Source: Fuerstiella marisgermanici (GTDB lineage Bacteria; Planctomycetota; Planctomycetia; Planctomycetales; Planctomycetaceae). From it: a stretch of 64,000 nucleotides of DNA. The notes under the pieces were generated by a model. That model saw only the letters and a list, made by a program, of their open reading frames with translations. It did not search any database and was not told the DNA's origin. The stretch's first letter is position 1; each line of letters opens with the position of its first letter. This document shows positions 1 to 64,000 of the stretch, piece by piece. The DNA lies in contig NZ_CP017641.1 in the NCBI RefSeq assembly GCF_001983935.1, positions 3,348,001 to 3,412,000 on the forward strand, in the 5' to 3' direction. The position numbers were made by a program, and so were the translations under genes.

Positions 1-245
1 ACGTCGACATCCCTGATTTGGCCGATCAGATTCAGGCCTACGAAGCGGTTGCGAACCTGCGGCATCCCTGCAAAATGATAGGGATCGCGGTGAACACTCG
101 AAACCTGACCGCTGAAGAAGCCGACGCAGAATTGTTTCGAGCGGAAGACAGATTCGGTTTGCCGGCCTGCGACGTCTATCGTACGGGGGCCGACAAACTT
201 GTGCAGGCCAGCATCGCTCTTCGTGAAGAGGTATTTGCCCGATGA
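1..245 (+). CDS. DUF1611 family protein, C-terminal end (partial)
   Basis: The reading frame is open from base 3 and the gene starts upstream of the window, so only about the last 80 residues are visible. The tail contains [15 protein letters not shown] followed by [19 protein letters not shown], which matches the end of the DUF1611 C-terminal domain as I know it. DUF1611 proteins (DgcN type) are usually encoded beside a dipeptide epimerase-like enzyme (DgcA) and have been linked to D-glutamate or D-glutamine catabolism in marine bacteria. The stop codon overlaps the start of the next gene (ATGA at 242-245), so the two are probably translationally coupled. The neighbour carries an N-acyl-D-amino-acid deacylase domain, which fits a D-amino-acid role. 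The family call is fairly sure; the function is inference. Confidence 0.75.
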
Positions 246-832
246 GGACGACACTTCAACAGGTCAAATCGCGGCTGGCTGTAACGGCGTGCTGGATTCT
301 TGTGCTGGTGATTCCTTTACTGGCGTCGTTCGCGGTTGCCGCCGATGTGTCAGCAAAGCACGGATGGTCGGCGGAGGGTCTCCGCGCGGCTCGCGAGTAT
401 TCAGAAACACTCGACACGGCTGCCGTTGTCATCCTGCACAACGGCGCGACGGTTGACGAATGGGGCGCGACGGCACTCCCGTTGATGTGCCATTCGGTGC
501 GCAAAAGCCTATTAAGTGCCTTGTACGGTCGGCATGTTAAAAACGGTACGATCGATCTGAACCGAACGTTGAAGCAACTCGGCATCAACGACAACGAACC
601 GTCCCTAACCGAAGCAGAACTTGGTGCTCAGATCCGGCATCTGCTGATGGCGCGGTCGGGAGTCTATCATCCGGCGTTATACGAAACGGCGGCGATGGCG
701 AAGGCTCGACCAGCGCGAGGTTCGCATGCTCCGGACACGTTTTGGTACTACAACAACTGGGACTTCAATGCGGCAGCAGCGATCTTCGAAAACCTCACCG
801 GGCAGGGCCAGCGCGCACTTTGGGCAATTTAG
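242..832 (+). pseudogene. Serine hydrolase/D-aminoacylase fusion, 5' fragment before the ISAs1 insertion
   Basis: This is the first 187 codons of a secreted serine hydrolase (beta-lactamase/transpeptidase fold), followed by 10 codons and a stop read from the insertion sequence at 803. Residues 10-34 form a signal peptide ending AVAADVS. The catalytic S-x-x-K motif is SVRK at residues 85-88, and the Y-x-N motif is YYN at 169-171. The host frame breaks after ENLTG and resumes at base 2104 with RSVFEEF. Removing the element and one copy of the 10-bp duplication rejoins the codons exactly and gives a 904-residue protein. The start ATG overlaps the upstream stop by 4 bases. The fragment lacks the rest of the fold and is unlikely to be active as it stands. 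Confidence 0.85.
793..802. repeat. Target-site duplication of the ISAs1 element, left copy
   Basis: CCTCACCGGG is found immediately before the element and again immediately after it at 2094-2103. A 10-bp duplication is within the 8-10 bp usual for ISAs1-family elements. Confidence 0.93.
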
Positions 833-2093
833 GCTGGCGCGACAAGTGAGTATTGGTTAGTCTTTTCGTGTCGTAACATCGGACTTCACGAGGAGAGGAC
901 AAGAGATGTCGACAGTTGAACTGGCGGTCACCCAGGAGCTGACAGGAAACATTGTTCATTACTTTGATCAATTGAAAGACCCGCGTTCCAACATCAATCG
1001 TCTGCATCTGCTTGGTGATGTGATTGTGATCGCCATTTGCGGAGTGCTGGCCAACGCCGACGGCCCCAGTGCGATTGCGGAATGGGCGCGACTGAATGCC
1101 GATGGCCTGCAGAAACACCTGGCACTTCCGCATGGCATTCCGAAAAAAGATACGTACCGGCGCGTCCTTTCTCTCCTGAAGCCGAACGACTTTCAAGCGT
1201 GCTTCGTGCAATGGATTGAATCGCTGGAAGGACTTTCCGACGAACAGAAAGAAGGCTACAGAAAACAGATTGCGATTGATGGCAAAGCACTCCGTCGATC
1301 ACATGACAAAAAGAATGGGCTGGGTGCGTTGTTCATCGTGAGTGCGTGGGCTTCTGATCAGGGGATTTCTCTGGGACAGGTGGCGACGGAAGAGAAGTCG
1401 AACGAGATCACCGCGATCCCGAAATTACTGAACGAAATCAATATCGATGAGGCGATCATTACGATTGACGCAGCGGGTTGTCAAAAAAACATTGCGCAGC
1501 AGATCGTGTCTGGCAATGCAGACTATGTGTTAGCCCTGAAAGGCAACCAACCGAAACTCTATGAGGTCGTGCAGAAGTTTTTTCTCGATCACCTGGAGGA
1601 TGACTTCGCTCGCTGTCCCGTCAGTCGCTATGAAGAAACAGAGAAGGGACACGGTCGGCAGGAACAGAGAATCTACTATCAGGCGACCGTGCCTGTCGAT
1701 TTTGACGTGGGCCACAAATGGGCCGGACTCAAGACCATCGGAACGGCGATCCGAATGTACGAGCAGGACGGCATTCATCATTCTGACGTTCGCTACTACA
1801 TCAGCAGTCTGCGTCGCAAAGGCGAGCTGTTCGCAACAACGGTTCGTGGTCACTGGGCCATAGAAAACACGCTGCACTGGAGTCTCGACATGACCTACCG
1901 CGAGGATGAGAGTCGAGTCCGAAACCGAATCTTCGCGAACAATTTGTCATGGCTCAGACGACTCACACTCAGCCTCATCAAGAAACATCCTGGCAAACAA
2001 AGCAACGTCATGAAAAGAAGAATGGCCGGATGGAACATTGACTATTTGATGCAAATCCTTACCGGCAAAACAACTTAGTATGCGCTGGCCCTG
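803..2093 (+). mobile_element. ISAs1-family insertion sequence, complete (1,291 bp)
   Basis: The element runs between two copies of CCTCACCGGG. Its ends are imperfect inverted repeats: the left end starts CAGGGCCAGCGCGCACT and the right end, reverse-complemented, starts CAGGGCCAGCGCATACT (15 of 17 match, the first 12 perfectly). It carries one intact transposase gene (906-2078). The right inverted repeat contains an ATG at 2080, two bases after the transposase stop, that is in frame with the rest of the interrupted host gene. Perfect duplication and an intact transposase suggest a recent insertion. Confidence 0.95.
906..2078 (+). CDS. ISAs1-family DDE transposase
   Basis: This 390-residue transposase catalyses movement of the surrounding element. 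Its length and sequence fit the ISAs1 (H-repeat-associated) family: the N-terminal region has [10 protein letters not shown], and the RNase H-like core shows [11 protein letters not shown] (first Asp), ITIDAAGCQ with [10 protein letters not shown] (second Asp region), and [14 protein letters not shown] with YREDESRVR (Glu region). A ribosome binding site, GAGGAGA, lies about 9 bases before the ATG. There are no internal stops, so the protein is probably functional. It reads in the same direction as the interrupted host gene. Confidence 0.95.
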
Positions 2094-4257
2094 CCTCACC
2101 GGGCGCAGCGTCTTTGAAGAATTCGACGATCAGATTGCAAGACCGCTCGGCCTGCAGGATTTCCGACGCGACCGCGATACGCAGTATGTCACCGGCGACG
2201 ATTCTGTGTATCCCGCGTACCCGTTTCGCTTGAGTACCCGCGATCTGGCAAAGTTCGGTCTGCTGTTTCTGCGCAACGGCCGCTGGGACGACAAGCAACT
2301 GATTCCAGAGAACTGGATCGTCGAAAGCACGACGTCGTATTCCGATGCCGGTGCGTCCGGCGGTTACGGCTACATGTGGTGGGTGGAGGCCGATGGCAAG
2401 CACTTTCCGGGCGTGACGTTGCCGAAAGGTTCGTATTCCGCGCGAGGGTATCGAGGTCAGTATCTTGTTGTGATTCCGGCATGGGACGTGGTGATCTGTC
2501 ACCGAGTGAACTCGTTCCAGAAAGGTACAGCAGTCTCCAAGGCGGATTTTGGAAAGCTGCTGAACCTGATTTTCGCCGCTCGTCCGACTTCAAAAAAGGA
2601 CATTGAGCAACCGTCTGCATCGACCATCGAAAAGCAAAGCGAGTTTGACCTCATCATTCGCAACGGGCTGGTCGTTGATGGCACTGGCCGGCCGGGATTT
2701 CAGGCTGACGTTGCCGTGCGAGATAACGTCATCGTGGCAATCGGACAGCTGGCGGGTGCGAAGGCCGACCTTGAGATCGACGCCGCCGGAAAGGTCGTCT
2801 GTCCAGGATTCGTTGACCTGCACAGTCACGCTGAAAAGGGGCTGGTGTCGGACGACCCAGCTCGTCGAGCCGCCCCCAATCTGATCACGCAGGGCATCAC
2901 GACGGTCGTCGTCAATCAGGACGGCGGCGGGCCGCTCGACCTGGCAAAACAGCGGCAGCAGATGCAGCATTTAGGCGTTGGTATGAATGTCTGTCAGGTG
3001 ATTGGTCACGGAACCATTCGCCGGCACGTCATGGGCGACGATCATGAACGTCCAGCCACGCCCGCCGAAATCAAGCGGATGCAACAGCTTGTTAAAGACG
3101 CAGCCAAAGCGGGCGGATTCGGCATGTCGGCGGGGCTGGAATACGTGCCTGGTCGTTGGAGCAACTCAGCGGAAATGGAAGCACTGTCCGCAACTGTGGC
3201 GGCCAGCGATGGAGTCACCATTGTTCACGAACGAAGTTCCGGAAGTCGGCCAATGTGGTTCTTGCCGAGTCGTGATTCGGCCGACCAACCTTCGATGCTG
3301 GACAATTTGCAGGAACTGATCGACATCGCTGCGGCGACAAATGTTCGAACCGTCGCGACTCATATCAAAGCTCGAGGCACCGACTTCTGGGGCTCCAGTG
3401 CCAAGATGAACGAAGCGATAAGGGCCGCTCGTGCGGCCGGCCTGCCGCTTTACGCGGATCAGTACGCTTACAACACGAGCGGTTCGGACGGCCGCATCGT
3501 CCTGATTCCGTCGTGGGTTTCCTCTGTCCGCGACAATGCAACCGCCGCAGACAGTGCAAAGCGAACTCCGGCCGAACAACTGCAATTGGTGCTCGACGAT
3601 CATTCGCTGGCCGAAAATCTGAGGCAAGATGTCGACTACGAAATTACTCGACGCGGCGGAGCTAAACATATCCTGATCGTGTCGCATCCCAACAAGTCAC
3701 TCAACGGAAAATCACTGGCCGACTACGCGGCGAAACTGAAAACCGACGCCGTCGAAGCTGCGATTAGCTTACAGCTGGAAGGCGATCCAAAGCGGCGAGG
3801 CGGTGCCCAGTTGCGAGCGTTCTCGATGTCTGAAGCGGATGTCGAAGCATTCGCCAGCACGCCGTGGACAGCGACATCCAGCGATGCGGGAATCGCGCTG
3901 CCGAGTGACGGCCCCGTGCATCCGCGATTCTACGGAGCGTTCCCGCGGAAGATTCGTCGCTACGCGATTGATCGCGGCCTGATCACGATTGAAGAGGCCG
4001 TTCGTGTGTCGACTTCCCTTCCTGCGGAGATTCTGAAGCTGAAAGATCGTGGGATCATTCGAAAGGGAGCTATCGCCGACCTGGTGATCTTTGATCCGAA
4101 AACAATTCGCGACACGGCGGACGCGTTTGATCCTCATCAATTTGCTGAAGGTATCGACTATGTCTTCGTCAACGGAAAACTGGCCAGCGATGGACAACGC
4201 TGGCTGGGCAGCCTACACGGGAGCGTGCTGACGAGCAGCCATCGCGCACCGCCATAA
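2080..4257 (+). pseudogene. Serine hydrolase/D-aminoacylase fusion, 3' fragment after the ISAs1 insertion
   Basis: Codons from 2104 onward continue the gene broken at 802. The first part completes the serine hydrolase fold (for example [15 protein letters not shown] and [12 protein letters not shown]). From about base 2640 an amidohydrolase of the N-acyl-D-amino-acid deacylase type begins ([17 protein letters not shown]). It has the HSH metal motif in [10 protein letters not shown], later metal-ligand candidates in TIVHERSS and VATHIKARG, and [17 protein letters not shown] near the catalytic Asp. The coordinates start at an ATG supplied by the insertion sequence; translation restarting there would give a 725-residue protein without a signal peptide, so it would stay in the cytoplasm. 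The intact ancestor would cleave N-acyl-D-amino acids or D-peptides outside the cytoplasm; that substrate is inferred from the family. Confidence 0.85.
2094..2103. repeat. Target-site duplication of the ISAs1 element, right copy
   Basis: CCTCACCGGG is identical to 793-802 and is followed directly by the continuation of the host frame. Confidence 0.93.
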
Positions 4258-4331
4258 TGTTGTTTGCATGCCTGGTACGCCACACGATAGGCTGGCTGGA
4301 TAATCGCTAACGAATTGCACGAAGCAGTTTC

Positions 4332-4424
4332 CCTTTTGTTGTGGACGGTTCGGGCTCGTGCGAAACAACCTTCATCGTCCGAACCGCCTGTTCCGCGGGC
4401 ACAAGTCAGCGAAAGTCGCTGTAA
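4332..4424 (+). repeat. R3 repeat, copy 1 (93 bp structured intergenic element)
   Basis: The element runs from CCTTTTGTTGTGGACGG to CACAAGTCAGCG...CGCTGTAA and is also found at 41154-41246 and, reversed, at 48871-48956. The ends TTGTG and CACAA can pair. A 3' hairpin AGCGA-AAG-TCGCT follows; in copy 2 the stem is AGCGT/ACGCT, a compensated change. It lies about 100 bases upstream of the start chosen for the dehydrogenase gene. Confidence 0.75.
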
Positions 4425-4521
4425 GCTGAAACCATTATCTCACTTCCTCCCTTGCATACAACGGTCGAACTTTCGCTCGCGATTCCTCACAACGCAGCAT
4501 TGCGGCCACAATGAGTCTACT

Positions 4522-7500
4522 ATGAACCGACCTTCCTGCTCCCGCTGGCTTTTTGCTGTTCTTGTCGCGATAGCGTGTTTTGCAATGCCCGTTGCTGCAG
4601 ACGACTTCACGCTGCACACGTTTGAACGTCAGCAGTTAACCGGCACGTACTTTTCCGAAGGGGCGAACGCGGCCGATCTTAATGGAGACGGTGTAGCCGA
4701 TGCGGTTTATGGGCCGTATTGGTTTGAAGGGCGGGGCTTCACGAAGAAGCATGAGATCTACAAGCCGGTTCCGCAGAACGTGAATGGGTATGCGGACAAC
4801 TTCTTCAACTGGCCATACGACTTCAACGGCGACGGTCGCAACGATGTGTTCGTTGTGGGTTTTCCGGGGACTCCGGCGTATGTCTACGAAAACCCGGGAC
4901 CGGACGGGTTTGATTCTCACTGGAAGAAGCACCAGGTCTTCGACTGGGTTTCGAATGAGTCTCCTCAGCTGATCAATGTTGTTGGCGATGAACGCCCGGA
5001 ACTGGTTTGCACGCGAGACGGTTTCTTCGGTTTCGCCACGGTGAATTGGGAACGGCCCTTCGAGACGTGGACCTTTCACCCGATTTCCGAACAGATCGCG
5101 TCGAAGAAGTTCGGTCATGGGCTGGGCATCGGCGATGTGAACAGCGACGGGCGCATGGATGTCATTCACGCGGGAGGCTGGTTTGAACAACCGTTGACTC
5201 ATGCATTGACGTCGCGATGGCTGTATCACGAAACGTCATTCAGCCAGTCGTACGGCGGAGCGGAAATGTATGCTTACGACGTCGACGGAGACGGAGACAG
5301 CGACATTATCACCAGCCATTCGGCGCACAACTTTGGTCTTGGCTGGTACGAACAAATCGAAGGCGGTGACGATCCGAAATTCAAGCACCACCTGATCATG
5401 GGTGAGCATCCATCGGAAAACAAATACGGCGTGTTGTTCAGCGAACCGCATTCGGTCGCGTTGGCGGACATCGATGGAGACGGGCTGAAGGACATCATCA
5501 CCGGGAAGACATATTGGTCGCATCACAAACAGAGTCCACTGTGGGACGCGGGAGCGGTGGTCTACTGGTTCAAGCTGGTTCGCAACAAAGACGGAGTTGA
5601 CTGGATTCCTCACAAGGCTGACGGCGAAGCGGGGATTGGTCGGCAAATTTCGATCGTCGACGTCAACAACGACAAGCTTCCGGACATCGTGGTCGGCGGG
5701 ATGCTGGGAAGCCATGTTCTGACTCACAAAACCAAATCGGTTTCAAAAGACGAATGGCTGGCGGCTCAGCCGAAACTTTACGCCGGTGAAAAACTGCCGT
5801 CCGTCGAAGGAGCCACCGCGTTGCGTGGCCCGAAGTCGAAGATCGACAAAAAGACGGGGCGAGCGACAGGGGCCATCGAAGGCGAATCGCTAACAGCAAA
5901 GGTCACGCGAGGCACGGCGAAGGCTCAGGACATGGGCAACTTCCGTGGCGACAAGTGGAGCAACCAGTCGCAGCTTTGGTGGACAGGTGGACGAATTGGC
6001 GACAAGCTGACGTTGGACCTGCCGAAGTTTACCGGCACTGTGGACCTCGATGTCGTGCTGACAATCGCGGGCGACTATGGAGTCGTGCAATTGTCACTGG
6101 ACGACCAAAAGCTGGGCGAACCGATCGACCTGTACAATCCAGCGGTTGTGACAACGGGCGTGCTTTCGTTTCCGAAGCTGACTGTTGAAGGCAGCAAACA
6201 CACGCTGACGGCTCAAATTGTCGGCGCGAATTCGAAGGCGAAGAAGTCGTTTATGTTCGCCATCGATTATCTTCGAGTGAAGCAGGCGGACGGCAATTAT
6301 GTGGCTGGCCCCGCCGTGAAAGCTCCTGCGGCAGCGAAGACCATCGCCGGCATGAAGCCGAAGTCGATGGATGGCAAGGACGTGAATCTCGACTTCGAAA
6401 CGGGAACTTTGGCAGACTGGACGGCCACAGGCAACGCGTTCGAAGGTCAACCGATCAAGGGCGATACGGTTTCCAAACGTCGCTCGGACATGAAGAGTGG
6501 CCATAGTGGCAATTTTTGGATCGGCGGCTTCGAACATCATGGCGACAAACGCGTCGGCACGCTGACGTCGGCTCCGTTTGTGGTATCTCATCCTTACGGA
6601 AGTTTTTTCGCCAATGGCGGGCCGACGGAAAAAACACGAGTCGAATTGGTTCGCAAAGACAACGGCAAAGTCTTCTTCAAAATCGCCGGCACGACAAGCG
6701 AAACAATGCGGCAGGTGGTGGTTGACCTGCGAGCTCACGTGGGAAAGGAAATCATGGTGCGGCTGGTCGACGCCAGCACAGGCGGCTGGGGGCACCTGAA
6801 CTTCGATCACTTTCGACTGCACGAAAAGCGACCCGCGAAAGTCACCGCACCACCGATTCAGCTTGTGCTAGACGAGTATCCTCATGCGGGTTTGTCAGCC
6901 GACGAAGCGGCCGCGGCGATGAAACTTCCCGAAGGATTTTCCGTAACGGTCGGCGCGGCGGAACCCGACATTCAACAACCGATCGCGATGGCGATTGATG
7001 ATCGAGGTCGCGTGTGGGTCGCGGAGGCGTACGAATATCCTGTGCGAGCAAAGGGTGACACCGGCCGCGACCGCATTCTGATTTTCGAAGACACCGACGG
7101 AAACGGAACGCTCGATAAGCGCAAGGTCTTCAGGGAAGGTTTAAACCTGGTCAGTGGGTTGGAAGTTGGATTCGGCGGTGTCTGGGTCGGAGCGGCTCCG
7201 TACTTCATGTTCATCCCCGACAAAGACGGCGACGACATTCCCGACAGCGAACCACAAATTCTGTTGGACGGCTGGGGATATCAGGACACTCACGAAACCT
7301 TGAACGCGTTCATCTGGGGCCCGGACGGCTGGCTCTATGGCTGCCACGGCGTGTTCACTCATTCCAAAGTCGGTAAGCCGGGAACTCCTGACGACCAGCG
7401 AACGCCACTGAACTGCGCCGTATGGCGCTACCATCCGACGCGTCACGAATTCGAAGCGTTCGCTCAGGGAACCAGCAACCCGTGGGGAGTCGACTTCAAT

Positions 7501-10410
7501 GATCACGGCCAGGCATTCATCACGGCCTGCGTGATTCCTCACTTATATCACATGATTCAGGGCGGTCGTTATCAACGACAGGGCGGGCAGCATTTCAACA
7601 AGCATACGTACCGCGACATCGTCACGATCGCCGACCACCTGCACTATCTGGGAGCCACCCCGCACGGCGGCAACAGTAAATCCGACGCAGCCGGAGGCGG
7701 GCATGCGCACGCTGGTGCGATGATTTATCTTGGCGACAAATGGCCGCAGAAGTATCGCAACCAGTTATTCATGAACAACATCCACGGCCAGCGACTGAAC
7801 GTCGACGTGTTGAAGCCGAATGGTTCCGGCTACGTTGGCAGCCATGGCCCGGACTTCCTGCTGACCGGCGACAAGGCCTCACAAATTCTCAACATCCGAT
7901 ACGGCCCCGACGGCAATGCTTGGATGATCGACTGGTACGACATGCAGGCCTGCCATCGCCGAGAATCCGAAGTCCACGATCGCACCAACGGCCGCATCTA
8001 CAAAATCAGCTACGAAAGTAGCCATCACGCTCCGCGTGATGAAAGCAACACGAACGACTCACGATCGAATGGAAAAACCTCAGCTCAAACTGGTGCTGGC
8101 ATCACGCGGAGCGTGATGGCTACTATTTCCAACGCAACCGACGCCGAGTTGGCGGAACTCGTTCTCCACAGGAACGACTGGTACGTTCGACACGGTCGAC
8201 GGCTGTTGCAGGAACGAGCCGCAAAGGGCGCGATCGCCGGCGAAGCTGTCGCGAAGTTGGAGAAAATTCTGACGTCACATGACGACGACACTCGCCGTCT
8301 GCGGGCGGCCTGGGCTCTGCATGTGATCGGTGAACTTAATGCGAAGAATATTCAGACAATGCTGGCCGACAGCAGCGCGTATGTTCGAGGCTGGGGCGTT
8401 CAATTGGCGATGGAAGCCGCTCGCAACAAGCCACCACAGGAACTCATCGCACAATTCACGACGATGGCTCGCGAAGATGATTCGCCGGTCGTGCGGATGT
8501 ATCTTGCTTCGGCGGCTCAGCTAGTTCCCGCCGGACAGCGATGGGACCTGCTGCAGAACCTGACCAGCCACGCAGAAGACGCATCCGATCACAACCTGCC
8601 GATGCTCTACTGGTACGCCGCCGAAGTATTGGCCGACGTTGACGCCACACGAGCACTCGCGTTAGCGATGTCGGCGGGCGAACAGATTCCGCTGCTACGA
8701 GAATTCATGCTGCGACGAATCGGCAGCGGTGGCGCACAAGCGTCGCTGCAGATTTTGGTGAAGGGACTCGGCGTGGCTCCGACCGATGACGTGAAGCTTA
8801 CGTACCTCAACGCCATTCGAACGGCACTCAAAGGCCAGCGCAAAGCGAACGCGCCGGAGGAATGGGCGGACGTTTCGTCAGCACTGCTAAAAAGCGACAA
8901 CGCCGATCTGCGAATTCAGGCGACGGCACTGGGAGTCACGTTCGGCGATTCCGCGGCGTTGCAGGCGATGCGAAGTCAGATCGAAGATGCTTCCGGCAAT
9001 GAGAAAGATCGCCTGGTGGCTCTGCAATCATTGCTGGATTCAAACGATTCCGGATTGGTCCCGACACTGCAATCGCTGCTCAAGTCCGATGGTTCTCTTC
9101 GCGTCGCCGCGATTCAGGGATTGGCTCAGTACAACGACACTTCGGTGGCTCCGGCGCTGTTGTCGAACTACGAATCGTTCACACCAGACCAAAAGCGGAT
9201 GGCTTTGGGAACACTTTGTGCGCGAGCCAGCTCGGGTGTCGCATTACTCAAGGCGGTCGAAGCCAAACAGATTGCCGGCACGGATTTGACGGCAGATCTT
9301 GTCAGGCAATTGCAATTCCTGAAGAACAAGGAAGTCAATTCGCTGCTGGAAAACGTCTGGGGAACGGCTCGCGAATCAGCCGCCGACAAAGTGGCGATGA
9401 TCGCAGAATACAAAGCACTGGTGGAATCAACCGAACACCCCGAGCCGAACCTCGAAATGGGCCGAGCGGTCTTTGCGAAGACATGCATGAAGTGCCACAT
9501 TCTTTATGGAGTCGGCAACAAGGTTGGCCCCGATCTGACAGGATCAAACCGTTCCAACATCGACTACCTGCTGAGCAACATCGTCGACCCGAGTGCCGTG
9601 ATGGCAAAGGAATATCGCGCCACGATCATCGCAACGGAAAACGGCCGCGTCATTACGGGACTGATCAAAGCAGAAGATGCCAGGTCTGTCACGGTCCAGA
9701 CCGGCGATGCTTTGGTTGTCGTACCCAAGGACGAAATTGAAGAACGAGTCGAAAGCGACAAGTCGATGATGCCGGACGATCAGTTGAAGCAATTCACGCC
9801 GCATCACGTGCGTTCGTTGATCGCTTACCTGCGAGCCAAACAGCAGAATCCGATGCTGGCGACAAAGGACAACGAGTCGACAATTTTCACCGGCAAAGAC
9901 CTCACTGGCTGGTCAGGAACTGAAGGCCTGTGGTCTGTCGAAAACGGAGAACTCGTCGGTCGCACAAGTGGACTCAGACGGAACGAATGGATCGTCAGCG
10001 ACCTGTCCGTCGACAACTTCCATCTGACACTGGAAGTGAAGCTGGTGGACAATGCCGGCAACAGCGGCATTCAGTTTCGCAGCCACGCCAAAGACGGCGA
10101 AGTCAGCGGCTACCAGGCCGACATCGGCAAAGGCTGGTGGGGCAAGTTGTACGAAGAACACGGCCGAGCTTTGTTGTGGGACAAGTCCGGCGAGCAGCAC
10201 GTGAAACTCGGCGACTGGAACACGTACGAAATCATCGCCGAACGCAAACGCATTCGCACGCTGATCAACGGCCAGCTTTGCGTGGATCTGAGTGACCCCG
10301 ACGGTGCAAAAAACGGCATCATCGCCTTCCAGCTTCACAGCGGCGGAAAAACCGAAGTCCGTTTCCGCAACATCAAACTGAACGTCTTCACACAGGAGAT
10401 ACAAAAGTAG
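4522..10410 (+). CDS. Giant secreted FG-GAP/PVC dehydrogenase-like/HEAT/cytochrome c/DUF1080 protein
   Basis: The start at 4522 (MNRPSCSRWLFAVLVAIA) gives a signal peptide ending PVAADD; codons upstream look non-coding and include the R3 repeat. Domains in order over 1,962 residues: FG-GAP/VCBS calcium-binding blades (about 40-400; DLNGDGVAD, DVDGDGDSD, DIDGDGLKD); two carbohydrate-binding-like modules (about 450-770); a PVC-type membrane-bound-dehydrogenase propeller (about 790-1,160); HEAT-like repeats (about 1,200-1,600); a cytochrome c domain with CMKCH near 1,654; and a C-terminal DUF1080 (3-keto-disaccharide hydrolase-like) domain from about 1,790. It probably oxidises or hydrolyses sugars outside the cytoplasm, with electrons passing through the haem domain; this is inferred from the families. 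An R1 repeat pair encodes residues about 1,166-1,201 between the propeller and the HEAT repeats. The stop codon lies inside another R1 copy. Confidence 0.88.
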   Translation: MNRPSCSRWLFAVLVAIACFAMPVAADDFTLHTFERQQLTGTYFSEGANAADLNGDGVADAVYGPYWFEGRGFTKKHEIYKPVPQNVNGYADNFFNWPYDFNGDGRNDVFVVGFPGTPAYVYENPGPDGFDSHWKKHQVFDWVSNESPQLINVVGDERPELVCTRDGFFGFATVNWERPFETWTFHPISEQIASKKFGHGLGIGDVNSDGRMDVIHAGGWFEQPLTHALTSRWLYHETSFSQSYGGAEMYAYDVDGDGDSDIITSHSAHNFGLGWYEQIEGGDDPKFKHHLIMGEHPSENKYGVLFSEPHSVALADIDGDGLKDIITGKTYWSHHKQSPLWDAGAVVYWFKLVRNKDGVDWIPHKADGEAGIGRQISIVDVNNDKLPDIVVGGMLGSHVLTHKTKSVSKDEWLAAQPKLYAGEKLPSVEGATALRGPKSKIDKKTGRATGAIEGESLTAKVTRGTAKAQDMGNFRGDKWSNQSQLWWTGGRIGDKLTLDLPKFTGTVDLDVVLTIAGDYGVVQLSLDDQKLGEPIDLYNPAVVTTGVLSFPKLTVEGSKHTLTAQIVGANSKAKKSFMFAIDYLRVKQADGNYVAGPAVKAPAAAKTIAGMKPKSMDGKDVNLDFETGTLADWTATGNAFEGQPIKGDTVSKRRSDMKSGHSGNFWIGGFEHHGDKRVGTLTSAPFVVSHPYGSFFANGGPTEKTRVELVRKDNGKVFFKIAGTTSETMRQVVVDLRAHVGKEIMVRLVDASTGGWGHLNFDHFRLHEKRPAKVTAPPIQLVLDEYPHAGLSADEAAAAMKLPEGFSVTVGAAEPDIQQPIAMAIDDRGRVWVAEAYEYPVRAKGDTGRDRILIFEDTDGNGTLDKRKVFREGLNLVSGLEVGFGGVWVGAAPYFMFIPDKDGDDIPDSEPQILLDGWGYQDTHETLNAFIWGPDGWLYGCHGVFTHSKVGKPGTPDDQRTPLNCAVWRYHPTRHEFEAFAQGTSNPWGVDFNDHGQAFITACVIPHLYHMIQGGRYQRQGGQHFNKHTYRDIVTIADHLHYLGATPHGGNSKSDAAGGGHAHAGAMIYLGDKWPQKYRNQLFMNNIHGQRLNVDVLKPNGSGYVGSHGPDFLLTGDKASQILNIRYGPDGNAWMIDWYDMQACHRRESEVHDRTNGRIYKISYESSHHAPRDESNTNDSRSNGKTSAQTGAGITRSVMATISNATDAELAELVLHRNDWYVRHGRRLLQERAAKGAIAGEAVAKLEKILTSHDDDTRRLRAAWALHVIGELNAKNIQTMLADSSAYVRGWGVQLAMEAARNKPPQELIAQFTTMAREDDSPVVRMYLASAAQLVPAGQRWDLLQNLTSHAEDASDHNLPMLYWYAAEVLADVDATRALALAMSAGEQIPLLREFMLRRIGSGGAQASLQILVKGLGVAPTDDVKLTYLNAIRTALKGQRKANAPEEWADVSSALLKSDNADLRIQATALGVTFGDSAALQAMRSQIEDASGNEKDRLVALQSLLDSNDSGLVPTLQSLLKSDGSLRVAAIQGLAQYNDTSVAPALLSNYESFTPDQKRMALGTLCARASSGVALLKAVEAKQIAGTDLTADLVRQLQFLKNKEVNSLLENVWGTARESAADKVAMIAEYKALVESTEHPEPNLEMGRAVFAKTCMKCHILYGVGNKVGPDLTGSNRSNIDYLLSNIVDPSAVMAKEYRATIIATENGRVITGLIKAEDARSVTVQTGDALVVVPKDEIEERVESDKSMMPDDQLKQFTPHHVRSLIAYLRAKQQNPMLATKDNESTIFTGKDLTGWSGTEGLWSVENGELVGRTSGLRRNEWIVSDLSVDNFHLTLEVKLVDNAGNSGIQFRSHAKDGEVSGYQADIGKGWWGKLYEEHGRALLWDKSGEQHVKLGDWNTYEIIAERKRIRTLINGQLCVDLSDPDGAKNGIIAFQLHSGGKTEVRFRNIKLNVFTQEIQK
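8017..8124. repeat. R1 inverted palindrome pair (REPIN-like) inside a coding sequence
   Basis: Two palindromic units face each other. The first (8017-8041) has core CATCACGCTCCGCGTGATG; the second (8100-8124) is its exact reverse complement, CATCACGCGGAGCGTGATG. The pair spans 108 bp, exactly 36 codons, and keeps the host frame open. It encodes a polar linker (SSHHAPRDESNTND onwards) between RIYKISY and the next conserved block beginning near NDWYVRH. The same palindrome recurs at 10406-10573. Confidence 0.85.
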
Positions 10411-10573
10411 CCATCACGCTCCGCGTGGTGCCAGCAACAGCGCCCGCGCCTCACTTTGCAAACCGCCCCAACAATTATTCCCTCCAACACACCTTCCAAT
10501 CATCCGTCGTACCTGAACCGAGTTAAGTCCGTCTGCGAATTGCATTTCGTCACGGCGGAGCGTGACGGCTACT
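10406..10573. repeat. R1 inverted palindrome pair (REPIN-like) between two genes
   Basis: The left unit (10406-10430, CATCACGCTCCGCGTGGTG) overlaps and supplies the TAG stop of the upstream gene. The right unit (10548-10573, CGTCACGGCGGAGCGTGACG) is inverted and ends 14 bases before the next start codon. The right palindrome carries paired changes that keep its stem. The bases between the arms show no gene. Confidence 0.82.
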
Positions 10574-10586
10574 ATGAAAGCTTCCC

Positions 10587-13427
10587 ATGAAACTGCAGTT
10601 CTTTGTCATTACGGCTGTATTGCTTGCCGCGTCAACGTCGACGGCAGCGGACAAGCTGGACATCGTTATTTGTGGCGGCAGGATCGTCGATGGCACAGGC
10701 GCGCCTTGGTATGTGGCAGATGTCGGTATTGACGATGCGAAGATTGTTCGGATCGGACACATCGCTGCCGAAGACGGCGAACAGGTCATCGATGCCACCG
10801 GGTTGATCGTGGCTCCCGGTTTCATCGACATGATGGGACAAACGGCTTCGCCGATGGTCGAAGATCCCAAAACGGCCATCAACCTGCTGACTCAGGGGAT
10901 CACCACGATCAACGCGGGTGAAGGCGGTTCGGCCGCTCCGCTTAGTAATGATGAGGGAAAGCACAAAGGCTATACGACCATGGCCGAGTACTTCACTCTG
11001 GTCGAATCCAAGGGGCTGCCGGTCAATGTTGTTCAGACCGTGGGGCATACTCAGGTGAGACGCATCGTCTTCGGTGACGCCGACAGACGTCCGTCTGCTG
11101 ACGAACTCACAAAGATGCAGGACCTTGTGCGAGAAGGAATGGAAGCCGGCGCCATTGGCGTTTCAACCGCGTTGATTTACCCACCCGCCGTCTACGCAGA
11201 AACCGAAGAAATCGCGGCCCTCGCCGCGGCCGCCGGTGAATATGGCGGCCGCTATTACACTCATATGCGAAACGAGGGCGACAAGCTGCTGGAGGCGATT
11301 GATGAAGCACTTGAGATCGGTCGCCAGGGAAAAACGCCCGTTCATATCTTTCACCTGAAAGCCGCCGGTCGACAGAACTGGGGCAAGATGCAGCTCGCGA
11401 TCGCCAAAATCAAAGCCGCTCGAGCCGCGGGTGAACAGGTGACAGCGGACATCTATCCTTACGTCAACAATGGTCTTGGCATCGCTGCACTGATCCACCC
11501 TCGGCATTTTGGTGAAGGGTACGACAAGCTTCGTCGCCGTTTAGACGATGCGGACCTGCGAGCGGAAATTCGCACAGAGATGGAAACCACCGCCGGCTGG
11601 GAGAACTGGTTTCGTCACGCCGGTCACGATTGGAATCGAATCATCATCGGGCGCAGCAACGTTGCTGACTATAAGGAGCTTGATGGTCAGTCGGTCGCTG
11701 CGATCGCAAAGGCGACTGATGAAGATCCGTGGGATGTGTTTTTCAAGTTGGTCAAAGCCGGAGCGTTCGCGCTGCCTGAAACGATGACCGACGCCAACAA
11801 GATTCTGGCCATGCAGCAGGACTTTGTTTCGTTCTGCACAGACGTTGGGCCTGCGGGAGGAAGTCGTTCTGCGTCGCACCCGCGAGCCTTCGGGGCGTTT
11901 CCACGAATGCTGTCAAAGTATGTCCGGGATCTCGGAGCAATCTCGTTGGAACGAGCGGTCGCTCAGGCCAGTGCTGCGGCCGCAAACGATGTGTTGGCCT
12001 ACGATCGAGGCCGCATTTCCGTCGGACTTGCGGCTGACGTCATCGCGTTTGACTACGACCAGCTAACGGACCACGCCGACTTCGTGAATCCTCACGCCGT
12101 GTCGGAAGGCATGAAGCACGTGATCGTGAACGGGGTGAGTGTGCTGAAGGACGGCAAACAAACAGACGCTCGCCCGGGCCGAATTCTCCGTGGCCCTGGT
12201 TACAAACGGGAGACGGCTCCGCACAATGTAAAATCGGGCGAGGACGTCGCAGCGTTTGCCAGCTACGACAGGCATATGCATGACTTCATGCAAGAGCACC
12301 GAGTTCCCGGCGCTTCCGTCGCCGTCACAGATCAGGGCAAGGTTGTGTTCGCTCGCGGTTACGGTTACGCCGACGTCGCGACTCGCGAACAGGTTGATCC
12401 CGAAAGTCTCTTCCGGATTGCGAGCATCTCGAAGCCGATTACGGCAGTGGCGATTTTGCAATTGGTCGAAAAAGGCCAGCTGAAACTCGACGACAAAATT
12501 CTTTCGGTGCTAAATCATAGCGATGACATCAAGGCGGCGGGCGACGCATTCGATCCTCGCTGGGAGGACATCTCCATTCGGCATTTGTTGCAGCATCGCG
12601 GAGGCTGGGACCGTGGCAAGTCCTTCGACGCGATGTTCAAACCGATCGACTTCGCCAAACAAGTCGGCACTGACGCTCCCGCTGATCAGGCGACCATCAT
12701 CAAAGCAATGTTCTCGCAGAAACTCGATTTCGATCCGGGCGAACGTTACGCGTATTCCAATTTCGGCTACTGTTTGTTGGGTCGAGTCATCGAAAAACTG
12801 ACCCACCAATCCTATGAAGACTACGTGAAAGAAAACGTGCTCGCCCCAATCGGCATCACCACGATGCGAATCGGAGCCACGCACTTGCAAGGCCGAGCGA
12901 AGAACGAAGTACGCTACTATCAGCCCGGCAAAGGCAAGTCTGTGTTTCAGAAGACTCTGGGTCAGGAAGTCCCGTGGCAATACGGTGCGTGGCATTTGGA
13001 GGCAATGGATTCACACGGCGGCTGGATTGCGTCAGCAACGGACCTCGCCAAATTCGCCGCGGCCTTCGACGACCCTCAGCACTGCAAACTACTTTCCGCA
13101 GAGAGCATCAAACTGATGTACGAACGACCGCCGGGCTTGGCGGGGCACAAAGAAGACGGTACACCTGAAGATAAGTTCTATTCGCTCGGCTGGATCAATC
13201 GCGTCGTTGACGGTGGAAAACTCAATCACTGGCACACGGGTTCACTCAACGGCACCGCGACGATTCTTATCCGCCGACATGACGGCAAGAACTTTGTGGC
13301 ATTGCTGAACTCGCGAGTCAGTCCGTCATCAGGACATCTCGGCCGAGACATCGATAGCCTGCTGCACAAGGCCGCCAATGACGTCACGGAATGGCCAGAC
13401 AGTGCTCCCGATTCTGGCGGACACTGA
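10587..13427 (+). CDS. N-acyl-D-amino-acid deacylase-like/serine hydrolase fusion
   Basis: A secreted 946-residue protein with signal peptide MKLQFFVITAVLLAASTSTAA. Residues about 22-530 are an amidohydrolase of the D-aminoacylase type (DIVICGGRIVDGTGAPW; later ligand candidates THMRNEG, IFHLKAAG and FCTDVGPAGG; then ASHPRAFGAFPR). The usual HxH pair after PGFID is replaced by MMGQ, so metal binding differs from the classical enzyme or the domain belongs to a variant subfamily. Residues about 555-930 are a class C beta-lactamase-like serine hydrolase with SISK near 613-616, YSN near 720 and HTG near 883, all intact. The two domains occur in the opposite order in the IS-broken gene at 242-4257. 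Together they would suit hydrolysis of D-amino-acid-containing peptides or acylated D-amino acids; the substrate is inferred. Confidence 0.87.
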   Translation: MKLQFFVITAVLLAASTSTAADKLDIVICGGRIVDGTGAPWYVADVGIDDAKIVRIGHIAAEDGEQVIDATGLIVAPGFIDMMGQTASPMVEDPKTAINLLTQGITTINAGEGGSAAPLSNDEGKHKGYTTMAEYFTLVESKGLPVNVVQTVGHTQVRRIVFGDADRRPSADELTKMQDLVREGMEAGAIGVSTALIYPPAVYAETEEIAALAAAAGEYGGRYYTHMRNEGDKLLEAIDEALEIGRQGKTPVHIFHLKAAGRQNWGKMQLAIAKIKAARAAGEQVTADIYPYVNNGLGIAALIHPRHFGEGYDKLRRRLDDADLRAEIRTEMETTAGWENWFRHAGHDWNRIIIGRSNVADYKELDGQSVAAIAKATDEDPWDVFFKLVKAGAFALPETMTDANKILAMQQDFVSFCTDVGPAGGSRSASHPRAFGAFPRMLSKYVRDLGAISLERAVAQASAAAANDVLAYDRGRISVGLAADVIAFDYDQLTDHADFVNPHAVSEGMKHVIVNGVSVLKDGKQTDARPGRILRGPGYKRETAPHNVKSGEDVAAFASYDRHMHDFMQEHRVPGASVAVTDQGKVVFARGYGYADVATREQVDPESLFRIASISKPITAVAILQLVEKGQLKLDDKILSVLNHSDDIKAAGDAFDPRWEDISIRHLLQHRGGWDRGKSFDAMFKPIDFAKQVGTDAPADQATIIKAMFSQKLDFDPGERYAYSNFGYCLLGRVIEKLTHQSYEDYVKENVLAPIGITTMRIGATHLQGRAKNEVRYYQPGKGKSVFQKTLGQEVPWQYGAWHLEAMDSHGGWIASATDLAKFAAAFDDPQHCKLLSAESIKLMYERPPGLAGHKEDGTPEDKFYSLGWINRVVDGGKLNHWHTGSLNGTATILIRRHDGKNFVALLNSRVSPSSGHLGRDIDSLLHKAANDVTEWPDSAPDSGGH

Positions 13428-13485
13428 TTCTTACGACCGTAACTGCAGCGGAATGTGTTTTCGAAGAACCAATAGGAAACGAACC

Positions 13486-15192
13486 GTGCGACATATTACA
13501 TTTCTGATTGTTCTATTGCTTGCCGCCTCGTCATTGCCCGATGCATGTGCTCAGCGTTCGCAACGCAAAATCAGCTGGGTGAACCCGAAGATCGCAAACG
13601 TCAAGGGGCTGGAGCACAAAGTGCTGGCCAGCAAGTCGCTCGGTCATGATGTTGGGTACGCCGTCTGGACGCCTCCGAAGTACGACGCAGACGAAGAGGT
13701 TCGCTATCCGGTCGTGTACTTCCTGCATGGGGCCGGCGGCACTGAAGCTTCGGATTCCGGTGGGTTCTCATCGCTCGTCGCCAGCGGCATTCGCAATGGC
13801 GCATTTCCGGAAGCGATTTGTGTGTTCCCGAACGGCGGGATGAGCGGTTATCGCGGAGAAGTCGAATCGATGATCATTGACGAACTGATTCCGCTGATCG
13901 ATCGCGACTACCGAACCAAAGCAGAAGCATCCGGGCGAGCACTCGCCGGATTTTCCATGGGCGGGGCGGGTTCCGTGCGGCTGTCGATTCTGCATCCGGA
14001 ACTGTTTTGTGCGGCTGGCAGCTGGGGCGGCGCTCTTTCGTGGCGTGGCAGCGGTGAAGACAGCCCGTTGCTTCCTGCAGCCAGGACCAGTGCCAAGAAA
14101 CTGAAGTCAAACAAATTTGCCTTGCTGACAATCAACGGAGATCAGGACCGCCCCGAAGCGTTCGCTCCGCTGAACAAGATACTCAAGCCGCATGAGATTC
14201 CGCACAAGGTCGTGACGCTCGACGACACCAAACACAATCTCGGCCACTATTACGAACGGTCGGCCGACACCATGCTGGCGTTTCTGGCAAAACAACTTCG
14301 AGGCGACAACGCAGCAGCAACGGCGCCGAAGCGAACTGTGCGAGTACTCACGATTGGCAACAGCTTCGCCGGGAACGCGCGCAAGTATCTGAAGCAGATT
14401 GCGGCGGACGGCGGAGTCGACATGGTGATCGGCACCGCCAATCTGGGCGGCTGCACGTTGGAACGGCACGCGGCTTTGGCGAAGCAATCGGCCACGGACC
14501 CTGCCAACAAACCGTACACGCGCGTCGTCGGATCGAAACGCAGCAAGCTGAGCCTACAGGAATATCTGGTCGCCGATGAATGGGACTACGTCACGGTTCA
14601 GCAGATGAGTGCCCTCAGTTTTAAGCCTGAGACATACCACCCCCACATCGACGAACTGGTCGCCATCATTCGCGAACTCGCACCAAATGCCGAGTTGCTC
14701 ATTCACGAAACCTGGGCCTACCGGCCGGATTCCGACCTGTTGAAAAAGTGGGGGATGACTCAGGCAGAAATGCACGCTGGCATCGTAAACGCCTACGGCC
14801 GCGTCGCAAAGAAATTCGACGCGAAGTTCATTCCCGTCGGTTCGGCATTCAATAAATATCGCACGACGGAAGGACGCAGAGTCGTGGTGCCAGACCCAGG
14901 CTACGACTTCGACAACCCTGTTCATCCCCAGCTTCCCGACCAATCAAACTCACTCGTCGTCGGCTGGTACTGGGACACAAAAGGCGAACAACCAAAACTA
15001 CGCATCGACTTCAAACACGCCAACATCGCTGGCTGCTATCTGGCCGGACTCGTCTGGTACGAAGCTCTCACCGGCAATGACGCTCGTCAAATCGAGTATA
15101 CGCCGCGTGGTATCAAAGAGGGCGACGAATCGTTTCTTCGCGAAGTTGCTCACTCGGTTTCGTTTAGCCGACACAGCGAACAAGCCAACTAA
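13486..15192 (+). CDS. Secreted esterase/DUF4886 (SGNH-like) fusion
   Basis: I choose the GTG at 13486 because AGGAAAC lies just upstream and the product begins with a signal peptide (VRHITFLIVLLLAASSLPDACAQ); an ATG at 13453 is possible. The first half (to about residue 285) is an alpha/beta-hydrolase esterase of the feruloyl/PHB-esterase type: VVYFLHGAGG forms the oxyanion region, GFSMGG the nucleophile elbow, and a His lies in KHNLGHYYER. The second half (from about 290) begins VRVLTIGNSF and matches DUF4886, an SGNH-like family with an early Ser in GNSF. The pairing suggests removal of ester groups from polysaccharide. It follows the deacylase fusion by 58 bases and may be cotranscribed. 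Confidence 0.82.
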   Translation: MRHITFLIVLLLAASSLPDACAQRSQRKISWVNPKIANVKGLEHKVLASKSLGHDVGYAVWTPPKYDADEEVRYPVVYFLHGAGGTEASDSGGFSSLVASGIRNGAFPEAICVFPNGGMSGYRGEVESMIIDELIPLIDRDYRTKAEASGRALAGFSMGGAGSVRLSILHPELFCAAGSWGGALSWRGSGEDSPLLPAARTSAKKLKSNKFALLTINGDQDRPEAFAPLNKILKPHEIPHKVVTLDDTKHNLGHYYERSADTMLAFLAKQLRGDNAAATAPKRTVRVLTIGNSFAGNARKYLKQIAADGGVDMVIGTANLGGCTLERHAALAKQSATDPANKPYTRVVGSKRSKLSLQEYLVADEWDYVTVQQMSALSFKPETYHPHIDELVAIIRELAPNAELLIHETWAYRPDSDLLKKWGMTQAEMHAGIVNAYGRVAKKFDAKFIPVGSAFNKYRTTEGRRVVVPDPGYDFDNPVHPQLPDQSNSLVVGWYWDTKGEQPKLRIDFKHANIAGCYLAGLVWYEALTGNDARQIEYTPRGIKEGDESFLREVAHSVSFSRHSEQAN

Positions 15193-15229
15193 TTGTGTTG
15201 ATGATCTGCGTATTCGACGGACTCTATCT

Positions 15230-16885
15230 ATGCCCTTGGTGAAATTCTTCGCTGCAGTCCTTGCTTTGGCTACGCTGCCGACTGATGCGGCAGAAATCCG
15301 AGTTGTGCCCACCTTTGAATGCGCGGGTCTGTATTGGAAAGCATCCGGCGGCGCGGACGATGTCAAATGCGACGTGCGGTACCGTGAATTGTCCGCAGCA
15401 TAATGGAAAACCGGTTTCCCACTGTGGTTTGACGGGCGTGAGCATGAAAGGGGCGGTGAGTACCGCGGCAGCATTGTTCACTTAAAGCCCGGAACGTCCT
15501 ACGAAGTTGAGCTCCGCGCAGGATCAGAGACTTCGCGGACGACTTTCGAAACCTGGTCTGAGAAGTTTTCAGTCGGCGAAACGCGCACCGTCCCAGCCGA
15601 ATCACAACATCCGCTGGTCATTCGCGATTCCGGTTCCGCCGACGGTTACCTCGTTTTTCAACCGGGCAAAGACCCCTCGGCAACGATTGATGTCAGAAAC
15701 CAGGCCGCGAACTGCATCCGCATTGAAGACGCCTCCCACATTATCATTCGCGGCCTCAACTTGCGGAATGCGGCAACTCATGCCATCGAACTTGTTGGCG
15801 ACGTTCATGACATTGTCATCGAAGATTGCGACATCAGTGGTTGGGGGCGAATTGAAGCGGATGGTTGGGGCCGCAATTGTGACTCCGCCGTGTTCTCACG
15901 CAGCCGATCCGCCACGAGAATCATCGTTCAGAATAACCAAATCCATCATCCGCGAGGTGACTCCAACAATTGGACCGAACACCGTCCCACGCAGCGTGAT
16001 CCTGCGAACCACCACCCCATCGGACCGCAAGCAATCTTTTTTGCCGAGAGCCTGGGCAATCATGTCATCCGCCACAACACGGTCTATTCCGACGACGACC
16101 ACCAGTTCAACGACATTTTTGGCGCTGCCGAAAACTACAGTACCAAAGGGTTTCCCAACTGCGATTCAGACATCTATGGCAACCGGCTGAGCCATTGCTG
16201 GGACGACGCTATCGAATCCGAAGGTGCCAACTGCAACGTCCGGATTTGGGGAAATCACACCGACAAGACAATGGTTCACGTCGCCACGGCAACCACATCC
16301 GTCGGTCCGCTTTACATTTGGCGTAACGTCGCTGGCGAGACACGCCAAAGTCATGGAGCTGACTCAGACAACATGAAGCGCGGCGGGTTTCTGAAGACCA
16401 GCGACCGAATGGGTGGTGGCAGGATCTATCTGTTTCACAACACTCTGCTGCAGCCAAAGCCACCGCAGGGATTTCGAAACACTCTGGGAGCACAAATCGG
16501 GATGGGGCACGGCGGTGCGATGAGTAACACTGTCAGCCGCAACAACATCTTTCACACGTCGGCACGCGGTGGACCATTCAACGACCGAACCAACGATCCG
16601 TCGGGAGACTACGACTACGATCTCTACAACGGGCGGCTGCTGATTTCGTCGCACGAGCAACATGGAATTCCTGGCGTTCCGACCTATGCCCCACTTGCGG
16701 ACCGTTCAGAAACTAAACTGCCGTTCGTGCTGTCCGCATCAAGTCCCGGCGTCGACGCTGGCGTAGAGTTACCGAACTTCAACGACGGCTATACCGGCAA
16801 AGCCCCAGACATCGGCGCCCACGAACGCGGCTTGCCCATTCCAACATTCGGCGCAATGTGGATACCGTCACCGGCACGGCGATAG
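15230..16885 (+). pseudogene. Secreted parallel beta-helix protein with one in-frame TAA
   Basis: Translation from 15230 gives a signal peptide (MPLVKFFAAVLALATLPTDA) and then a frame that stays open to 16885 apart from a single TAA at 15401-15403. Around the stop the protein reads VRYRELSAA*WKTGFPLWFD, and coding character is the same on both sides, so the stop looks like a recent nonsense change (Gln CAA to TAA would be the simplest). The body has right-handed beta-helix repeats (HIIIRGLNLRNA, DIVIEDCDISGWG, TRIIVQNNQI, NHVIRHNTVY) and a DIGAHERG ending seen in secreted planctomycete beta-helix proteins. Such proteins are often polysaccharide lyases or binding proteins. A sequencing error or stop readthrough cannot be excluded from sequence alone. 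Confidence 0.82.
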
Positions 16886-17144
16886 GCGGCTTCGCCGAGG
16901 CCCGTCTGAGGTGGATATGCTGCTCTCTGCAACTGTGAACAGACTGGCGGGCAAGGTAGACTCGGCTTGCCCCTTCTGTTTCCATCTGGATTCAGAGAAC
17001 CAAACAACTGCGGGCGTCTCAATTGCTTAGAAAGCCAGTAGCCTTCCTTACCCGCGCTGGATCAAGTGAATGGAACGGGACCGCACCTCATCTTTTCCAG
17101 ATTCCGGACAAGTACATCCTTCCCGCAATGTGAAAGTCGAGCAA

Positions 17145-18404
17145 ATGGACCGAAGGCAATTCCTCGCAGCGTCACCGATTGTGATCGGTGCTGGTGCGTC
17201 TGTCGCTTCCGCACAGGATTATTCTGACTACACCAAAGATCCGCGGCCCGATGTTCCGGAAGGTACTTGCACGGCGGGGTCTCTGGACGGCGAAGTCTTC
17301 GCGGGGCCGCCGGTTGTGTCCGGGCCGGGATCAGACTGTGTGTTTATCCTTCAGCCGCTGCAACGCACAGCGACCGGCCATCTGGAATACGCCGTTGAAG
17401 ATGGGGAATGGAACCGAGTCGAAGCGTTGCACGCCGGCATGCGTCCGATGTCTGAGCATGTGCTGAAGTTTCGCTTGCCTTTGCTGCCGGCGGGGAAGCG
17501 GATTCGCTATCGCGTCGTCGCGCATACGATTGGCTGGATAAAGGTTCGACAGTTTTATCACGGCGTAATGCAGGCCGGAAAACCTCAGACGAGTTCAGAA
17601 CGAGCATTCAATTCTCTGAACCCGGCCGCAGAATCAACAAGCTTCGCGGTGTGGAATGACACCCACGAAAACGACGAAACGATCGCAGCGTTGCAGAAGC
17701 AGACAACGGAACTGAAACCGGACTTCCTGCTGTGGAATGGCGATCAATCCAACGATTGTCACTTCGAGCGCGATATGTCAGGACAGTTCCTGACTCCTTC
17801 AGGCCTCGCAATCGCAGACCAAAGGCCGCTCGCCTACGTGCGTGGCAACCACGAATGCCGTGGCCCCGCCGCATGGTCGTTGCCGGAATTCACAGGTTCG
17901 CAGAACGATGAATTCTACTACGGCTTCCGCAGTGGACCGATTGCGGCGTTGGTTATGGATACGGGCGAAGACAAAGCGGACAGTCACCAGGCCTTCGGTG
18001 GCACAGCGGCGTACGCAAACATGCAGCAGGCACAGGCCGAGTGGCTCAAGCAGATCGTGAAAGAAGACTGGTTCAAATCGGCGCCGCATAAGATTCTGTT
18101 CTGTCATATTCCGTTGTGGATCAGGCGGCAGAAGCCCGGTGTATTTGGGGGCCATAGTCTGTGTCGAAAGCTTTGGTCACCAACATTGATTGATGCCGGA
18201 ATCAAGTTGGTGATTTCGGGGCACACCCACACGCACCATTGGATGCCGATTCGTGACGATCAACCCGTCGCACAACTCATCGGCGGCGGACCAAATCCTG
18301 CATCAGCCACTCTGATTCATGGGACAGCCGACGCCAAAGAAATTAGACTCCGAGTGTTAAAACTGGATGGGACCTCCGCAGCCGATATCCGTTTGCCCGC
18401 GTAA
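17145..18404 (+). CDS. Tat-exported calcineurin-like metallophosphoesterase
   Basis: The start at 17145 (MDRRQFLAASPIVIGAGASVASAQ) gives a twin-arginine-type signal, so the folded, metal-loaded enzyme is probably exported by Tat. The metallophosphoesterase motifs appear in order: the D-x-H in WNDTHEND, GDQSND, GNHE in YVRGNHECRG, and GHTHTHHW near the C-terminus. An N-terminal Ig-like region (about 30-160) precedes the catalytic domain. It would hydrolyse a phosphomonoester or phosphodiester in the periplasm; the substrate is unknown. The next gene begins 14 bases after its stop, so the two form a likely operon. Confidence 0.85.
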   Translation: MDRRQFLAASPIVIGAGASVASAQDYSDYTKDPRPDVPEGTCTAGSLDGEVFAGPPVVSGPGSDCVFILQPLQRTATGHLEYAVEDGEWNRVEALHAGMRPMSEHVLKFRLPLLPAGKRIRYRVVAHTIGWIKVRQFYHGVMQAGKPQTSSERAFNSLNPAAESTSFAVWNDTHENDETIAALQKQTTELKPDFLLWNGDQSNDCHFERDMSGQFLTPSGLAIADQRPLAYVRGNHECRGPAAWSLPEFTGSQNDEFYYGFRSGPIAALVMDTGEDKADSHQAFGGTAAYANMQQAQAEWLKQIVKEDWFKSAPHKILFCHIPLWIRRQKPGVFGGHSLCRKLWSPTLIDAGIKLVISGHTHTHHWMPIRDDQPVAQLIGGGPNPASATLIHGTADAKEIRLRVLKLDGTSAADIRLPA

Positions 18405-18418
18405 TTGGATAGCCACCT

Positions 18419-19279
18419 ATGATGACTATAAGAAATCTCGTATCGCATTGGCCAAAATTGGTCACGTCACTGTTGTTATGCCTGTTTGTGCAGAGCAGTT
18501 GCCTTGGCGAAACTCATGACATCAAGGTCGCGATCGCGCAGATCCATTGCATTGACAGTGATCGCGACGGCAATCTTGTTCGCATTGAGAGTGCAATCGT
18601 TGATGCCGCGAACCAGGGGGCTCAGATCGTTTGCTTTCCGGAAACATCGCTCTATGGCTGGGTGAATCCGGAAGCTCATACGCTTGCCCAGCCCATTCCG
18701 GGTAAGGACTTCGAAGCTCTCGCCGCGTTGGCGAAACGATACAAGGTGTATCTATCGATTGGGTTGGCAGAGAAGGAGGCCGACCGGACCTTCGACGCTG
18801 CAGTCTTGATTGATGACGGCGGAAAACTGCTTATCAAACATCGCAAGATCAACACGCTCACGCATCTAATGTCGCCGCCTTACACTCGGGGCAGTGAAGT
18901 CAAGACGGTGGAGACGAAATTTGGTCGAATCGGACTACTGATTTGTGCGGATACCTTTGAGGCGTCAGTCGTCGATCGGATGCAACAACAGCGACCAGAA
19001 CTTTTGCTGGTGCCCTACGGCTGGGCTGCCAACAAACAGGATTGGCCCAAGCATGGGCTCAGTCTGAAAGCCACCATCGCATCCGCCGCGAAGAAGATCG
19101 GTTGCCCAATTGTCGGCACTAACCTTGTTGGCTGCATCAGCCAAGGGCCATGGCAAGGCATGATTTATGGCGGTCAAAGTTACGCTACGGACCAGGCCGG
19201 TGACGTGATCGCTCAAGGAAAAGATCGTGACCGTGACATTGTCGTTTTTTCCGTCACGGTAACAACAACGCCGCGATAG
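18419..19279 (+). CDS. Secreted carbon-nitrogen hydrolase (nitrilase superfamily)
   Basis: A 286-residue protein with an N-terminal hydrophobic segment (LVTSLLLCLFVQSSCLG) that should export it; a Cys in this segment could make it a lipoprotein. The nitrilase catalytic set is visible: Glu in VCFPETSLYG, Lys in LIKHRKINT, Cys in LLICADTFEAS. These enzymes hydrolyse amides, carbamoyl groups or nitriles; most homologues are cytoplasmic, so the leader is unusual. It is 14 bases behind the phosphoesterase. The ATG at 18422 is an equally good start. The substrate cannot be told. Confidence 0.84.
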   Translation: MMTIRNLVSHWPKLVTSLLLCLFVQSSCLGETHDIKVAIAQIHCIDSDRDGNLVRIESAIVDAANQGAQIVCFPETSLYGWVNPEAHTLAQPIPGKDFEALAALAKRYKVYLSIGLAEKEADRTFDAAVLIDDGGKLLIKHRKINTLTHLMSPPYTRGSEVKTVETKFGRIGLLICADTFEASVVDRMQQQRPELLLVPYGWAANKQDWPKHGLSLKATIASAAKKIGCPIVGTNLVGCISQGPWQGMIYGGQSYATDQAGDVIAQGKDRDRDIVVFSVTVTTTPR

Positions 19280-19392
19280 CCGAGACATTGTCGCAGTCGA
19301 TCGCTGACGCTGTTTGTTGCACTCAACCTTCGCAAGTGACGCGGAGCGATGGCGATGGCCGGAATCCAGGACGTTGCACTGCGAAGCGGTTT

Positions 19393-20748
19393 CTATTGTG
19401 TTACACCGAAGGGCAGGTCATCTTCCGTGACGGTTCGAACTGCCAGGTCTCCATAGACGGCTCGCCAGGTCTCGCCGATTCGTGTTTGATACCAGCAAAC
19501 GAGACTGTCTGCCTGGCCGAATTTCACGCCGGAGCCGACGTAGCGAAAACTATCCGGCACGACGTTGTCACTAATGAAGCGTTTCAGTGCAGGTTGATAG
19601 ATTTGCCGGTAGCGGATCTTGTCAATCACCGCGATCAATGCATTTGCTTCCTTGCTACGAGCGTTCTCATCGGCAGTCCACTCCAGATTCAACTTTTTTT
19701 CGTCATAAAGCGCGAATGGAGAATCTGCAAACTGACCATCATGAAAACGCACCGCCGCCTTCAGAAATGCAAGCATTTCCTCTTCAGTCACAGTAGGATG
19801 TGCAATGGTTTCAAGTTCAAATCCCTGCGGAACATCCAGGCTGAAATCCGCATTCTGCAACCGTGGTGCAAGGTTGATTTCATGCGTTAAGGCCGCAATT
19901 GGTTCAATGCGATACCACGCCTTTCCAGATTTCTGAACCTGGCTTTCAAGTTCCGCCCTGGTAGACGAAGGGTCATTCGGCCCCCAGATGCCGACCAGCT
20001 GCTTTGTGTTCCGGTCAAGATACAGTTCGTGTTGACTTGATTTTCCGCGTTCAACATCCTGCGTGACCACGCGAACAACGTTCGCTTTCAGGTTGTCAAT
20101 TTCGGCCTCACCTCCGAGCGAAATCGACTTAACTCGCGTGCTGTCATTCAGGTTCCTCTTCCTCAACTCGTCACCCACCCATGCAAACGGACCTCGGGGG
20201 TCGTGGTGGTGGTCGGAAGTTTTTAGGATCGCCTTCTTCTCTTTCATTAGCAGTTCCAATGTTCGATTCACGCTGTAGTCAGTAATGTGAATGGAAATGA
20301 CTTCGCCTGCAGAATTCATTCTTGTTTCGCGCAACTGATTCGGATGCCGATACGCCCACTGTTGACGTTCTTTTTTAATCCAACTTTCCTTTCCATCCTT
20401 GCTGGAAATGCGGGTGTAAAAGGTGGTTGCCCAACTGATTTCACGAACGCGATCAACACCGGGAATCTCCTCGGCAAACAAAACTGACGACGGGGAATTT
20501 CCGCCGTAATTCAGCCAGGTCATAATCCCTGTCATTAACAAAGCGGCTGTTGTTAGTTTCATGATGGTCACTATTGGTCTCCGTCTTGTTGAGGTTTCGT
20601 CGCGTGCCAGTGAATGAATTGTGGGCTTGCACTGCAGAGCACGCACTGCTTCCGGGTAGTTGTCACACCACGCATTAAAGTTGGGTTCGGCGGGCGTCCC
20701 GAGTTTTGAACGCAGACGCTCTTCCCATTCTCCATCGTGTACGGTCAT
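19393..20748 (-). CDS. Membrane-anchored protein, probable partner of the ECF sigma factor
   Basis: A 451-residue protein whose start overlaps the sigma factor stop by 4 bases (ATGA at 20745-20748), a strong sign of co-regulation. Residues 1-55 are a short cytoplasmic segment (WEERLRSKL, FNAWCDNYPEAVRAL) like the N-terminal tails of planctomycete proteins that follow ECF genes. One membrane segment lies at about 62-80 (MKLTTAALLMTGIMTWL). The remainder is extracytoplasmic with no motif I can name; its middle (QWAYRHPNQLRETRMNSAG through YLDRNTKQLVGIWG) resembles the LolA-like lipoprotein-sorting fold that often follows such anchors. I infer an anti-sigma or envelope-sensing role without direct proof. 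Confidence 0.7.
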   Translation of the reverse strand: MTVHDGEWEERLRSKLGTPAEPNFNAWCDNYPEAVRALQCKPTIHSLARDETSTRRRPIVTIMKLTTAALLMTGIMTWLNYGGNSPSSVLFAEEIPGVDRVREISWATTFYTRISSKDGKESWIKKERQQWAYRHPNQLRETRMNSAGEVISIHITDYSVNRTLELLMKEKKAILKTSDHHHDPRGPFAWVGDELRKRNLNDSTRVKSISLGGEAEIDNLKANVVRVVTQDVERGKSSQHELYLDRNTKQLVGIWGPNDPSSTRAELESQVQKSGKAWYRIEPIAALTHEINLAPRLQNADFSLDVPQGFELETIAHPTVTEEEMLAFLKAAVRFHDGQFADSPFALYDEKKLNLEWTADENARSKEANALIAVIDKIRYRQIYQPALKRFISDNVVPDSFRYVGSGVKFGQADSLVCWYQTRIGETWRAVYGDLAVRTVTEDDLPFGVTQ

Positions 20749-21320
20749 TTCAATTTCCTCGGCTTTCGAGTTTGAATGGCTGTTTCGGCTGTCTCTTCGT
20801 CCGGGGCAAGGATGACAGACAACTTGGCGCGGGCCCTTTGAAGACGGCCGTGAATCGCTTGAGGTGTAAGTTCGAGAACGTTGGCGATTTCGATGTAAGT
20901 CAAGCCGCTGAAGTAGTGCAGCAAAACGATCTCTCGAGATGTGCCGTCAATAAGTGCCAGTGCTTCAGCAACATCCTGCTTCAGGCTCGCACCATTGGCG
21001 GGTGCCTGACAGTCAGCCAATAGCGACTCATGTGTCGGTTGACCGTTCGCCACCCGGTATGCCGTTCGTCGACAAATTGTCGCCAACCACTGTGGAAACC
21101 GATTCTTGTCCTGCAACTTCGCCAGCGATTGGCAGGCGGTTGAAAAAGCCTCCTGCGCGACATCTTCCGCCAGATGGGCGTCCATGACCCGACTTCGTGC
21201 GATCCCAACCGCCATTCGATAATGACGTTCGTACAATCGCCCAAAACTGGCCAGGTCTCCCTGCTGAGCAGCTTCAACAAGTTGACTATTAGATAGCTGC
21301 GAGATGTGATCGAGCTCCAC
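20745..21320 (-). CDS. ECF-type RNA polymerase sigma factor
   Basis: A 191-residue sigma-70 family factor. Region 2 is seen in LASFGRLYERHYRMAVGIAR through HLAEDVAQEAFSTACQSL (the DVAQEAF motif) and RFPQWLATICRRTAYRV. Region 4 is seen in IDGTSREIVLLHYFSGLTY followed by IEIANVLELTPQAIHGRLQRARAKL, a helix-turn-helix for the -35 element. The length fits extracytoplasmic-function factors. It is translationally coupled to the membrane protein downstream. Its target promoter cannot be identified here. Confidence 0.93.
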   Translation of the reverse strand: MELDHISQLSNSQLVEAAQQGDLASFGRLYERHYRMAVGIARSRVMDAHLAEDVAQEAFSTACQSLAKLQDKNRFPQWLATICRRTAYRVANGQPTHESLLADCQAPANGASLKQDVAEALALIDGTSREIVLLHYFSGLTYIEIANVLELTPQAIHGRLQRARAKLSVILAPDEETAETAIQTRKPRKLK

Positions 21321-21538
21321 AAGTGGGCAAACTGTTGCGTGTCATCAAACTAGTGTCATTCCAACGACGAAAATGAGCGCAAGAAAGTGGTCTTTTTGGC
21401 ACAGTAGCGTCTGATGCACACGAATGTCGGAAAACTGCGGCGCCACACCGTTCTTTGGCAACCCCACCAACAACGATGTGGCGACGAATCGACCAGCCAA
21501 TCAGCGAACCCATTGATAGCCACCACGGACAGTTCGAA

Positions 21539-22561
21539 ATGAGAAGCCTCTTCATTCTGGTGGCAATTTCAGTATTTGCCATCTCCAGCGAACAATCGAA
21601 TGCCCAACAGTAACCGACGACAGCCGCAGCGATTAAAGGCGCTCTCTCTGCGACGGATCAAGTTCGACTCGCGAAGTTATTGGAGCAATCAAAGGGCAAC
21701 TTTGTTATTCCGGCGGGCACGTATGAGTTCGGCGGGACGCTTGAAGTCGATCTCACCAAATTCGGCGCGTTGTCGTTGCGAACTGACGGGCCGGTGACGA
21801 TCAAGATGAAAGCGGCTGGCCCCGCGATTCGCATCACGGGGAGCCTTATTGGTCGAGCTCACCCCGAACAGATCAAGGAACACACCTGGCTGGAACGCTT
21901 GCCGTTGATCGACGGCATTGAAGGGAAAAGTATTCGGGACATCACGGCAACGCATCGGCAAGTTGAACCGATTGTAGATAGCCTCAAAGGCTCGATGCGA
22001 AAAGAATGGCGATGGCTGCGTGACAACAGGGACGGATGGAAGCTAACCAACCGAGGTCTGCAGGTGCTGATCGAACCGGGCAACGTGTGGGGCAAGGACA
22101 ACAATGCGAAGAATGTCCTGCTGCACCCGATTCCCGATGCGTGGCAGGAATCGGCCGACGTCAGCGTCCAACTGGAACAGCACCCGAAGAAGCGCTGGGA
22201 ACAAACGAATCTGGTTTGGTACTACAGCGATTCGATGGGGGTGAAGATTGGGTTGGAACTGGAACATGGCAAAACTAACATCGTGGTGGGGCACGAATCC
22301 GGCGATCGCACTCGCACCATCGCTATCGTCCCCTATCCCGACAAAACGGTACAGCTACGTTTCGTAGTGGAAGGCTTGAAACTTCGCGGTTTCTATCGCA
22401 AGCCCGGCGCGACGGACTGGACAGAGCTTGGGACCACCAACCTTCCGGCCGATTCAGCAACGCCTCCACCAAAAGTCAGTCTGCAATTCTACTTGGGCGA
22501 AGCGAACTCCAATCGCTGGGCGACCGTCAGCAACTTCAAGATGCTTCAGACCGCTCGTTGA
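21539..22561 (+). pseudogene. Beta-helix N-terminus joined to a DUF1349 domain, broken by TAA after the signal peptide
   Basis: From the ATG at 21539 the frame encodes a signal peptide (MRSLFILVAISVFAISSEQS, then NAQQ), hits TAA at 21611-21613, and then stays open to 22561. After the stop come AAIKGALSATDQVRLAKLLE and GNFVIPAGTYEFGGTLEV, typical of the first turn of a pectate-lyase-like beta-helix. At LPLIDGIEG this ends abruptly and the sequence becomes a concanavalin-like DUF1349 domain (WRWLRDNRDGWKLTNRGLQV to NFKMLQTAR). The central beta-helix coils are missing, so a large internal deletion or a gene fusion is likely. A TTG at 21680 could restart translation without the signal peptide. 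Confidence 0.75.
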
Positions 22562-22645
22562 TCATATGCGACCGTGGTTGAGCAATTGAACGGGCTTCCA
22601 CTATGAACGGCGTGAGCATAATGGAACGCCGTTTCCATGAGACAC

Positions 22646-25600
22646 CTATTTACGAGACACCTTTAGCAGCGCTCCGGTGCCGCCTTGAAACTTCTTGTCC
22701 ACCACCCATGCGTTGCGCAGTAAGACGTACAGGCTGCCGTCTACGCCAAACCGAATGTCCACAGGACGACGAACGCCGGCCAGTAAATCGTGAGATTTCT
22801 CAGGTGACTCGGGATCGATGTACTTCACCCATCCCCGAACGAAGTCTGCAAAAAAGTATTTACTGCGATACTGCTCGGGCCAGTTGCTTGAAGAGCTACA
22901 AAAGTCACCGCCGTTAATGGAACTCTGCGGATAGATGTGAATTGGACCAGTGATGCCTTCCTGATCAGTCGGGCCGTGGTCGATATCGGGCCAGCCATAG
23001 TTCGCTCCGGCAATGCCTCGGTTGATTTCTTCAAACTTACCGCCGACGTCGTTGATGAACATCACACCCGATTCACTGAAGCCGAAGGTAAACGGATTAC
23101 GGCACCCCATTGCCCAAATGGCTTGATACCTGCCTTGGGTTTTGTTGATGAATGGGTTGTCTTTCGGAATGGAACCATCCGAATTCAGTCGCAGGATTTT
23201 TCCCTGAAACGCATCCATCCGTTGCGAGGGCTCTCCGGCCGTTTGTTCGCCAAGGCCCACATACAGCTTTCCGTCCGAGCCAAAGTGAATGCCTCCGCCC
23301 TGATGGCCGGCCGGCACTTTGCCACCAAACTTGCTTTGGTCATCGCCGCGAAACAGGATCTCTTCACTTCCAGGGACAGCCACATCGCCGTCCGCGCGGA
23401 ACCGGCTGATACGATGGTGCGTGTGCGGTTTATCCGTGACATAGACGACGTAGACGTACGGATCAGTCGGGAATTTTGGCGACACTGTTACGCCGATGAG
23501 TCCGCGTTCCCAGTTCATTTCGACGGGAACTGTGACGAAGGGTTGCGGTAGCAAGCCACTGATTCCGACCGAGCGGTCATCGCTTGCGGATGCGGCGATC
23601 TCAGTACCATCCTTGATGATACGCAGCGTTCCGCCCTGTTCGCATATGAAAATGCGACCGTCCGGTGCGACCTCCATCGCGACAGCACCGGAAAGTCCGG
23701 TCGCAATCGTTGTCAACTGGAAACCGTCGGCCAGTTTTAGTGGCCCGGAGACTCCACTGCCCGGCTTGCCGCTGCCTCGGCCCAGTGTTTCAAGATAGGT
23801 GACAAGATCGACGAATTCCTGGCGGCTTAGAGACTTCTGCAATCCCGCTGGCATGATCGACGTCTTCGAGACTTTCGTTTCTTCGATGTCTGCTTTGGCG
23901 ATGCGGATGCGTTTGTTGTTCGAATCCAGCAACGTGATGTGAGTGTTGTCGCTTTCCCGGGCGACACCGCTCGTGGCTTTACCATCGCTGGTGAGCACGG
24001 TCGTTGTTTCGTATCCGTAGCCAATTTGTCGTGACGGGTACAGCAGCGCATCGATCAAATGCGGGCGGTCGTATTTGTTCCCGACGCTGGTCAGGTCGGG
24101 GCCCACTTGCCCACCTTTTTTGTCAATGCGATGGCAAACGGAACACTTGGTCCGCTGATCAGTGAATAGTTTTGCGCCGGCTGCGGCGTCTCCTTTTTGA
24201 GTCAAAGCGAACGACACAAGGTTGGCGGTCTTTACGGAGTCGGCGGCGGCTGTGGCAGCGGAAATCGTGCCGCTGTTCTTTTCCACAAACGGACCGACAG
24301 CGGAGTGCTGCGTCGATTCCACAAAGCCAATCGTAAAGCTCTGCGGAACTGTGTTCAGGTGCTTCTGCATACCGGATCTCCCGAACCCAAACACGGTCAT
24401 CTGTTTATCCATTTGGTAGAAATGATCCGGGTGAGAATCACCTTCCGCATGACTTAGCACCAACATCCGCTCGGAATTCTCATCGCCGAATGCAATCCAC
24501 TCGGTACCAGCCGTTTCAGTCAGATCGGCGTCATGTTTCTCCGCCATCGGGCGTTTCTTCTTGTCTGCGGCGGTCATCCACCAGTCGGAATCGTCGTACT
24601 GTCCGCCGGGCGTGCCTTCGTACAGTACCCAATAGTTATGTCCGTCAGGCTTCTTTGTCATCGTGAAAGTACAGGCGGTCGGTGTAAACGTGTAACGGCC
24701 TGCCCATAAGCCGTTGTCCGATTCCGCTGAAATGACAATCCGGTCATGCGCCCTTTGAATGACTTTCGTCACACATGGATCTGTGCCCGAATTGCGAGCA
24801 TGAAAGTAACTGCCCGCTTCCTTAAACACAGCATTTGGAAAACCTCGGTACTCACCCGCGGCACCGGAACCGCGTTTCGAATGAAAACTGAGCCAGTCCT
24901 TGCCATCGCGATCAATCATGCTGGCCAGGCCAGCTCCAACCTTATCCAGGTAGTACGTCGCGGCTGGTGTTTTGATGCGGTAGCAATTCAGCGAATGGAG
25001 TTCAACATCGTCGATTGAGAGTTGCTCGGCAGGTTCCACGGAATTTTGCTCACCAGCCGTGGCAACGGCCTGGCTGCGATATCTGATCATCAACGCAGGT
25101 CCAGGCAGCATGACCTCAATACCGTGATGCGTGGTGTCGGATCGCAAAACGATCTTGTTCTTTCCGCGACGCAATAGCTTTGGATCAACGGCGATACGCG
25201 AGTAAACTGTTTTGTGGTCGCTGCCCTCTGCGACCGGGAAGTGTTTCCCATTCAATGTAAAGTACTCACTAACTTCCCCAGCGCCGCCAGTCCAGGTGAC
25301 AACATTCAGTTCGGCGGACGTGATTTCACTCGGATCAACATCAATGTCGATAGTGCATTCCTTTGCCTGGTTGTCCCGCGACCAAAACGGATGCGGAAGG
25401 TCGTCAGAAGTAAAAAGACGAACCTTCTCGTTATCACGTGGCTCAATGGAGAAGCTGCCGCTCGTCGGCGTGCGATATCGAAGATTGGCAGCATCCTTAA
25501 GTTCAACGATTGCACAAAAAGTGACTCGGTTTTGTGCAGGCAGCATGGCTGTTGAGAAAGTCGTCGACCAACCGTCACCGTTTTGAATCATCCGGTGCTG

Positions 25601-27556
25601 GTTGGAGGACACCAGGTTGCTCTGCCAGTCGGTGCGCCATCCGTCACCATCTGCATCGTAGCCAAAATACCGGGCCTCATATTTCACATTGGCGATATGA
25701 TCGCGGAACGATTCGGCAACATCCAAATGCAATGCAAAACCTTCGCCGTCACCATCCAACGGAATCACGCGAAGGCGTGCATCAAAGTCGCCCAGACCCG
25801 CCTCGACTAACTGTTTATCATCTTTTGGCAGCCCAATTCGCAATGTCGCCCGATCAACGATGTAGTGGCCCCAGAACGTGTCGCCGGTGTCGCATGCGAA
25901 CTGCAGAGAGTTATAACCGTTCACCAGATCCATAGGGCGGAGATTGAACGACGGATACTGATGTGTGCAATTGTGCTTTGCCGATCCAACTTCAGGAAAC
26001 AGATACGTGCTGCGGCCGTTCACAGTGACTCGCTTATTTTCCGTCCCGGGATGCCCACCCCAGATCTCCAAATCCAGATCCGCTCGCCGAATCTTTCGCA
26101 GATCTTCTTCGATTTTGATGCGAGCCATTCCGCTTGATCGAGGTTCATTGCGCGACGCAAACCTGGGGTGCGTCGAGACTTCAGCACCGTTTACTCGCAG
26201 CTGTCGGTTATTGAAGCTCGGATTGGCGTGTTCGTTACCAGCCTGGTACCGATACAGACGCTCAAAACCTGATTCATCAATCGCCTCGTACACCAATTTT
26301 CGAAAGCCATCACGGATTGTGAGATGATCATTGGGGAACAGTTGTGTCATCAGGACGCCGACAAGTTCTTCCTGCGGATCGACCCAGAAGTACGTATTGA
26401 AAATGCCGCCCCAGGAAAAACTACCGGCGGACATTTCGTCTGTGCCTGCGCCACGATCAGTGACGATACCAAACCCGAATCCGAATCCGTCGCCGTGCCC
26501 GGGAAGGTAAATCTTCATCTCCCCGATCTGGTTTTGAGTCATCATCGCAACCGTTTCGCGCTTGAGTACTCGAACGCCGTCGAGTTCTCCACCTCGCAAT
26601 AGCATATGCAGGAAACGCATGTAGTCGGACGCTGTGGAAACTAATCCCCCCCCGCCGGAATAGAATCGGCCAGGCAGGATGCAGTAGTCGGCAGAGAATC
26701 TGAAAAAGCCAGATCGCACCGGTTCTGAGCCAACAGGCTGCAACATTTTGTCCTCGCCAGTGGTGAACAGTCCAGCCACCCGAGACTGCTTGTCCGCCGG
26801 GACATAAAAATACGTATCACGCATTTTCAATGGACGAAAGAACCGCTCGCGGAAGAACTGATCCAGCGTGAGGCCCGATACGACTTCGACGACGCGGCCC
26901 AGCACGTCGGTGGACACGCCGTAGTCCCACGCCGTTCCGGGATGGAATTTGAGTGGCACTTTCGCAATTCGCTGGACTCGATCTCCCATCGTTTCCGACG
27001 TTGGTTCAAACAAGTTGGGAATCTCGTGTTGCTCATAGATGGCGTCCAGATTCTTTGGACCGAACCAGCCGTAGGTCAGCCCCGAACGATGCGTTAGCAA
27101 GTCATGAATCGTAGGTACCGATACTTGTGAACGATCCTCAACCGTGGTTGCGGCATCAACGTCTTGCAATAATCGCGGAGTTGAGAACTCAGGCAAGTAT
27201 TTAGGGAGCGGATCGTCCAGTGAGAGTTCACCGTCTTCGATCAGACTCATAACCGCCGCGCTCGTGATTGCCTTTGTCATTGAGGCGATCCGGAACAGCG
27301 AATCCGTTTGCAACGGCTTATCGGAAGCCAGATCACTCTGGCCGACGGCCTGCAGGTAGGCAACTCGACCATGTCGAGAAACCGCCGCAACGGCACCGGC
27401 AACCCGACCATCGTCGACTTCACGCTGCAGGTAGGCCGTAATGCTCTGCAACTTCTCAGACGACAGGCCAATTTCCCCCGGCGGAGACATTGGTGACTGG
27501 GCGACGGCAGCCGCAGGAAGCAAAGCGAGCGATGCAAGAACAATAAGACGAGACAT
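22646..27556 (-). CDS. Serine hydrolase/cytochrome c/PQQ-type sugar dehydrogenase fusion (1,636 residues)
   Basis: Signal peptide MSRLIVLASLALLPAAAVAQ. Residues about 25-430 are an EstB-like serine beta-lactamase fold (SMTK at 92-95; WDYGVSTDVLGRVVE in the Tyr-motif position; FSWGGIFNTYFW). A long middle (about 450-1,110) holds carbohydrate-binding-like and propeller-like stretches, including SFNLRPMDLVNGYNSL and YYLDKVGAGLASMID, that I cannot assign firmly. A cytochrome c module follows, with CSVCH near 1,138 and KGGQVGPDLTSVG. The last 370 residues are a soluble glucose/sorbosone dehydrogenase propeller (FQLTTIATGLSGAVAM, GHQGGGIHFGSDGKLYVGLG, WAMGCRNPFTFGF, ANYGWPDIDHG). The haem beside the dehydrogenase would take its electrons. 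It sits 79 bases behind the DUF1080 gene and probably shares its promoter. Confidence 0.85.
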   Translation of the reverse strand: MSRLIVLASLALLPAAAVAQSPMSPPGEIGLSSEKLQSITAYLQREVDDGRVAGAVAAVSRHGRVAYLQAVGQSDLASDKPLQTDSLFRIASMTKAITSAAVMSLIEDGELSLDDPLPKYLPEFSTPRLLQDVDAATTVEDRSQVSVPTIHDLLTHRSGLTYGWFGPKNLDAIYEQHEIPNLFEPTSETMGDRVQRIAKVPLKFHPGTAWDYGVSTDVLGRVVEVVSGLTLDQFFRERFFRPLKMRDTYFYVPADKQSRVAGLFTTGEDKMLQPVGSEPVRSGFFRFSADYCILPGRFYSGGGGLVSTASDYMRFLHMLLRGGELDGVRVLKRETVAMMTQNQIGEMKIYLPGHGDGFGFGFGIVTDRGAGTDEMSAGSFSWGGIFNTYFWVDPQEELVGVLMTQLFPNDHLTIRDGFRKLVYEAIDESGFERLYRYQAGNEHANPSFNNRQLRVNGAEVSTHPRFASRNEPRSSGMARIKIEEDLRKIRRADLDLEIWGGHPGTENKRVTVNGRSTYLFPEVGSAKHNCTHQYPSFNLRPMDLVNGYNSLQFACDTGDTFWGHYIVDRATLRIGLPKDDKQLVEAGLGDFDARLRVIPLDGDGEGFALHLDVAESFRDHIANVKYEARYFGYDADGDGWRTDWQSNLVSSNQHRMIQNGDGWSTTFSTAMLPAQNRVTFCAIVELKDAANLRYRTPTSGSFSIEPRDNEKVRLFTSDDLPHPFWSRDNQAKECTIDIDVDPSEITSAELNVVTWTGGAGEVSEYFTLNGKHFPVAEGSDHKTVYSRIAVDPKLLRRGKNKIVLRSDTTHHGIEVMLPGPALMIRYRSQAVATAGEQNSVEPAEQLSIDDVELHSLNCYRIKTPAATYYLDKVGAGLASMIDRDGKDWLSFHSKRGSGAAGEYRGFPNAVFKEAGSYFHARNSGTDPCVTKVIQRAHDRIVISAESDNGLWAGRYTFTPTACTFTMTKKPDGHNYWVLYEGTPGGQYDDSDWWMTAADKKKRPMAEKHDADLTETAGTEWIAFGDENSERMLVLSHAEGDSHPDHFYQMDKQMTVFGFGRSGMQKHLNTVPQSFTIGFVESTQHSAVGPFVEKNSGTISAATAAADSVKTANLVSFALTQKGDAAAGAKLFTDQRTKCSVCHRIDKKGGQVGPDLTSVGNKYDRPHLIDALLYPSRQIGYGYETTTVLTSDGKATSGVARESDNTHITLLDSNNKRIRIAKADIEETKVSKTSIMPAGLQKSLSRQEFVDLVTYLETLGRGSGKPGSGVSGPLKLADGFQLTTIATGLSGAVAMEVAPDGRIFICEQGGTLRIIKDGTEIAASASDDRSVGISGLLPQPFVTVPVEMNWERGLIGVTVSPKFPTDPYVYVVYVTDKPHTHHRISRFRADGDVAVPGSEEILFRGDDQSKFGGKVPAGHQGGGIHFGSDGKLYVGLGEQTAGEPSQRMDAFQGKILRLNSDGSIPKDNPFINKTQGRYQAIWAMGCRNPFTFGFSESGVMFINDVGGKFEEINRGIAGANYGWPDIDHGPTDQEGITGPIHIYPQSSINGGDFCSSSSNWPEQYRSKYFFADFVRGWVKYIDPESPEKSHDLLAGVRRPVDIRFGVDGSLYVLLRNAWVVDKKFQGGTGALLKVSRK

Positions 27557-27635
27557 ATCTGCTTCTTTAAGGACGTAAGGCTTGCCGTCGAAACATTCAA
27601 ATCAACGAACCATCAGGTGATAATCGATAGACCCG

Positions 27636-28382
27636 CTACTTCAACTCCCGAATCCGTATGTTCTTCATTTCAATTTTCAATGGCGGCCCAGCGTGCAACT
27701 GCCATGCAATCAACCCGGACTTTTTTGCGTTCTGTTCGTCTTCATCAATGCCGACGGACATCACGTGCCCGTTGATGATGTGCATGGAGACGTTTCCTTT
27801 CGCGATCACAATGTAGTCGTTCCAGTCATCACGACGGATATGCTTTTCAAGAGCTTCGTTTGAGCCAACGGTCGCAATTTTTTCGATGTGTGGGTTCTTT
27901 GAATTCTCTTTGTTGGTGCGAACGACCACGACGTCGCCTCGCTGGCCCAAAAACATCCGGCCGTTTTCTTCAAAGAACATGCCAGAGAACCTGTCTTTGC
28001 CGTCATGTATCTTGTCTTCAAAGTCTGCCTGCAATCCTTTGACCACCCACTTACTCACCAACTGGCTGCGGTATTGCACTCCAGAATTTCCGCCGTTCAC
28101 GCGATACGAAAACCGCAGCTCGAAGTCGCCGTACTCCTTTTTTGCCATCACAAGAAACGTGTTCTTCTTGGTTGTGACGTCTTTGGTTGTCTGGCCGATG
28201 AGCACGCCGTTTTCTGCTCGCCAGAATCGACTATCGCCTTCCCACCCATCAAGCGTCGTCCCGTCGAAGAGCGGCGTGAATTCGACAGCGTCTGAATTAC
28301 TCTGCGGCTTGCCGTCCTCAGCAAAAGAAACACTGCACGTGCAACAAACTGCTAACAAAGAAAGACAGATTCTCATCGTCAA
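27636..28382 (-). CDS. Secreted DUF1080 (3-keto-disaccharide hydrolase-like) protein
   Basis: A 248-residue single-domain protein with a signal peptide (MTMRICLSLLAVCCTCSVSFA). The fold is recognised from FTPLFDGTTLDGWEGDSRFW, ENGVLIGQTT, NSGVQYRSQLV, GLQADFED, RDDWNDYIVIAKG and GLIAWQLHAG. DUF1080 domains are laminin-G/concanavalin-like; some hydrolyse 3-keto-glycosides made by sugar dehydrogenases, which fits the dehydrogenase fusion downstream. The AraC regulator is divergent across a 253-bp gap and is the natural candidate to control both genes. Confidence 0.88.
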   Translation of the reverse strand: MTMRICLSLLAVCCTCSVSFAEDGKPQSNSDAVEFTPLFDGTTLDGWEGDSRFWRAENGVLIGQTTKDVTTKKNTFLVMAKKEYGDFELRFSYRVNGGNSGVQYRSQLVSKWVVKGLQADFEDKIHDGKDRFSGMFFEENGRMFLGQRGDVVVVRTNKENSKNPHIEKIATVGSNEALEKHIRRDDWNDYIVIAKGNVSMHIINGHVMSVGIDEDEQNAKKSGLIAWQLHAGPPLKIEMKNIRIRELK

Positions 28383-28635
28383 CCACTCCCAATCAGTGTC
28401 TCACAACAGCAGGCGATCTTAGTCGAGATCGTCTGCAACTTAGGAATACGCCACCGAGGTCAATGATAGCCACCTGGTACAATACATCCGGGCAGTACGT
28501 TGCAGCTTTTGGGCATCCGGTGACCTGCAGGGATAAACGCAGCGCGATTTGCGGAGAGATCGGGTAAAATTGTCATTGCACTCGGCTTATCGAGCGCGAC
28601 CAGACATTCCGTTCAATTGAACAATACTGCTCATC

Positions 28636-29505
28636 ATGAAGAACATCCCGCAGCCCTTCGCATCACCTCAACGCGCTGACGAATCGATCCGAGTGATTGC
28701 GATCGATGAAAGCTATGCGGGCTGCTCGTGGCATTTTCACCCAGAGCTACAGCTTTGCCATGTGGAAGCCGGACGAGGCCAAAGATTGATCGGTGATCGG
28801 CTGTGCGAAATTGAGCATGGTGAAGTTATTTTGCTTGGCTCCAACTTGCCCCATGTCTGGCGATACGAATCGTGTGCTGCTGGTCACATCAAAGCCAACG
28901 TGGTTCACTTTGATGCTGCGGTACTTGGGAGCGACTGGCTGGACCGTCCCGAGCTATGCGATGTCCGATTGCTGCTGACAAGAGCTTCGCAGGGCCTGCA
29001 AGCCGAAGGTGAACTCAAATATCAACTGGCACAGCGGATCGCGCAGCTTGCGACGATGAAGGGCTTGCCCCGCATTATTAGTCTGCTGGAACTTTTGCAC
29101 ATGATGGCTGAGTCACGCGACCTGAAAACAATCTGCAGTACAGGCTACCAACCAGTCGCTGCGCAGCTTGACGTTGCACGGCTTCGCCGCGCCTGCGACT
29201 TCATTAATGATCACGTAAACGAAGAACTCACACGCGATGCGGCCGCCGAAGTCGTTCACATGAGCGGTAGTGGCTTCAGCCGATTTTTTAAGTCGCACAC
29301 CGGTATGTCATTTCAAGAATTCGTTGCCGACGTTCGCATCAGCCGTGCTTGCCAGTTATTGGTGACCAGCGAAATGAGCATTACGGAAATCGCCTTTGCA
29401 TGTGGCTTTAACGAATTGACAACCTTCAACCGCACATTCAGGAAGTATCGCGACACGACGCCGTCAAAGTATCGGTCGATGGTCAATGCCGTCCAGCACA
29501 AATAG
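28636..29505 (+). CDS. AraC-family transcriptional regulator with cupin sensor domain
   Basis: A 289-residue regulator. The N-terminal cupin-like half (WHFHPELQLCHVEAGRGQRL, GSNLPHVWRYES) should bind a small ligand. The C-terminal half is a double helix-turn-helix: AAAEVVHMSGSGFSRFFKSH, then SEMSITEIAFACGFNELTTF, followed by NRTFRKYRDTTPSKYR, the classical AraC signature. The divergent position facing the DUF1080 and dehydrogenase genes suggests it activates them in response to a sugar; the ligand is not known. The gap 28383-28635 shows no gene and should hold both promoters. Confidence 0.92.
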   Translation: MKNIPQPFASPQRADESIRVIAIDESYAGCSWHFHPELQLCHVEAGRGQRLIGDRLCEIEHGEVILLGSNLPHVWRYESCAAGHIKANVVHFDAAVLGSDWLDRPELCDVRLLLTRASQGLQAEGELKYQLAQRIAQLATMKGLPRIISLLELLHMMAESRDLKTICSTGYQPVAAQLDVARLRRACDFINDHVNEELTRDAAAEVVHMSGSGFSRFFKSHTGMSFQEFVADVRISRACQLLVTSEMSITEIAFACGFNELTTFNRTFRKYRDTTPSKYRSMVNAVQHK

Positions 29506-29722
29506 ATTGCTGTGAATTTTCACGAATAGCCCACAAGCGCTTCGAAGAAGGTCAGGTAAAACGGAGTCGCTGAAATTTGCCGGTGTGATGGAGAATTGCG
29601 TCAACGCCAAGGTGTGTCTTGACACCTCGCGCGAGATGTCAATCACATGGTGCAACGGCCTTTCCGGGCAATAGATGTTTGGTGTTCTGCGATTTCAGCT
29701 GAGTCCCGTCCGACCAGCAACG

Positions 29723-31018
29723 TTAAACGCGTTCGAGTTCGGACATGCTTCCTGAACTGCTACTGAAGGCGTCGGTTTCGATGCCCATTTGCTGCAACAT
29801 CGTTACGAAGAGGTTGCACAGAGGTTTATTGCGGTCGTGTCTGAAGGCGAGGTGCTGACCATGTTTGAAACCGCCGCCGGCGAGCAGGATTGGAAGGTTG
29901 GTGTTGTCGTGCGTATTTGCATCGCCCATGTTACTTCCGAATAACACCATGGTACGGTCGAGTAGTCGATCCGTTCCGTCTTTCGTTTCTGCTAGTTGGC
30001 CCAACAGTTTGCCAAGCAAAGCCATCTGCTGACGGTCGGCGTCTTCGAGTTGCTGAACTTTGTTGTCAGCCTGCCCGTGATGACTGAGATTGTGGTAGCC
30101 ATCGGTTGTGCTTTGATCGGAATGCAGCTTGAAGACGGGAGTCGCAAACGCGTCGACCATCAATGTGACAATGCGCGTCGAATCCGATTCCAGCGCCAAC
30201 CTCGCCATTGACAGCATCAGGTCAAACTTTTCGAAGAACAGTTTGTTGTCGCGAATGTCGTCGGGTACCGGTTGATCAGTCTTTGGCTTGGGACGCAGTT
30301 CCCACTGGCGAGCCGAATGCAGGCGTTCTTCCATCTCCCGAACGGACGTCAGGTACTGATCGAGTCTTGATTGATCATCGCGGCTGATCTTGCGACGAAA
30401 CTGCCGAGTATCATCCAGGAGTGTGTCGAGAATACTTCCGCGTTCGCCCAGGTGATGCAGTTGTCGCTGAACCGCAGCCGCGTCACCCTGAACGAACATC
30501 TTTCGAAACAACGCCGACGCACGATCTTCAGCCGGCAACAAAACACCATCGCGTGTCCACGACAGGCTGCGATTGGCTTTGTCGATGTTCACGCCAAGAT
30601 TCAGTGTCGGGAAGCGAGTTACCGGACCCAGTTGCTCAGCCGCGAACTGATCGAGCGAAATTGTGTTGCGGAAGCCGCTCTTGGTCGGACCGCGGGCCGC
30701 TGTCAGAAAACAGTTTTCCGTACTGTGCCCGCCATCGACGTCGGGATGCGAGAGACCGCTGAGGACGGTGAAGGCGTTCCGAAATGTCGACAGTTCAGCA
30801 AGGTAAGGGGAAAGCTGATAATCGCGTCCGGTATCCTCGGGGAAGAACGGTTTTGGCAACACACCAAGATTATTCGAAATCAGCAGCATCCGCCGTGGCG
30901 GATTGGTTTCCGGTTCATTGCCACAGGCCGACCGCAAACTACTTAGCAGCGGCAGCGCAAGCGTAACTCCGGCACCGCGAAGCAATCGACGGCGATTAAG
31001 TTGTTGGGGACGTATCAT
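29723..31018 (-). CDS. DUF1552 Tat-exported protein (third pair, partner of DUF1592)
   Basis: I place the start at 31018, giving MIRPQQLNRRRLLRGAGVTL, a Tat signal (NRRRLLRG) followed by LALPLLSSL. The ATG overlaps the stop of the DUF1592 gene by 4 bases (ATGA at 31015-31018). DUF1552 features include PPRRMLLISNNLGVLPKPFF, HPDVDGGHSTENCFLTAA, ISLDQFAAEQLG, GYHNLSHHGQAD and the C-terminal FGSNMGDANTHDNTNLPILL. DUF1552 is related to the DUF1501/sulfatase-like superfamily and nearly always accompanies DUF1592 cytochrome proteins. The catalytic activity is unknown. Its expression may now depend on transcription passing through the ISL3 element. Confidence 0.9.
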   Translation of the reverse strand: MIRPQQLNRRRLLRGAGVTLALPLLSSLRSACGNEPETNPPRRMLLISNNLGVLPKPFFPEDTGRDYQLSPYLAELSTFRNAFTVLSGLSHPDVDGGHSTENCFLTAARGPTKSGFRNTISLDQFAAEQLGPVTRFPTLNLGVNIDKANRSLSWTRDGVLLPAEDRASALFRKMFVQGDAAAVQRQLHHLGERGSILDTLLDDTRQFRRKISRDDQSRLDQYLTSVREMEERLHSARQWELRPKPKTDQPVPDDIRDNKLFFEKFDLMLSMARLALESDSTRIVTLMVDAFATPVFKLHSDQSTTDGYHNLSHHGQADNKVQQLEDADRQQMALLGKLLGQLAETKDGTDRLLDRTMVLFGSNMGDANTHDNTNLPILLAGGGFKHGQHLAFRHDRNKPLCNLFVTMLQQMGIETDAFSSSSGSMSELERV

Positions 31019-31936
31019 GGATTGTCTTGCGTTCCAAGGAAGATCGAACTTCGTACTAGCGCGTGAAGCAAGTCCCTTGTGCGATAGCGATTCCCTTCGC
31101 ACTGATCGAGAATTGATTCGATCACTTTGCGATCTGCAAATCGCACCGGCGTTCCGGTTGCATAAACAGTGAACTGATGCAAAAGGTTCCGCGCCAGTGG
31201 GCGTGGATCGACCGCAAGAATAGCCTTCAATTCGTGGATGTTTTGAAATCTGCGTCCGTCCAGCAACTGGCCGCTGGCATCGACGGCTTCGGAACGCGCG
31301 TAGGCGAAGTCGTGACCGGCGCGGTCGATTCCCGTGACCCGCTCTCCAGCTTCAAGGCTTCGATAATGCGTTCGCCAGCCGCCGAGGATATCAAAGTTTT
31401 CCAAAGCCAGTGCAACCGGATCGAACCTCGCATGGCATCCGGCGCAGGATACTGAATTCGTGTGCAAGGCCAGCAGTTCGCGAATCGTTTTTGCACCACG
31501 GATGTCAGGTTCGACGGCGGGAACGCTGGCCGGTGGAGGAGGCGGCGCCTGGCCGAGCAGCCGTTCCATGATCCACGCACCACGGATGACGGGCGACGTT
31601 GAAGTTCCGTTGGAAGTGACCTTTAGAATTGCCGCCTGCGTTAACAGTCCGCAATAAGGGCTGTCTTCGGGCAAAGTGACTTTCTGCAGTTCGGAACCTG
31701 AGACTCGTTCCAGGCCGTAATGTCGCGTCAGTCGATCATTCACGTAGGCAAAGTCCGCATCGACGAACACGCTGGCCGGCAGGTTGTCACGAATCATCGC
31801 ATTGAAGAATGTGCGAGTTTCGCGTTCTGCGGATTCAATCAGGTAGTCATCGAAGCGATATTCAGGATGCAGCCGAATGTCTGGTTCATCGCGACGGATA
31901 TGTCTTAGGTTGAGCCAGTAGTCGGTGAAGTTTTGA
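31015..31936 (-). pseudogene. DUF1592 cytochrome protein, 3' fragment after the ISL3 insertion
   Basis: This is the downstream part of the gene interrupted at 31937-33231. Read across the junction without the element, the protein runs FVQNFTDYWLNLRHIRRDEP. It continues through DUF1588 (MIRDNLPASVFVDADFAYVN, GAWIMERLLGQAPPPPP) to DUF1585 near the end. A second haem motif, CAGCH, precedes RFDPVALALENFDILGGWR. The end is coupled to the DUF1552 gene by an ATGA overlap. There is no proper start in this piece; an internal ATG (31797) would give a fragment without a signal peptide. Confidence 0.88.
31929..31936. repeat. Target-site duplication of the ISL3 element, left copy
   Basis: AGTTTTGA occurs directly outside the element here and again at 33232-33239; 8 bp is the duplication length typical of the ISL3 family. 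Confidence 0.92.
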
Positions 31937-33231
31937 GGTCCATCCGGGATTATTGTGGGTAGAGGTCGAGTCCTCCGCAGTAGAAGAGGATGGCGGTTTT
32001 GAAGTTGTCGCGGTTTCGGTATCCGCCGACTCTTCGTTTGATGGCCATGATTTTGCTGTTCATTCCTTCGGCGACGGCGTTTGTGATTCCGTGAGTGCAG
32101 TAGCTCACCACATTGGCTAAGCGTTCTTTGATCGTGCGAGCGACTTTCTTCATTGGCTCCAGCTTTGTGTGGATGACTCGCTTGTACCAGTCATTGAAGA
32201 ACGTCGTGGCCTCTGCCGGAGTGTCATGAACCCAGAGGTCTCGCAGCATCTCCTTGTAGGCCCACGCTTTGCCCGTGAGTAACTCTGCCTTCCATGCGGC
32301 ATCAAAGCGTTCCTGCTGTTTTTCGCTGAGATTCTCCTGGCCTGAAAGCCACAGATACCGAGTTCCCGTCAATCGATCATCGCCTTCGGCGCGAAGCTTC
32401 TTCTGCTCCGACCGACGGACCTTGTCGACGGCTTCGGTTGCCAGCTTCATGATGTGAAAGCGGTCGTGCACAATCTTCTGTTCGGCCAATGCAATGTTGC
32501 CTTTGGTGCTCTTGACGTATGCGGCACTCATGTCCATCGCAACCGCCTCCACAGACTGCTTTTCACTGTCGGAAAGCTGATCGAAACAGGCATCAGCGGC
32601 TGCCGTGTCATGACCATCGGAAATCGCTTCGACAGTGCTCTTGTCCAAGTCATAGATCAGCGTGACGTAGTTGTGTCGTTTTCGAAAGGCTTTCTCGTCG
32701 ATGCCGATTCGAGGGAGGTTCTTCGATTGTTTGCGATCCTTCCCGCGAGCCACCGCCTTCTGCAGAATGTGCCACGATTCATCCCATGAGATCCCCAGAA
32801 TGCTGCACGCCCCTTTCACGGTTTGTGTGGCCAGAAGAACGTCGATGGCGAAGCGTTCAAAGAACAATGAGAAGCGGCTGTTCTTTTCCGCCCAGGGAAG
32901 CCTGATCTGTTTGACGCCATGATCCGGGCACTTCACGCGAGGCGTGCGGGCATGAAGGATGGTCGCAAATTGCATCGTGTCCAGATGCCGCCATTTGCGA
33001 GACTTCGTGTGGTCATAGCACGGCAGCTGCCTGTCGCAATCCGGACAGCAAAAAGTTTCGCCCTCGCCATGTTCGACGAAAACGTCGACCTGTTGAGCTT
33101 CCATATCCAGCTGAACGTCCGCCACAAACCACGGCGCCGTCAGTCCCAAAATCTGTTCGTAAAAGTCTGTTCCCTGCATCCCGCGAAAACTAACGAATTA
33201 ACGCCTCACCCACAAAGAACCCGGATGGACC
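31937..33231 (-). mobile_element. ISL3-family insertion sequence, complete (1,295 bp)
   Basis: The element is bounded by 8-bp duplications. Its inverted ends share GGTCCATCCGGG perfectly, then TTCT or ATTA, then TTGTGGGT (21 of 24 matching). It contains one intact transposase gene in the same orientation as the interrupted DUF1592 gene. Exact excision with one duplication copy restores the host frame (FVQNFTDYW). The intact ends and gene suggest a recent event. Confidence 0.94.
31950..33179 (-). CDS. ISL3-family transposase
   Basis: A 409-residue transposase. The N-terminus has a zinc-binding segment (CCPDCDRQLPCYDHTKSRKW, then VKCPDHG) and a helix-turn-helix region (GACSILGISWDESWHILQKA). 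The DDE catalytic core is visible as IGIDEKAFRKRHNYVTLIYD (first Asp), VAMDMSAAYVKS (second Asp) and NAVAEGMNSKIMAIKRRVGG (Glu). Its stop lies 13 bases inside the element end. No defect is visible, so it may still be active. Confidence 0.95.
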   Translation of the reverse strand: MQGTDFYEQILGLTAPWFVADVQLDMEAQQVDVFVEHGEGETFCCPDCDRQLPCYDHTKSRKWRHLDTMQFATILHARTPRVKCPDHGVKQIRLPWAEKNSRFSLFFERFAIDVLLATQTVKGACSILGISWDESWHILQKAVARGKDRKQSKNLPRIGIDEKAFRKRHNYVTLIYDLDKSTVEAISDGHDTAAADACFDQLSDSEKQSVEAVAMDMSAAYVKSTKGNIALAEQKIVHDRFHIMKLATEAVDKVRRSEQKKLRAEGDDRLTGTRYLWLSGQENLSEKQQERFDAAWKAELLTGKAWAYKEMLRDLWVHDTPAEATTFFNDWYKRVIHTKLEPMKKVARTIKERLANVVSYCTHGITNAVAEGMNSKIMAIKRRVGGYRNRDNFKTAILFYCGGLDLYPQ

Positions 33232-33239
33232 AGTTTTGA
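33232..33239. repeat. Target-site duplication of the ISL3 element, right copy
   Basis: AGTTTTGA matches 31929-31936 exactly and abuts the right end of the element. Confidence 0.92.
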
Positions 33240-33412
33240 ACGAAGCTCGCGAAGCCTGGGCTTGCGATGAGCCGATCAGTTTCGCTTTGTAGCGTTTCGA
33301 CATCGAGGAGTTTTCCGGCGGCTGCCAACTCCATTAACGCGGTGTCGGGGCGAGTATTGGTGAGAAAATGGGACAGGCGCGAGGCGATGGCATAGTGGTC
33401 GACGCCTAGATC

Positions 33413-33481
33413 GTATGGCGGCCTTTCCAGGCCGTCTGTGTTTGTATTGGAATCATTGACGGCGTGGTAAGGCCGTCCTAC
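33413..33481. repeat. R2 inverted palindrome pair inside the DUF1592 coding sequence
   Basis: The left unit at 33413-33436 has GGCGGCCTTTCCAGGCCGTC and an inverted unit lies at 33458-33481. The pair is 69 bp, exactly 23 codons, and the gene frame runs through it, encoding a Pro/Asn/Asp-rich insert between FLYLRK and DHYAIASRLS. The family recurs at 36399, 39469 and 41075. Confidence 0.8.
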
Positions 33482-34920
33482 TGGCTTTCGTAGATACAGG
33501 AAATGGCTGGAACATAGAAAGGCCTTGTACCCGGCAAGCATTGCTTCGGAGAACGGGCTTCCCTGGTTAAGCCGCGTGAGGATAAGGTTTTCGAATCGAA
33601 GGATTGCGTCTTCCGGGATTGGTCGGCGTGCAGCGAGCCCGATGAAGCGGCGCAGTAGTCGGCTCGAATCTTCGACCGGATTCGTCGATTCGACGCCCAC
33701 TCCCATTTCATCAAACAGCACGCGGTGCGATTCCGGAGGCCAGGTCTCGGGAGCAAGCGGGCCTTCCACTTCCAGCCACTGAAATGCAACACCCGGCTGA
33801 CCGCCTTCTGGAAACGGCGGGTATCGATACGTCGGTGGTCCCCCATTGACATTGCGAGCCAATGGAACGGGTAAACCGAGCAGGCTGTATTCGAACGTCT
33901 CTGTTGGCAGTAGTTGGACGGTCGTTTCGAACACTTGCGGCTCCGGCTGAATGTCCATGATGCCGCCGGTGGCTCGAACATCCCCTGAGATATCCGGCCC
34001 AGACGGCTTCCGCGCGCGAAACGTCATCGGCACCGGTTCTGTCGCTGGCTTGAGCTGATAGCCTTCTATCTGCAAAACCGCTCGCGCTGAAAACCGCACG
34101 CGATAGTCGTAAAGCTGCTGCCGTCCTGCATCAATTTTGGCGACGAAGCCGCGCGGATAACCGTAGTACGGCCAGTGGGCGGACCGAAACAGCGCGAGTT
34201 CCAGTGCCGGATCGTCCCCGAGCGTCTTGAGGTCTTTCGTTTCTACTGCCTTGTTGTCCTTCGCGAAGAACATCGCCTCCCGTTCGCCGTATGTGGTTGT
34301 TGCGGAGAACAACTGCGTGCCGACGGCTCGGTACTTCGTGACCGACTGAGGCTTCGGGCCATTCGCCATCGCCTGTCGCAGCGCTGCGTCCGCTGCATCA
34401 AGATACGCTGCCAGTTGCACTCGGGACATGTCGAGCGTTGATGCAGTTTTGTTGAAATGATGGCCTTCGCGATCTTCGGGAAGCATGTCCCGAATATCCA
34501 GCTGTGGCAGTTTCAGAACGTCGCGCAGATTCTGTTGATACTCATCACGATTGAGTCGCCGCATCGGGCCGCGACCGTTTGCCACGACGTCGGCTCGATC
34601 TGCTTTCCCGATCGCATCACTCAACGTCTTCACCAGAGATCGGCGCTCGTCGACGGCTAGAGAATTCGCATCGGGCGGCATTTCGCCGGCTTTGACGCGA
34701 TCATGAACGCGAATCCAACGGTCACGCACCGAACGGTCATTCAGGTCAAAAACCAACGCCGTCAGATCAAGCCCACCTTCTGCCGAAGAACTGCCATGAC
34801 AGTCGAAACATACGCTTTCAATCAGCGTGCTCAACGGTTTCGGTACGTCCCCAGCATGCAGAGACGGGGCTCCGAGACAGCCCATCAATAGCAACACGAC
34901 GTAGCGGAGTGGGGTGCCTT

Positions 34921-36381
34921 TCATGCCAAAATTTCCCCGATCACATGTCCGTGTACATCGGTCAGACGGCGTTGGATTCCATTTTGGTAGTAGGTCAGGC
35001 GAGTGTGATCGATGCCGAGCAGATGCAGAGCGGTGGCGTGCAAGTCGTAGCAATACACGGGTGATTCGACGGCTTTGAATCCGAGGTCGTCAGTCGCTCC
35101 ATACTCTGCGCCGCCGCGAATCCCTCCGCCGGCAAGCCATGCGGTGAATGCGCCGGCGTTGTGATCGCGTCCTTTGCCCTCTTTCCCTTGAGCTCCCGGT
35201 TGCCGACCAAACTCCGTCGTGCAAATCACCAGCGTGTCGTCGAGCATTCCATGCTGCTTCAAATCTTTCAACAGCGCTGATGCTCCACTGTCCAGCACTT
35301 CCCCCCAGTAGCCGTGGTCTCGCACGACATCTTCGTGACTATCCCAGTTCGGACGAATCTTCTTCGCCGTTGTGTTCTCGGCACCACAGTAGATTTGTAC
35401 AAACCGAACTCCGCGCTGCACAAGACGGCGTGCCAACAGACATTGCAAGCCGAACGGTCCTGTCTCGGGATGTTCCACATCGTAGAGCTTCCGAATCGAT
35501 TCGCTTTCGCGAGTCACGTCAATGACTTCAGGAGCACTCAACTGCAGCCGAGCCGCCATTTCATACGCTTTGATGCGAGCTTCAAGTTCGCTGTTGGTTT
35601 GGCGTGATTCCTGATGCAGGCGATTGAGTTTCTGTAAGAACTGAAGTTGATCGTGGTCGACTCGTCGATCGCTTCCTGCGAACTCAGTGGGCGGAAACAA
35701 ATCGGCAATGGGTTGCTGCGGATTCGATGTGTCGAGCGTTGTGGCTTGATGTTCGGCTGGCAGAAATCCGGCCCCCCAATTGATGATGCCGCCCGGTGGC
35801 AAGCCACGAGGATCGGGCAGCACGACGAACGCTGGCAGGTCATCCGCTTCGCTGCCCAGTCCGTACGTTACCCAGGAACCCATGCTGGGGAAGCCGGGCA
35901 ATGTGAACCCTGTGTTCATCATAAAGCAGGCCGGCCCGTGCAGAGCCGTCTTGCTGTGCATCGAATACACAAACGCCATGTCATCGACACAAGTGGATAG
36001 CTTCGGGAAGAGGTCGCTCATCCAGCGTCCCGATTCGCCGTGCTGGCGGAATTTCCAATGACTGGGCTGGCAGTTGCCTGGTTTCGAAGCGAAGAATTGC
36101 AGCTTGCCATCCGGATCAAACGGCTTGCCGGCACGCTTCTCCAGCTCCGGCTTGTAGTCGAACGTGTCGACCTGGCTCATGCCACCGGGACAGAAAATCT
36201 GAATCACGCGTTTCGCTTTGGCAGCATGATGCGGCGCGCTATCGGATTCGCTCGCCAGCAACGAAGTCAACGCCAATCCACCAAACCCGCCGGCCGCTGA
36301 CTGCAGGAACGCGCGGCGCGAATGGTCTTTGTACACGGGAAGTCGGCCATGAATTGATTGCTTAGATGGTTGGGATTTCAT
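34921..36381 (-). CDS. DUF1501 Tat-exported protein (second pair)
   Basis: I place the start at 36381 (MKSQPSKQSIHGRLPVYKDH); the codons further upstream are R2 repeat. The Tat signal is HSRRAFLQSAAGGFGGLAL. DUF1501 landmarks are [119 protein letters not shown] and DHNAGAFTAWLAGGGIRGG. The fold belongs to the alkaline-phosphatase/sulfatase-like superfamily, though no activity is established for it. It follows the second DUF1553 gene and is coupled to the DUF1592 gene by ATGA. Confidence 0.92.
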   Translation of the reverse strand: MKSQPSKQSIHGRLPVYKDHSRRAFLQSAAGGFGGLALTSLLASESDSAPHHAAKAKRVIQIFCPGGMSQVDTFDYKPELEKRAGKPFDPDGKLQFFASKPGNCQPSHWKFRQHGESGRWMSDLFPKLSTCVDDMAFVYSMHSKTALHGPACFMMNTGFTLPGFPSMGSWVTYGLGSEADDLPAFVVLPDPRGLPPGGIINWGAGFLPAEHQATTLDTSNPQQPIADLFPPTEFAGSDRRVDHDQLQFLQKLNRLHQESRQTNSELEARIKAYEMAARLQLSAPEVIDVTRESESIRKLYDVEHPETGPFGLQCLLARRLVQRGVRFVQIYCGAENTTAKKIRPNWDSHEDVVRDHGYWGEVLDSGASALLKDLKQHGMLDDTLVICTTEFGRQPGAQGKEGKGRDHNAGAFTAWLAGGGIRGGAEYGATDDLGFKAVESPVYCYDLHATALHLLGIDHTRLTYYQNGIQRRLTDVHGHVIGEILA

Positions 36382-36398
36382 GGCAGGCTTCTTCTTTC

Positions 36399-36456
36399 GT
36401 AGGATGGCTCTTCCGAGCCGTCTCAGCATCGTGACGGCCCGGGAGGGCCGTCCTAC
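36399..36456. repeat. R2 inverted palindrome pair between DUF1553 and DUF1501 genes
   Basis: The left unit 36399-36422 (GTAGGATGGCTCTTCCGAGC onward) and inverted right unit 36433-36456 (GACGGCCCGGGAGGGCCGTC, then CTAC) fill most of the gap between the second DUF1553 stop and the second DUF1501 start. The stems keep pairing although their sequence differs from other copies. Confidence 0.82.
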
Positions 36457-36467
36457 GTTGGCTCAAG

Positions 36468-39400
36468 CTAATCGACGTAGACGAACTCATTAGAGTTCAG
36501 CAGGGATCGGCACAGGGCAAACACACCTTGTTTCTCGACAAAGGAAACTGACAGATGCTCTTCCTGTTCCGACGGAAGTCGTCCATAAGATCGCTGAAAC
36601 GCCTGACGCACCTGGTCAATCGGATTCGCGCCGACTTCGCTTTCGATTCGCTGAGCGAAATACTGGGATTGCCTGAGCATGAAGTCGTTGTTGTAGAGCG
36701 CAAGTGATTGCAGCGGCGTTGTGGTTGTTAGACGTTTTGCTGTCAGGTTGGCCGGGTCGGGGCAATCCAGCGTCGTCAAAAAACGATCGGGTGTGGTCCG
36801 CACGATGTAGCGGTAAATGCTGCGTCGCCACAATGGTGGCTCGTCCGCGGTGACGTACCGATAGATTGGTGCGTACGCGTCTTCATATGTGAAGTCCTCA
36901 AAGCCCGGCCCGCCGCGTTCCGAATTCAGCTTGCCACTGACGTGCAACACCGCGTCGCGAATCGCTTCCGCTTCGAGACGGCGTGGGTTCTGTCGCCAAA
37001 GCAGCCGATTGTCCGCATCGATCTGCGCGGGATGAATCTGCTGCTGTGCCCCATCGCTGTCGGGCGATTCGAGTGGCCCGGGCGAAAGCTGCGCCTTGCT
37101 TGATTGCCGGTATGTCTGACTCGTCAAAATCATCCGGTGCATCGCCTTCAACGACCAATCGTGTTGCTGAAGTTGACTCGCAAGCCAGTCGAGCAGTTCG
37201 GGGTGCGAAGGTCGGTCGCCGCCGTAGCCGAAGTCGCTGGGAGTGCTTACGATTCCCTGCCCGAAGTGCCAATGCCACAAACGATTAACCATCACTCGCG
37301 GCGTGAGCGGATTGTCTGGATGAGTGATCCACTTCGCCAACGCCGCGCGTCGTTCGCCTTCGCTGGTGTCGGTTTCTCCGAGTGAAGGGTTCAACATCTT
37401 CAGCGACCTGAGTGCCGCAGGTGCCAACGGTTCACCGTCCGGCGATTCCGCGTCGCCACGCACCAATAGATACACCGGTGAGACCTTCTCGTCACCAACG
37501 ACCCCGTAAAACTTCGGCGGCGTTCCGATATCGGCGAGCCGCTCGTGTGCGGAAGTTCGCTGTTTCTGAAGTTGTGTTAAACGCAGACCGTCTTCTTCGC
37601 TAAGCGGCACCGGTGCAACGGGCTTCAGTTTGGGATCACCAAATCCGATCTGGTCATGACTGTAGCCGTTGCCTCCGTCGGTGGCGACGAGCGTCAGAAA
37701 CCTGGCATCACCCGGCACTGGCAGGTCGATGTCCTGTAGGCCCATGTCACGTGTCAGCTTGGGGAACTCAGCAACCAGTTTCCCATCCAGAAACACCCAC
37801 GCATCCGCGCGGTGCCCGCCGACTGCACCGAAGTAACCGAGTTTCGCGGTGAAACGCATTTCGGTTTGGTGGCTCGCACTGCGAATCGCATCGAGATCAA
37901 ACGTGATGCCTGCGTTAGCGTGCAGTCCCAACAGGCTGTGGCCGTCTTTGGTGAAGTCGATGCCTCCGAGTTCAGGTGAGTGCTGGCTGGCGACCGGGCC
38001 ATTCCGAATCATATCCCATGCGGCACCCGACGTTTTGGGCAGCCCCGTCACGGTGATCCCCGTGGAACTGACGGGGATGCTCGCCTTCCCAGCTTCGCCG
38101 TCGGGAATGAACACCCCGTCAATGAACTCGGACTTTGTCTTCACAAATTGATTGGTGACCACATTTCCCAACGCCCCAAAATCGCGTGTCTGGATGACTC
38201 CAGTCCGCGCATCGATCCCGTTTCGGAAAGTCCCGTTGCCCAGGCCGTTACCGCCTCCGACCATATCGGCCAGATCAAGCCCCGCGCCTTCGAGCTTACC
38301 GATCTCAAAATCGATCGACTGCAGCTTCGCCGTTAGATCCGCTTTAGTCGCCTCGTATCGTTTCATTGCGGCGTCGCTGACGACGCGATCTTCACGTTTG
38401 ACGCCCGCGAACACGGCTCGCAGTTGGAAATATTCCTGCTGCGAGATCGGATCGAGCTTATGGTCGTGACACCGGCAGCAGTTGATGGTGGTCGCCATGG
38501 TTGAGGTCATTACCTGCGTCGCGATGTCGTCCAGATCGAGCGACCGAGCGGAGCGTCGGAGTTCATCGCTTTTGGTTTCCACCTGACCGACGTAGTCCCA
38601 GGGCCCCGCCGCCAGAAAGCCCGTCGCAATCACAGCCTGGTCGTCGTCGGGCCAAAGCACGTCGCCCGCAATCTGTTCCTGCAGGAATCGGTCGTACGGT
38701 TTGTCATCGTTGAAGGACTTGATGACGTAGTCGCGATATCGCCATGCGTTGTCGCGGCGTTTGTCGCGTTCAAACCCATGCGTGTCAGCGTAGTGAGCCA
38801 GGTCCAGCCAATGTCGTGCAAAGCGTTCTCCATAGTGCGGCGAGTCCAGCATGCGATCGACCAGATTCGCATAGGCGGCGGGATCCGAATCGTTGACGAA
38901 CGCGTCAACATCTTCGGGCGTGGGGGGCAGCCCCCACAAATCGAACGAAAGCCGCCGAATGAGTGTCCGACGGTCCGCCTGAGGACTCAGCGTCAGCCCC
39001 TTTTTATCCAACCTTGCGACAATGAAATCGTCGATCGTGTTGCGGCTATCATTTTCTGCCTGCGAAACGGCAAGAGGTTGCAACGACCACCACGACGTGT
39101 CGGCTTTGGACTTTTCTTTGATGACAACATCACTCGGCCATTCCGCACCTTGCTTGATCCATCGCCGCAATAAAGCCACTTGTTTCGGTGACAGCGGATC
39201 CGCCTTCTGTGGCATGGCAGGCGGCTCATCATTGTGTGACGTGACCAATTCAATCAGATAGCTGCCGTCAGGATCGCCCGCGATGACATATTCATTCGCC
39301 TTCAGGTCGTTGACAGTACCCAGTGACACATCGCCCTTTTTATTCTCCGGCGAGTGGCACTTCACACAATGTTGCTGAAAGATCGGAGCGATCTGCTGCT

Positions 39401-39608
39401 TGAAATCAACTGCATCTTCAGCCGTCACGGCACCAAACGAAACCAACAGCCAGACGCAACATACCAAAGTAGGACGCCCCTTCCGGGGCGTCACTGGATA
39501 AGCCGCCAACGACGTTGCGATCTTGTGAGCCACCGCGCATTTCTGAGCGGTGCGTGTCATCATCGCCCGGAAGGGCCGTGCTACAAGGGAGAAATTGCTG
39601 CCACTCAC
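36468..39608 (-). CDS. PVC-type cytochrome/DUF1549/DUF1553 protein with an NPCBM-like domain (second pair)
   Basis: The GTG at 39608 overlaps the upstream DUF1501 stop (GTGA), but the signal-like stretch [18 protein letters not shown] lies about 50 codons in; an ATG at 39563 is an alternative start. Domains: PSCyt1 haem motif [15 protein letters not shown]1549 ([39 protein letters not shown]); a second haem motif [18 protein letters not shown]; an NPCBM-like carbohydrate-binding region ([10 protein letters not shown] to [11 protein letters not shown]); then DUF1553 ([39 protein letters not shown]). It is probably a periplasmic diheme protein that binds sugars and passes electrons; no reaction is established for the family. 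An R2 pair is translated within the N-terminal extension. Confidence 0.9.
39469..39584. repeat. R2 inverted palindrome pair at the start of the second DUF1553 gene
   Basis: The left unit 39469-39492 contains GACGCCCCTTCCGGGGCGTC, a fully compensated version of the stem seen as GACGGCCTGGAAAGGCCGTC elsewhere. The right unit, 39562-39584, has CGCCCGGAAGGGCCGTGCTA. Both lie in the frame upstream of the signal-peptide core, so they are translated if the coupled GTG start is used. Confidence 0.8.
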
Positions 39609-41062
39609 GCAAGCACCTCTTTGATCAAATGTCCGTGGACGTCTGTGAGACGGCGTTCAAATCCGTTGTGATAATACGTCAGTCGCTCGTGATTCAGGCC
39701 CAGCAGATGCAGGATCGTCGCGTGAAAATCATACACCGTGGCGACATCCTCAACGGCCTTGTAACTGAACTCATCCGTGGCGCCATAAGTAAATGGTGCT
39801 TTCACGCCAGCTCCCATCACCCACGCCGTGAACCCGTCGGGATTGTGATCGCGTCCGCTGGCTCCCTTCTGAAACGTCGGCATGCGACCGAACTCAGTCA
39901 TCCACACGACCAGCGTGTTTTTCAACAGACCACGTCGCTTCATGTCACGCAGCAACGCCGCGCAAGGTTGGTCCAGCACAGGACCATGCTTGCTGTACTG
40001 CTCAACAATCTGCTTGTGCCCGTCCCAGTTGCTGACTCCTTCGCCGCCGGTCTGGTAGGCTCCATTGAACAGTTGCACAAAGCGGACGCCCTTCTCGATC
40101 AGCCGCCTGGCAAGAATGCAGTTCTTAGCAAACTGAGCCTTCAACACATTCTGTGAGTCATCGGCTCCGTACTCTTTGAGGATGCTCTGCGGTTCGCTGG
40201 ACAAGTCCGTCACTTCGGGAACACTTAACTGCATCCGGGCGGCGAGTTGGTAGCTTGAAATTCTCGCGGCCAGTTCGCTGTCGCCTTCGAAGCGTTCCAG
40301 GTGACGCCGGTTCAAACGTTCCAGAAAACTGCGAGTCGCCCGGTCCGTCTTCGCACTCACGCCTGCGGGAACATCAAGGTTGCCGAGGGGTTTAGTCGCA
40401 TTGAATTCCGTTCCCTGAAACGCTGCCGGCAGGAACCCGGGCCCCCAATTGTTGACGCTCGATTGAGGCGTACCACGAGGATCGGAGATCGCCACATAAG
40501 CGGGCAGGTTTTCGTTCTCCGTTCCCAATGCCCACGTCGCCCACGCGCCCATGCTGGGGAATCCGTCGAGCGTGTAGCCGGTGGACATGAAATTCTCGCC
40601 CGGTCCATGCGTATTCGTCTTGCCGGTCAATGAATGGATGAAACACATGTCATCTGCCAGTTCGCCTAGCTGAGGAACGAGTTCCGAAACCATCTTTCCC
40701 GATTCGCCGCGCGGTTTGAATTCCCAGGGACTCCTGGTCAGCATGCCCTGCTCGCCCTGGAACGTGACAAGATTCTCAGCTCCCGGCATCGCCTGCCCAT
40801 GCCGCTTGGTCAGTTCCGGTTTGTAGTCGAAGGTGTCGACCTGGCTGCATGCGCCCGCGCAAAAGATGACCAGTATATTCTTTGCGGCGGGCTCGTGGTG
40901 AGGCTTGCGCGGGGCAAAGGGATGTTCGGGATCTATGTTAGGACGAATCGGTGCTGAGTCCGCCAGCAGGTTTTGTTGTTGCAGCATGCTTGCCAGGGCA
41001 ATGCTGCTCAAACCTGATGCCGAGTTAGAGAGGAAGCTTCGTCGATTGAGAAATGGATGCAT
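39605..41062 (-). CDS. DUF1501 Tat-exported protein (first pair)
   Basis: The start at 41062 ([20 protein letters not shown]) gives a Tat-like signal (NRRSFLS) and excludes the R2 repeat; GAGAG lies just upstream. A start at 41074 is possible. DUF1501 landmarks include [100 protein letters not shown] and [20 protein letters not shown]. It matches the second DUF1501 protein along its length, so the cytochrome/DUF1501 pair has probably been duplicated. Its stop is coupled by GTGA to the next DUF1553 gene. Confidence 0.92.
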
Positions 41063-41074
41063 GGTCGCTCTCAT

Positions 41075-41135
41075 GTAGGACGGCCTTTTCAGACCGTCTA
41101 TTACGCTCTCGACGGCCTGGAAAGGCCGTCCTGTC
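41075..41135. repeat. R2 inverted palindrome pair upstream of the first DUF1501 gene
   Basis: The left unit 41075-41098 (GTAGGACGGCCTTTTCAGAC onward) and right unit 41111-41135 (GACGGCCTGGAAAGGCCGTC) are inverted and end 13 bases before the chosen start codon. An R3 element lies directly beyond. Confidence 0.82.
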
Positions 41136-41153
41136 ATTTGCTAGACCAAATTA

Positions 41154-41246
41154 CCTTTTGTTGTGCACGGTAGTGGCTCGTGGGAAACACACATCGTAGG
41201 ACGAAACGCCTTCTCCGCGGCCACAAGTCAGCGTGAAACGCTGTAA
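41154..41246 (+). repeat. R3 repeat, copy 2 (93 bp)
   Basis: The layout is the same as at 4332-4424: CCTTTTGTTGTG at one end, TCCGCGGCCACAAGTCAGCG near the other, then a short hairpin AGCGT-GAA-ACGCT and TGTAA. It fills the gap between the first DUF1553 stop (41250) and the R2 pair. Confidence 0.75.
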
Positions 41247-41249
41247 CGA

Positions 41250-44003
41250 CTAAGGGATGAACACGAGCTCATTCGCATTCAGCATTGCCCTGGCAAACTG
41301 CCGCAGACCTTCCTGCTGAATGAATGCCTTGCTGTCCTCGATTTCTTCTGCAGTTGCGGGCCGCTGAAAACACAGCAGCCACGCTCTTTTGATGCGGTCA
41401 GAGACGGTGGCACCTTCACGTTCCAGCCGTGTCGCAAACAGATCCGCTTGCTGCATGATGAAGCCACTGTTGAGTAAATTCAAAGCTTGTAACGGCGTCG
41501 TGGAACGACTGCGTTTTGGAACCACCATGCTGGCGTCGGGACAATCAAAAGCACCGAAGACGTGCTCACGTTCCTGTCGCACCTTTGTCATATAAATCAT
41601 CCGTCGCCAGTCCTTCGGCCCGTAAGCCTTCTTCGGATAGTAATGGCGGACATTTTCCATCTCGACCTCAAATGCATCGAACCCCGGACCACCGGCATTC
41701 TGCAGATCCAGTACACCTGTGATCGCCAAAATCGAATCGCGAATCGGTTCCGCTTCCAGTCGTCGAGTCGGAAATCGCCACAGCAGTCGCGACGCGGCGT
41801 CAACGCGCATCGCGGCCTCGTCAGGCTGGCTGTCCTGCCGCCATGTTTTCGACATCAGGATTAGCCGATGAATGTGCTTCAGCGACCAGTCGTTCTGGAT
41901 CAATTCGCTCGCCAACCAGTCGAGCAACTCAGGATGGCTCGGCGCAGTCCCGTTCCGTCCGAAGTCACTGGGCGTGTCGACGATCCCGGTCCCGAAGTGG
42001 AACTGCCAAATGCGATTGACAATCACGCGAGCCGTCAGCGGGTTGGTGTTGCTGGCAATCCAATCGGCCAGTGCGAGTCGACGCTTCTGCTCCGGCGCGT
42101 CGGGGGCGAGATTCAATGAAGTGAAGACTTCGATCGCATCGGGGCCGACTTGTTCTCGTTTCGCATCCGGCTCACCGCGATAAAGCCGATGCGTTGGACC
42201 GGGTTGTGCGAAGGTCCCCGCGTAGACCAGTGTCGACTTTTCCAGTGCTGCTTTCTCACGGCGTGCGGCCTGCAATCGTGCGAGCCACTTCTTGCCTTGT
42301 TCGGCTTCCTGCTGGGCGAAGCCGTCAAAGTCATAGTTTTCGTCAGACGGCGTTTCGGCGCGAAATGGTTTCCGATCAGACGACGATGCAATTGGATTCC
42401 ACTGACCGGCTTCGATCGCCGATTCGATGTGGTAACCGATCGGCAGACGATCCTTGTAGTTTCCTTGGCGGTCTCGCCCCCAGACAATGCGGTCGATAAC
42501 CGCCGGTTCAGCGAATTCAATCTGCACCCAGCCGCCTGACGCTGCTCGAACTATCCAACTGCGTTCGTTCCCGTATTCCCCATCGTTGATCTGTGACAGC
42601 TTGTGCTTTGGATGCACGAAATCACCTGACGACGTGGCGCTCGCCCCGCCCTCAGCCAACGCGACGTTGCGTTCACCGGAAAAGATTTCCAGTTCGTCAA
42701 TGCAGCCTTCCCCGCCGGTTGTCTTGTCGATCGTGAAGCGAACGAAGCGAGCCTCGTGCGGAGCAAAGGTCTCGACATTCTGTTGAAAGTTGACCGCGAC
42801 TCGTTTGCCCGCGTCTTCTTTCGGAATAAACCGTTTCAGCCTGCTAAGGAGCTTGGTGATCTCAGCGTTCAGGCCAGCCAAAGGTTGTTGCTGCTCCTGA
42901 GAAGGAGGTAGTGGGCGATCACCGTGCTGCACGCCGGCGAAGACGGCCTGCAACGCGTAGTAGTCGCGCTGGCTGATCGGGTCGAACTTGTGATTGTGGC
43001 ATCGCGCGCACCCGGTGGTCAGCCCCAGCATCGCCGTGCCCGTTGTGTTGATGAAGTCGTCCAGTTCGTTCATCCGCTGCACCTGCTGCAGCTTTGCGTC
43101 ACTGCCTTTGACCTGATCCACCGGACCTGCGACGAGAAATCCAGTCGCCACGTCGGCTCCCAATGCGTCACCGGCAATCTGCTGGCGGAGGAACTCATCA
43201 TAGGGCATGTCGTCGTTGAATGACTGAATGACCCAGTCGCGATAGTGCCACGCGGTCGGCCGTTCACGATTCATTTCGAAACCATGAGTTTCACCAAACC
43301 GAACCAGATCCAGCCACAACGACGCGATTCGTTCCCCGTAGTGTTTGCTCGCCAGAATTTCTTCGACGAGTTTCTCCCATGCGTTCTCGCGATCATCGCT
43401 TACGAACGCATCGACCTGCTCAGGCGTCGGCGGGATTCCTAACATCACCAGATGCAACCGCCGAATTAGAACGCGACGATCGGCTTCGCGGGAAAAAGCT
43501 AGATCGTTTTCCGCCAGTTTGCTTTGAATGAAGAAATCGACGCTACCGGATTCCGCTCGTGTGATGGGCTGGAAGGACCAATGAGTCAGCTTCGTCTTTT
43601 CCTTCGCGGGGCCGTAGCTTTCGGGAGTGTGTGCTCCCCCTGTGATCCACCGTTCAATCAGACTGACTTCTTCATCCGAAAGTCGCTCATCCGCATCCGG
43701 CGGCATTTCCATCCCCGGTTCTTTGTGGCGAATCAGCTTCATCAAGTAACTTCGGTCCGGCTCGCGCGGCACGACTGCCGGTTCGCCCGAGTTACCGCCT
43801 GATAGCATCACGGACAAGCGGTCCAGTCGAAATTGACTCTCTTGTTCATCCGGCCCGTGACAATCGATGCAGTGTTGCTGCAGGATCGGTTCTATCTGTT
43901 TGGTGAAGTCAACGGCACCATCGTCAGCGGTGGCACAACGACTGCCGGGAAGTGCAAAGCCACTCAAAAGAGACACGGCAAGAAGAACTCGAAACAGCGT
44001 CAT
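41250..44003 (-). CDS. PVC-type cytochrome/DUF1549/DUF1553 protein with a discoidin-like domain (first pair)
   Basis: A 917-residue secreted protein (signal MTLFRVLLAVSLLSGFALPG). Order of domains: PSCyt1 with CIDCHGPDEQESQFRLDRLS; DUF1549 (VDFFIQSKLAENDLAFSREA, HYGERIASLWLDLVRFGETH); a second haem motif CARCHNHKFDPISQRDYYAL; an F5/8 type C (discoidin)-like sugar-binding domain (RFVRFTIDKTTGG, GGWVQIEFAEPAVIDRIVWG); and DUF1553 (NPLTARVIVNRIWQFHFGTG, RRLEAEPIRDSILAITGVL). The ATG overlaps the GntR regulator stop (ATGA at 44000-44003). No catalytic activity is established for the family; electron transfer tied to sugar processing is an inference from the two haems and the binding domain. Confidence 0.92.
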   Translation of the reverse strand: MTLFRVLLAVSLLSGFALPGSRCATADDGAVDFTKQIEPILQQHCIDCHGPDEQESQFRLDRLSVMLSGGNSGEPAVVPREPDRSYLMKLIRHKEPGMEMPPDADERLSDEEVSLIERWITGGAHTPESYGPAKEKTKLTHWSFQPITRAESGSVDFFIQSKLAENDLAFSREADRRVLIRRLHLVMLGIPPTPEQVDAFVSDDRENAWEKLVEEILASKHYGERIASLWLDLVRFGETHGFEMNRERPTAWHYRDWVIQSFNDDMPYDEFLRQQIAGDALGADVATGFLVAGPVDQVKGSDAKLQQVQRMNELDDFINTTGTAMLGLTTGCARCHNHKFDPISQRDYYALQAVFAGVQHGDRPLPPSQEQQQPLAGLNAEITKLLSRLKRFIPKEDAGKRVAVNFQQNVETFAPHEARFVRFTIDKTTGGEGCIDELEIFSGERNVALAEGGASATSSGDFVHPKHKLSQINDGEYGNERSWIVRAASGGWVQIEFAEPAVIDRIVWGRDRQGNYKDRLPIGYHIESAIEAGQWNPIASSSDRKPFRAETPSDENYDFDGFAQQEAEQGKKWLARLQAARREKAALEKSTLVYAGTFAQPGPTHRLYRGEPDAKREQVGPDAIEVFTSLNLAPDAPEQKRRLALADWIASNTNPLTARVIVNRIWQFHFGTGIVDTPSDFGRNGTAPSHPELLDWLASELIQNDWSLKHIHRLILMSKTWRQDSQPDEAAMRVDAASRLLWRFPTRRLEAEPIRDSILAITGVLDLQNAGGPGFDAFEVEMENVRHYYPKKAYGPKDWRRMIYMTKVRQEREHVFGAFDCPDASMVVPKRSRSTTPLQALNLLNSGFIMQQADLFATRLEREGATVSDRIKRAWLLCFQRPATAEEIEDSKAFIQQEGLRQFARAMLNANELVFIP

Positions 44004-44701
44004 GCCGATTCTCCTTTCTTCAGACGAGTGAGAATGACTTCCATGTGTTCTCGCATCGCCCGTTCGGCGGCGTCTGCGTCGTGAGCTTTGATGGCAGCGA
44101 CGATATCGCGATGTAGGCGACGTCCCAACTTGTTCTCTCGGGGTGACGGCGTGGTCTGTGCCATTTGCGCGACGACGAATTCGTAGATCACTTCCATCAT
44201 GTTCTGCATCAGCGGATTTCCCGCGATGTCGATCAGCTTGCGATGGAAACGAAAGTCAACTTGCAGCAATTCTGGATATGGCAGATCGTCGTTATTCAGT
44301 TCCTCAAGCAGCGCCGTAAGGTCTGAAACGTCGGTTTCCGTCGCGAGTTCCGCCGCCTGGCGTACCGCCTGCACTTCGATCCCCGTCCGCAATTCCGCAT
44401 AGGATCGGAGTTCCTGAGGCGAGATGGTCACGGCCGATTTCAACAGCCGCACGCAGTTGGCCAGGCTGGTCCGATTTCCCACGAACGTACCGCGACCACG
44501 CTGAATATCCACCAGCCCCATGCTCTGCAGTCGCGCAAGCGCTTCGCGTAGCACCGACCGACTCACCTTAAGCTGACCCACCAAAGCATGCTCACCAGGC
44601 AGCCGTTCACCCGCCGACATGTTCTGTTCTTTGATGACCCGAGCAATCCGTTCGACCACCAGGTCAGCTGTCGTTTGTTGCTCAATAGCTTCGATTCGCA
44701 T
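44000..44701 (-). CDS. GntR-family regulator with FCD ligand domain
   Basis: A 233-residue FadR-subfamily regulator. The N-terminal winged helix is clear in ERIARVIKEQNMSAGERLPG, VGQLKVSRSVLREALARLQS and MGLVDIQRGRGTFVGN. The C-terminal all-helical FCD domain (YAELRTGIEVQAVRQAAELA, VDFRFHRKLIDIAGNPLMQN, LHRDIVAAIKAHDADAAERA) usually binds a carboxylic or sugar-acid ligand and often a metal. It heads the cytochrome operon and is coupled to the first cytochrome gene by ATGA, so it probably controls the whole set and itself. The ligand is unknown. Confidence 0.93.
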   Translation of the reverse strand: MRIEAIEQQTTADLVVERIARVIKEQNMSAGERLPGEHALVGQLKVSRSVLREALARLQSMGLVDIQRGRGTFVGNRTSLANCVRLLKSAVTISPQELRSYAELRTGIEVQAVRQAAELATETDVSDLTALLEELNNDDLPYPELLQVDFRFHRKLIDIAGNPLMQNMMEVIYEFVVAQMAQTTPSPRENKLGRRLHRDIVAAIKAHDADAAERAMREHMEVILTRLKKGESA

Positions 44702-44867
44702 GCATTCTTCTCGGAATCTACAGATGTCGTCCTGTCCACATGTCTGACAAGTTACCGTGGCGAATTGAAGATTGCAAACCGACGAGACACGTTGTGAAGC
44801 ATTAGAGGCCAGCGTGTTCGTCAGCTGGTGGCCAGCTTCGGTTTCAATCAGACAGTCCGGAGATTTT

Positions 44868-45365
44868 GATCCGAGTCAAGTTGCAATAGGCATCCGCATG
44901 AACCACATGGCACCAACCGGCTACAGCGGCTTTGATCTGTACATTGCCCCGATTTCGAAGCAGTTGTATTTCAGTACAAGAATGTTCAAGAGCATAGCGA
45001 AGGAATGCAGAGTGACCCTTTTCACCGGTTCAAAAACCAATACCAATTCATGCTGGACTTGCCTCTGTAAAACAGCGTCAAGTCGGTGCAGATCGGAGTC
45101 ACAGCAGGACCAACAGTCACTTTGCTCGCCCCCTGCGAACATGAGGGGCGAATTGCTGTTGACGGTACATCGGTCACTCAAGGCGGATGTGCTGCACGCC
45201 GTGTCGTTCAATATCTCCGGATTACCACGTGGCCCGCGTCTGAAGATCCACGAACGCCTACTTCCGCCGGAACTCCTCTGCGCAACATCTGTCAGATTGT
45301 CGGCAGAATTGGCGTGTCTGGTAACTACCTATCCGCACGCAAACCGGAAAGGACACCGTTTTTGA
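44868..45365 (+). pseudogene. Decayed SGNH/GDSL-type esterase
   Basis: Fragments of an SGNH hydrolase can be read in different frames. First comes QVAIGIRMNHMAPTGYSGFD followed by LYI, the N-terminal sandwich domain. Then comes QYQFMLDLPL*NSVKSVQIGV, where the conserved Tyr of LPLYN is a TAA. Then comes a block with GTSVTQGGCAAR, the GDSL-like nucleophile block (usually GTSITQGGCASR). Beyond that only weak resemblance remains. Frameshifts and a stop make it non-functional. It lies divergently from the GntR regulator, so it was probably once a neighbour under related control. Confidence 0.72.
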
Positions 45366-45465
45366 GTTGAAAACGGCGGTTGCCCATGAGCGGCGGTCTA
45401 CACTGCTACCGCGAGGTTGTCAGTGTGTGGCTGATGCCAGGAAGAACCGGCGGACGAACCAAAAC

Positions 45466-46449
45466 GTGATTCGATCTGGACTAATTACGCTGCTGTTTTC
45501 GTTGAGTATTGCTCAGGCACAGCAATCGGTGCATGTGGTTGAAGATGGTTGTGCGCCGACTGATTTGTTCGCTCAAGCTACTGAGCAGCCTCTTCGCCGA
45601 TTCAAGAAGCAGGCGATTCAGAGTGTGTCGGTGTCCGGCGGGTGGCTCGGTGCCACTGGTGACAATGACTTGAGCAGCAGCTTTTTCGAAACATCGATCG
45701 GTCTCGGTGTTCCGTTGGGCCTCATCGCAAGTAAGTTCGGCGGCTCAGACCAGCAAGCGTTCAGTCACCAGACAGCGCAACCATCGAACGGTGCTCCGAA
45801 CATTCTTGGCATAACTCCTTCGTTTCGTGTCGACTTCATCGACGCCGCGTCTGGAATTGACGTTCCCGACGAACTGTTCGAAACGGGAGTGAACTTTTTC
45901 TACCGCAAACCGATTAATGATCGCTGGAGCTTCATGACGATTGCTCGACCTTCTGTTCGCAGCGACTTCACAACCAGCGATGAAGCGTTTCGCATCTTTG
46001 GTCTGGGTTTGTTGAACTGGGACTATAAGCCGGATGTCTTGTCGCTTTCGTTCGGTGCTGTTTATCTTGATCGAGCCGACTTGCCATTGCTGCCCGCCGT
46101 CGGTCTCACCTGGACTCCGAAGCCGACAACCAAGCTTGACCTCAGGTTTCCCCAATCCAAACTCGCATTTCGTCTCGCCAAAGACGGCGGAAACAGTGAG
46201 ACGTGGAGCTATGTCTCCGCCGGGATTGGTGGGAACACGTGGGCTGTCACTCGATCGTCCGGGCTGACTGATGAACTTTCGTTGCGAGACTTAAGGTTAA
46301 CGCTGGGCATCGATCACCTCACCGATGGCGGCGGTGGCTGGTTTGCTGAACTTGGCTACGCCTTCAACCGTCGCATCGAGTACGAATCTACAGATACTGA
46401 AATCGATCTTAGCGACGGCGTGCTGCTGCGGGGTGGTTGGCGGTATTAA
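45466..46449 (+). CDS. Outer-membrane beta-barrel-like protein (DUF6268-like)
   Basis: I use the GTG at 45466, directly before VIRSGLITLLFSLSIAQAQQ, a signal peptide; in-frame alternative starts lie upstream (GTG 45427, TTG 45367), so the start is uncertain. The mature part alternates short amphipathic strands with turns (FFETSIGLGVPLGL, GITPSFRVDFIDAA, LFETGVNFFYRKPINDRWSF, LSLSFGAVYLDRADLPLLPA, GWFAELGYAFNRRIEY) and ends GWRY, with a terminal aromatic residue as in outer-membrane barrels. The pattern matches planctomycete DUF6268 proteins as I recall them. No function is known; it may be a porin or structural barrel. Confidence 0.65.
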   Translation: MIRSGLITLLFSLSIAQAQQSVHVVEDGCAPTDLFAQATEQPLRRFKKQAIQSVSVSGGWLGATGDNDLSSSFFETSIGLGVPLGLIASKFGGSDQQAFSHQTAQPSNGAPNILGITPSFRVDFIDAASGIDVPDELFETGVNFFYRKPINDRWSFMTIARPSVRSDFTTSDEAFRIFGLGLLNWDYKPDVLSLSFGAVYLDRADLPLLPAVGLTWTPKPTTKLDLRFPQSKLAFRLAKDGGNSETWSYVSAGIGGNTWAVTRSSGLTDELSLRDLRLTLGIDHLTDGGGGWFAELGYAFNRRIEYESTDTEIDLSDGVLLRGGWRY

Positions 46450-46578
46450 TTTCGCGGCGTGTGTTTTCGCAATGCGCGGCTCAGTTCCAGCAGAATGCAG
46501 GTAGTCAGGCGGAAACTCACGACTACAACCGACCGAATCTGACTCGAATTCTGTTCAGCCTCGCTCGGAGAAACTGTC

Positions 46579-47829
46579 GTGAAACTAGCCGCTACGCTGC
46601 TCTTGCTACTTCCGCTTGCTTCGTTCGCCGAGGATGCGGATTCATGGCCTCAGTGGCGAGGCCCCAACCGCGATTGCCAACTTTCGCCCAGAGCGTGGCC
46701 GGCGAGTCTTTCGGCAGATCGTCTAAAGCGGACGTTTCGCGTGCCTCTGGGCAGCAGTTACTCGGGGCCGATTGTGGCCAACGACCGTGTCTTCGTGACG
46801 GAGACCGTCGACAAGACGGAAATCGTGCGAGCATTGGATCGTGCGACCGGTAGCGAAATCTGGAAGGTGCAGTGGCCGGGCTCCATGACCGTTCCATTCT
46901 TTGCGGCGGCAAATGGCAGCTGGATTCGATCAACACCAGCGCACGCAGACGGTCGGCTGTTTGTGGCGAGCATGGAAGACGTCATGGTCGGGCTGGACGC
47001 TGCTGACGGGCGTGAAATCTGGCGGAAGGACTTTCGCAAAGAATTTGGCACCAAGAATCAGTCCTTTGGATTCGCCTGTTCGCCACTTGTCGATGAAGGC
47101 CACGTATACGTGCAGACAGCAGGCGGTTTGGTAAAGCTGTCGGGTGAAACAGGAGAAGTCGTCTGGCGATCACTCGAAGAACGCGGCGGGATGATGGCAG
47201 GCGCCTTCTCGTCGCCCATCATTGCTGAGATCGCAGCAGTGCGACAGCTGGTAGTCCAGACCCGATCTAAGCTGGCAGGCGTTTCACTCGACAGCGGTCA
47301 GGAACTCTGGTCGGTCCCCGTGCCCGCGTTCCGCGGCATGAACATTCTGACGCCCACGGTGATCGGCGATCAGATATTCACCAGCAGCTATGGTGGCGGG
47401 TCAATCATGTTTCGGGTTTCTCGCGACGGTGACGCGTTTACAGCGGCAGCGCTGTGGAAAGGGAAGAACGAAGCGTACATGTCATCGCCAGTGGTCGTGG
47501 ACGGTTACATTTATCTGCATCTGCGCAATCAGCGAGTGATCTGCGTGGACCCATGCAGCGGGAAGGCGTTGTGGACGACCAAGCCGTTCGGGAAATACTG
47601 GAGCATGGTGGTTAATGGCAGCAACGTCTTGGCGCTGGATGAGCGTGGCGACCTGCTGCTGCTGGATCTGAACACGAAGGAATTTGTCCGAGTGGATTCG
47701 CGGCACGTAAGTGATTCGTCCACGTGGGCTCACCTTGCAGTTGTCGGTAATCAGGTCTTTGTACGAGAACTGAATGGCCTGCTGGCGTTTGAATGGAACC
47801 TTGAAAAATCTGAGGTCACCGCGAAGTAG
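46579..47829 (+). CDS. Secreted PQQ-like beta-propeller protein
   Basis: The GTG at 46579 begins a signal peptide (MKLAATLLLLLPLASFAEDA) followed by WPQWRGPNRDCQLSP, the N-terminal signature of planctomycete outer-membrane-assembly-like propellers. Repeating blades are visible: VRALDRATGSEIWKVQWPG, MVGLDAADGREIWRKDFR, LVKLSGETGEVVWRS, LAGVSLDSGQELWSV, VICVDPCSGKALWTT. These WD/PQQ_2-type repeats resemble BamB and alcohol dehydrogenase propellers, but no PQQ-binding residues or haem motif are evident, so it is probably a scaffold or binding protein. Confidence 0.85.
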   Translation: MKLAATLLLLLPLASFAEDADSWPQWRGPNRDCQLSPRAWPASLSADRLKRTFRVPLGSSYSGPIVANDRVFVTETVDKTEIVRALDRATGSEIWKVQWPGSMTVPFFAAANGSWIRSTPAHADGRLFVASMEDVMVGLDAADGREIWRKDFRKEFGTKNQSFGFACSPLVDEGHVYVQTAGGLVKLSGETGEVVWRSLEERGGMMAGAFSSPIIAEIAAVRQLVVQTRSKLAGVSLDSGQELWSVPVPAFRGMNILTPTVIGDQIFTSSYGGGSIMFRVSRDGDAFTAAALWKGKNEAYMSSPVVVDGYIYLHLRNQRVICVDPCSGKALWTTKPFGKYWSMVVNGSNVLALDERGDLLLLDLNTKEFVRVDSRHVSDSSTWAHLAVVGNQVFVRELNGLLAFEWNLEKSEVTAK

Positions 47830-48059
47830 ATCGTGCGGTTGCGTCACTGGGTTGCTTGCCCTGGAAGCGTCGACCAGGAAGGTGGCATGCTCAGCTTGCA
47901 CCCTCGCCCAACGCACAGCTTGTGCACATGCGTGGATTGTTTGGCGGCACTGCTACATGTACTTGTGGCGTCGAACGTTAAGACTTGGGCAGCCAAAGAG
48001 TTGAGGTTTGGCCCGTGTTCAACGCGATTTTCAATTAGCAAACGTTGGCCCGCATTCGA

Positions 48060-48848
48060 TCACTTCACCTGGCACATTAGACAAGCGAACACGTTTCTTG
48101 CAGCCAGCTTCCATGATTGGATCGGAGCGTCACAGCGAGTGCAAAATTTCTTCTTGTAGATCAGCAGGCGTTCTTCGCGGTTCATGCGGCTGCGAGGCTT
48201 ACCGACCTGCTTTGGGTCGGCAACGATAATGCGGTTGTAGCGTTTCCCGATCTTCAACAGGTCGACGATCAATTGCCAAAGCTGGTCGAATTCGGTTCGT
48301 GATAACGTGTTGCTCTTGCGTTCGGGGTGAATGTTCATCAGATGCAGCACCTCTGACCGATACACGTTGCCGACGCCTGCAATCACACTTTGATTCATCA
48401 GGATCGTGCCAATCGGGGAGCGACTGCGGCTGATTTTGTCCCACGCGTTTTCTGGATTCGCGTCGTATCTCAGCGGATCGACGCCTAACCGATCCAGCAG
48501 CTTTTTCACCTCCAGCTTAGTCAGTAACTCACACGCGGTCGGACCATTCAGGTCGAAGGCGCTGTCGTCGCCGATCACGCGCAGCCTCACCTGACCTCGC
48601 GGTTCGGGTGGTGGCGATTTGTGCCGGCGAAACTTCCCATACAGACCAAGGTGGATGTGCAGGGTTTTGCCACTCCAGTCATACAGCAAATGTTTGCCGT
48701 AAGCGTCCACGTTCGCGAGCTGACGTCCGTTCAGCACTTTCGCTCCGGTTGCGAATCGACCCTGCGGTGAAGACACGAGTAGCGTCTGGCCAGCGAAGTC
48801 GCGGTTGTGATCATCCGCAAGTCGATGAATTGTGTGACCTTCAGGCAC
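48060..48848 (-). CDS. nei: Formamidopyrimidine-DNA glycosylase/endonuclease VIII (Nei-like)
   Basis: A 262-residue base-excision repair enzyme that removes oxidised bases and cuts the abasic strand. The N-terminus MPEGHTIHRLA carries the catalytic Pro2 and Glu3, and the H-x-I-H-R form is closer to Nei than to MutM. The helix-two-turn-helix region is seen in MNQSVIAGVGNVYRSEVL. The C-terminal zinc finger is CTRC...CLMC (FCTRCDAPIQSWKLAARNVF, then ACLMCQ). All key residues seem present. It is a housekeeping gene among accessory genes. The symbol is by family, not by proven orthology. Confidence 0.88.
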   Translation of the reverse strand: MPEGHTIHRLADDHNRDFAGQTLLVSSPQGRFATGAKVLNGRQLANVDAYGKHLLYDWSGKTLHIHLGLYGKFRRHKSPPPEPRGQVRLRVIGDDSAFDLNGPTACELLTKLEVKKLLDRLGVDPLRYDANPENAWDKISRSRSPIGTILMNQSVIAGVGNVYRSEVLHLMNIHPERKSNTLSRTEFDQLWQLIVDLLKIGKRYNRIIVADPKQVGKPRSRMNREERLLIYKKKFCTRCDAPIQSWKLAARNVFACLMCQVK

Positions 48849-48870
48849 GGATACCTCATTCGATTTTTCA

Positions 48871-48956
48871 CAGCGAATCTCGCTGACTTGTGGCCGCGGA
48901 ACAGCCGGTTGGGATTATGGAGGCTGTTTCCCACGAGCCCGAACCGTCCACAACAA
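48871..48956 (-). repeat. R3 repeat, copy 3 (86 bp, reverse orientation)
   Basis: Read on the minus strand it begins CTTTGTTGTGGACGGTTCGG and ends CCGCGGCCACAAGTCAGCGA, then GATTCGCTG. It therefore has the same TTGTG/CACAA ends and the same 3' hairpin (AGCGA-GAT-TCGCT) as copies 1 and 2. It lies just upstream of the nei-like gene. Confidence 0.74.
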
Positions 48957-49054
48957 AGTGGAAACTGCTCCAGTCGAGTAACCTCAGCCTTCAACGCCAC
49001 GTTGATAGGCGGATGACCTCAGTGGTCAATTCAGGTGGTGCGAGTCAGCAGTGT

Positions 49055-50026
49055 TCAGCTTGCAAGGGCTGGTTCGCGGACCTCAATTTTTCGGGCGAGT
49101 GCCGCATAGTCGGGGCGGTCGGAAGAAATTTCGTGACGAAAGCCACCGAGGATCTGCCTGCAGTGATAGAGGTAGACTCCGGGCATCTGAAAACTGTTGC
49201 CCCGGACGGCACCAATGCCGTGGCCGCCGAGCACACCTGCGACGAAACCCCGGAACCACACGCGCAGACCAAACAGCTGAGAAAACCCACCCAGGTCAAG
49301 GCCGAACTGGCGGTAAAGCCGACTCTGTGGGTCAGAGATACGCGGCACGTCATTGAGGCCATACTTCTGAAAAAACTGTTGGTCGCTTTCGTCATTGCCC
49401 CCCAGGTGAACCAGCACGATGCCGCATCCCGCTGCGGTGATTTCTTTGCGTTGAGCCGCAACATCAGCAAGAGTCTGCCGACAAAATGTGCAGCCAGCGT
49501 GACGCAAAAAGACCACCAACTGTGGCTTCGCATCGGCCAGGTCATCCAGCCGTTCTCCCGTGTTGGCTCGAAGCTCTTTCAACGGATCGTCCGCTTCCGG
49601 GGTCTCGTACGCGGAATCCGTTGCGTGACAATACCTCATTGCGCCCCAGAGGATCATCGCGAAGGGGATCCACCAGATGAGATCGTTCGTTACTATCGTC
49701 CACCCCAGTGACGTCGGTAGCGAACCGTCTGCCATCGCCGCCGCAAATCCGACGGGGCCAAGAACCTTCCCAAGTAATCCGACCAGCGTCATAGGCCAAT
49801 GTTGGTACGGTGCGCGAGCCGCAATCAAATATCCCACGCCATAGACACCGACGATCATTCCGATGCATTGCCAGAACTTCATGGCCGTTGTTTCAGACTG
49901 TATGCCCAACCAACCTAGCATATGAACGGGAAGCATGATCGCCGTTGCGCCCCATGCCAGATTGTAGAAGCCAGCAAGGATCAGAACGTATTTCATCCAC
50001 TGCTTTGGATGGTAACTGGTATTCAT
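49055..50026 (-). CDS. Membrane protein fused to a SelL-like peroxiredoxin domain
   Basis: The start at 50026 (MNTSYHPKQWMKYVLILAGF) follows the SD-like GAGAGAAT. The N-terminal third has about four membrane helices (YVLILAGFYNLAWGATAIML, FWQCIGMIVGVYGVGYLIAA, WPMTLVGLLGKVLGPVGFAA, WTIVTNDLIWWIPFAMILWG). The C-terminal part is a thioredoxin-fold domain with FLRHAGCTFCRQTLADVAAQ, a C-x-x-C pair near residues 177-180, as in SelL-related redox proteins. It probably reduces peroxides or disulfides at the membrane. It lies 100 bases downstream of the sigma factor on the same strand. Confidence 0.8.
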   Translation of the reverse strand: MNTSYHPKQWMKYVLILAGFYNLAWGATAIMLPVHMLGWLGIQSETTAMKFWQCIGMIVGVYGVGYLIAARAPYQHWPMTLVGLLGKVLGPVGFAAAMADGSLPTSLGWTIVTNDLIWWIPFAMILWGAMRYCHATDSAYETPEADDPLKELRANTGERLDDLADAKPQLVVFLRHAGCTFCRQTLADVAAQRKEITAAGCGIVLVHLGGNDESDQQFFQKYGLNDVPRISDPQSRLYRQFGLDLGGFSQLFGLRVWFRGFVAGVLGGHGIGAVRGNSFQMPGVYLYHCRQILGGFRHEISSDRPDYAALARKIEVREPALAS

Positions 50027-50126
50027 TGATTCTCTCCGCACAACCCGTGGCCGCTGAACTGGTACAAATGCGGTTTCATGCCTGCATTTATAAGTTGAGG
50101 CCCGTTGGTCGGCACGCAATTTGATT

Positions 50127-51014
50127 TCACTTGTCTGTGTCGGGGCCGAATGTGGATGCCAGTGGCTGAGCGACTTCGGCCAGTTTTTCGAGACTCTGCT
50201 GAATCAACTGGCGAACGCGTTCCTTGCTAAGCCCGGCCACCTCAGCAATTTCTCGAAGCGTTTTCCCCTTGCCGGTGCCATCGAGGCCGAATCTCGCTCG
50301 AACGATGAATCTCTCTCGTTCGTCTAACGCGTGATCGAAACTGGCAACAATCAACTCAATGGCTTCGTTCACGTCTTGTTCGGTCGGCTCATCCGGGTCA
50401 GGAGTGTCTGTTGCCGCGCCAGAAATGGCGTCAGAATTTGCGTTCACACGGTAGCTTTGTTTCTGATTTCGCTCGGCATACCGAAACAGATGACGCTGAA
50501 TCGCGTGGGTCTCATAAGTACTGAAGCGGTACCCGCGCGAGTAGTCGAATTTGTCGATCGCTTTCAGCAGTATCGTGTAAGCTTCCGCTTGATAGTCCTC
50601 AAAATCGTTCGGTGACTTAGCGAGCTTCCGGGCAATCGAAGTCGCCAAGCGAAGATTAGCGCAGGCGACTTGCTGCTGAGACTCGGTGGCCTCAGCCAGC
50701 AGCCGATCGATTTCTTTCTGTGTTTTCCGGTCGGAGCGCTTTCCCGTCAGAGTCGCCTGCAGTGCTGATGCGCGAAATCGCAGGAAGTTGAACCGCTTGA
50801 ACAAAAACTGCTCGCCTTCGAATGTGAGCAACCGACTGTCTTCGATTGCGTTCAGCAAAGTCTCGGCGACCGTCTTCTGATCAGGCGATACGAGCCGATC
50901 ATCTTCATCGACGTAAAGCGCACCATCGATCTCGTCGAAGTCCGGTTCGGACATCGACTGAAATTGATCGTTGGGAATAAAACTGATTTCCTCAGGAGCC
51001 AACTTGGCCTCCAC
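50127..51014 (-). CDS. Sigma-70 family RNA polymerase sigma factor (SigA/RpoD-like, non-ECF)
   Basis: A 295-residue factor. Region 2 is read from QQQVACANLRLATSIARKLA, then DFEDYQAEAYTILLKAIDKF and YSRGYRFSTYETHAIQRHLF. Region 4 is ALDERERFIVRARFGLDGTG followed by KTLREIAEVAGLSKERVRQL, a canonical -35 helix-turn-helix. The acidic N-terminal 60 residues replace region 1.1. It is too long for an ECF factor and too short for the main RpoD, so it is an alternative group factor. A SpoIIE-type phosphatase lies 77 bases upstream on the same strand and could control it by a partner switch, but no anti-sigma or STAS protein is visible here. Confidence 0.9.
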   Translation of the reverse strand: MEAKLAPEEISFIPNDQFQSMSEPDFDEIDGALYVDEDDRLVSPDQKTVAETLLNAIEDSRLLTFEGEQFLFKRFNFLRFRASALQATLTGKRSDRKTQKEIDRLLAEATESQQQVACANLRLATSIARKLAKSPNDFEDYQAEAYTILLKAIDKFDYSRGYRFSTYETHAIQRHLFRYAERNQKQSYRVNANSDAISGAATDTPDPDEPTEQDVNEAIELIVASFDHALDERERFIVRARFGLDGTGKGKTLREIAEVAGLSKERVRQLIQQSLEKLAEVAQPLASTFGPDTDK

Positions 51015-51091
51015 CGATGCAGAAGTTCAAACACCCTGCTTCCTTATGTATGTGGCAATTCGAGTATGTCGTCGGCGGTGTTTGGAGCTTA

Positions 51092-51946
51092 TCAATTGCC
51101 AAGCAGCCGACCAACAAAACGAAATGGGGTGAGCAAATTATCCATCAATGCGACGCCCTGGTCATTCGCGCGAGCGAGGATGACCGTGGAATCGTCGGAG
51201 ACGAGATTTTTAGGGTTTAGGTCTCGAATGCGTTGCAGCAGCGCTTGTACAAATTTGCCCGGTTCGTCGACTTCCAATGAATTTGCGATCGCTGCCAACC
51301 CCGCAGAATTAAGGATGGAGCCATCGGCATCGTAAGATTCCAGGAGCGCGTCTGAATACCCAAGCAGAATGTCACCGGTTTTGAGCTTCAACTTTGCAGC
51401 CGCGAATTCCTGCCCGTCCACCACACCGATGGGCAGGTTTTGCAGGCCTGCACTCTCTGATCGGAGTGGCTCCCAGCGTTTTGTAGCAACGCGATAAATC
51501 AGTGGAGGCGGGTGTCCGGCAGTGCAGACAGACAATTCGCGGGTGGGCGAAAAGTATGTGCTGACAATTGCGGTCGCGAATCGACCTTCAGAAGCCGCTT
51601 CTCCAAATTGCTCATTCAAAGATTCCACCACCCGTGACTGGTTGATGTAGTTAACGTTCTTCCTCATGATATCGCGGAACTTGCCGGCCAACGGAGCCGC
51701 CTCAGCACCGTGCCCGGCGACATCGCCGAGGAACATCCGGGTGACACGACCAGAAGCACACGACGAAAGATAGTAAACGTCTCCGCCACAGTCGTCGTTC
51801 CCGAACGGTTGGCTGTAGACCCACAAATCGAGCCCCGGCACAACAAAGTGCGACCATGTGGAGCGGTTGCCGCCCCACACTTCCATGCAGGTCATGGTTT
51901 GCTGCGTAATATCAGTCAAAAGCGGCTGTTCTTCGAGAGCTAACAC
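51092..51946 (-). CDS. SpoIIE/PP2C-type serine phosphatase
   Basis: The start is uncertain: I use the GTG at 51946 (VLALEEQPLLTDITQQTMTC), and the frame is open upstream to 52111. The conserved planctomycete block TCMEVWGGNRSTWSHFVVPG leads into the PP2C fold. Metal-binding and catalytic motifs are DDCGGDVYYLSSC, MFLGDVAGHGAEAAPLAGKF, VCTAGHPPPLIYR, GDILLGYSDALLES and SDDSTVILAR. No receiver or sensor domain is fused. Such enzymes usually dephosphorylate an anti-sigma-factor antagonist, which would fit the sigma gene downstream. Confidence 0.86.
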   Translation of the reverse strand: MLALEEQPLLTDITQQTMTCMEVWGGNRSTWSHFVVPGLDLWVYSQPFGNDDCGGDVYYLSSCASGRVTRMFLGDVAGHGAEAAPLAGKFRDIMRKNVNYINQSRVVESLNEQFGEAASEGRFATAIVSTYFSPTRELSVCTAGHPPPLIYRVATKRWEPLRSESAGLQNLPIGVVDGQEFAAAKLKLKTGDILLGYSDALLESYDADGSILNSAGLAAIANSLEVDEPGKFVQALLQRIRDLNPKNLVSDDSTVILARANDQGVALMDNLLTPFRFVGRLLGN

Positions 51947-52222
51947 AGTGGGTGAGCCTAATAGGGTATGCTGGGAACCGACCAGATGATAGCGCAGAGC
52001 AACCTCCTGACGCTCGCTGTTGGTTTTAGACAGATAAATAAACGCGACCACCTTACTTTGACATTTGCCACCCGTCCCGTATTGGCTGTGCGAAGCGTTC
52101 TGTGTAAACACTAAAGCCGATATTAAGTTGGCAGTTTCAGCGCGAATGCTGATTGCGGCTGAGGCAGCTCGGGTGACGGTTTTACTGAAGACGTTCTGGA
52201 GCCGTTCGTCGAGGGGAAATCA

Positions 52223-52269
52223 CGCCAGAAATTTCGGTTTTCTGGCGGCTTGGGCAGTCAAGCCCGCCA
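52223..52269 (-). promoter_or_regulatory. Overlapping, mutually exclusive hairpins downstream of the sulfatase
   Basis: On the minus strand TGGCGGGCTTG can pair with CAAGCCGCCA (one bulge) to form a first hairpin. The GCCA of that stem also begins a second perfect 9-bp hairpin, CGCCAGAAA/TTTCTGGCG (written on the plus strand). Only one can form fully at a time. The pair lies about 95 bases past the sulfatase stop and before the SpoIIE gene. No T-tract follows, so a simple intrinsic terminator is not supported; an attenuator-like or processing element is possible. Confidence 0.45.
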
Positions 52270-52361
52270 GCGCATTGGCCTGCTGTCGTCGAAACCGTCA
52301 ATCGTTTTGAGCCTCAGCCGAAAAGCCTGCTTCTGCTGAACTGGGCGGAAAGCAACTGCTG

Positions 52362-54329
52362 TCAGAAGTTCCACTTGCGAATGATTTTGCCACCCGCCGT
52401 TTTCAGGGTGACCGTGGAAATCTTGATCGTCCCGACCGCTGATGACGGATCGATGCGAACAGCGAGCACTGGTTGCTGAGCGGGCAGCGGCACGGAATAG
52501 GTGTGCATCTTGCGATCGTGCTGCACGTCGAATCTCTTGCTACGAGCGGCCGTGAACGGCGGATTCACGCCTTGTTCCTGCCAGAAGATCTGGCCGGGAC
52601 CTGATGAATCGGACGACATCGTGAAGTGAAGCACGAGGCGTTTGGCCGCTGTGGCCTTGGGCAGTCGCGCTGTGATGTGCGGATCACCGCCTGTGCTGGT
52701 AACCACGAGCAACCCATTATTGGTCCACAGTTTTGTGGTGCCCTTCGGCCTCCAGCCAGCCACTGGCTTGGCGCGCCGTTGTTTCTTGGGCGAACTGCTT
52801 TCGCCCTTCAGCTGCGCCTTGCCTTCCAGTTCAGGCTGGTAAGTGGCCGCGTTGAATTTTGGATTTGGAAGCGGGAGAACAGCGTTTGTGTCACTCAGAA
52901 AACCATCAATCAGGGCGTCGAGTTCCATCACGAGGTCGGGGCGTTTTGACGCAAGGTTGTGCTGTTCGCCGATGTCGTTCTGCAAGTCGAATAATTTGTA
53001 GCGGTGCTGTCCATCGTCGCCACCGTAAAAGATGCGGATCAGTTTCCAGGTGCCGCGATGCACACTGACCGAAGGTGGCAACCATTCGGGAATTGGTGGA
53101 CTGTGTGGGAAGTAGGTGAAGATTGCGTCACGATCCAGTGACTTGCCCTCCAACGCGGGCATAATACTGATGCCGTCGAACGACTGATTAGGCTGAGGCT
53201 GGATTGATAACATTTCAAGCAGCGTCGGATAGAAGTCACTGCTTTGAATCACTTCGTCGCTTCGAGAGCCCGCTTCAACCATACCTGGATAAGCCACGAT
53301 GGCCGGCCCGCGGATTCCGCCTTCGTACATATTCGCTTTGCCACCACGCAGCGGATGGTTGCTTGTTGCTGTTGTGCCGTCCACTTCGTTGTACATGTTG
53401 CCTCCGTTGTCTGAAGCGAACACGATGATGGTATTGTCAGCAATGTTCAAACGGTCCAGTGTGTCCAGCAGTGTGCCGACAGCGTCGTCCATGCTTTCAA
53501 TCATTGCGGCGTATGTGGGACTTCGCTGCGGATCGTTAGGGTCAACCTTCTTTCTGTATTGGGCGATCAGATCCTTCTTCGCATCAAAGGGAGCATGCAC
53601 GCTGAACATCCAGTAGTTCAGGAAGAATGGTTTCGCCGTGTGTTGCTCCATAAACGCTACGGCTTCTTCGGCCATGCGGTCTTCGATATGTTCATCGGGA
53701 GTGTTTGCATCGAAGTCGGGGTACTTCCATGGAGCAACATAACTTCCCGCGGGTCCGGGACCAGGCCAGTGAGGAACGTCGACATTAAACCCATGTTCCA
53801 GGGGTGAATACGGAGCTGGGCCGAGATGCCATTTTCCAAAGTGCCCGGTCGCATAGCCGTTGTCTTTCAGCATCTCGGCCAGCGTGTAGTACTTGGTGTC
53901 CAGGCGAGAAACAGACGCGGCGAAAGTCGCCTTGTGATTGGCCGGGCCTGAAGGAGTCGTTGCCGCCTTCAGAATCACTTGCGGCAGGTGGCAATTAGGA
54001 GTCGTAATGCCGGTCCGGGCTGGGCTAAGTCCTGTGAGAATGCTCGCACGCGTTGGCGAGCAAAGCGGGCTGGATGAATAAGCTCGCGTAAACGTCATTC
54101 CGCGTTTCGCAAGTCGTTCGATGTTTGGAGTTTTGTAGAACTTCGTGGTGCCGAAAAGTGTCGTGTCGCTCCAGCCAAGATCGTCTGCAAGGATGAACAC
54201 GATGTTCGGCTTTGCGGGCGCGGCCATCGACGGCGGCAGGATCGCGAAAATCGATGTGCAGGTGACACAGACCAATCGAAGAATCAAAGCGGCCGTTCGT
54301 GGCGTCGTTGGTTTTGACCGATGGAACAC
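52362..54329 (-). CDS. Secreted arylsulfatase (type I, formylglycine)
   Basis: A 655-residue sulfatase with signal peptide ([20 protein letters not shown], then MAA). The catalytic start [15 protein letters not shown] binds calcium, and [11 protein letters not shown] holds the Cys to be converted to formylglycine. Further active-site blocks are [15 protein letters not shown] (calcium-binding Asp-Asn) and [20 protein letters not shown]. The last 130 residues, after the usual end, form a beta-rich C-terminal extension. The enzyme should remove sulfate from polysaccharides, common in marine planctomycetes. A separate maturation enzyme, not in this window, would be required. Confidence 0.94.
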
Positions 54330-54694
54330 GGTGCCTCCTGAATAGCGTGGAAAAAGCGGACGGTCGTGAATTGGAATCGACTGGAAGCCAATATGCCGAA
54401 TAAAAACGAATCCTCCGACGGAAAAGGTAAAGATTCCGGAAATTTTGACGCTGTTCGAGTTCGGTGTGAATTGAGCAGCGGATCGTTCGCTTGCTTTGCC
54501 TGCGACAATTCAGCAAACCAATCGGGCCGCGCCGCTACAGACACATGTCTGCCGCAAAGTTGTGATAAACCCGAGGACTGTGAGCGTGTCGGACATGCTT
54601 TACTCACGGTCAGCGTGGTCCTACGATAGCCTCCGATCTGCTGGTGGCACAGCAGGATGACAATCCTACAACTCTTTACGAACGGTTAGAATTC

Positions 54695-55285
54695 ATGCCA
54701 CGAACTATTTCTATGAGCGTCATGACGCTCGTGATCGGAACGCTTGTCAGCGCTGGCGGCAACTCATGTTCAGCAGCGGACGAATACGACTACGACCTGG
54801 TACATTCCTCAGTCGGTTTTAAGGCACGCCATCTTGGCATCAGCTGGATCCATGGCCGGTTCAATGATGTCTCTGGTAATTTTTCACTGGATCGGGAAGA
54901 CCCATCGAAGTCCACTTTCGAACTGACGATCAAAGCCGACAGCGTCGATACGGCCAACAAAGCTCGCGACGAACATCTGCGACAGCCCGACTACTTCGAC
55001 ACGAAACAGTTTCCGCTTATCACATTCAAAAGTACCAGCACGAAAGCCATCAAAGGTGGCTACGAAGTGACCGGGGACTTCACGATGCACGGTAAGACGA
55101 ACAAGGTCACGCTTGTTCTGATGGGTGGCAAGGAACATGACTTCAAGAAAGTCAAACGCGTTGCGTTTTCGACCGAGCTTTCGCTGAAACGCAGCGACTA
55201 TGGTTTCGACCCGAAAGCCATTCGGCCGACTGGCATTGGCGATGAAGCTTTGATCTTTATCGATTGCGAAGGCGTGCGAGAGTAG
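54695..55285 (+). CDS. YceI-family secreted lipid-binding protein
   Basis: The start at 54695 (MPRTISMSVMTLVIGTLVSA) gives a signal peptide. The mature part shows the YceI lipocalin-like pattern: YDYDLVHSSVGFKARHLGIS, SWIHGRFNDVSGNFSLDRED, STFELTIKADSVDTANKARD, EHLRQPDYFDTKQFPLITF, YEVTGDFTMHGKTNKVTL and RSDYGFDP. YceI proteins bind isoprenoid-type lipids in the periplasm; a precise role here is unknown. The next gene starts three bases after its stop, suggesting cotranscription. Confidence 0.9.
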   Translation: MPRTISMSVMTLVIGTLVSAGGNSCSAADEYDYDLVHSSVGFKARHLGISWIHGRFNDVSGNFSLDREDPSKSTFELTIKADSVDTANKARDEHLRQPDYFDTKQFPLITFKSTSTKAIKGGYEVTGDFTMHGKTNKVTLVLMGGKEHDFKKVKRVAFSTELSLKRSDYGFDPKAIRPTGIGDEALIFIDCEGVRE

Positions 55286-55288
55286 CTG

Positions 55289-56206
55289 ATGCCTGAGCCG
55301 CTGTTGTATGTGAAGGCGATGGGGGCTGCCGGTTTCGTCAGTGCGTTATTCGTGCTGGCGATGGCAGCCCTTCGACGTACTGACAGCACGACACGGTGGA
55401 ATTTGGCGAGCGTGCCAGCAATCGGCCTGGGGCTTACCGTCGGTTATTTTGTGCTGTCTTTGCAGCCAGCGTTACCTCCCGTTAACGCCCTCGACCGGCT
55501 GTTGGCAATCATTTTCCCGGCGGCTCTGAGCGTAGAACTGGTCGCTGGATTTCAAAAGACGCCGCAATGGGCGGCCTGGCTTCTGCGAATGGTTTTGGTG
55601 GCGATGATTCCTCGGATCCTGCTGCACGGTTCCGTTTATCTTAGCGGCTCCGACGGTTGGCTTCCGTGGCAGGTCGTCACAACATTGGGCGTGTGCAGCC
55701 TGTTACTGGCGGTCGTTTGGAGTCAGCTTGCTGTGCTGTCCACGCGTGCCGCTGGAGTCTCGCTACCTGTCGCACTCTGCATGGCGATCCAAAGTGCCGC
55801 CGTCACCGTGATGTTGGCGGGTTATATCAATGGCGGTGCCGCAGCGCTGCCGTTGGTTGCAACGCTACTGGCCACGACAGCCGCAATCTGGTTGGTCTCA
55901 ATGCGGTCCACGAGCGCAGTACACGTTTACTGCCCGGCGATTTTGGGAATCGGAGTTGTCGGCTTATTCAGCTTGCTATTTGTTGGGCGATTCTTCGGTC
56001 GGCTTTCAACTCCTGTTGCGATCACGATCCTGGTCGCTCCGCTTCTGTGCTGGACATCGGAAGCGCTGCCGCCGCGGTACAGAAAACCGTGGTTTGTCGG
56101 AACGCTAAGACTGACGCTGGTCGCGATTCCGCTGGTTGTGGTATTGGCACTCGCGAAGATTGATTTCGACCGCGACATGGCCCCGCTGCTGTCGGTCCTT
56201 GATTAA
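55289..56206 (+). CDS. Polytopic membrane protein of unknown function
   Basis: A 305-residue protein with about eight or nine hydrophobic helices (GAAGFVSALFVLAMAAL, VPAIGLGLTVGYFVLSL, LLAIIFPAALSVELVAGF, VVTTLGVCSLLLAVVWSQLA, GVSLPVALCMAIQSAAVTVM, LPLVATLLATTAAIWLVS, AILGIGVVGLFSLLFVGRFF, TLRLTLVAIPLVVVLALA). I recognise no family motif; conserved charged pairs are few. It begins three bases after the YceI gene, whose lipid-binding product may work with it; that is inference. Confidence 0.75.
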   Translation: MPEPLLYVKAMGAAGFVSALFVLAMAALRRTDSTTRWNLASVPAIGLGLTVGYFVLSLQPALPPVNALDRLLAIIFPAALSVELVAGFQKTPQWAAWLLRMVLVAMIPRILLHGSVYLSGSDGWLPWQVVTTLGVCSLLLAVVWSQLAVLSTRAAGVSLPVALCMAIQSAAVTVMLAGYINGGAAALPLVATLLATTAAIWLVSMRSTSAVHVYCPAILGIGVVGLFSLLFVGRFFGRLSTPVAITILVAPLLCWTSEALPPRYRKPWFVGTLRLTLVAIPLVVVLALAKIDFDRDMAPLLSVLD

Positions 56207-56389
56207 CGTTGTGCAGGACACCGTCTGGTGCGAAGCTAACCCACTGCGTTCGCCTCACGTCGCCGACGCCATGTCTTCCTGCACAGAAATCACTTTAACT
56301 TGAGTGCCCTCTGGTACCGGCCGAATCGAGATTCGTGAACTACAGCCGGTGGCGACGAGCGGTATCGGATCACCACTTCGGGCAGACAG

Positions 56390-58276
56390 TCAGCGACGAG
56401 GTATAATTGGCAGCACAACGTGGGAAGGTTGTTCTGCGTCGTGAAAGATCGTCTGATTGGCCGGATGAAACTCCGTCGCCAGCCCAATGTTGTCTCCGCC
56501 CGTATTGGGGTTTCGCAGGTAATACGGAAAGTAGCTGCTGGAAATCTCGACGCGGATGCGATGCCCACGCAGAAAAACGTTGCCGGTCGGCCGCCAGAAA
56601 TCGATGGTGTATTCGTAGGCCTGACTAGGTTTGATGGTACTCAGTTTATGCGCGTTGAAGGCACCGTCGCGCTGAGGGTCCCGGTGGCGGGCACGCATCA
56701 CGCCTTCGCCCAAGAACAGCGCGCGGCCGTCTGGGTGGACGTCTGACAGTCGAATCATCCAGTCCGTATCACCCCGGTCGGTCGCAGCGTATAGTTTGGC
56801 CGTGATCGGACCAATGACTTCAACATCTTCGGTCAGGTCGTCCGTATCATAAACCAGAACGTCGTCGCGTTCGGCCGACTTGCTGATGTCGCGAGGACCG
56901 TCGATGTGACCATTGGTGAATCCGGCCGAAGGCGTGGGATCGTTGGGATCGTAGACATAATGGTCAGATGGTTCAGCGTGTGGCGGTTGGGTATTAAGCG
57001 TCCCGTCACCCGCCGATGAATTCGCGCCACTCTGGCTATGAAGATAAAATTTGGTGAACTGAGTTTCCGGCAGTGGCCAGTCTTTCGCGGCTCGCCATTG
57101 GTTGCGTCCCATCACGAAAATATGAACCGGTGGATCATTCAACACCCCGTCGTCGACGCCCTTCAAGTGATAATCGAACCAGCGAAGCACGTATCCATCC
57201 CAATCAATGATGGCCTCAGGTCCGAAGTCGACTCCTGCGGCCGTTTGATGGCGATTGATAATATGTTCCCACGGTCCAACCACCATTCGTGGACGACGCG
57301 CTGCTGGAGTTCCGCCGTGCTGTTTCATCCCAAGGTAGTTCATGGGGGTGCCGGGAAAATTTGCATCGAACCAGCCGGAGATCGCCAGTGAGGGGACGTT
57401 CACTTTGGCGTAGCTTGCGGGCGTCTGATATGAAATCGCCTTCCAATATTCGCCGTCAGCCGTGTTCTGGCGAATCCATTTTCGCCACCACGATGTTGGT
57501 TTGTAGTTTCGAGTCTTATCGAAATCGATGTAGGGCAGTTTGCTGTAAGCCTGTTCGCGGTTGACAGCAAAACCACCGTACCCGGCGGGCCCGGCAGAAT
57601 GCGGCAGCCGATCGGATAACGCGCCGGCCCAGTCGACCATCCAACAGACAAGGATGCCGTTCTGATACGGACAGTTGACGAGTTGATCGGGTGGCGATAC
57701 TTCTGGCACGATCGCTTTTAACGCCGGCGGTGCCTGAGAAGCGGTCCACCACTGCATCCACCCCATGTACGAAAGGCCATACATTCCCACGTTGCCGTCG
57801 CACCATGGTTGTTCAGAAATCCACTGAACCATGTCGTAACCATCGGTCTTGTGCTTCGGCGAAAACGGATCCCACTCTCCACCGGATTCGAACCGGCCGC
57901 GAGAAGCAACATTGACGACCACATAGCCGCGCGAGGCAAAATTGCGTGCTCGAGCGGCGCCGCCACTTTTGTTGTACGGCGTCTGCATTAGAACGGCCGG
58001 ATGCTGGCCATCGGCTTTTGGCCGAAAGATGTCGATCATCAGGTTGATGCCATCCCGCATCGGCGCCTTTTGGTTCAATTCCGCCACCACCTCAAATTGT
58101 TGCGGCGAATAGTCGCCTGCCTGAGGTGGCTGCGAAATGGCTTGTGCCTCGGCAACGTTGCCATCACCAACGTTCACAACCGCTGGGCTCGCGGCCGGTT
58201 CATCCGCAAAACCGCAGACGGTCATGCTGAGCCACAAGAGTGTAATGTTGTGGTTCATGTGATTGAGAAACTTCAT
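56390..58276 (-). CDS. Secreted CocE/NonD-family hydrolase (X-Pro peptidase S15-like)
   Basis: I use the ATG at 58276 (MKFLNHMNHNITLLWLSMTV); 58258 is also possible, and no clear ribosome site settles it. After a signal peptide comes the alpha/beta-hydrolase core (MRDGINLMIDIFRPKADGQH, PAVLMQTPYNKSGGAARARN, ASRGYVVVNVASRGRFESGG) with nucleophile elbow MYGLSYMGWMQWWTA. A His in VVGPWEHIINRHQT and the C-terminal jelly-roll (RVEISSSYFPYYLRNPNTGG) complete the CocE/S15 plan. It should cleave an ester, amide or X-Pro peptide outside the cytoplasm; the substrate is not determinable. Confidence 0.88.
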   Translation of the reverse strand: MKFLNHMNHNITLLWLSMTVCGFADEPAASPAVVNVGDGNVAEAQAISQPPQAGDYSPQQFEVVAELNQKAPMRDGINLMIDIFRPKADGQHPAVLMQTPYNKSGGAARARNFASRGYVVVNVASRGRFESGGEWDPFSPKHKTDGYDMVQWISEQPWCDGNVGMYGLSYMGWMQWWTASQAPPALKAIVPEVSPPDQLVNCPYQNGILVCWMVDWAGALSDRLPHSAGPAGYGGFAVNREQAYSKLPYIDFDKTRNYKPTSWWRKWIRQNTADGEYWKAISYQTPASYAKVNVPSLAISGWFDANFPGTPMNYLGMKQHGGTPAARRPRMVVGPWEHIINRHQTAAGVDFGPEAIIDWDGYVLRWFDYHLKGVDDGVLNDPPVHIFVMGRNQWRAAKDWPLPETQFTKFYLHSQSGANSSAGDGTLNTQPPHAEPSDHYVYDPNDPTPSAGFTNGHIDGPRDISKSAERDDVLVYDTDDLTEDVEVIGPITAKLYAATDRGDTDWMIRLSDVHPDGRALFLGEGVMRARHRDPQRDGAFNAHKLSTIKPSQAYEYTIDFWRPTGNVFLRGHRIRVEISSSYFPYYLRNPNTGGDNIGLATEFHPANQTIFHDAEQPSHVVLPIIPRR

Positions 58277-58440
58277 TTGGTCGAACTCACAAAGTATCAA
58301 AAACGGGCCGCCGACCCCTTGCTGCTCACCCAGTGAAGGTCAGAGCCTGGATTTCGTTGACAACTTGGGCGAGTCTACTCGGGTGATACGTTGCCGCCAA
58401 TCAATCGCGATGCTGTGTTCAGGGGCTGAAGGGATTGCAA

Positions 58441-58602
58441 GAAATGCAAGTGACGGCACTGGAGACGCCAATCGTCGAAGTCCCTCACGTCGCACGAATC
58501 GATAACCGAAGAATGCTGGTCCCGACAGCCCCTGGCCTGGGCATCGAAATCGCCCCTCAACAGGTCGTGCGTTACCGCGTTGAGTGCTGGTGCACGATTA
58601 CC
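58441..58602 (+). pseudogene. C-terminal remnant of an enolase-superfamily gene
   Basis: In one frame the sequence reads VTALETPIVEVPHVARIDNR then RMLVPTAPGLGIEIAPQQVV, followed by RYRVE. This matches the usual end of mandelate racemase/dehydratase-type enzymes (a PTxPGLGVE-like block near the terminus). No barrel or metal-binding portion remains upstream, so it is a relic. A full enolase-superfamily gene follows 350 bases later, perhaps a replacement or the survivor of a tandem pair. The rest of 58277-58947 shows no gene. Confidence 0.5.
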
Positions 58603-58947
58603 TTCTCGCGATCCCAAATACCGTTCCACAGCGGTACCATTGTGGCTGCGGGGACAGGTCACCATAATGCTGAACCCCGAAACGGCCAATTGACTGGCGA
58701 TGACGGCTCAAATCACGTCGGTGAATCGTTGATGAATGACAACGAAGTCAAACGCTGAATGATTCGCGGCCCGCTACAGTTTGCGGTGGCCGAGGCGTTG
58801 GCATGCAGGTCGTCGTGAATTCGTTCGGCATACCTTCCAACCTAGTCCCACCTCCCAATTTCTTGCGTTTAATTCATGCGGCGGAGCACCGTTTGTCCGC
58901 GCCGTAACCTCACCTGTAAGTTTTATCCCTTCACCGAATGCCCACCC

Positions 58948-60069
58948 ATGAAGATCTCGAAAATCGAAGCGATCCCCGTTCGCATACCTTTAAAGCCGGA
59001 ACGGAGGATGGTTTCTGCACTTGGGAAACATAACGAGTCTCAGTTCGTATTGGTGCGATTGACAACTGACGACGGATTGGAAGGTGTGGGCGAAGCCACC
59101 GCGACACCATGCTGGAGCGGCGAAACGGTTTGGGGGGCGACCGCAATCATTCAGAATCTGCTCGGCCCCGTTGTCAATGGTTGCGATCCGCAGGACATCG
59201 ACACCATCAACCAACGGATGGATGCACTGGCGGTCGACAACTGGTTCGCCAAGTCCGCAATTGAAATGGCGTGTTGGGATGTCGTCGGACGATCGCTCAA
59301 TAAACCGGTCTACGAATTGCTCGGGGGAGCCGTCCGGCCACTGACGATTCGCAACCGGTTCTCGTTGGGAGCTTACACGCCGGAAGTGGCCGCGGAACGA
59401 GCGGCCCGACTGGTGACAACGGGATTCACGACGATCAAGGTGAAAGTTGGAACCGGCGACGATGAAGATGTGGCTCGAGTCAAGGCGGTTAGAGCCGCCA
59501 TTGGTCCGGACGTTGAATTGACGATTGATGCCAACGCCGGATGGTCCGATGCGTCGGCGCGTGCGTGCCTGGCTCAAATGCAGGATTGCAACGTCGCCCT
59601 GGTGGAACAACCGCTGGCTCGTGGCGACTACGCGAACTTAAAGAAGCTGCGTGCCGATCTGGGGATTCGCATCTTGGCGGACGAAAGCTGTTTCGATGAA
59701 GTTCAGCTGCGAGAACTCATTCTTCAGGAATGCTGTGATGCGGTGACGCTTTATCCGGGCAAGCAAGGCGGCCTAAAGAAAGCGTCCGACATGACCCGGC
59801 TGGCCGAACAACACGGCATTCCCTGTACGATTGGCTCAAACCTTGAATGGGACGTCGGCGCTGCTGCCATGATGCACTTTGTGGTGGCCAATTCCAATGT
59901 TCAGATTGAATCCATCCCCGGCGACTGCCTCGGGCCTTCCTATCACGAATTCTCCATCGTCAAAGAGCCACTGAAAATTGAAGGGCCGTTCACGACGTTG
60001 CCGGATCGACCGGGGTTGGGAGTTGACGTTGACTGGGCATGTGTCGAAGACAATCGAATTTCGTTTTGA
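58948..60069 (+). CDS. Enolase-superfamily enzyme (muconate cycloisomerase/dipeptide epimerase-like)
   Basis: The start at 58948 (MKISKIEAIPVRIPLKPERR) fits the family length (373 residues). The N-terminal capping domain contains LVRLTTDDGLEGVGEATATP. The barrel holds the catalytic KVKVG lysines (TTIKVKVGTGDDEDVARVKA), metal ligands in LTIDANAGWSD, VALVEQPLARGD and ILADESCFDE, and the second-base Lys in TLYPGKQGGLKKA. This set fits the muconate-lactonizing subgroup, which includes dipeptide epimerases, N-succinylamino-acid racemases and hydroxyproline dehydratases. The substrate cannot be fixed from sequence; the D-amino-acid genes at the other end of the window make an amino-acid derivative attractive. 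Confidence 0.88.
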   Translation: MKISKIEAIPVRIPLKPERRMVSALGKHNESQFVLVRLTTDDGLEGVGEATATPCWSGETVWGATAIIQNLLGPVVNGCDPQDIDTINQRMDALAVDNWFAKSAIEMACWDVVGRSLNKPVYELLGGAVRPLTIRNRFSLGAYTPEVAAERAARLVTTGFTTIKVKVGTGDDEDVARVKAVRAAIGPDVELTIDANAGWSDASARACLAQMQDCNVALVEQPLARGDYANLKKLRADLGIRILADESCFDEVQLRELILQECCDAVTLYPGKQGGLKKASDMTRLAEQHGIPCTIGSNLEWDVGAAAMMHFVVANSNVQIESIPGDCLGPSYHEFSIVKEPLKIEGPFTTLPDRPGLGVDVDWACVEDNRISF

Positions 60070-60193
60070 CCGAAGCTTCCCCTTTTTTTTACGAATAGAT
60101 CGGTCGCTTGCCGGCAGATCATCCTCATGCCGCTGCTGATTCTAAAACCGTATAAACCGTCGGCGCCCAAGCCAGGACGACAAGGATAAATCC

Positions 60194-62467
60194 ATGACAA
60201 GTGTTCTCAAATCCCGTGTTTCGTCAATCGCCTTAGCATTCAGCTGCCTTGTTGTCCTTTCAGGAACACCATTGCGGGGCCAGTCTGTTGAGGCACCATC
60301 AATTGAAGAAATCAATCAGCGTCTCGCGGGCGGACGTCCTACCAGAATCGTCTGCTTTGGCGACAGTATCACGGGCGTCTACTATCACAGCGGCGGGCAG
60401 CGAGCATGGAATGACATGCTGGGGCTGGCGTTGCAGAAGGCGAATCCACGAGCCAACCTGCAGATGATTAATGCAGGCGTCAGCGGGCACACGACAGTTA
60501 ACGCTCTGGCGCGTATTCAGCGAGATGTTATCGAGAAGAAACCGCATCTGGTTGTAGTCATGTTCGGCATGAATGATGTGACGCGCGTGCCGTTGGGAGC
60601 ATACGAAAAGAATATGCGAGAAATTGTCCAACGCTGTCAGCAAATCGGAGCGGCCGTTGTGTTGTGCACACCGAACGCTGTCTCACATACCCCGGATCGA
60701 CCGGAAGAGAAGCTGGCAACATATGCGGATGTCGTCCGCTCAATCGCTTCCGCGTCGAAGCTGCCGCTCGTCGACTGTTTTGCTGACTGGCAATCGTACC
60801 GCGAAGAAGATCCCGTGGGCTGGTCGCTGATCATGAGCGACGCGATTCACCCGAACATGAACGGGCACGTGCGATTTGCTGAGTTAATGGGAGAAGTCAT
60901 CTGTGGCCGCAGAGCTTCGCTGAAAAATACTCCGGCGCCGTACGACGCATTACAGCACACGTTCGATCGACTGCAGAAAAATGAGACCGTGAAACTCGTC
61001 GCCATGCCGCCCTATGACAGGATCATTCCCGAGCAACTGCGACGACACTTCCCTTCTGCAGAATTTGAAGTGACGGTCTGGCCGACACAGGATAAGTCCG
61101 TCGCTGAACTGCACGAATGGGCAAAGCAAATCCGCGGCCTCAAGCCAAACCTTGTTGTTCCAGCTGTACCGTTGGCTTCGCTTGCCACCGAGCCAGCGAA
61201 ATTCATCAGCGACTACGAATGGATTCTGAACTACAGCTTTCAGTTTGGCGGTCGGCCGTGGGACGTTGTTCCTGTACTGCCCCTCGAAACCGGCGACGCT
61301 ACGGAAGAACAACAGACGAATTTGGAACACGCCAGGATGATTGCCATTGGGAAAGACGTCCGTTTCATCGAAAGGCAAACTGAAGACAAACGTTCTCCGG
61401 CAGACATCGTGAACTCGTGGATCACCGATCAGAAACGAGTATGGCAGGGAGCTCGAAATCACCTGCCGCCAGCAAATGCCAACGTGATGGTTCCCGTTCA
61501 ATCGTGGCCTCATCGGCCCGGGCCGCGTTCCGTGCGAATCTCCGTTCATTATCCGGGCGGACAGTTGCAGAACGTGCATCCGCAGACCGGCATCATGTTG
61601 ACGCTGCACAACTGGGGCGGTGAAGACTGCATTGGCACGGCTGCCCCGGACGCTCTGGCAGACCGACTGAATGTGGTTGCCGTATGTGTGAATTATCTGC
61701 AAAGCGGTCGAACAGATTCTATCGAATCGGCCGAGCCCTACGACTTCGGTTACCTGCAAGCGCTCGACGCTCTGCGAGCTCTGGCCTTTGTCCGAAATGG
61801 CCTGCAGCAAAACAACACGAAGTACGACGATGGCCGCATTTTCTGCACTGGTGGTTCCGGTGGAGGCAACGTCACTTTAATGGCCAACAAACTAGCTCCG
61901 CGAACGTTTGCGTGCGTCATTGACAAGTGCGGCATGAAGAAACTCAGCGACGACATTGCGTTCAATCTGCCAGGCGGTAGCCGATTGAATGCGCGTTGGA
62001 GTCGCGATTCGCAGAGTGTCAACTATCTGTCGACCGATCAGCAGGAGATTCGATTCACGGGACATCCCGAACACCTGAATGCCATGAGATCACTGAAGGC
62101 GTCGAGTAAGATAATTATCGTTCACGGTAAGGATGATGCCGTCTGTCCTTTCGCCGACGCACAGGAACTCGTAGCGAACCTCGAAGCAGCGAAGCTGGAC
62201 GTCGAACACCACTTCATCGGCAAGGAAGACCTTGATGGAAAAGTGTTCACCAGCTCTGGCCATGCACTGGGGAACCGCACTGAGATTGTCATGCAGGTCG
62301 CCGGAAAGTACCTGCAGCCAGACAGCCCCAACGCCCTTCGCCGCACAGGCGACACCGACTTCGATCGCAAGGAACAGATCGAATACCTCACAAAAAACGG
62401 CCGCTTCGTGATTTCCTACGCCGATGGAATCCCGGTTGGTAAATTTGTCCCGACAGAAACGGACTAA
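60194..62467 (+). CDS. Secreted SGNH esterase/alpha-beta hydrolase fusion
   Basis: A 757-residue protein with signal peptide (VSSIALAFSCLVVLSGTPLR). Residues about 45-240 are an SGNH/GDSL esterase: IVCFGDSITGVYYHSGG (Ser), INAGVSGHTTV (Gly), VVMFGMNDVTRV (Asn) and MSDAIHPNMNGH (Asp/His). A second SGNH-like region without clear catalytic residues follows (about 250-400). Residues about 430-725 are an alpha/beta hydrolase with FCTGGSGGGNVTLMA (Ser), VHGKDDAVCPFADA (Asp) and TSSGHALGNRTEI (His). All catalytic sets in the first and last domains are intact, so the protein may remove two kinds of ester from one polymer. Confidence 0.85.
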   Translation: MTSVLKSRVSSIALAFSCLVVLSGTPLRGQSVEAPSIEEINQRLAGGRPTRIVCFGDSITGVYYHSGGQRAWNDMLGLALQKANPRANLQMINAGVSGHTTVNALARIQRDVIEKKPHLVVVMFGMNDVTRVPLGAYEKNMREIVQRCQQIGAAVVLCTPNAVSHTPDRPEEKLATYADVVRSIASASKLPLVDCFADWQSYREEDPVGWSLIMSDAIHPNMNGHVRFAELMGEVICGRRASLKNTPAPYDALQHTFDRLQKNETVKLVAMPPYDRIIPEQLRRHFPSAEFEVTVWPTQDKSVAELHEWAKQIRGLKPNLVVPAVPLASLATEPAKFISDYEWILNYSFQFGGRPWDVVPVLPLETGDATEEQQTNLEHARMIAIGKDVRFIERQTEDKRSPADIVNSWITDQKRVWQGARNHLPPANANVMVPVQSWPHRPGPRSVRISVHYPGGQLQNVHPQTGIMLTLHNWGGEDCIGTAAPDALADRLNVVAVCVNYLQSGRTDSIESAEPYDFGYLQALDALRALAFVRNGLQQNNTKYDDGRIFCTGGSGGGNVTLMANKLAPRTFACVIDKCGMKKLSDDIAFNLPGGSRLNARWSRDSQSVNYLSTDQQEIRFTGHPEHLNAMRSLKASSKIIIVHGKDDAVCPFADAQELVANLEAAKLDVEHHFIGKEDLDGKVFTSSGHALGNRTEIVMQVAGKYLQPDSPNALRRTGDTDFDRKEQIEYLTKNGRFVISYADGIPVGKFVPTETD

Positions 62468-63041
62468 GCATGATGAACTGAATCGTTCCATGCCACGCTG
62501 AGTAGGGCGCCCGGCTGATGCTAAACCGCGGACGTTTTTGTATGCGTAGTTGCTTTGCAGAGAGTGTCTGATGGATAGGGAGATGCGATCCGATTTGGCT
62601 TAATTCGAGACGATTGCTGGACGGCTGCACTTGTTGCCCGGGGATCGCAGACGTGTATTTTATTTTCGGCAAGCTGATCACGAAGGCGTCAAAGCCAGCC
62701 GTGAGCGCGTGCCCGTTCGTGGATGTATCTCCACGTGCGTCGTGCAGACGCTACGCGGCATGCGCGAAATATGTATGCTGGTTTGAGTTGCCTTTAGACA
62801 GTTGAAGCAGTCGCTTGCCGCAAACAGCTCAACTCGGCCTCGGCGTAGAGCGTCGGGCAGACGTTGAACGTGGTGACTTGCACAGGCTTGGATTGCGCCA
62901 CGCGCGATTGAAATCTGGTTTTCTTAGGAAATGGTGCGGGAAAATGGCGACGGCAGCGACAATGTGGTAACAACTGCGGGGCGAGTGCGCGCATGCGTTT
63001 TGCCTGTCGGTTTTGTCCGCTCCCTGACGAAAGTCGCTGTT
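62468..63041. other. Intergenic stretch without a recognisable gene
   Basis: No reading frame here has coding character on either strand. The only structure seen is a 6-bp hairpin CGTGGA-TGTATC-TCCACG at 62718-62735, without a T-tract. The last part should hold the promoter of the next gene. Confidence 0.6.
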
Positions 63042-64000
63042 ATGAATCAACGCAACTCTGGCGGTCGCTTTTTGTATTGCGCAGGTTTGATGCTGTGCGC
63101 CTGCGTGGCCGCCTCGGCGGATGCTCAGGATGAGGCTTCAATCGCGACTGCACCGCCAGCGTTGGCGAGAACGGCGGAATTGGGGCGAGCGGCACTGGCA
63201 GAGCTTCGAAGCGAAGACATCGAAGAGGCATTTTCTTTGCTTGGGCAGGCGGCTGACCTGCCTTTGCCTGCCGGAAACCGATTCGACGACGGTTTGAGTG
63301 CTGCTGTTGGGGGCATTAATCGAGTCCTGGTTCAGATGCGTTCCGGAAGACGCTTCGACACGCTGCACGGCTGGACATTTCCTTCCGGCAGTCGCAAAGC
63401 CGTTCGGGTGCTGATATCGCTTGTACCCGAAATTGCTCCGCCACCAGAGTTCGCTCGGGCTTTAGGCGAACGGCCGAAACGGGATTCCTTTCCGATCGCA
63501 TCCGTCGGCAGCATGCAAGGGATCTTCTGTTCAGCGTGGACGCTGGTTATTGCGGCTGACGAAGAAGGTAGCCTGCGTTCGTTGATCACAGAACTCGATG
63601 GGCTGGCGGCTGACGGTATTCCCAATGCGAAGTACGTTCTGCTGTTGGCTCAGCTACGAGACAGCCGCAGCAACGACGACGAGCTGAAGGGATCTTTGAA
63701 GACAATCCTGGAAAACGCGGGCGCCTTGCCGATTCCCGCTGAGCGGTCGTCTGCCGTGCTGGTTGCCGCCGCTATGCAGCGCGATAATTTGGGCTCACTG
63801 GCAGAAGAAATTGTAGAGGGGCTTAACAAGTTCGACCTGACCAACGGTTCATCCAGTTTCGTGCCGTTACTGCGACGGCTGCGCGCGACTGTTATTCTGA
63901 AGAATCGAGCGGCCAAAACGTCGCCTCGTGATTTGTTTTACACGACGCCGTCGATGTGGGTTTCCGCTGACAGCCAGTTGCGTTCCGGCGGCGCCACCGG
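63042..64000 (+). CDS. Secreted protein of unknown function, N-terminal part (runs off the window)
   Basis: The frame opens at the ATG at 63042 and stays open to the window end (about 319 residues). The start is a signal peptide with a hydrophobic core, LYCAGLMLCACVAASADAQ. The mature part is rich in alanine-leucine helices in a repeated style (ALAELRSEDIEEAFSLLGQA, NAKYVLLLAQLRDS, SAVLVAAAMQRDNLGSLAEE), like a helical-repeat scaffold. It ends near DLFYTTPSMWVSADSQL. It reminds me of large planctomycete proteins with DUF1583-type domains, but without the C-terminus I would not assign it. Confidence 0.8.
   Translation, partial: MNQRNSGGRFLYCAGLMLCACVAASADAQDEASIATAPPALARTAELGRAALAELRSEDIEEAFSLLGQAADLPLPAGNRFDDGLSAAVGGINRVLVQMRSGRRFDTLHGWTFPSGSRKAVRVLISLVPEIAPPPEFARALGERPKRDSFPIASVGSMQGIFCSAWTLVIAADEEGSLRSLITELDGLAADGIPNAKYVLLLAQLRDSRSNDDELKGSLKTILENAGALPIPAERSSAVLVAAAMQRDNLGSLAEEIVEGLNKFDLTNGSSSFVPLLRRLRATVILKNRAAKTSPRDLFYTTPSMWVSADSQLRSGGAT

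Follow-up and report, generated by a model that had tools for sequence, protein, structure and literature searches.

In this genome, the gene for a 1962-aa PVC heme-binding protein carries an inverted pair of GTAG-tagged REP hairpins, in frame and directly behind its DUF7133 profile. The pair belongs to a family repeated across the genome, is absent from the homologous genes of relatives, and is joined by a sibling REPIN where the gene ends. We consider it probable that this REPIN entered the linker in the present lineage, once this had separated from its congeners, and was retained as an in-frame, stop-free, and polar insert of low harm. Taken alone, the target is one unremarkable case in a set of in-gene copies; in this bacterial family, such palindromes have entered the linkers of a number of proteins, both ordinary and essential ones.

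The REP pair, its host gene, and the empty linkers of relatives

The features discussed below are as follows.

4522..10410, + strand: host gene, 1962 aa from ATG 4522 (ORF, start choice, and profile search)
8018..8041, + strand: left REP, GTAGC plus an 8-bp hairpin with a TCC loop; translates as (S)SHHAPRD
8042..8099, no strand: spacer between the two REPs; the TCCGGA motif seen in longer copies is missing
8074..8091, + strand: KTSAQT codons, possibly left over from the native linker (KTSAPT in G004), suggestive only
8100..8123, − strand: right REP, the inverted copy; translates as ITRSVMAT
10407..10430, + strand: third REP, at the gene end; its GTAG supplies the stop codon TAG (10408-10410), and the same site is occupied in G004
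10548..10572, − strand: partner REP closing the gene-end REPIN (pattern and covariance searches)
Linker peptide of the host protein: SSHHAPRDESNTNDSR and neighbours

The sequence GTAGCCATCACGCTCCGCGTGATG occurs twice, at 8018-8041 (+) and 8100-8123 (−), as two hairpins placed head to head. Each consists of an unpaired GTAGC followed by a perfect 8-bp stem with a TCC loop, and both lie within an inverted repeat with 34-nt arms (8017-8050 and 8091-8124) that are 91% complementary. In the window (the whole 64-kb stretch of DNA that was analysed), the pattern is found three times at up to three mismatches, versus none in 100 dinucleotide shuffles. The predicted RNA fold of 8011-8130 reaches −63.2 kcal/mol (z −11.3), and none of 200 shuffles folds equally low.

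The original prediction of two inverted palindromes that sit between the propeller and the HEAT region and keep the frame open was borne out, as the ORF (4315-10410, from TTG 4315) runs uninterrupted across the pair; ATG 4522 is the likely start of the gene. The PF23500 match ends at 8016 and the element begins one base later. The predicted size of 108 bp or 36 codons holds for the extent of the element (106 nt from REP to REP, 108 with the outer A and T) but not for the net gain of 26 codons. Neither was the host confirmed as a giant dehydrogenase: the profile search matched FG-GAP, DUF7133/PVC-type heme-binding, HEAT, a heme-binding domain, and 3-keto-disaccharide hydrolase.

The host linker measures 53 aa. 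The possibility that homologues carry an equally long but unrelated linker failed, with 24-31 aa found in 71 of the 73 readable homologues. In a smaller homologue set, 25 of 29 linkers are short and the remaining four measure 35, 42, 56, and 56 aa. Alignment at the DNA level shows that both REPs are missing from three same-genus homologues, relative to which the net gain is 78 nt (26 codons). The R1 search covered 60 of the 80 homologue loci (the remaining 20 are mostly Verrucomicrobia) and yielded no match at E<=1. Two candidates for a shared REP in a homologous linker were rejected, namely a weak core match in G017 (E 0.66) and a different palindrome in G033, which has two copies in that genome.

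A multi-copy family inside and outside genes

The palindrome is not unique in the genome; uniqueness would have counted against the original prediction. The exact 24-mer recurs elsewhere in the 8.92-Mb genome, seven sites lie within three mismatches (control 0), and a wider pattern retrieves 24 distinct sites (control 0), mostly arranged as inverted pairs (REPINs). In a covariance model of the family, 97.8% of the paired cells pair and four of eight pairs show compensatory change; matches at E<=1 number 35 in this genome (G000), 51 in G004, and 42 in G005. In all, 26 genomes were counted as carriers. The target shares with GTAG REPs the short palindrome (20-40 nt) with an unpaired GTAG at one end, the inverted pairing, and the many genomic copies (24 pattern sites and 35 covariance matches). 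Most of the 67 scored elements fall outside confidently coding places, as is usual for GTAG REPs, whereas the target is an intragenic copy; we did not take intergenic location as defining because intragenic copies have been described for GTAG REPs (PMC3733652). That REP pairs normally avoid coding sequence, as presumed at the outset, is correct as a tendency but not as a rule, given the intragenic GTAG REPs in PMC3733652.

Further in-frame copies are found in the same genome in PurL, a helicase, a sulfatase fusion, and a ceramidase-like gene, and in a congener in PurL, IleS, and a DUF1553-type gene. A three-gene tree bearing on whether the PurL insertion is shared by G000 and G005 has support values of 49 and 32 at the relevant nodes. 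Among the elements of G000, G004, and G005 with a same-strand coding signal on both flanks, nine of ten are in frame and open, the exception (L088, weak) having its flanks in different frames. For other genera this is true of four out of eight, with different frames in three cases and a stop in one. By the same coding-flank test, none of 25 G004 elements lies in a gene.

Many pairs are long (about 160-190 bp, encoding about 55-65 aa). The target is shorter than most and lacks TCCGGA, and its right end translates as ITRSVMAT, while long copies use another frame that gives DGY. The idea of an element that is an open coding cassette wherever it occurs was not supported in G000, G004, and G005: of 30 intergenic elements measuring 120-262 bp, 8 are open in the frame used inside genes, versus 6 and 2 in the other two frames, a count in which the loop finder skipped 3 of 60 orientations and misplaced the loop of the helicase copy, whose real frame was determined separately. 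In G077, most of the short 86-bp copies away from confidently coding places are likewise open, which their short interiors may explain. On average, the long in-gene copies have polar, linker-like interiors; the mean polar fraction is 0.80 in six of them versus 0.505 in intergenic copies, with two of the six (0.63 and 0.77) inside the intergenic range (maximum 0.788).

One junction in isoleucyl-tRNA synthetase (IleS) is occupied by the REP family in four genera, always in one frame, and other palindromes occupy it as well. A single ancient insertion inherited by all carriers was rejected by parsimony for G005 and G101, which have sisters without it; the parsimony count is at least three entries.

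The search for a RAYT transposase proposed with the original prediction turned up one RAYT-like gene with REP pairs of a close subtype on either side. The gene is frameshifted and broken in two frames; its parts score 16.9 and 29.8 bits against the 80-bit cut-off of the Y1 transposase profile NF047646, for which reason we call it RAYT-like. It contains the HUH-type motif MPNHIHL and a tyrosine in FRRYI. An intact RAYT homologue with REPs of its own lies at G000:C1:5089368. When other RAYTs were considered as partners, L101 alone among the 33 searched loci was bracketed by this REP; L156 (G005) shows a single REP at ~0.9 kb.

Probable origin and retention of the insert

We infer that the family is moved by a RAYT-type single-strand transposase; what bears on its mobility is presence and absence between species. 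Such an enzyme would have moved a GTAG-type REP pair into the linker that joins the propeller to the HEAT repeats, in the lineage leading to this genome and after its split from the congeners. The insert would then have been retained because it is in frame, free of stops, and at a site where added polar residues do little harm. Selection, we infer, would act as the filter for the frame, and the origin of the short target copy belongs to the same conjectural part of the scheme. Counting against the scheme are the broken, low-scoring RAYT-like gene, the weak out-of-frame element L088, the mixed frames in other genera, the result for the 25 G004 elements, and the departures of the target from the long copies, including the native sequence that it may hold between its REPs. 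Alternatively, the two REPs could be separate arrivals, or products of gene conversion from the gene-end REPIN, that flank a piece of native linker. Over 35 nt, the right arm is indeed 94% identical to the gene-end element, which lies 2.3 kb away; the net gain is 78 nt despite 106 nt from REP to REP, and the stretch KTSAQT in the spacer resembles the native KTSAPT of G004. However, that resemblance is weak (matched by 131/5000 protein shuffles and 230/5000 DNA shuffles), inverted pairs are the usual form of the family, and two insertions so close together would be a coincidence; we regard this route as unlikely.

Entry of a REPIN followed by tolerance also has to be set against recruitment, in which the longer polar linker benefits the protein, has been selected, and makes such junctions preferred sites. 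The polar in-gene interiors (0.80 versus 0.505) and the repeated filling of the IleS junction, also by other palindromes, speak for it, but polar residues are equally expected in a loop that is merely tolerated, two of the six interiors fall within the intergenic range, and sister species do without the insert. We find recruitment quite improbable here. Of the original prediction of a mobile palindrome turned into a protein linker, the in-frame insertion is supported and recruitment for a function stays hypothetical; a harmless insert that is simply tolerated accounts for the target equally well. The strong stem (−63.2 kcal/mol, 34-nt arms) might be bypassed or removed in the mRNA and the palindromes thus stay untranslated, but in-gene copies keep their frame, and the interiors of long in-gene copies have another amino-acid composition than those of intergenic copies, which points to translation and makes this reading very remote. 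A native linker that is palindromic by chance, for which one could cite the variable lengths at this place (35, 42, 56, and 56 aa in 4/29 homologues), is next to inconceivable and was ruled out by the genomic repeats of the exact 24-mer, its absence from 100 shuffles, and the covariation of the hairpin family to which it belongs.

More broadly, REPINs of this planctomycete family could be a recurrent source of linkers, with ends open in one frame, repeated parallel entry between domains (IleS in four genera), and interiors that translation then reshapes into polar, disordered linkers without loss of the hairpin ends. We put this forward as a possibility that we ourselves find doubtful.

Relation to described palindromic elements

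REPs and REPINs are reportedly linked with RAYT transposases (Bertels and Rainey, 2011), and Rickettsia palindromic elements (RPE) are said to have been described by Ogata et al. in 2000 and 2002. In Di Nocera et al. (2013, PMC3733652), some copies of GTAG REPs are intragenic, and tRNA synthetases are among the REP-carrying ORFs in other bacteria. RPE are, according to PMC10969869 and PMC3733652, palindromic elements of about 100-150 bp that lie in frame in unrelated genes and encode a conserved peptide; coding palindromes have been known since 2000 (PMC10969869). Intragenic GTAG REPs and RPE are thus already in print, and the present case is a further variant.

As in RPE, palindromes are inserted in unrelated genes in a conserved frame, with the right end of the target in a different one; this is a likeness in behaviour, not membership. 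They differ from RPE in occurring in another phylum, in ending in GTAG REPs, and in being accompanied by a RAYT-like gene of the same family. The combination of REP ends, a flanked candidate transposase gene, empty sister sites, and a repeated junction in an essential enzyme makes the origin of coding palindromes testable, and mobile-type palindromes are shown to lengthen linkers of essential proteins. If the recurrent-linker reading is true, RAYT-driven insertion would supply the mover that has been missing for Rickettsia-type coding palindromes.

With GTAG REPs and REPINs, the family shares the hairpin with unpaired GTAG, the inverted pairs, the multiple copies (some inside ORFs), and the TAG of GTAG serving as a stop codon; the broken, low-scoring RAYT-like gene between REPs of a close subtype is a possible further likeness. 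It differs from the known ones in its many pairs of about 160-190 bp (about 55-65 aa), in the same IleS junction being occupied in four genera, and in the documented empty sister sites and polar interiors.

The REP pair in the heme-binding gene

We focus here on a pair of REPs (short GTAG-tagged hairpins) within the gene for a 1962-residue PVC heme-binding protein (4522..10410) of Fuerstiella marisgermanici, whose genome (G000) is a single 8.92 Mb contig (G000:C1). The features are, in window positions:

4315-10410: host ORF, without interruption across the REP pair
8018-8041 (+): left REP, a 24-mer
8100-8123 (-): right REP, the identical 24-mer, head to head with the left one
10407-10572: REPIN (inverted pair of REPs) of the same REP family at the end of the host gene

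Each 24-mer consists of GTAGC and a perfect 8-bp hairpin with a TCC loop. No match to it arose in 100 shuffles, and the 120-nt stretch holding the pair folds with z-scores of -11.3 (RNA) and -11.5 (DNA). The palindromes noticed in the original prediction are indeed two identical inverted 24-mers in an ORF that is open throughout, and there is good support for reading them as a REPIN-like pair with an in-frame insertion. The match to PF23500, the DUF7133 profile, ends at 8016, thus placing the pair directly behind the propeller-type domain. The ORFs flanking the host gene (2080-4254 and 10587-13424) each join an amidohydrolase to a beta-lactamase-type domain, the order in one being the reverse of that in the other.

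The expectation that homologues would lack the insert holds in three congeners (G004, G001, and G003), which can be aligned through the flanking DNA and have neither REP; the net gain, however, is 78 nt and not 36 codons. Between common anchors, the linker measures 53 residues in the target gene vs 24-28 in 25 of 29 homologues, the remaining four having 35, 42, 56, and 56. In a second, partly overlapping set from named genomes, it spans 24-31 residues in 71 of the 73 readable loci and 36 and 46 in the remaining pair (the linker expression used could not read 7 of 80 loci). Two distant homologues have 56-residue linkers that contain different palindromic pieces, namely L060 (G033:C254:41742-41769), with a TCTCCCC-TGC-GGGGAGA repeat present in two copies in genome G033, and L070, with a weak REP core (E 0.66) at positions 2128-2140.

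As to how the pair arose, over 35 nt its right arm shares 94% identity with the gene-end REPIN, whose GTAG supplies the host gene's stop codon; G004 has a gene-end REPIN at the same site, its GTAG likewise providing the stop. Between the two REPs of the target lies KTSAQT, similar to the native KTSAPT of G004, a similarity equalled in 131 protein shuffles and 230 DNA shuffles out of 5000 each. A single REPIN may have entered and then shrunk, or two REPs may have settled on either side of a native linker piece. Most likely, the history would be a RAYT-type insertion (RAYT, REP-associated tyrosine transposase) into a linker that tolerated it. Of the proposal that a palindrome was turned into a protein linker, the in-frame insertion stands, while recruitment for a function is possible but unproven.

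The REP family and RAYT-like genes

The repeat is multicopy. The exact 24-mer with up to 3 mismatches occurs at 7 sites in the G000 genome (control 0), the wider pattern GTAGCCNTCA..TCC..TGANG at 24 distinct sites (control 0; 26 rows, including 2 repeats), and a looser REP pattern at 13 sites with 1 control match. In a covariance model (R1) built from 23 REP copies, 97.8% of the cells are paired and 4 of 8 pairs show compensatory changes (25 cells vs a shuffled mean of 7.3). At E<=1 it finds 35 matches in G000, 51 in G004, and 42 in G005; G001 has three, two of them weak and one at E 2.9e-4, and four further congeners yield no match. At E<=0.001, 26 of 81 sampled genomes of the bacterial family, from 21 of 58 genera, carry the family. 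In G000, 28 of the 35 matches form 14 inverted pairs, mostly of 160-190 bp.

A RAYT-like gene (G000:C1:6879813-6880464) has REP pairs of a CTTTCCAAG subtype on both flanks, but it reads in two frames and is thus broken, and its two parts match NF047646 with E values of 0.0043 and 4.7e-7, both under the cut-off. An open-frame homologue at G000:C1:5089368 (45% identity over 143 residues) also has hairpins on its flanks, alike in layout but with a different stem, GTGGC-ACGAGTC-TCC. Other Y1/RAYT genes of G000 (L010, L013, L014, and L166) also have GTAG or GTGG hairpins nearby, with different stems; this variety suggests that a single genome holds several families of REPs.

In-frame copies in other genes

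From 131 R1 matches we used 106, grouped into 67 elements of G000, G004, and G005, and excluded 22 of G004/G005 with E >0.02 plus 3 of G001. Coding frames of the flanks were scored by a codon model with long ORFs from the window and these loci as its training set, on which it chose the correct frame in 1202 of 1233 windows. Rounded scores reached >=3 on both sides in 11 of 67 elements, nine of which have flanks on the same strand, in the same frame, and open; one (L088, with weak scores) has them on the same strand in different frames, and one on opposite strands. By this test, none of the 25 G004 elements lies inside a gene.

Elements lying in frame and open within host genes (names, the target's excepted, assigned by reading the proteins)
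Target, G000: PVC heme-binding host
L089, G000: ceramidase-like
L102, G000: PVC-heme type; single weak REP (E 0.048)
L090, G000: sulfatase fusion
L094, G000: DEAD/DEAH helicase
L101, G000: PurL
L132, G005: DUF1553-type
L125, G005: PurL
L126, G005: IleS

The IleS and PurL hosts matched solved structures of those enzymes. In congener homologues, loops at the in-gene sites are shorter and variable (the sulfatase was not among the homologues compared), and the DUF1553 homologue of G003 gave an anchored alignment at this site.

The left side of long in-gene copies reads APRDE (SPSDE in the helicase) and the right side DGY, the right end deviating in the target and in the short G000 PurL copy. Among copies of 120-262 bp, 6 of 6 elements within genes have this frame open vs 8 of 30 intergenic elements. 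The six in-gene interiors are rich in polar residues (S,T,N,P,D,E,G,A,Q; mean 0.80, range 0.63-0.92; hydrophobic 0.10) compared with 162 frames of 27 intergenic copies of 150-262 bp (mean 0.505, sd 0.088, maximum 0.788; hydrophobic 0.31), with 2 of the 6 values falling inside the intergenic range. In a resampling that treats the non-independent frames of one element separately, 0 of 20000 draws were as polar, and the same held when the comparison was limited to the 14 open intergenic frames. The motif TCCGGA is present in 4 of 6 in-gene copies (expected 0.24) and 8 of 27 intergenic ones (expected 0.93); because of this excess, a REPIN origin is probable for the in-gene interiors that carry it. 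Of 28 hairpins in 14 in-gene elements, 18 have perfect stems, 6 belong to a 1-nt-bulge type, one of these also showing a mismatch, and the other 4 show a single mismatch in the register tested.

In other genera, 58 loci chosen from the top of the R1-carrier list (G095, G017, G075, G077, G033, and G092) yielded 61 elements, of which 59 could be scored; among 112 matches, a partial one was excluded. Three elements of G077 and one of G033 are in frame and open; in another three, the coding flanks share the strand but not the frame, one keeps the frame with a stop, five have flanks on opposite strands, and 46 are unclear. Given these failures between same-strand coding flanks, the in-frame rule is less clean here; the failures may represent neighbouring rather than interrupted genes. 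Outside confidently coding places, G077 also has 86-104 bp copies (L251, L254-L257, and L260-L263) with the in-gene frame open in both orientations, and a short copy (L253) with one stop in one orientation.

The IleS junction

The in-frame element of G033 lies in IleS and shares its insertion point with the G005 element. In 1ILE this point falls between residues 660 and 672, which we take to be the junction of the catalytic and anticodon-binding domains. Our IleS search matched 99 of 110 genomes of the bacterial family; the junction was readable in 32 of 35 loci, comprising five congeners and the 30 best-scoring loci, which are biased to carriers since the query contained the insert. Inverted R1 pairs sit there in four genera (G005, G108, G033, and G101), all reading APR at left and DGY at right. 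Three further genomes carry other palindromes: G021 (GTAGGACGG..., 34-nt arms, 82% complementary), G077 (50 nt, 48/50 self-complementary, GTAG ends), and G127. Across these seven genomes, the junction holds palindromes of at least three kinds (REPINs at L126, L267, L270, and L272; others at L268, L274, and L283).

In a tree of 28 of 31 loci (three lacked a readable junction), carriers group with differing neighbours: G005 with G004 (81) and G101 with G121 (99), both partners having a short loop, and G108 with G127 (100), which carries another palindrome. By parsimony on these sequences, the target's REP family would have entered IleS independently at least three times, the alternative being exact losses in the sisters.

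Passages of Di Nocera et al. (2013; PMC3733652) describe GTAG REPs in the PVC superphylum and inside ORFs, mostly in Opitutus terrae and including those of tRNA synthetases, with intragenic dimers or grouped repeats encoding 20-30 residues and GTAG REPs providing TAG stop codons. The classic in-frame case, as presented in part of PMC10969869, is that of the Rickettsia palindromic elements. Among the top-listed open-licence papers on Planctomycetes REPIN/RAYT, on in-frame REPs of Planctomycetes, or on isoleucyl-tRNA synthetase palindromes, we found no report of the IleS insertion pattern.

Two congeners have short IleS loops that resemble both ends of the REPIN fused to each other, TQNSHQWDGDGYT in L183 (G001) and AHSNHQPESDGYT in L182 (G007), a likeness that may reflect either a REPIN remnant or a coincidence.
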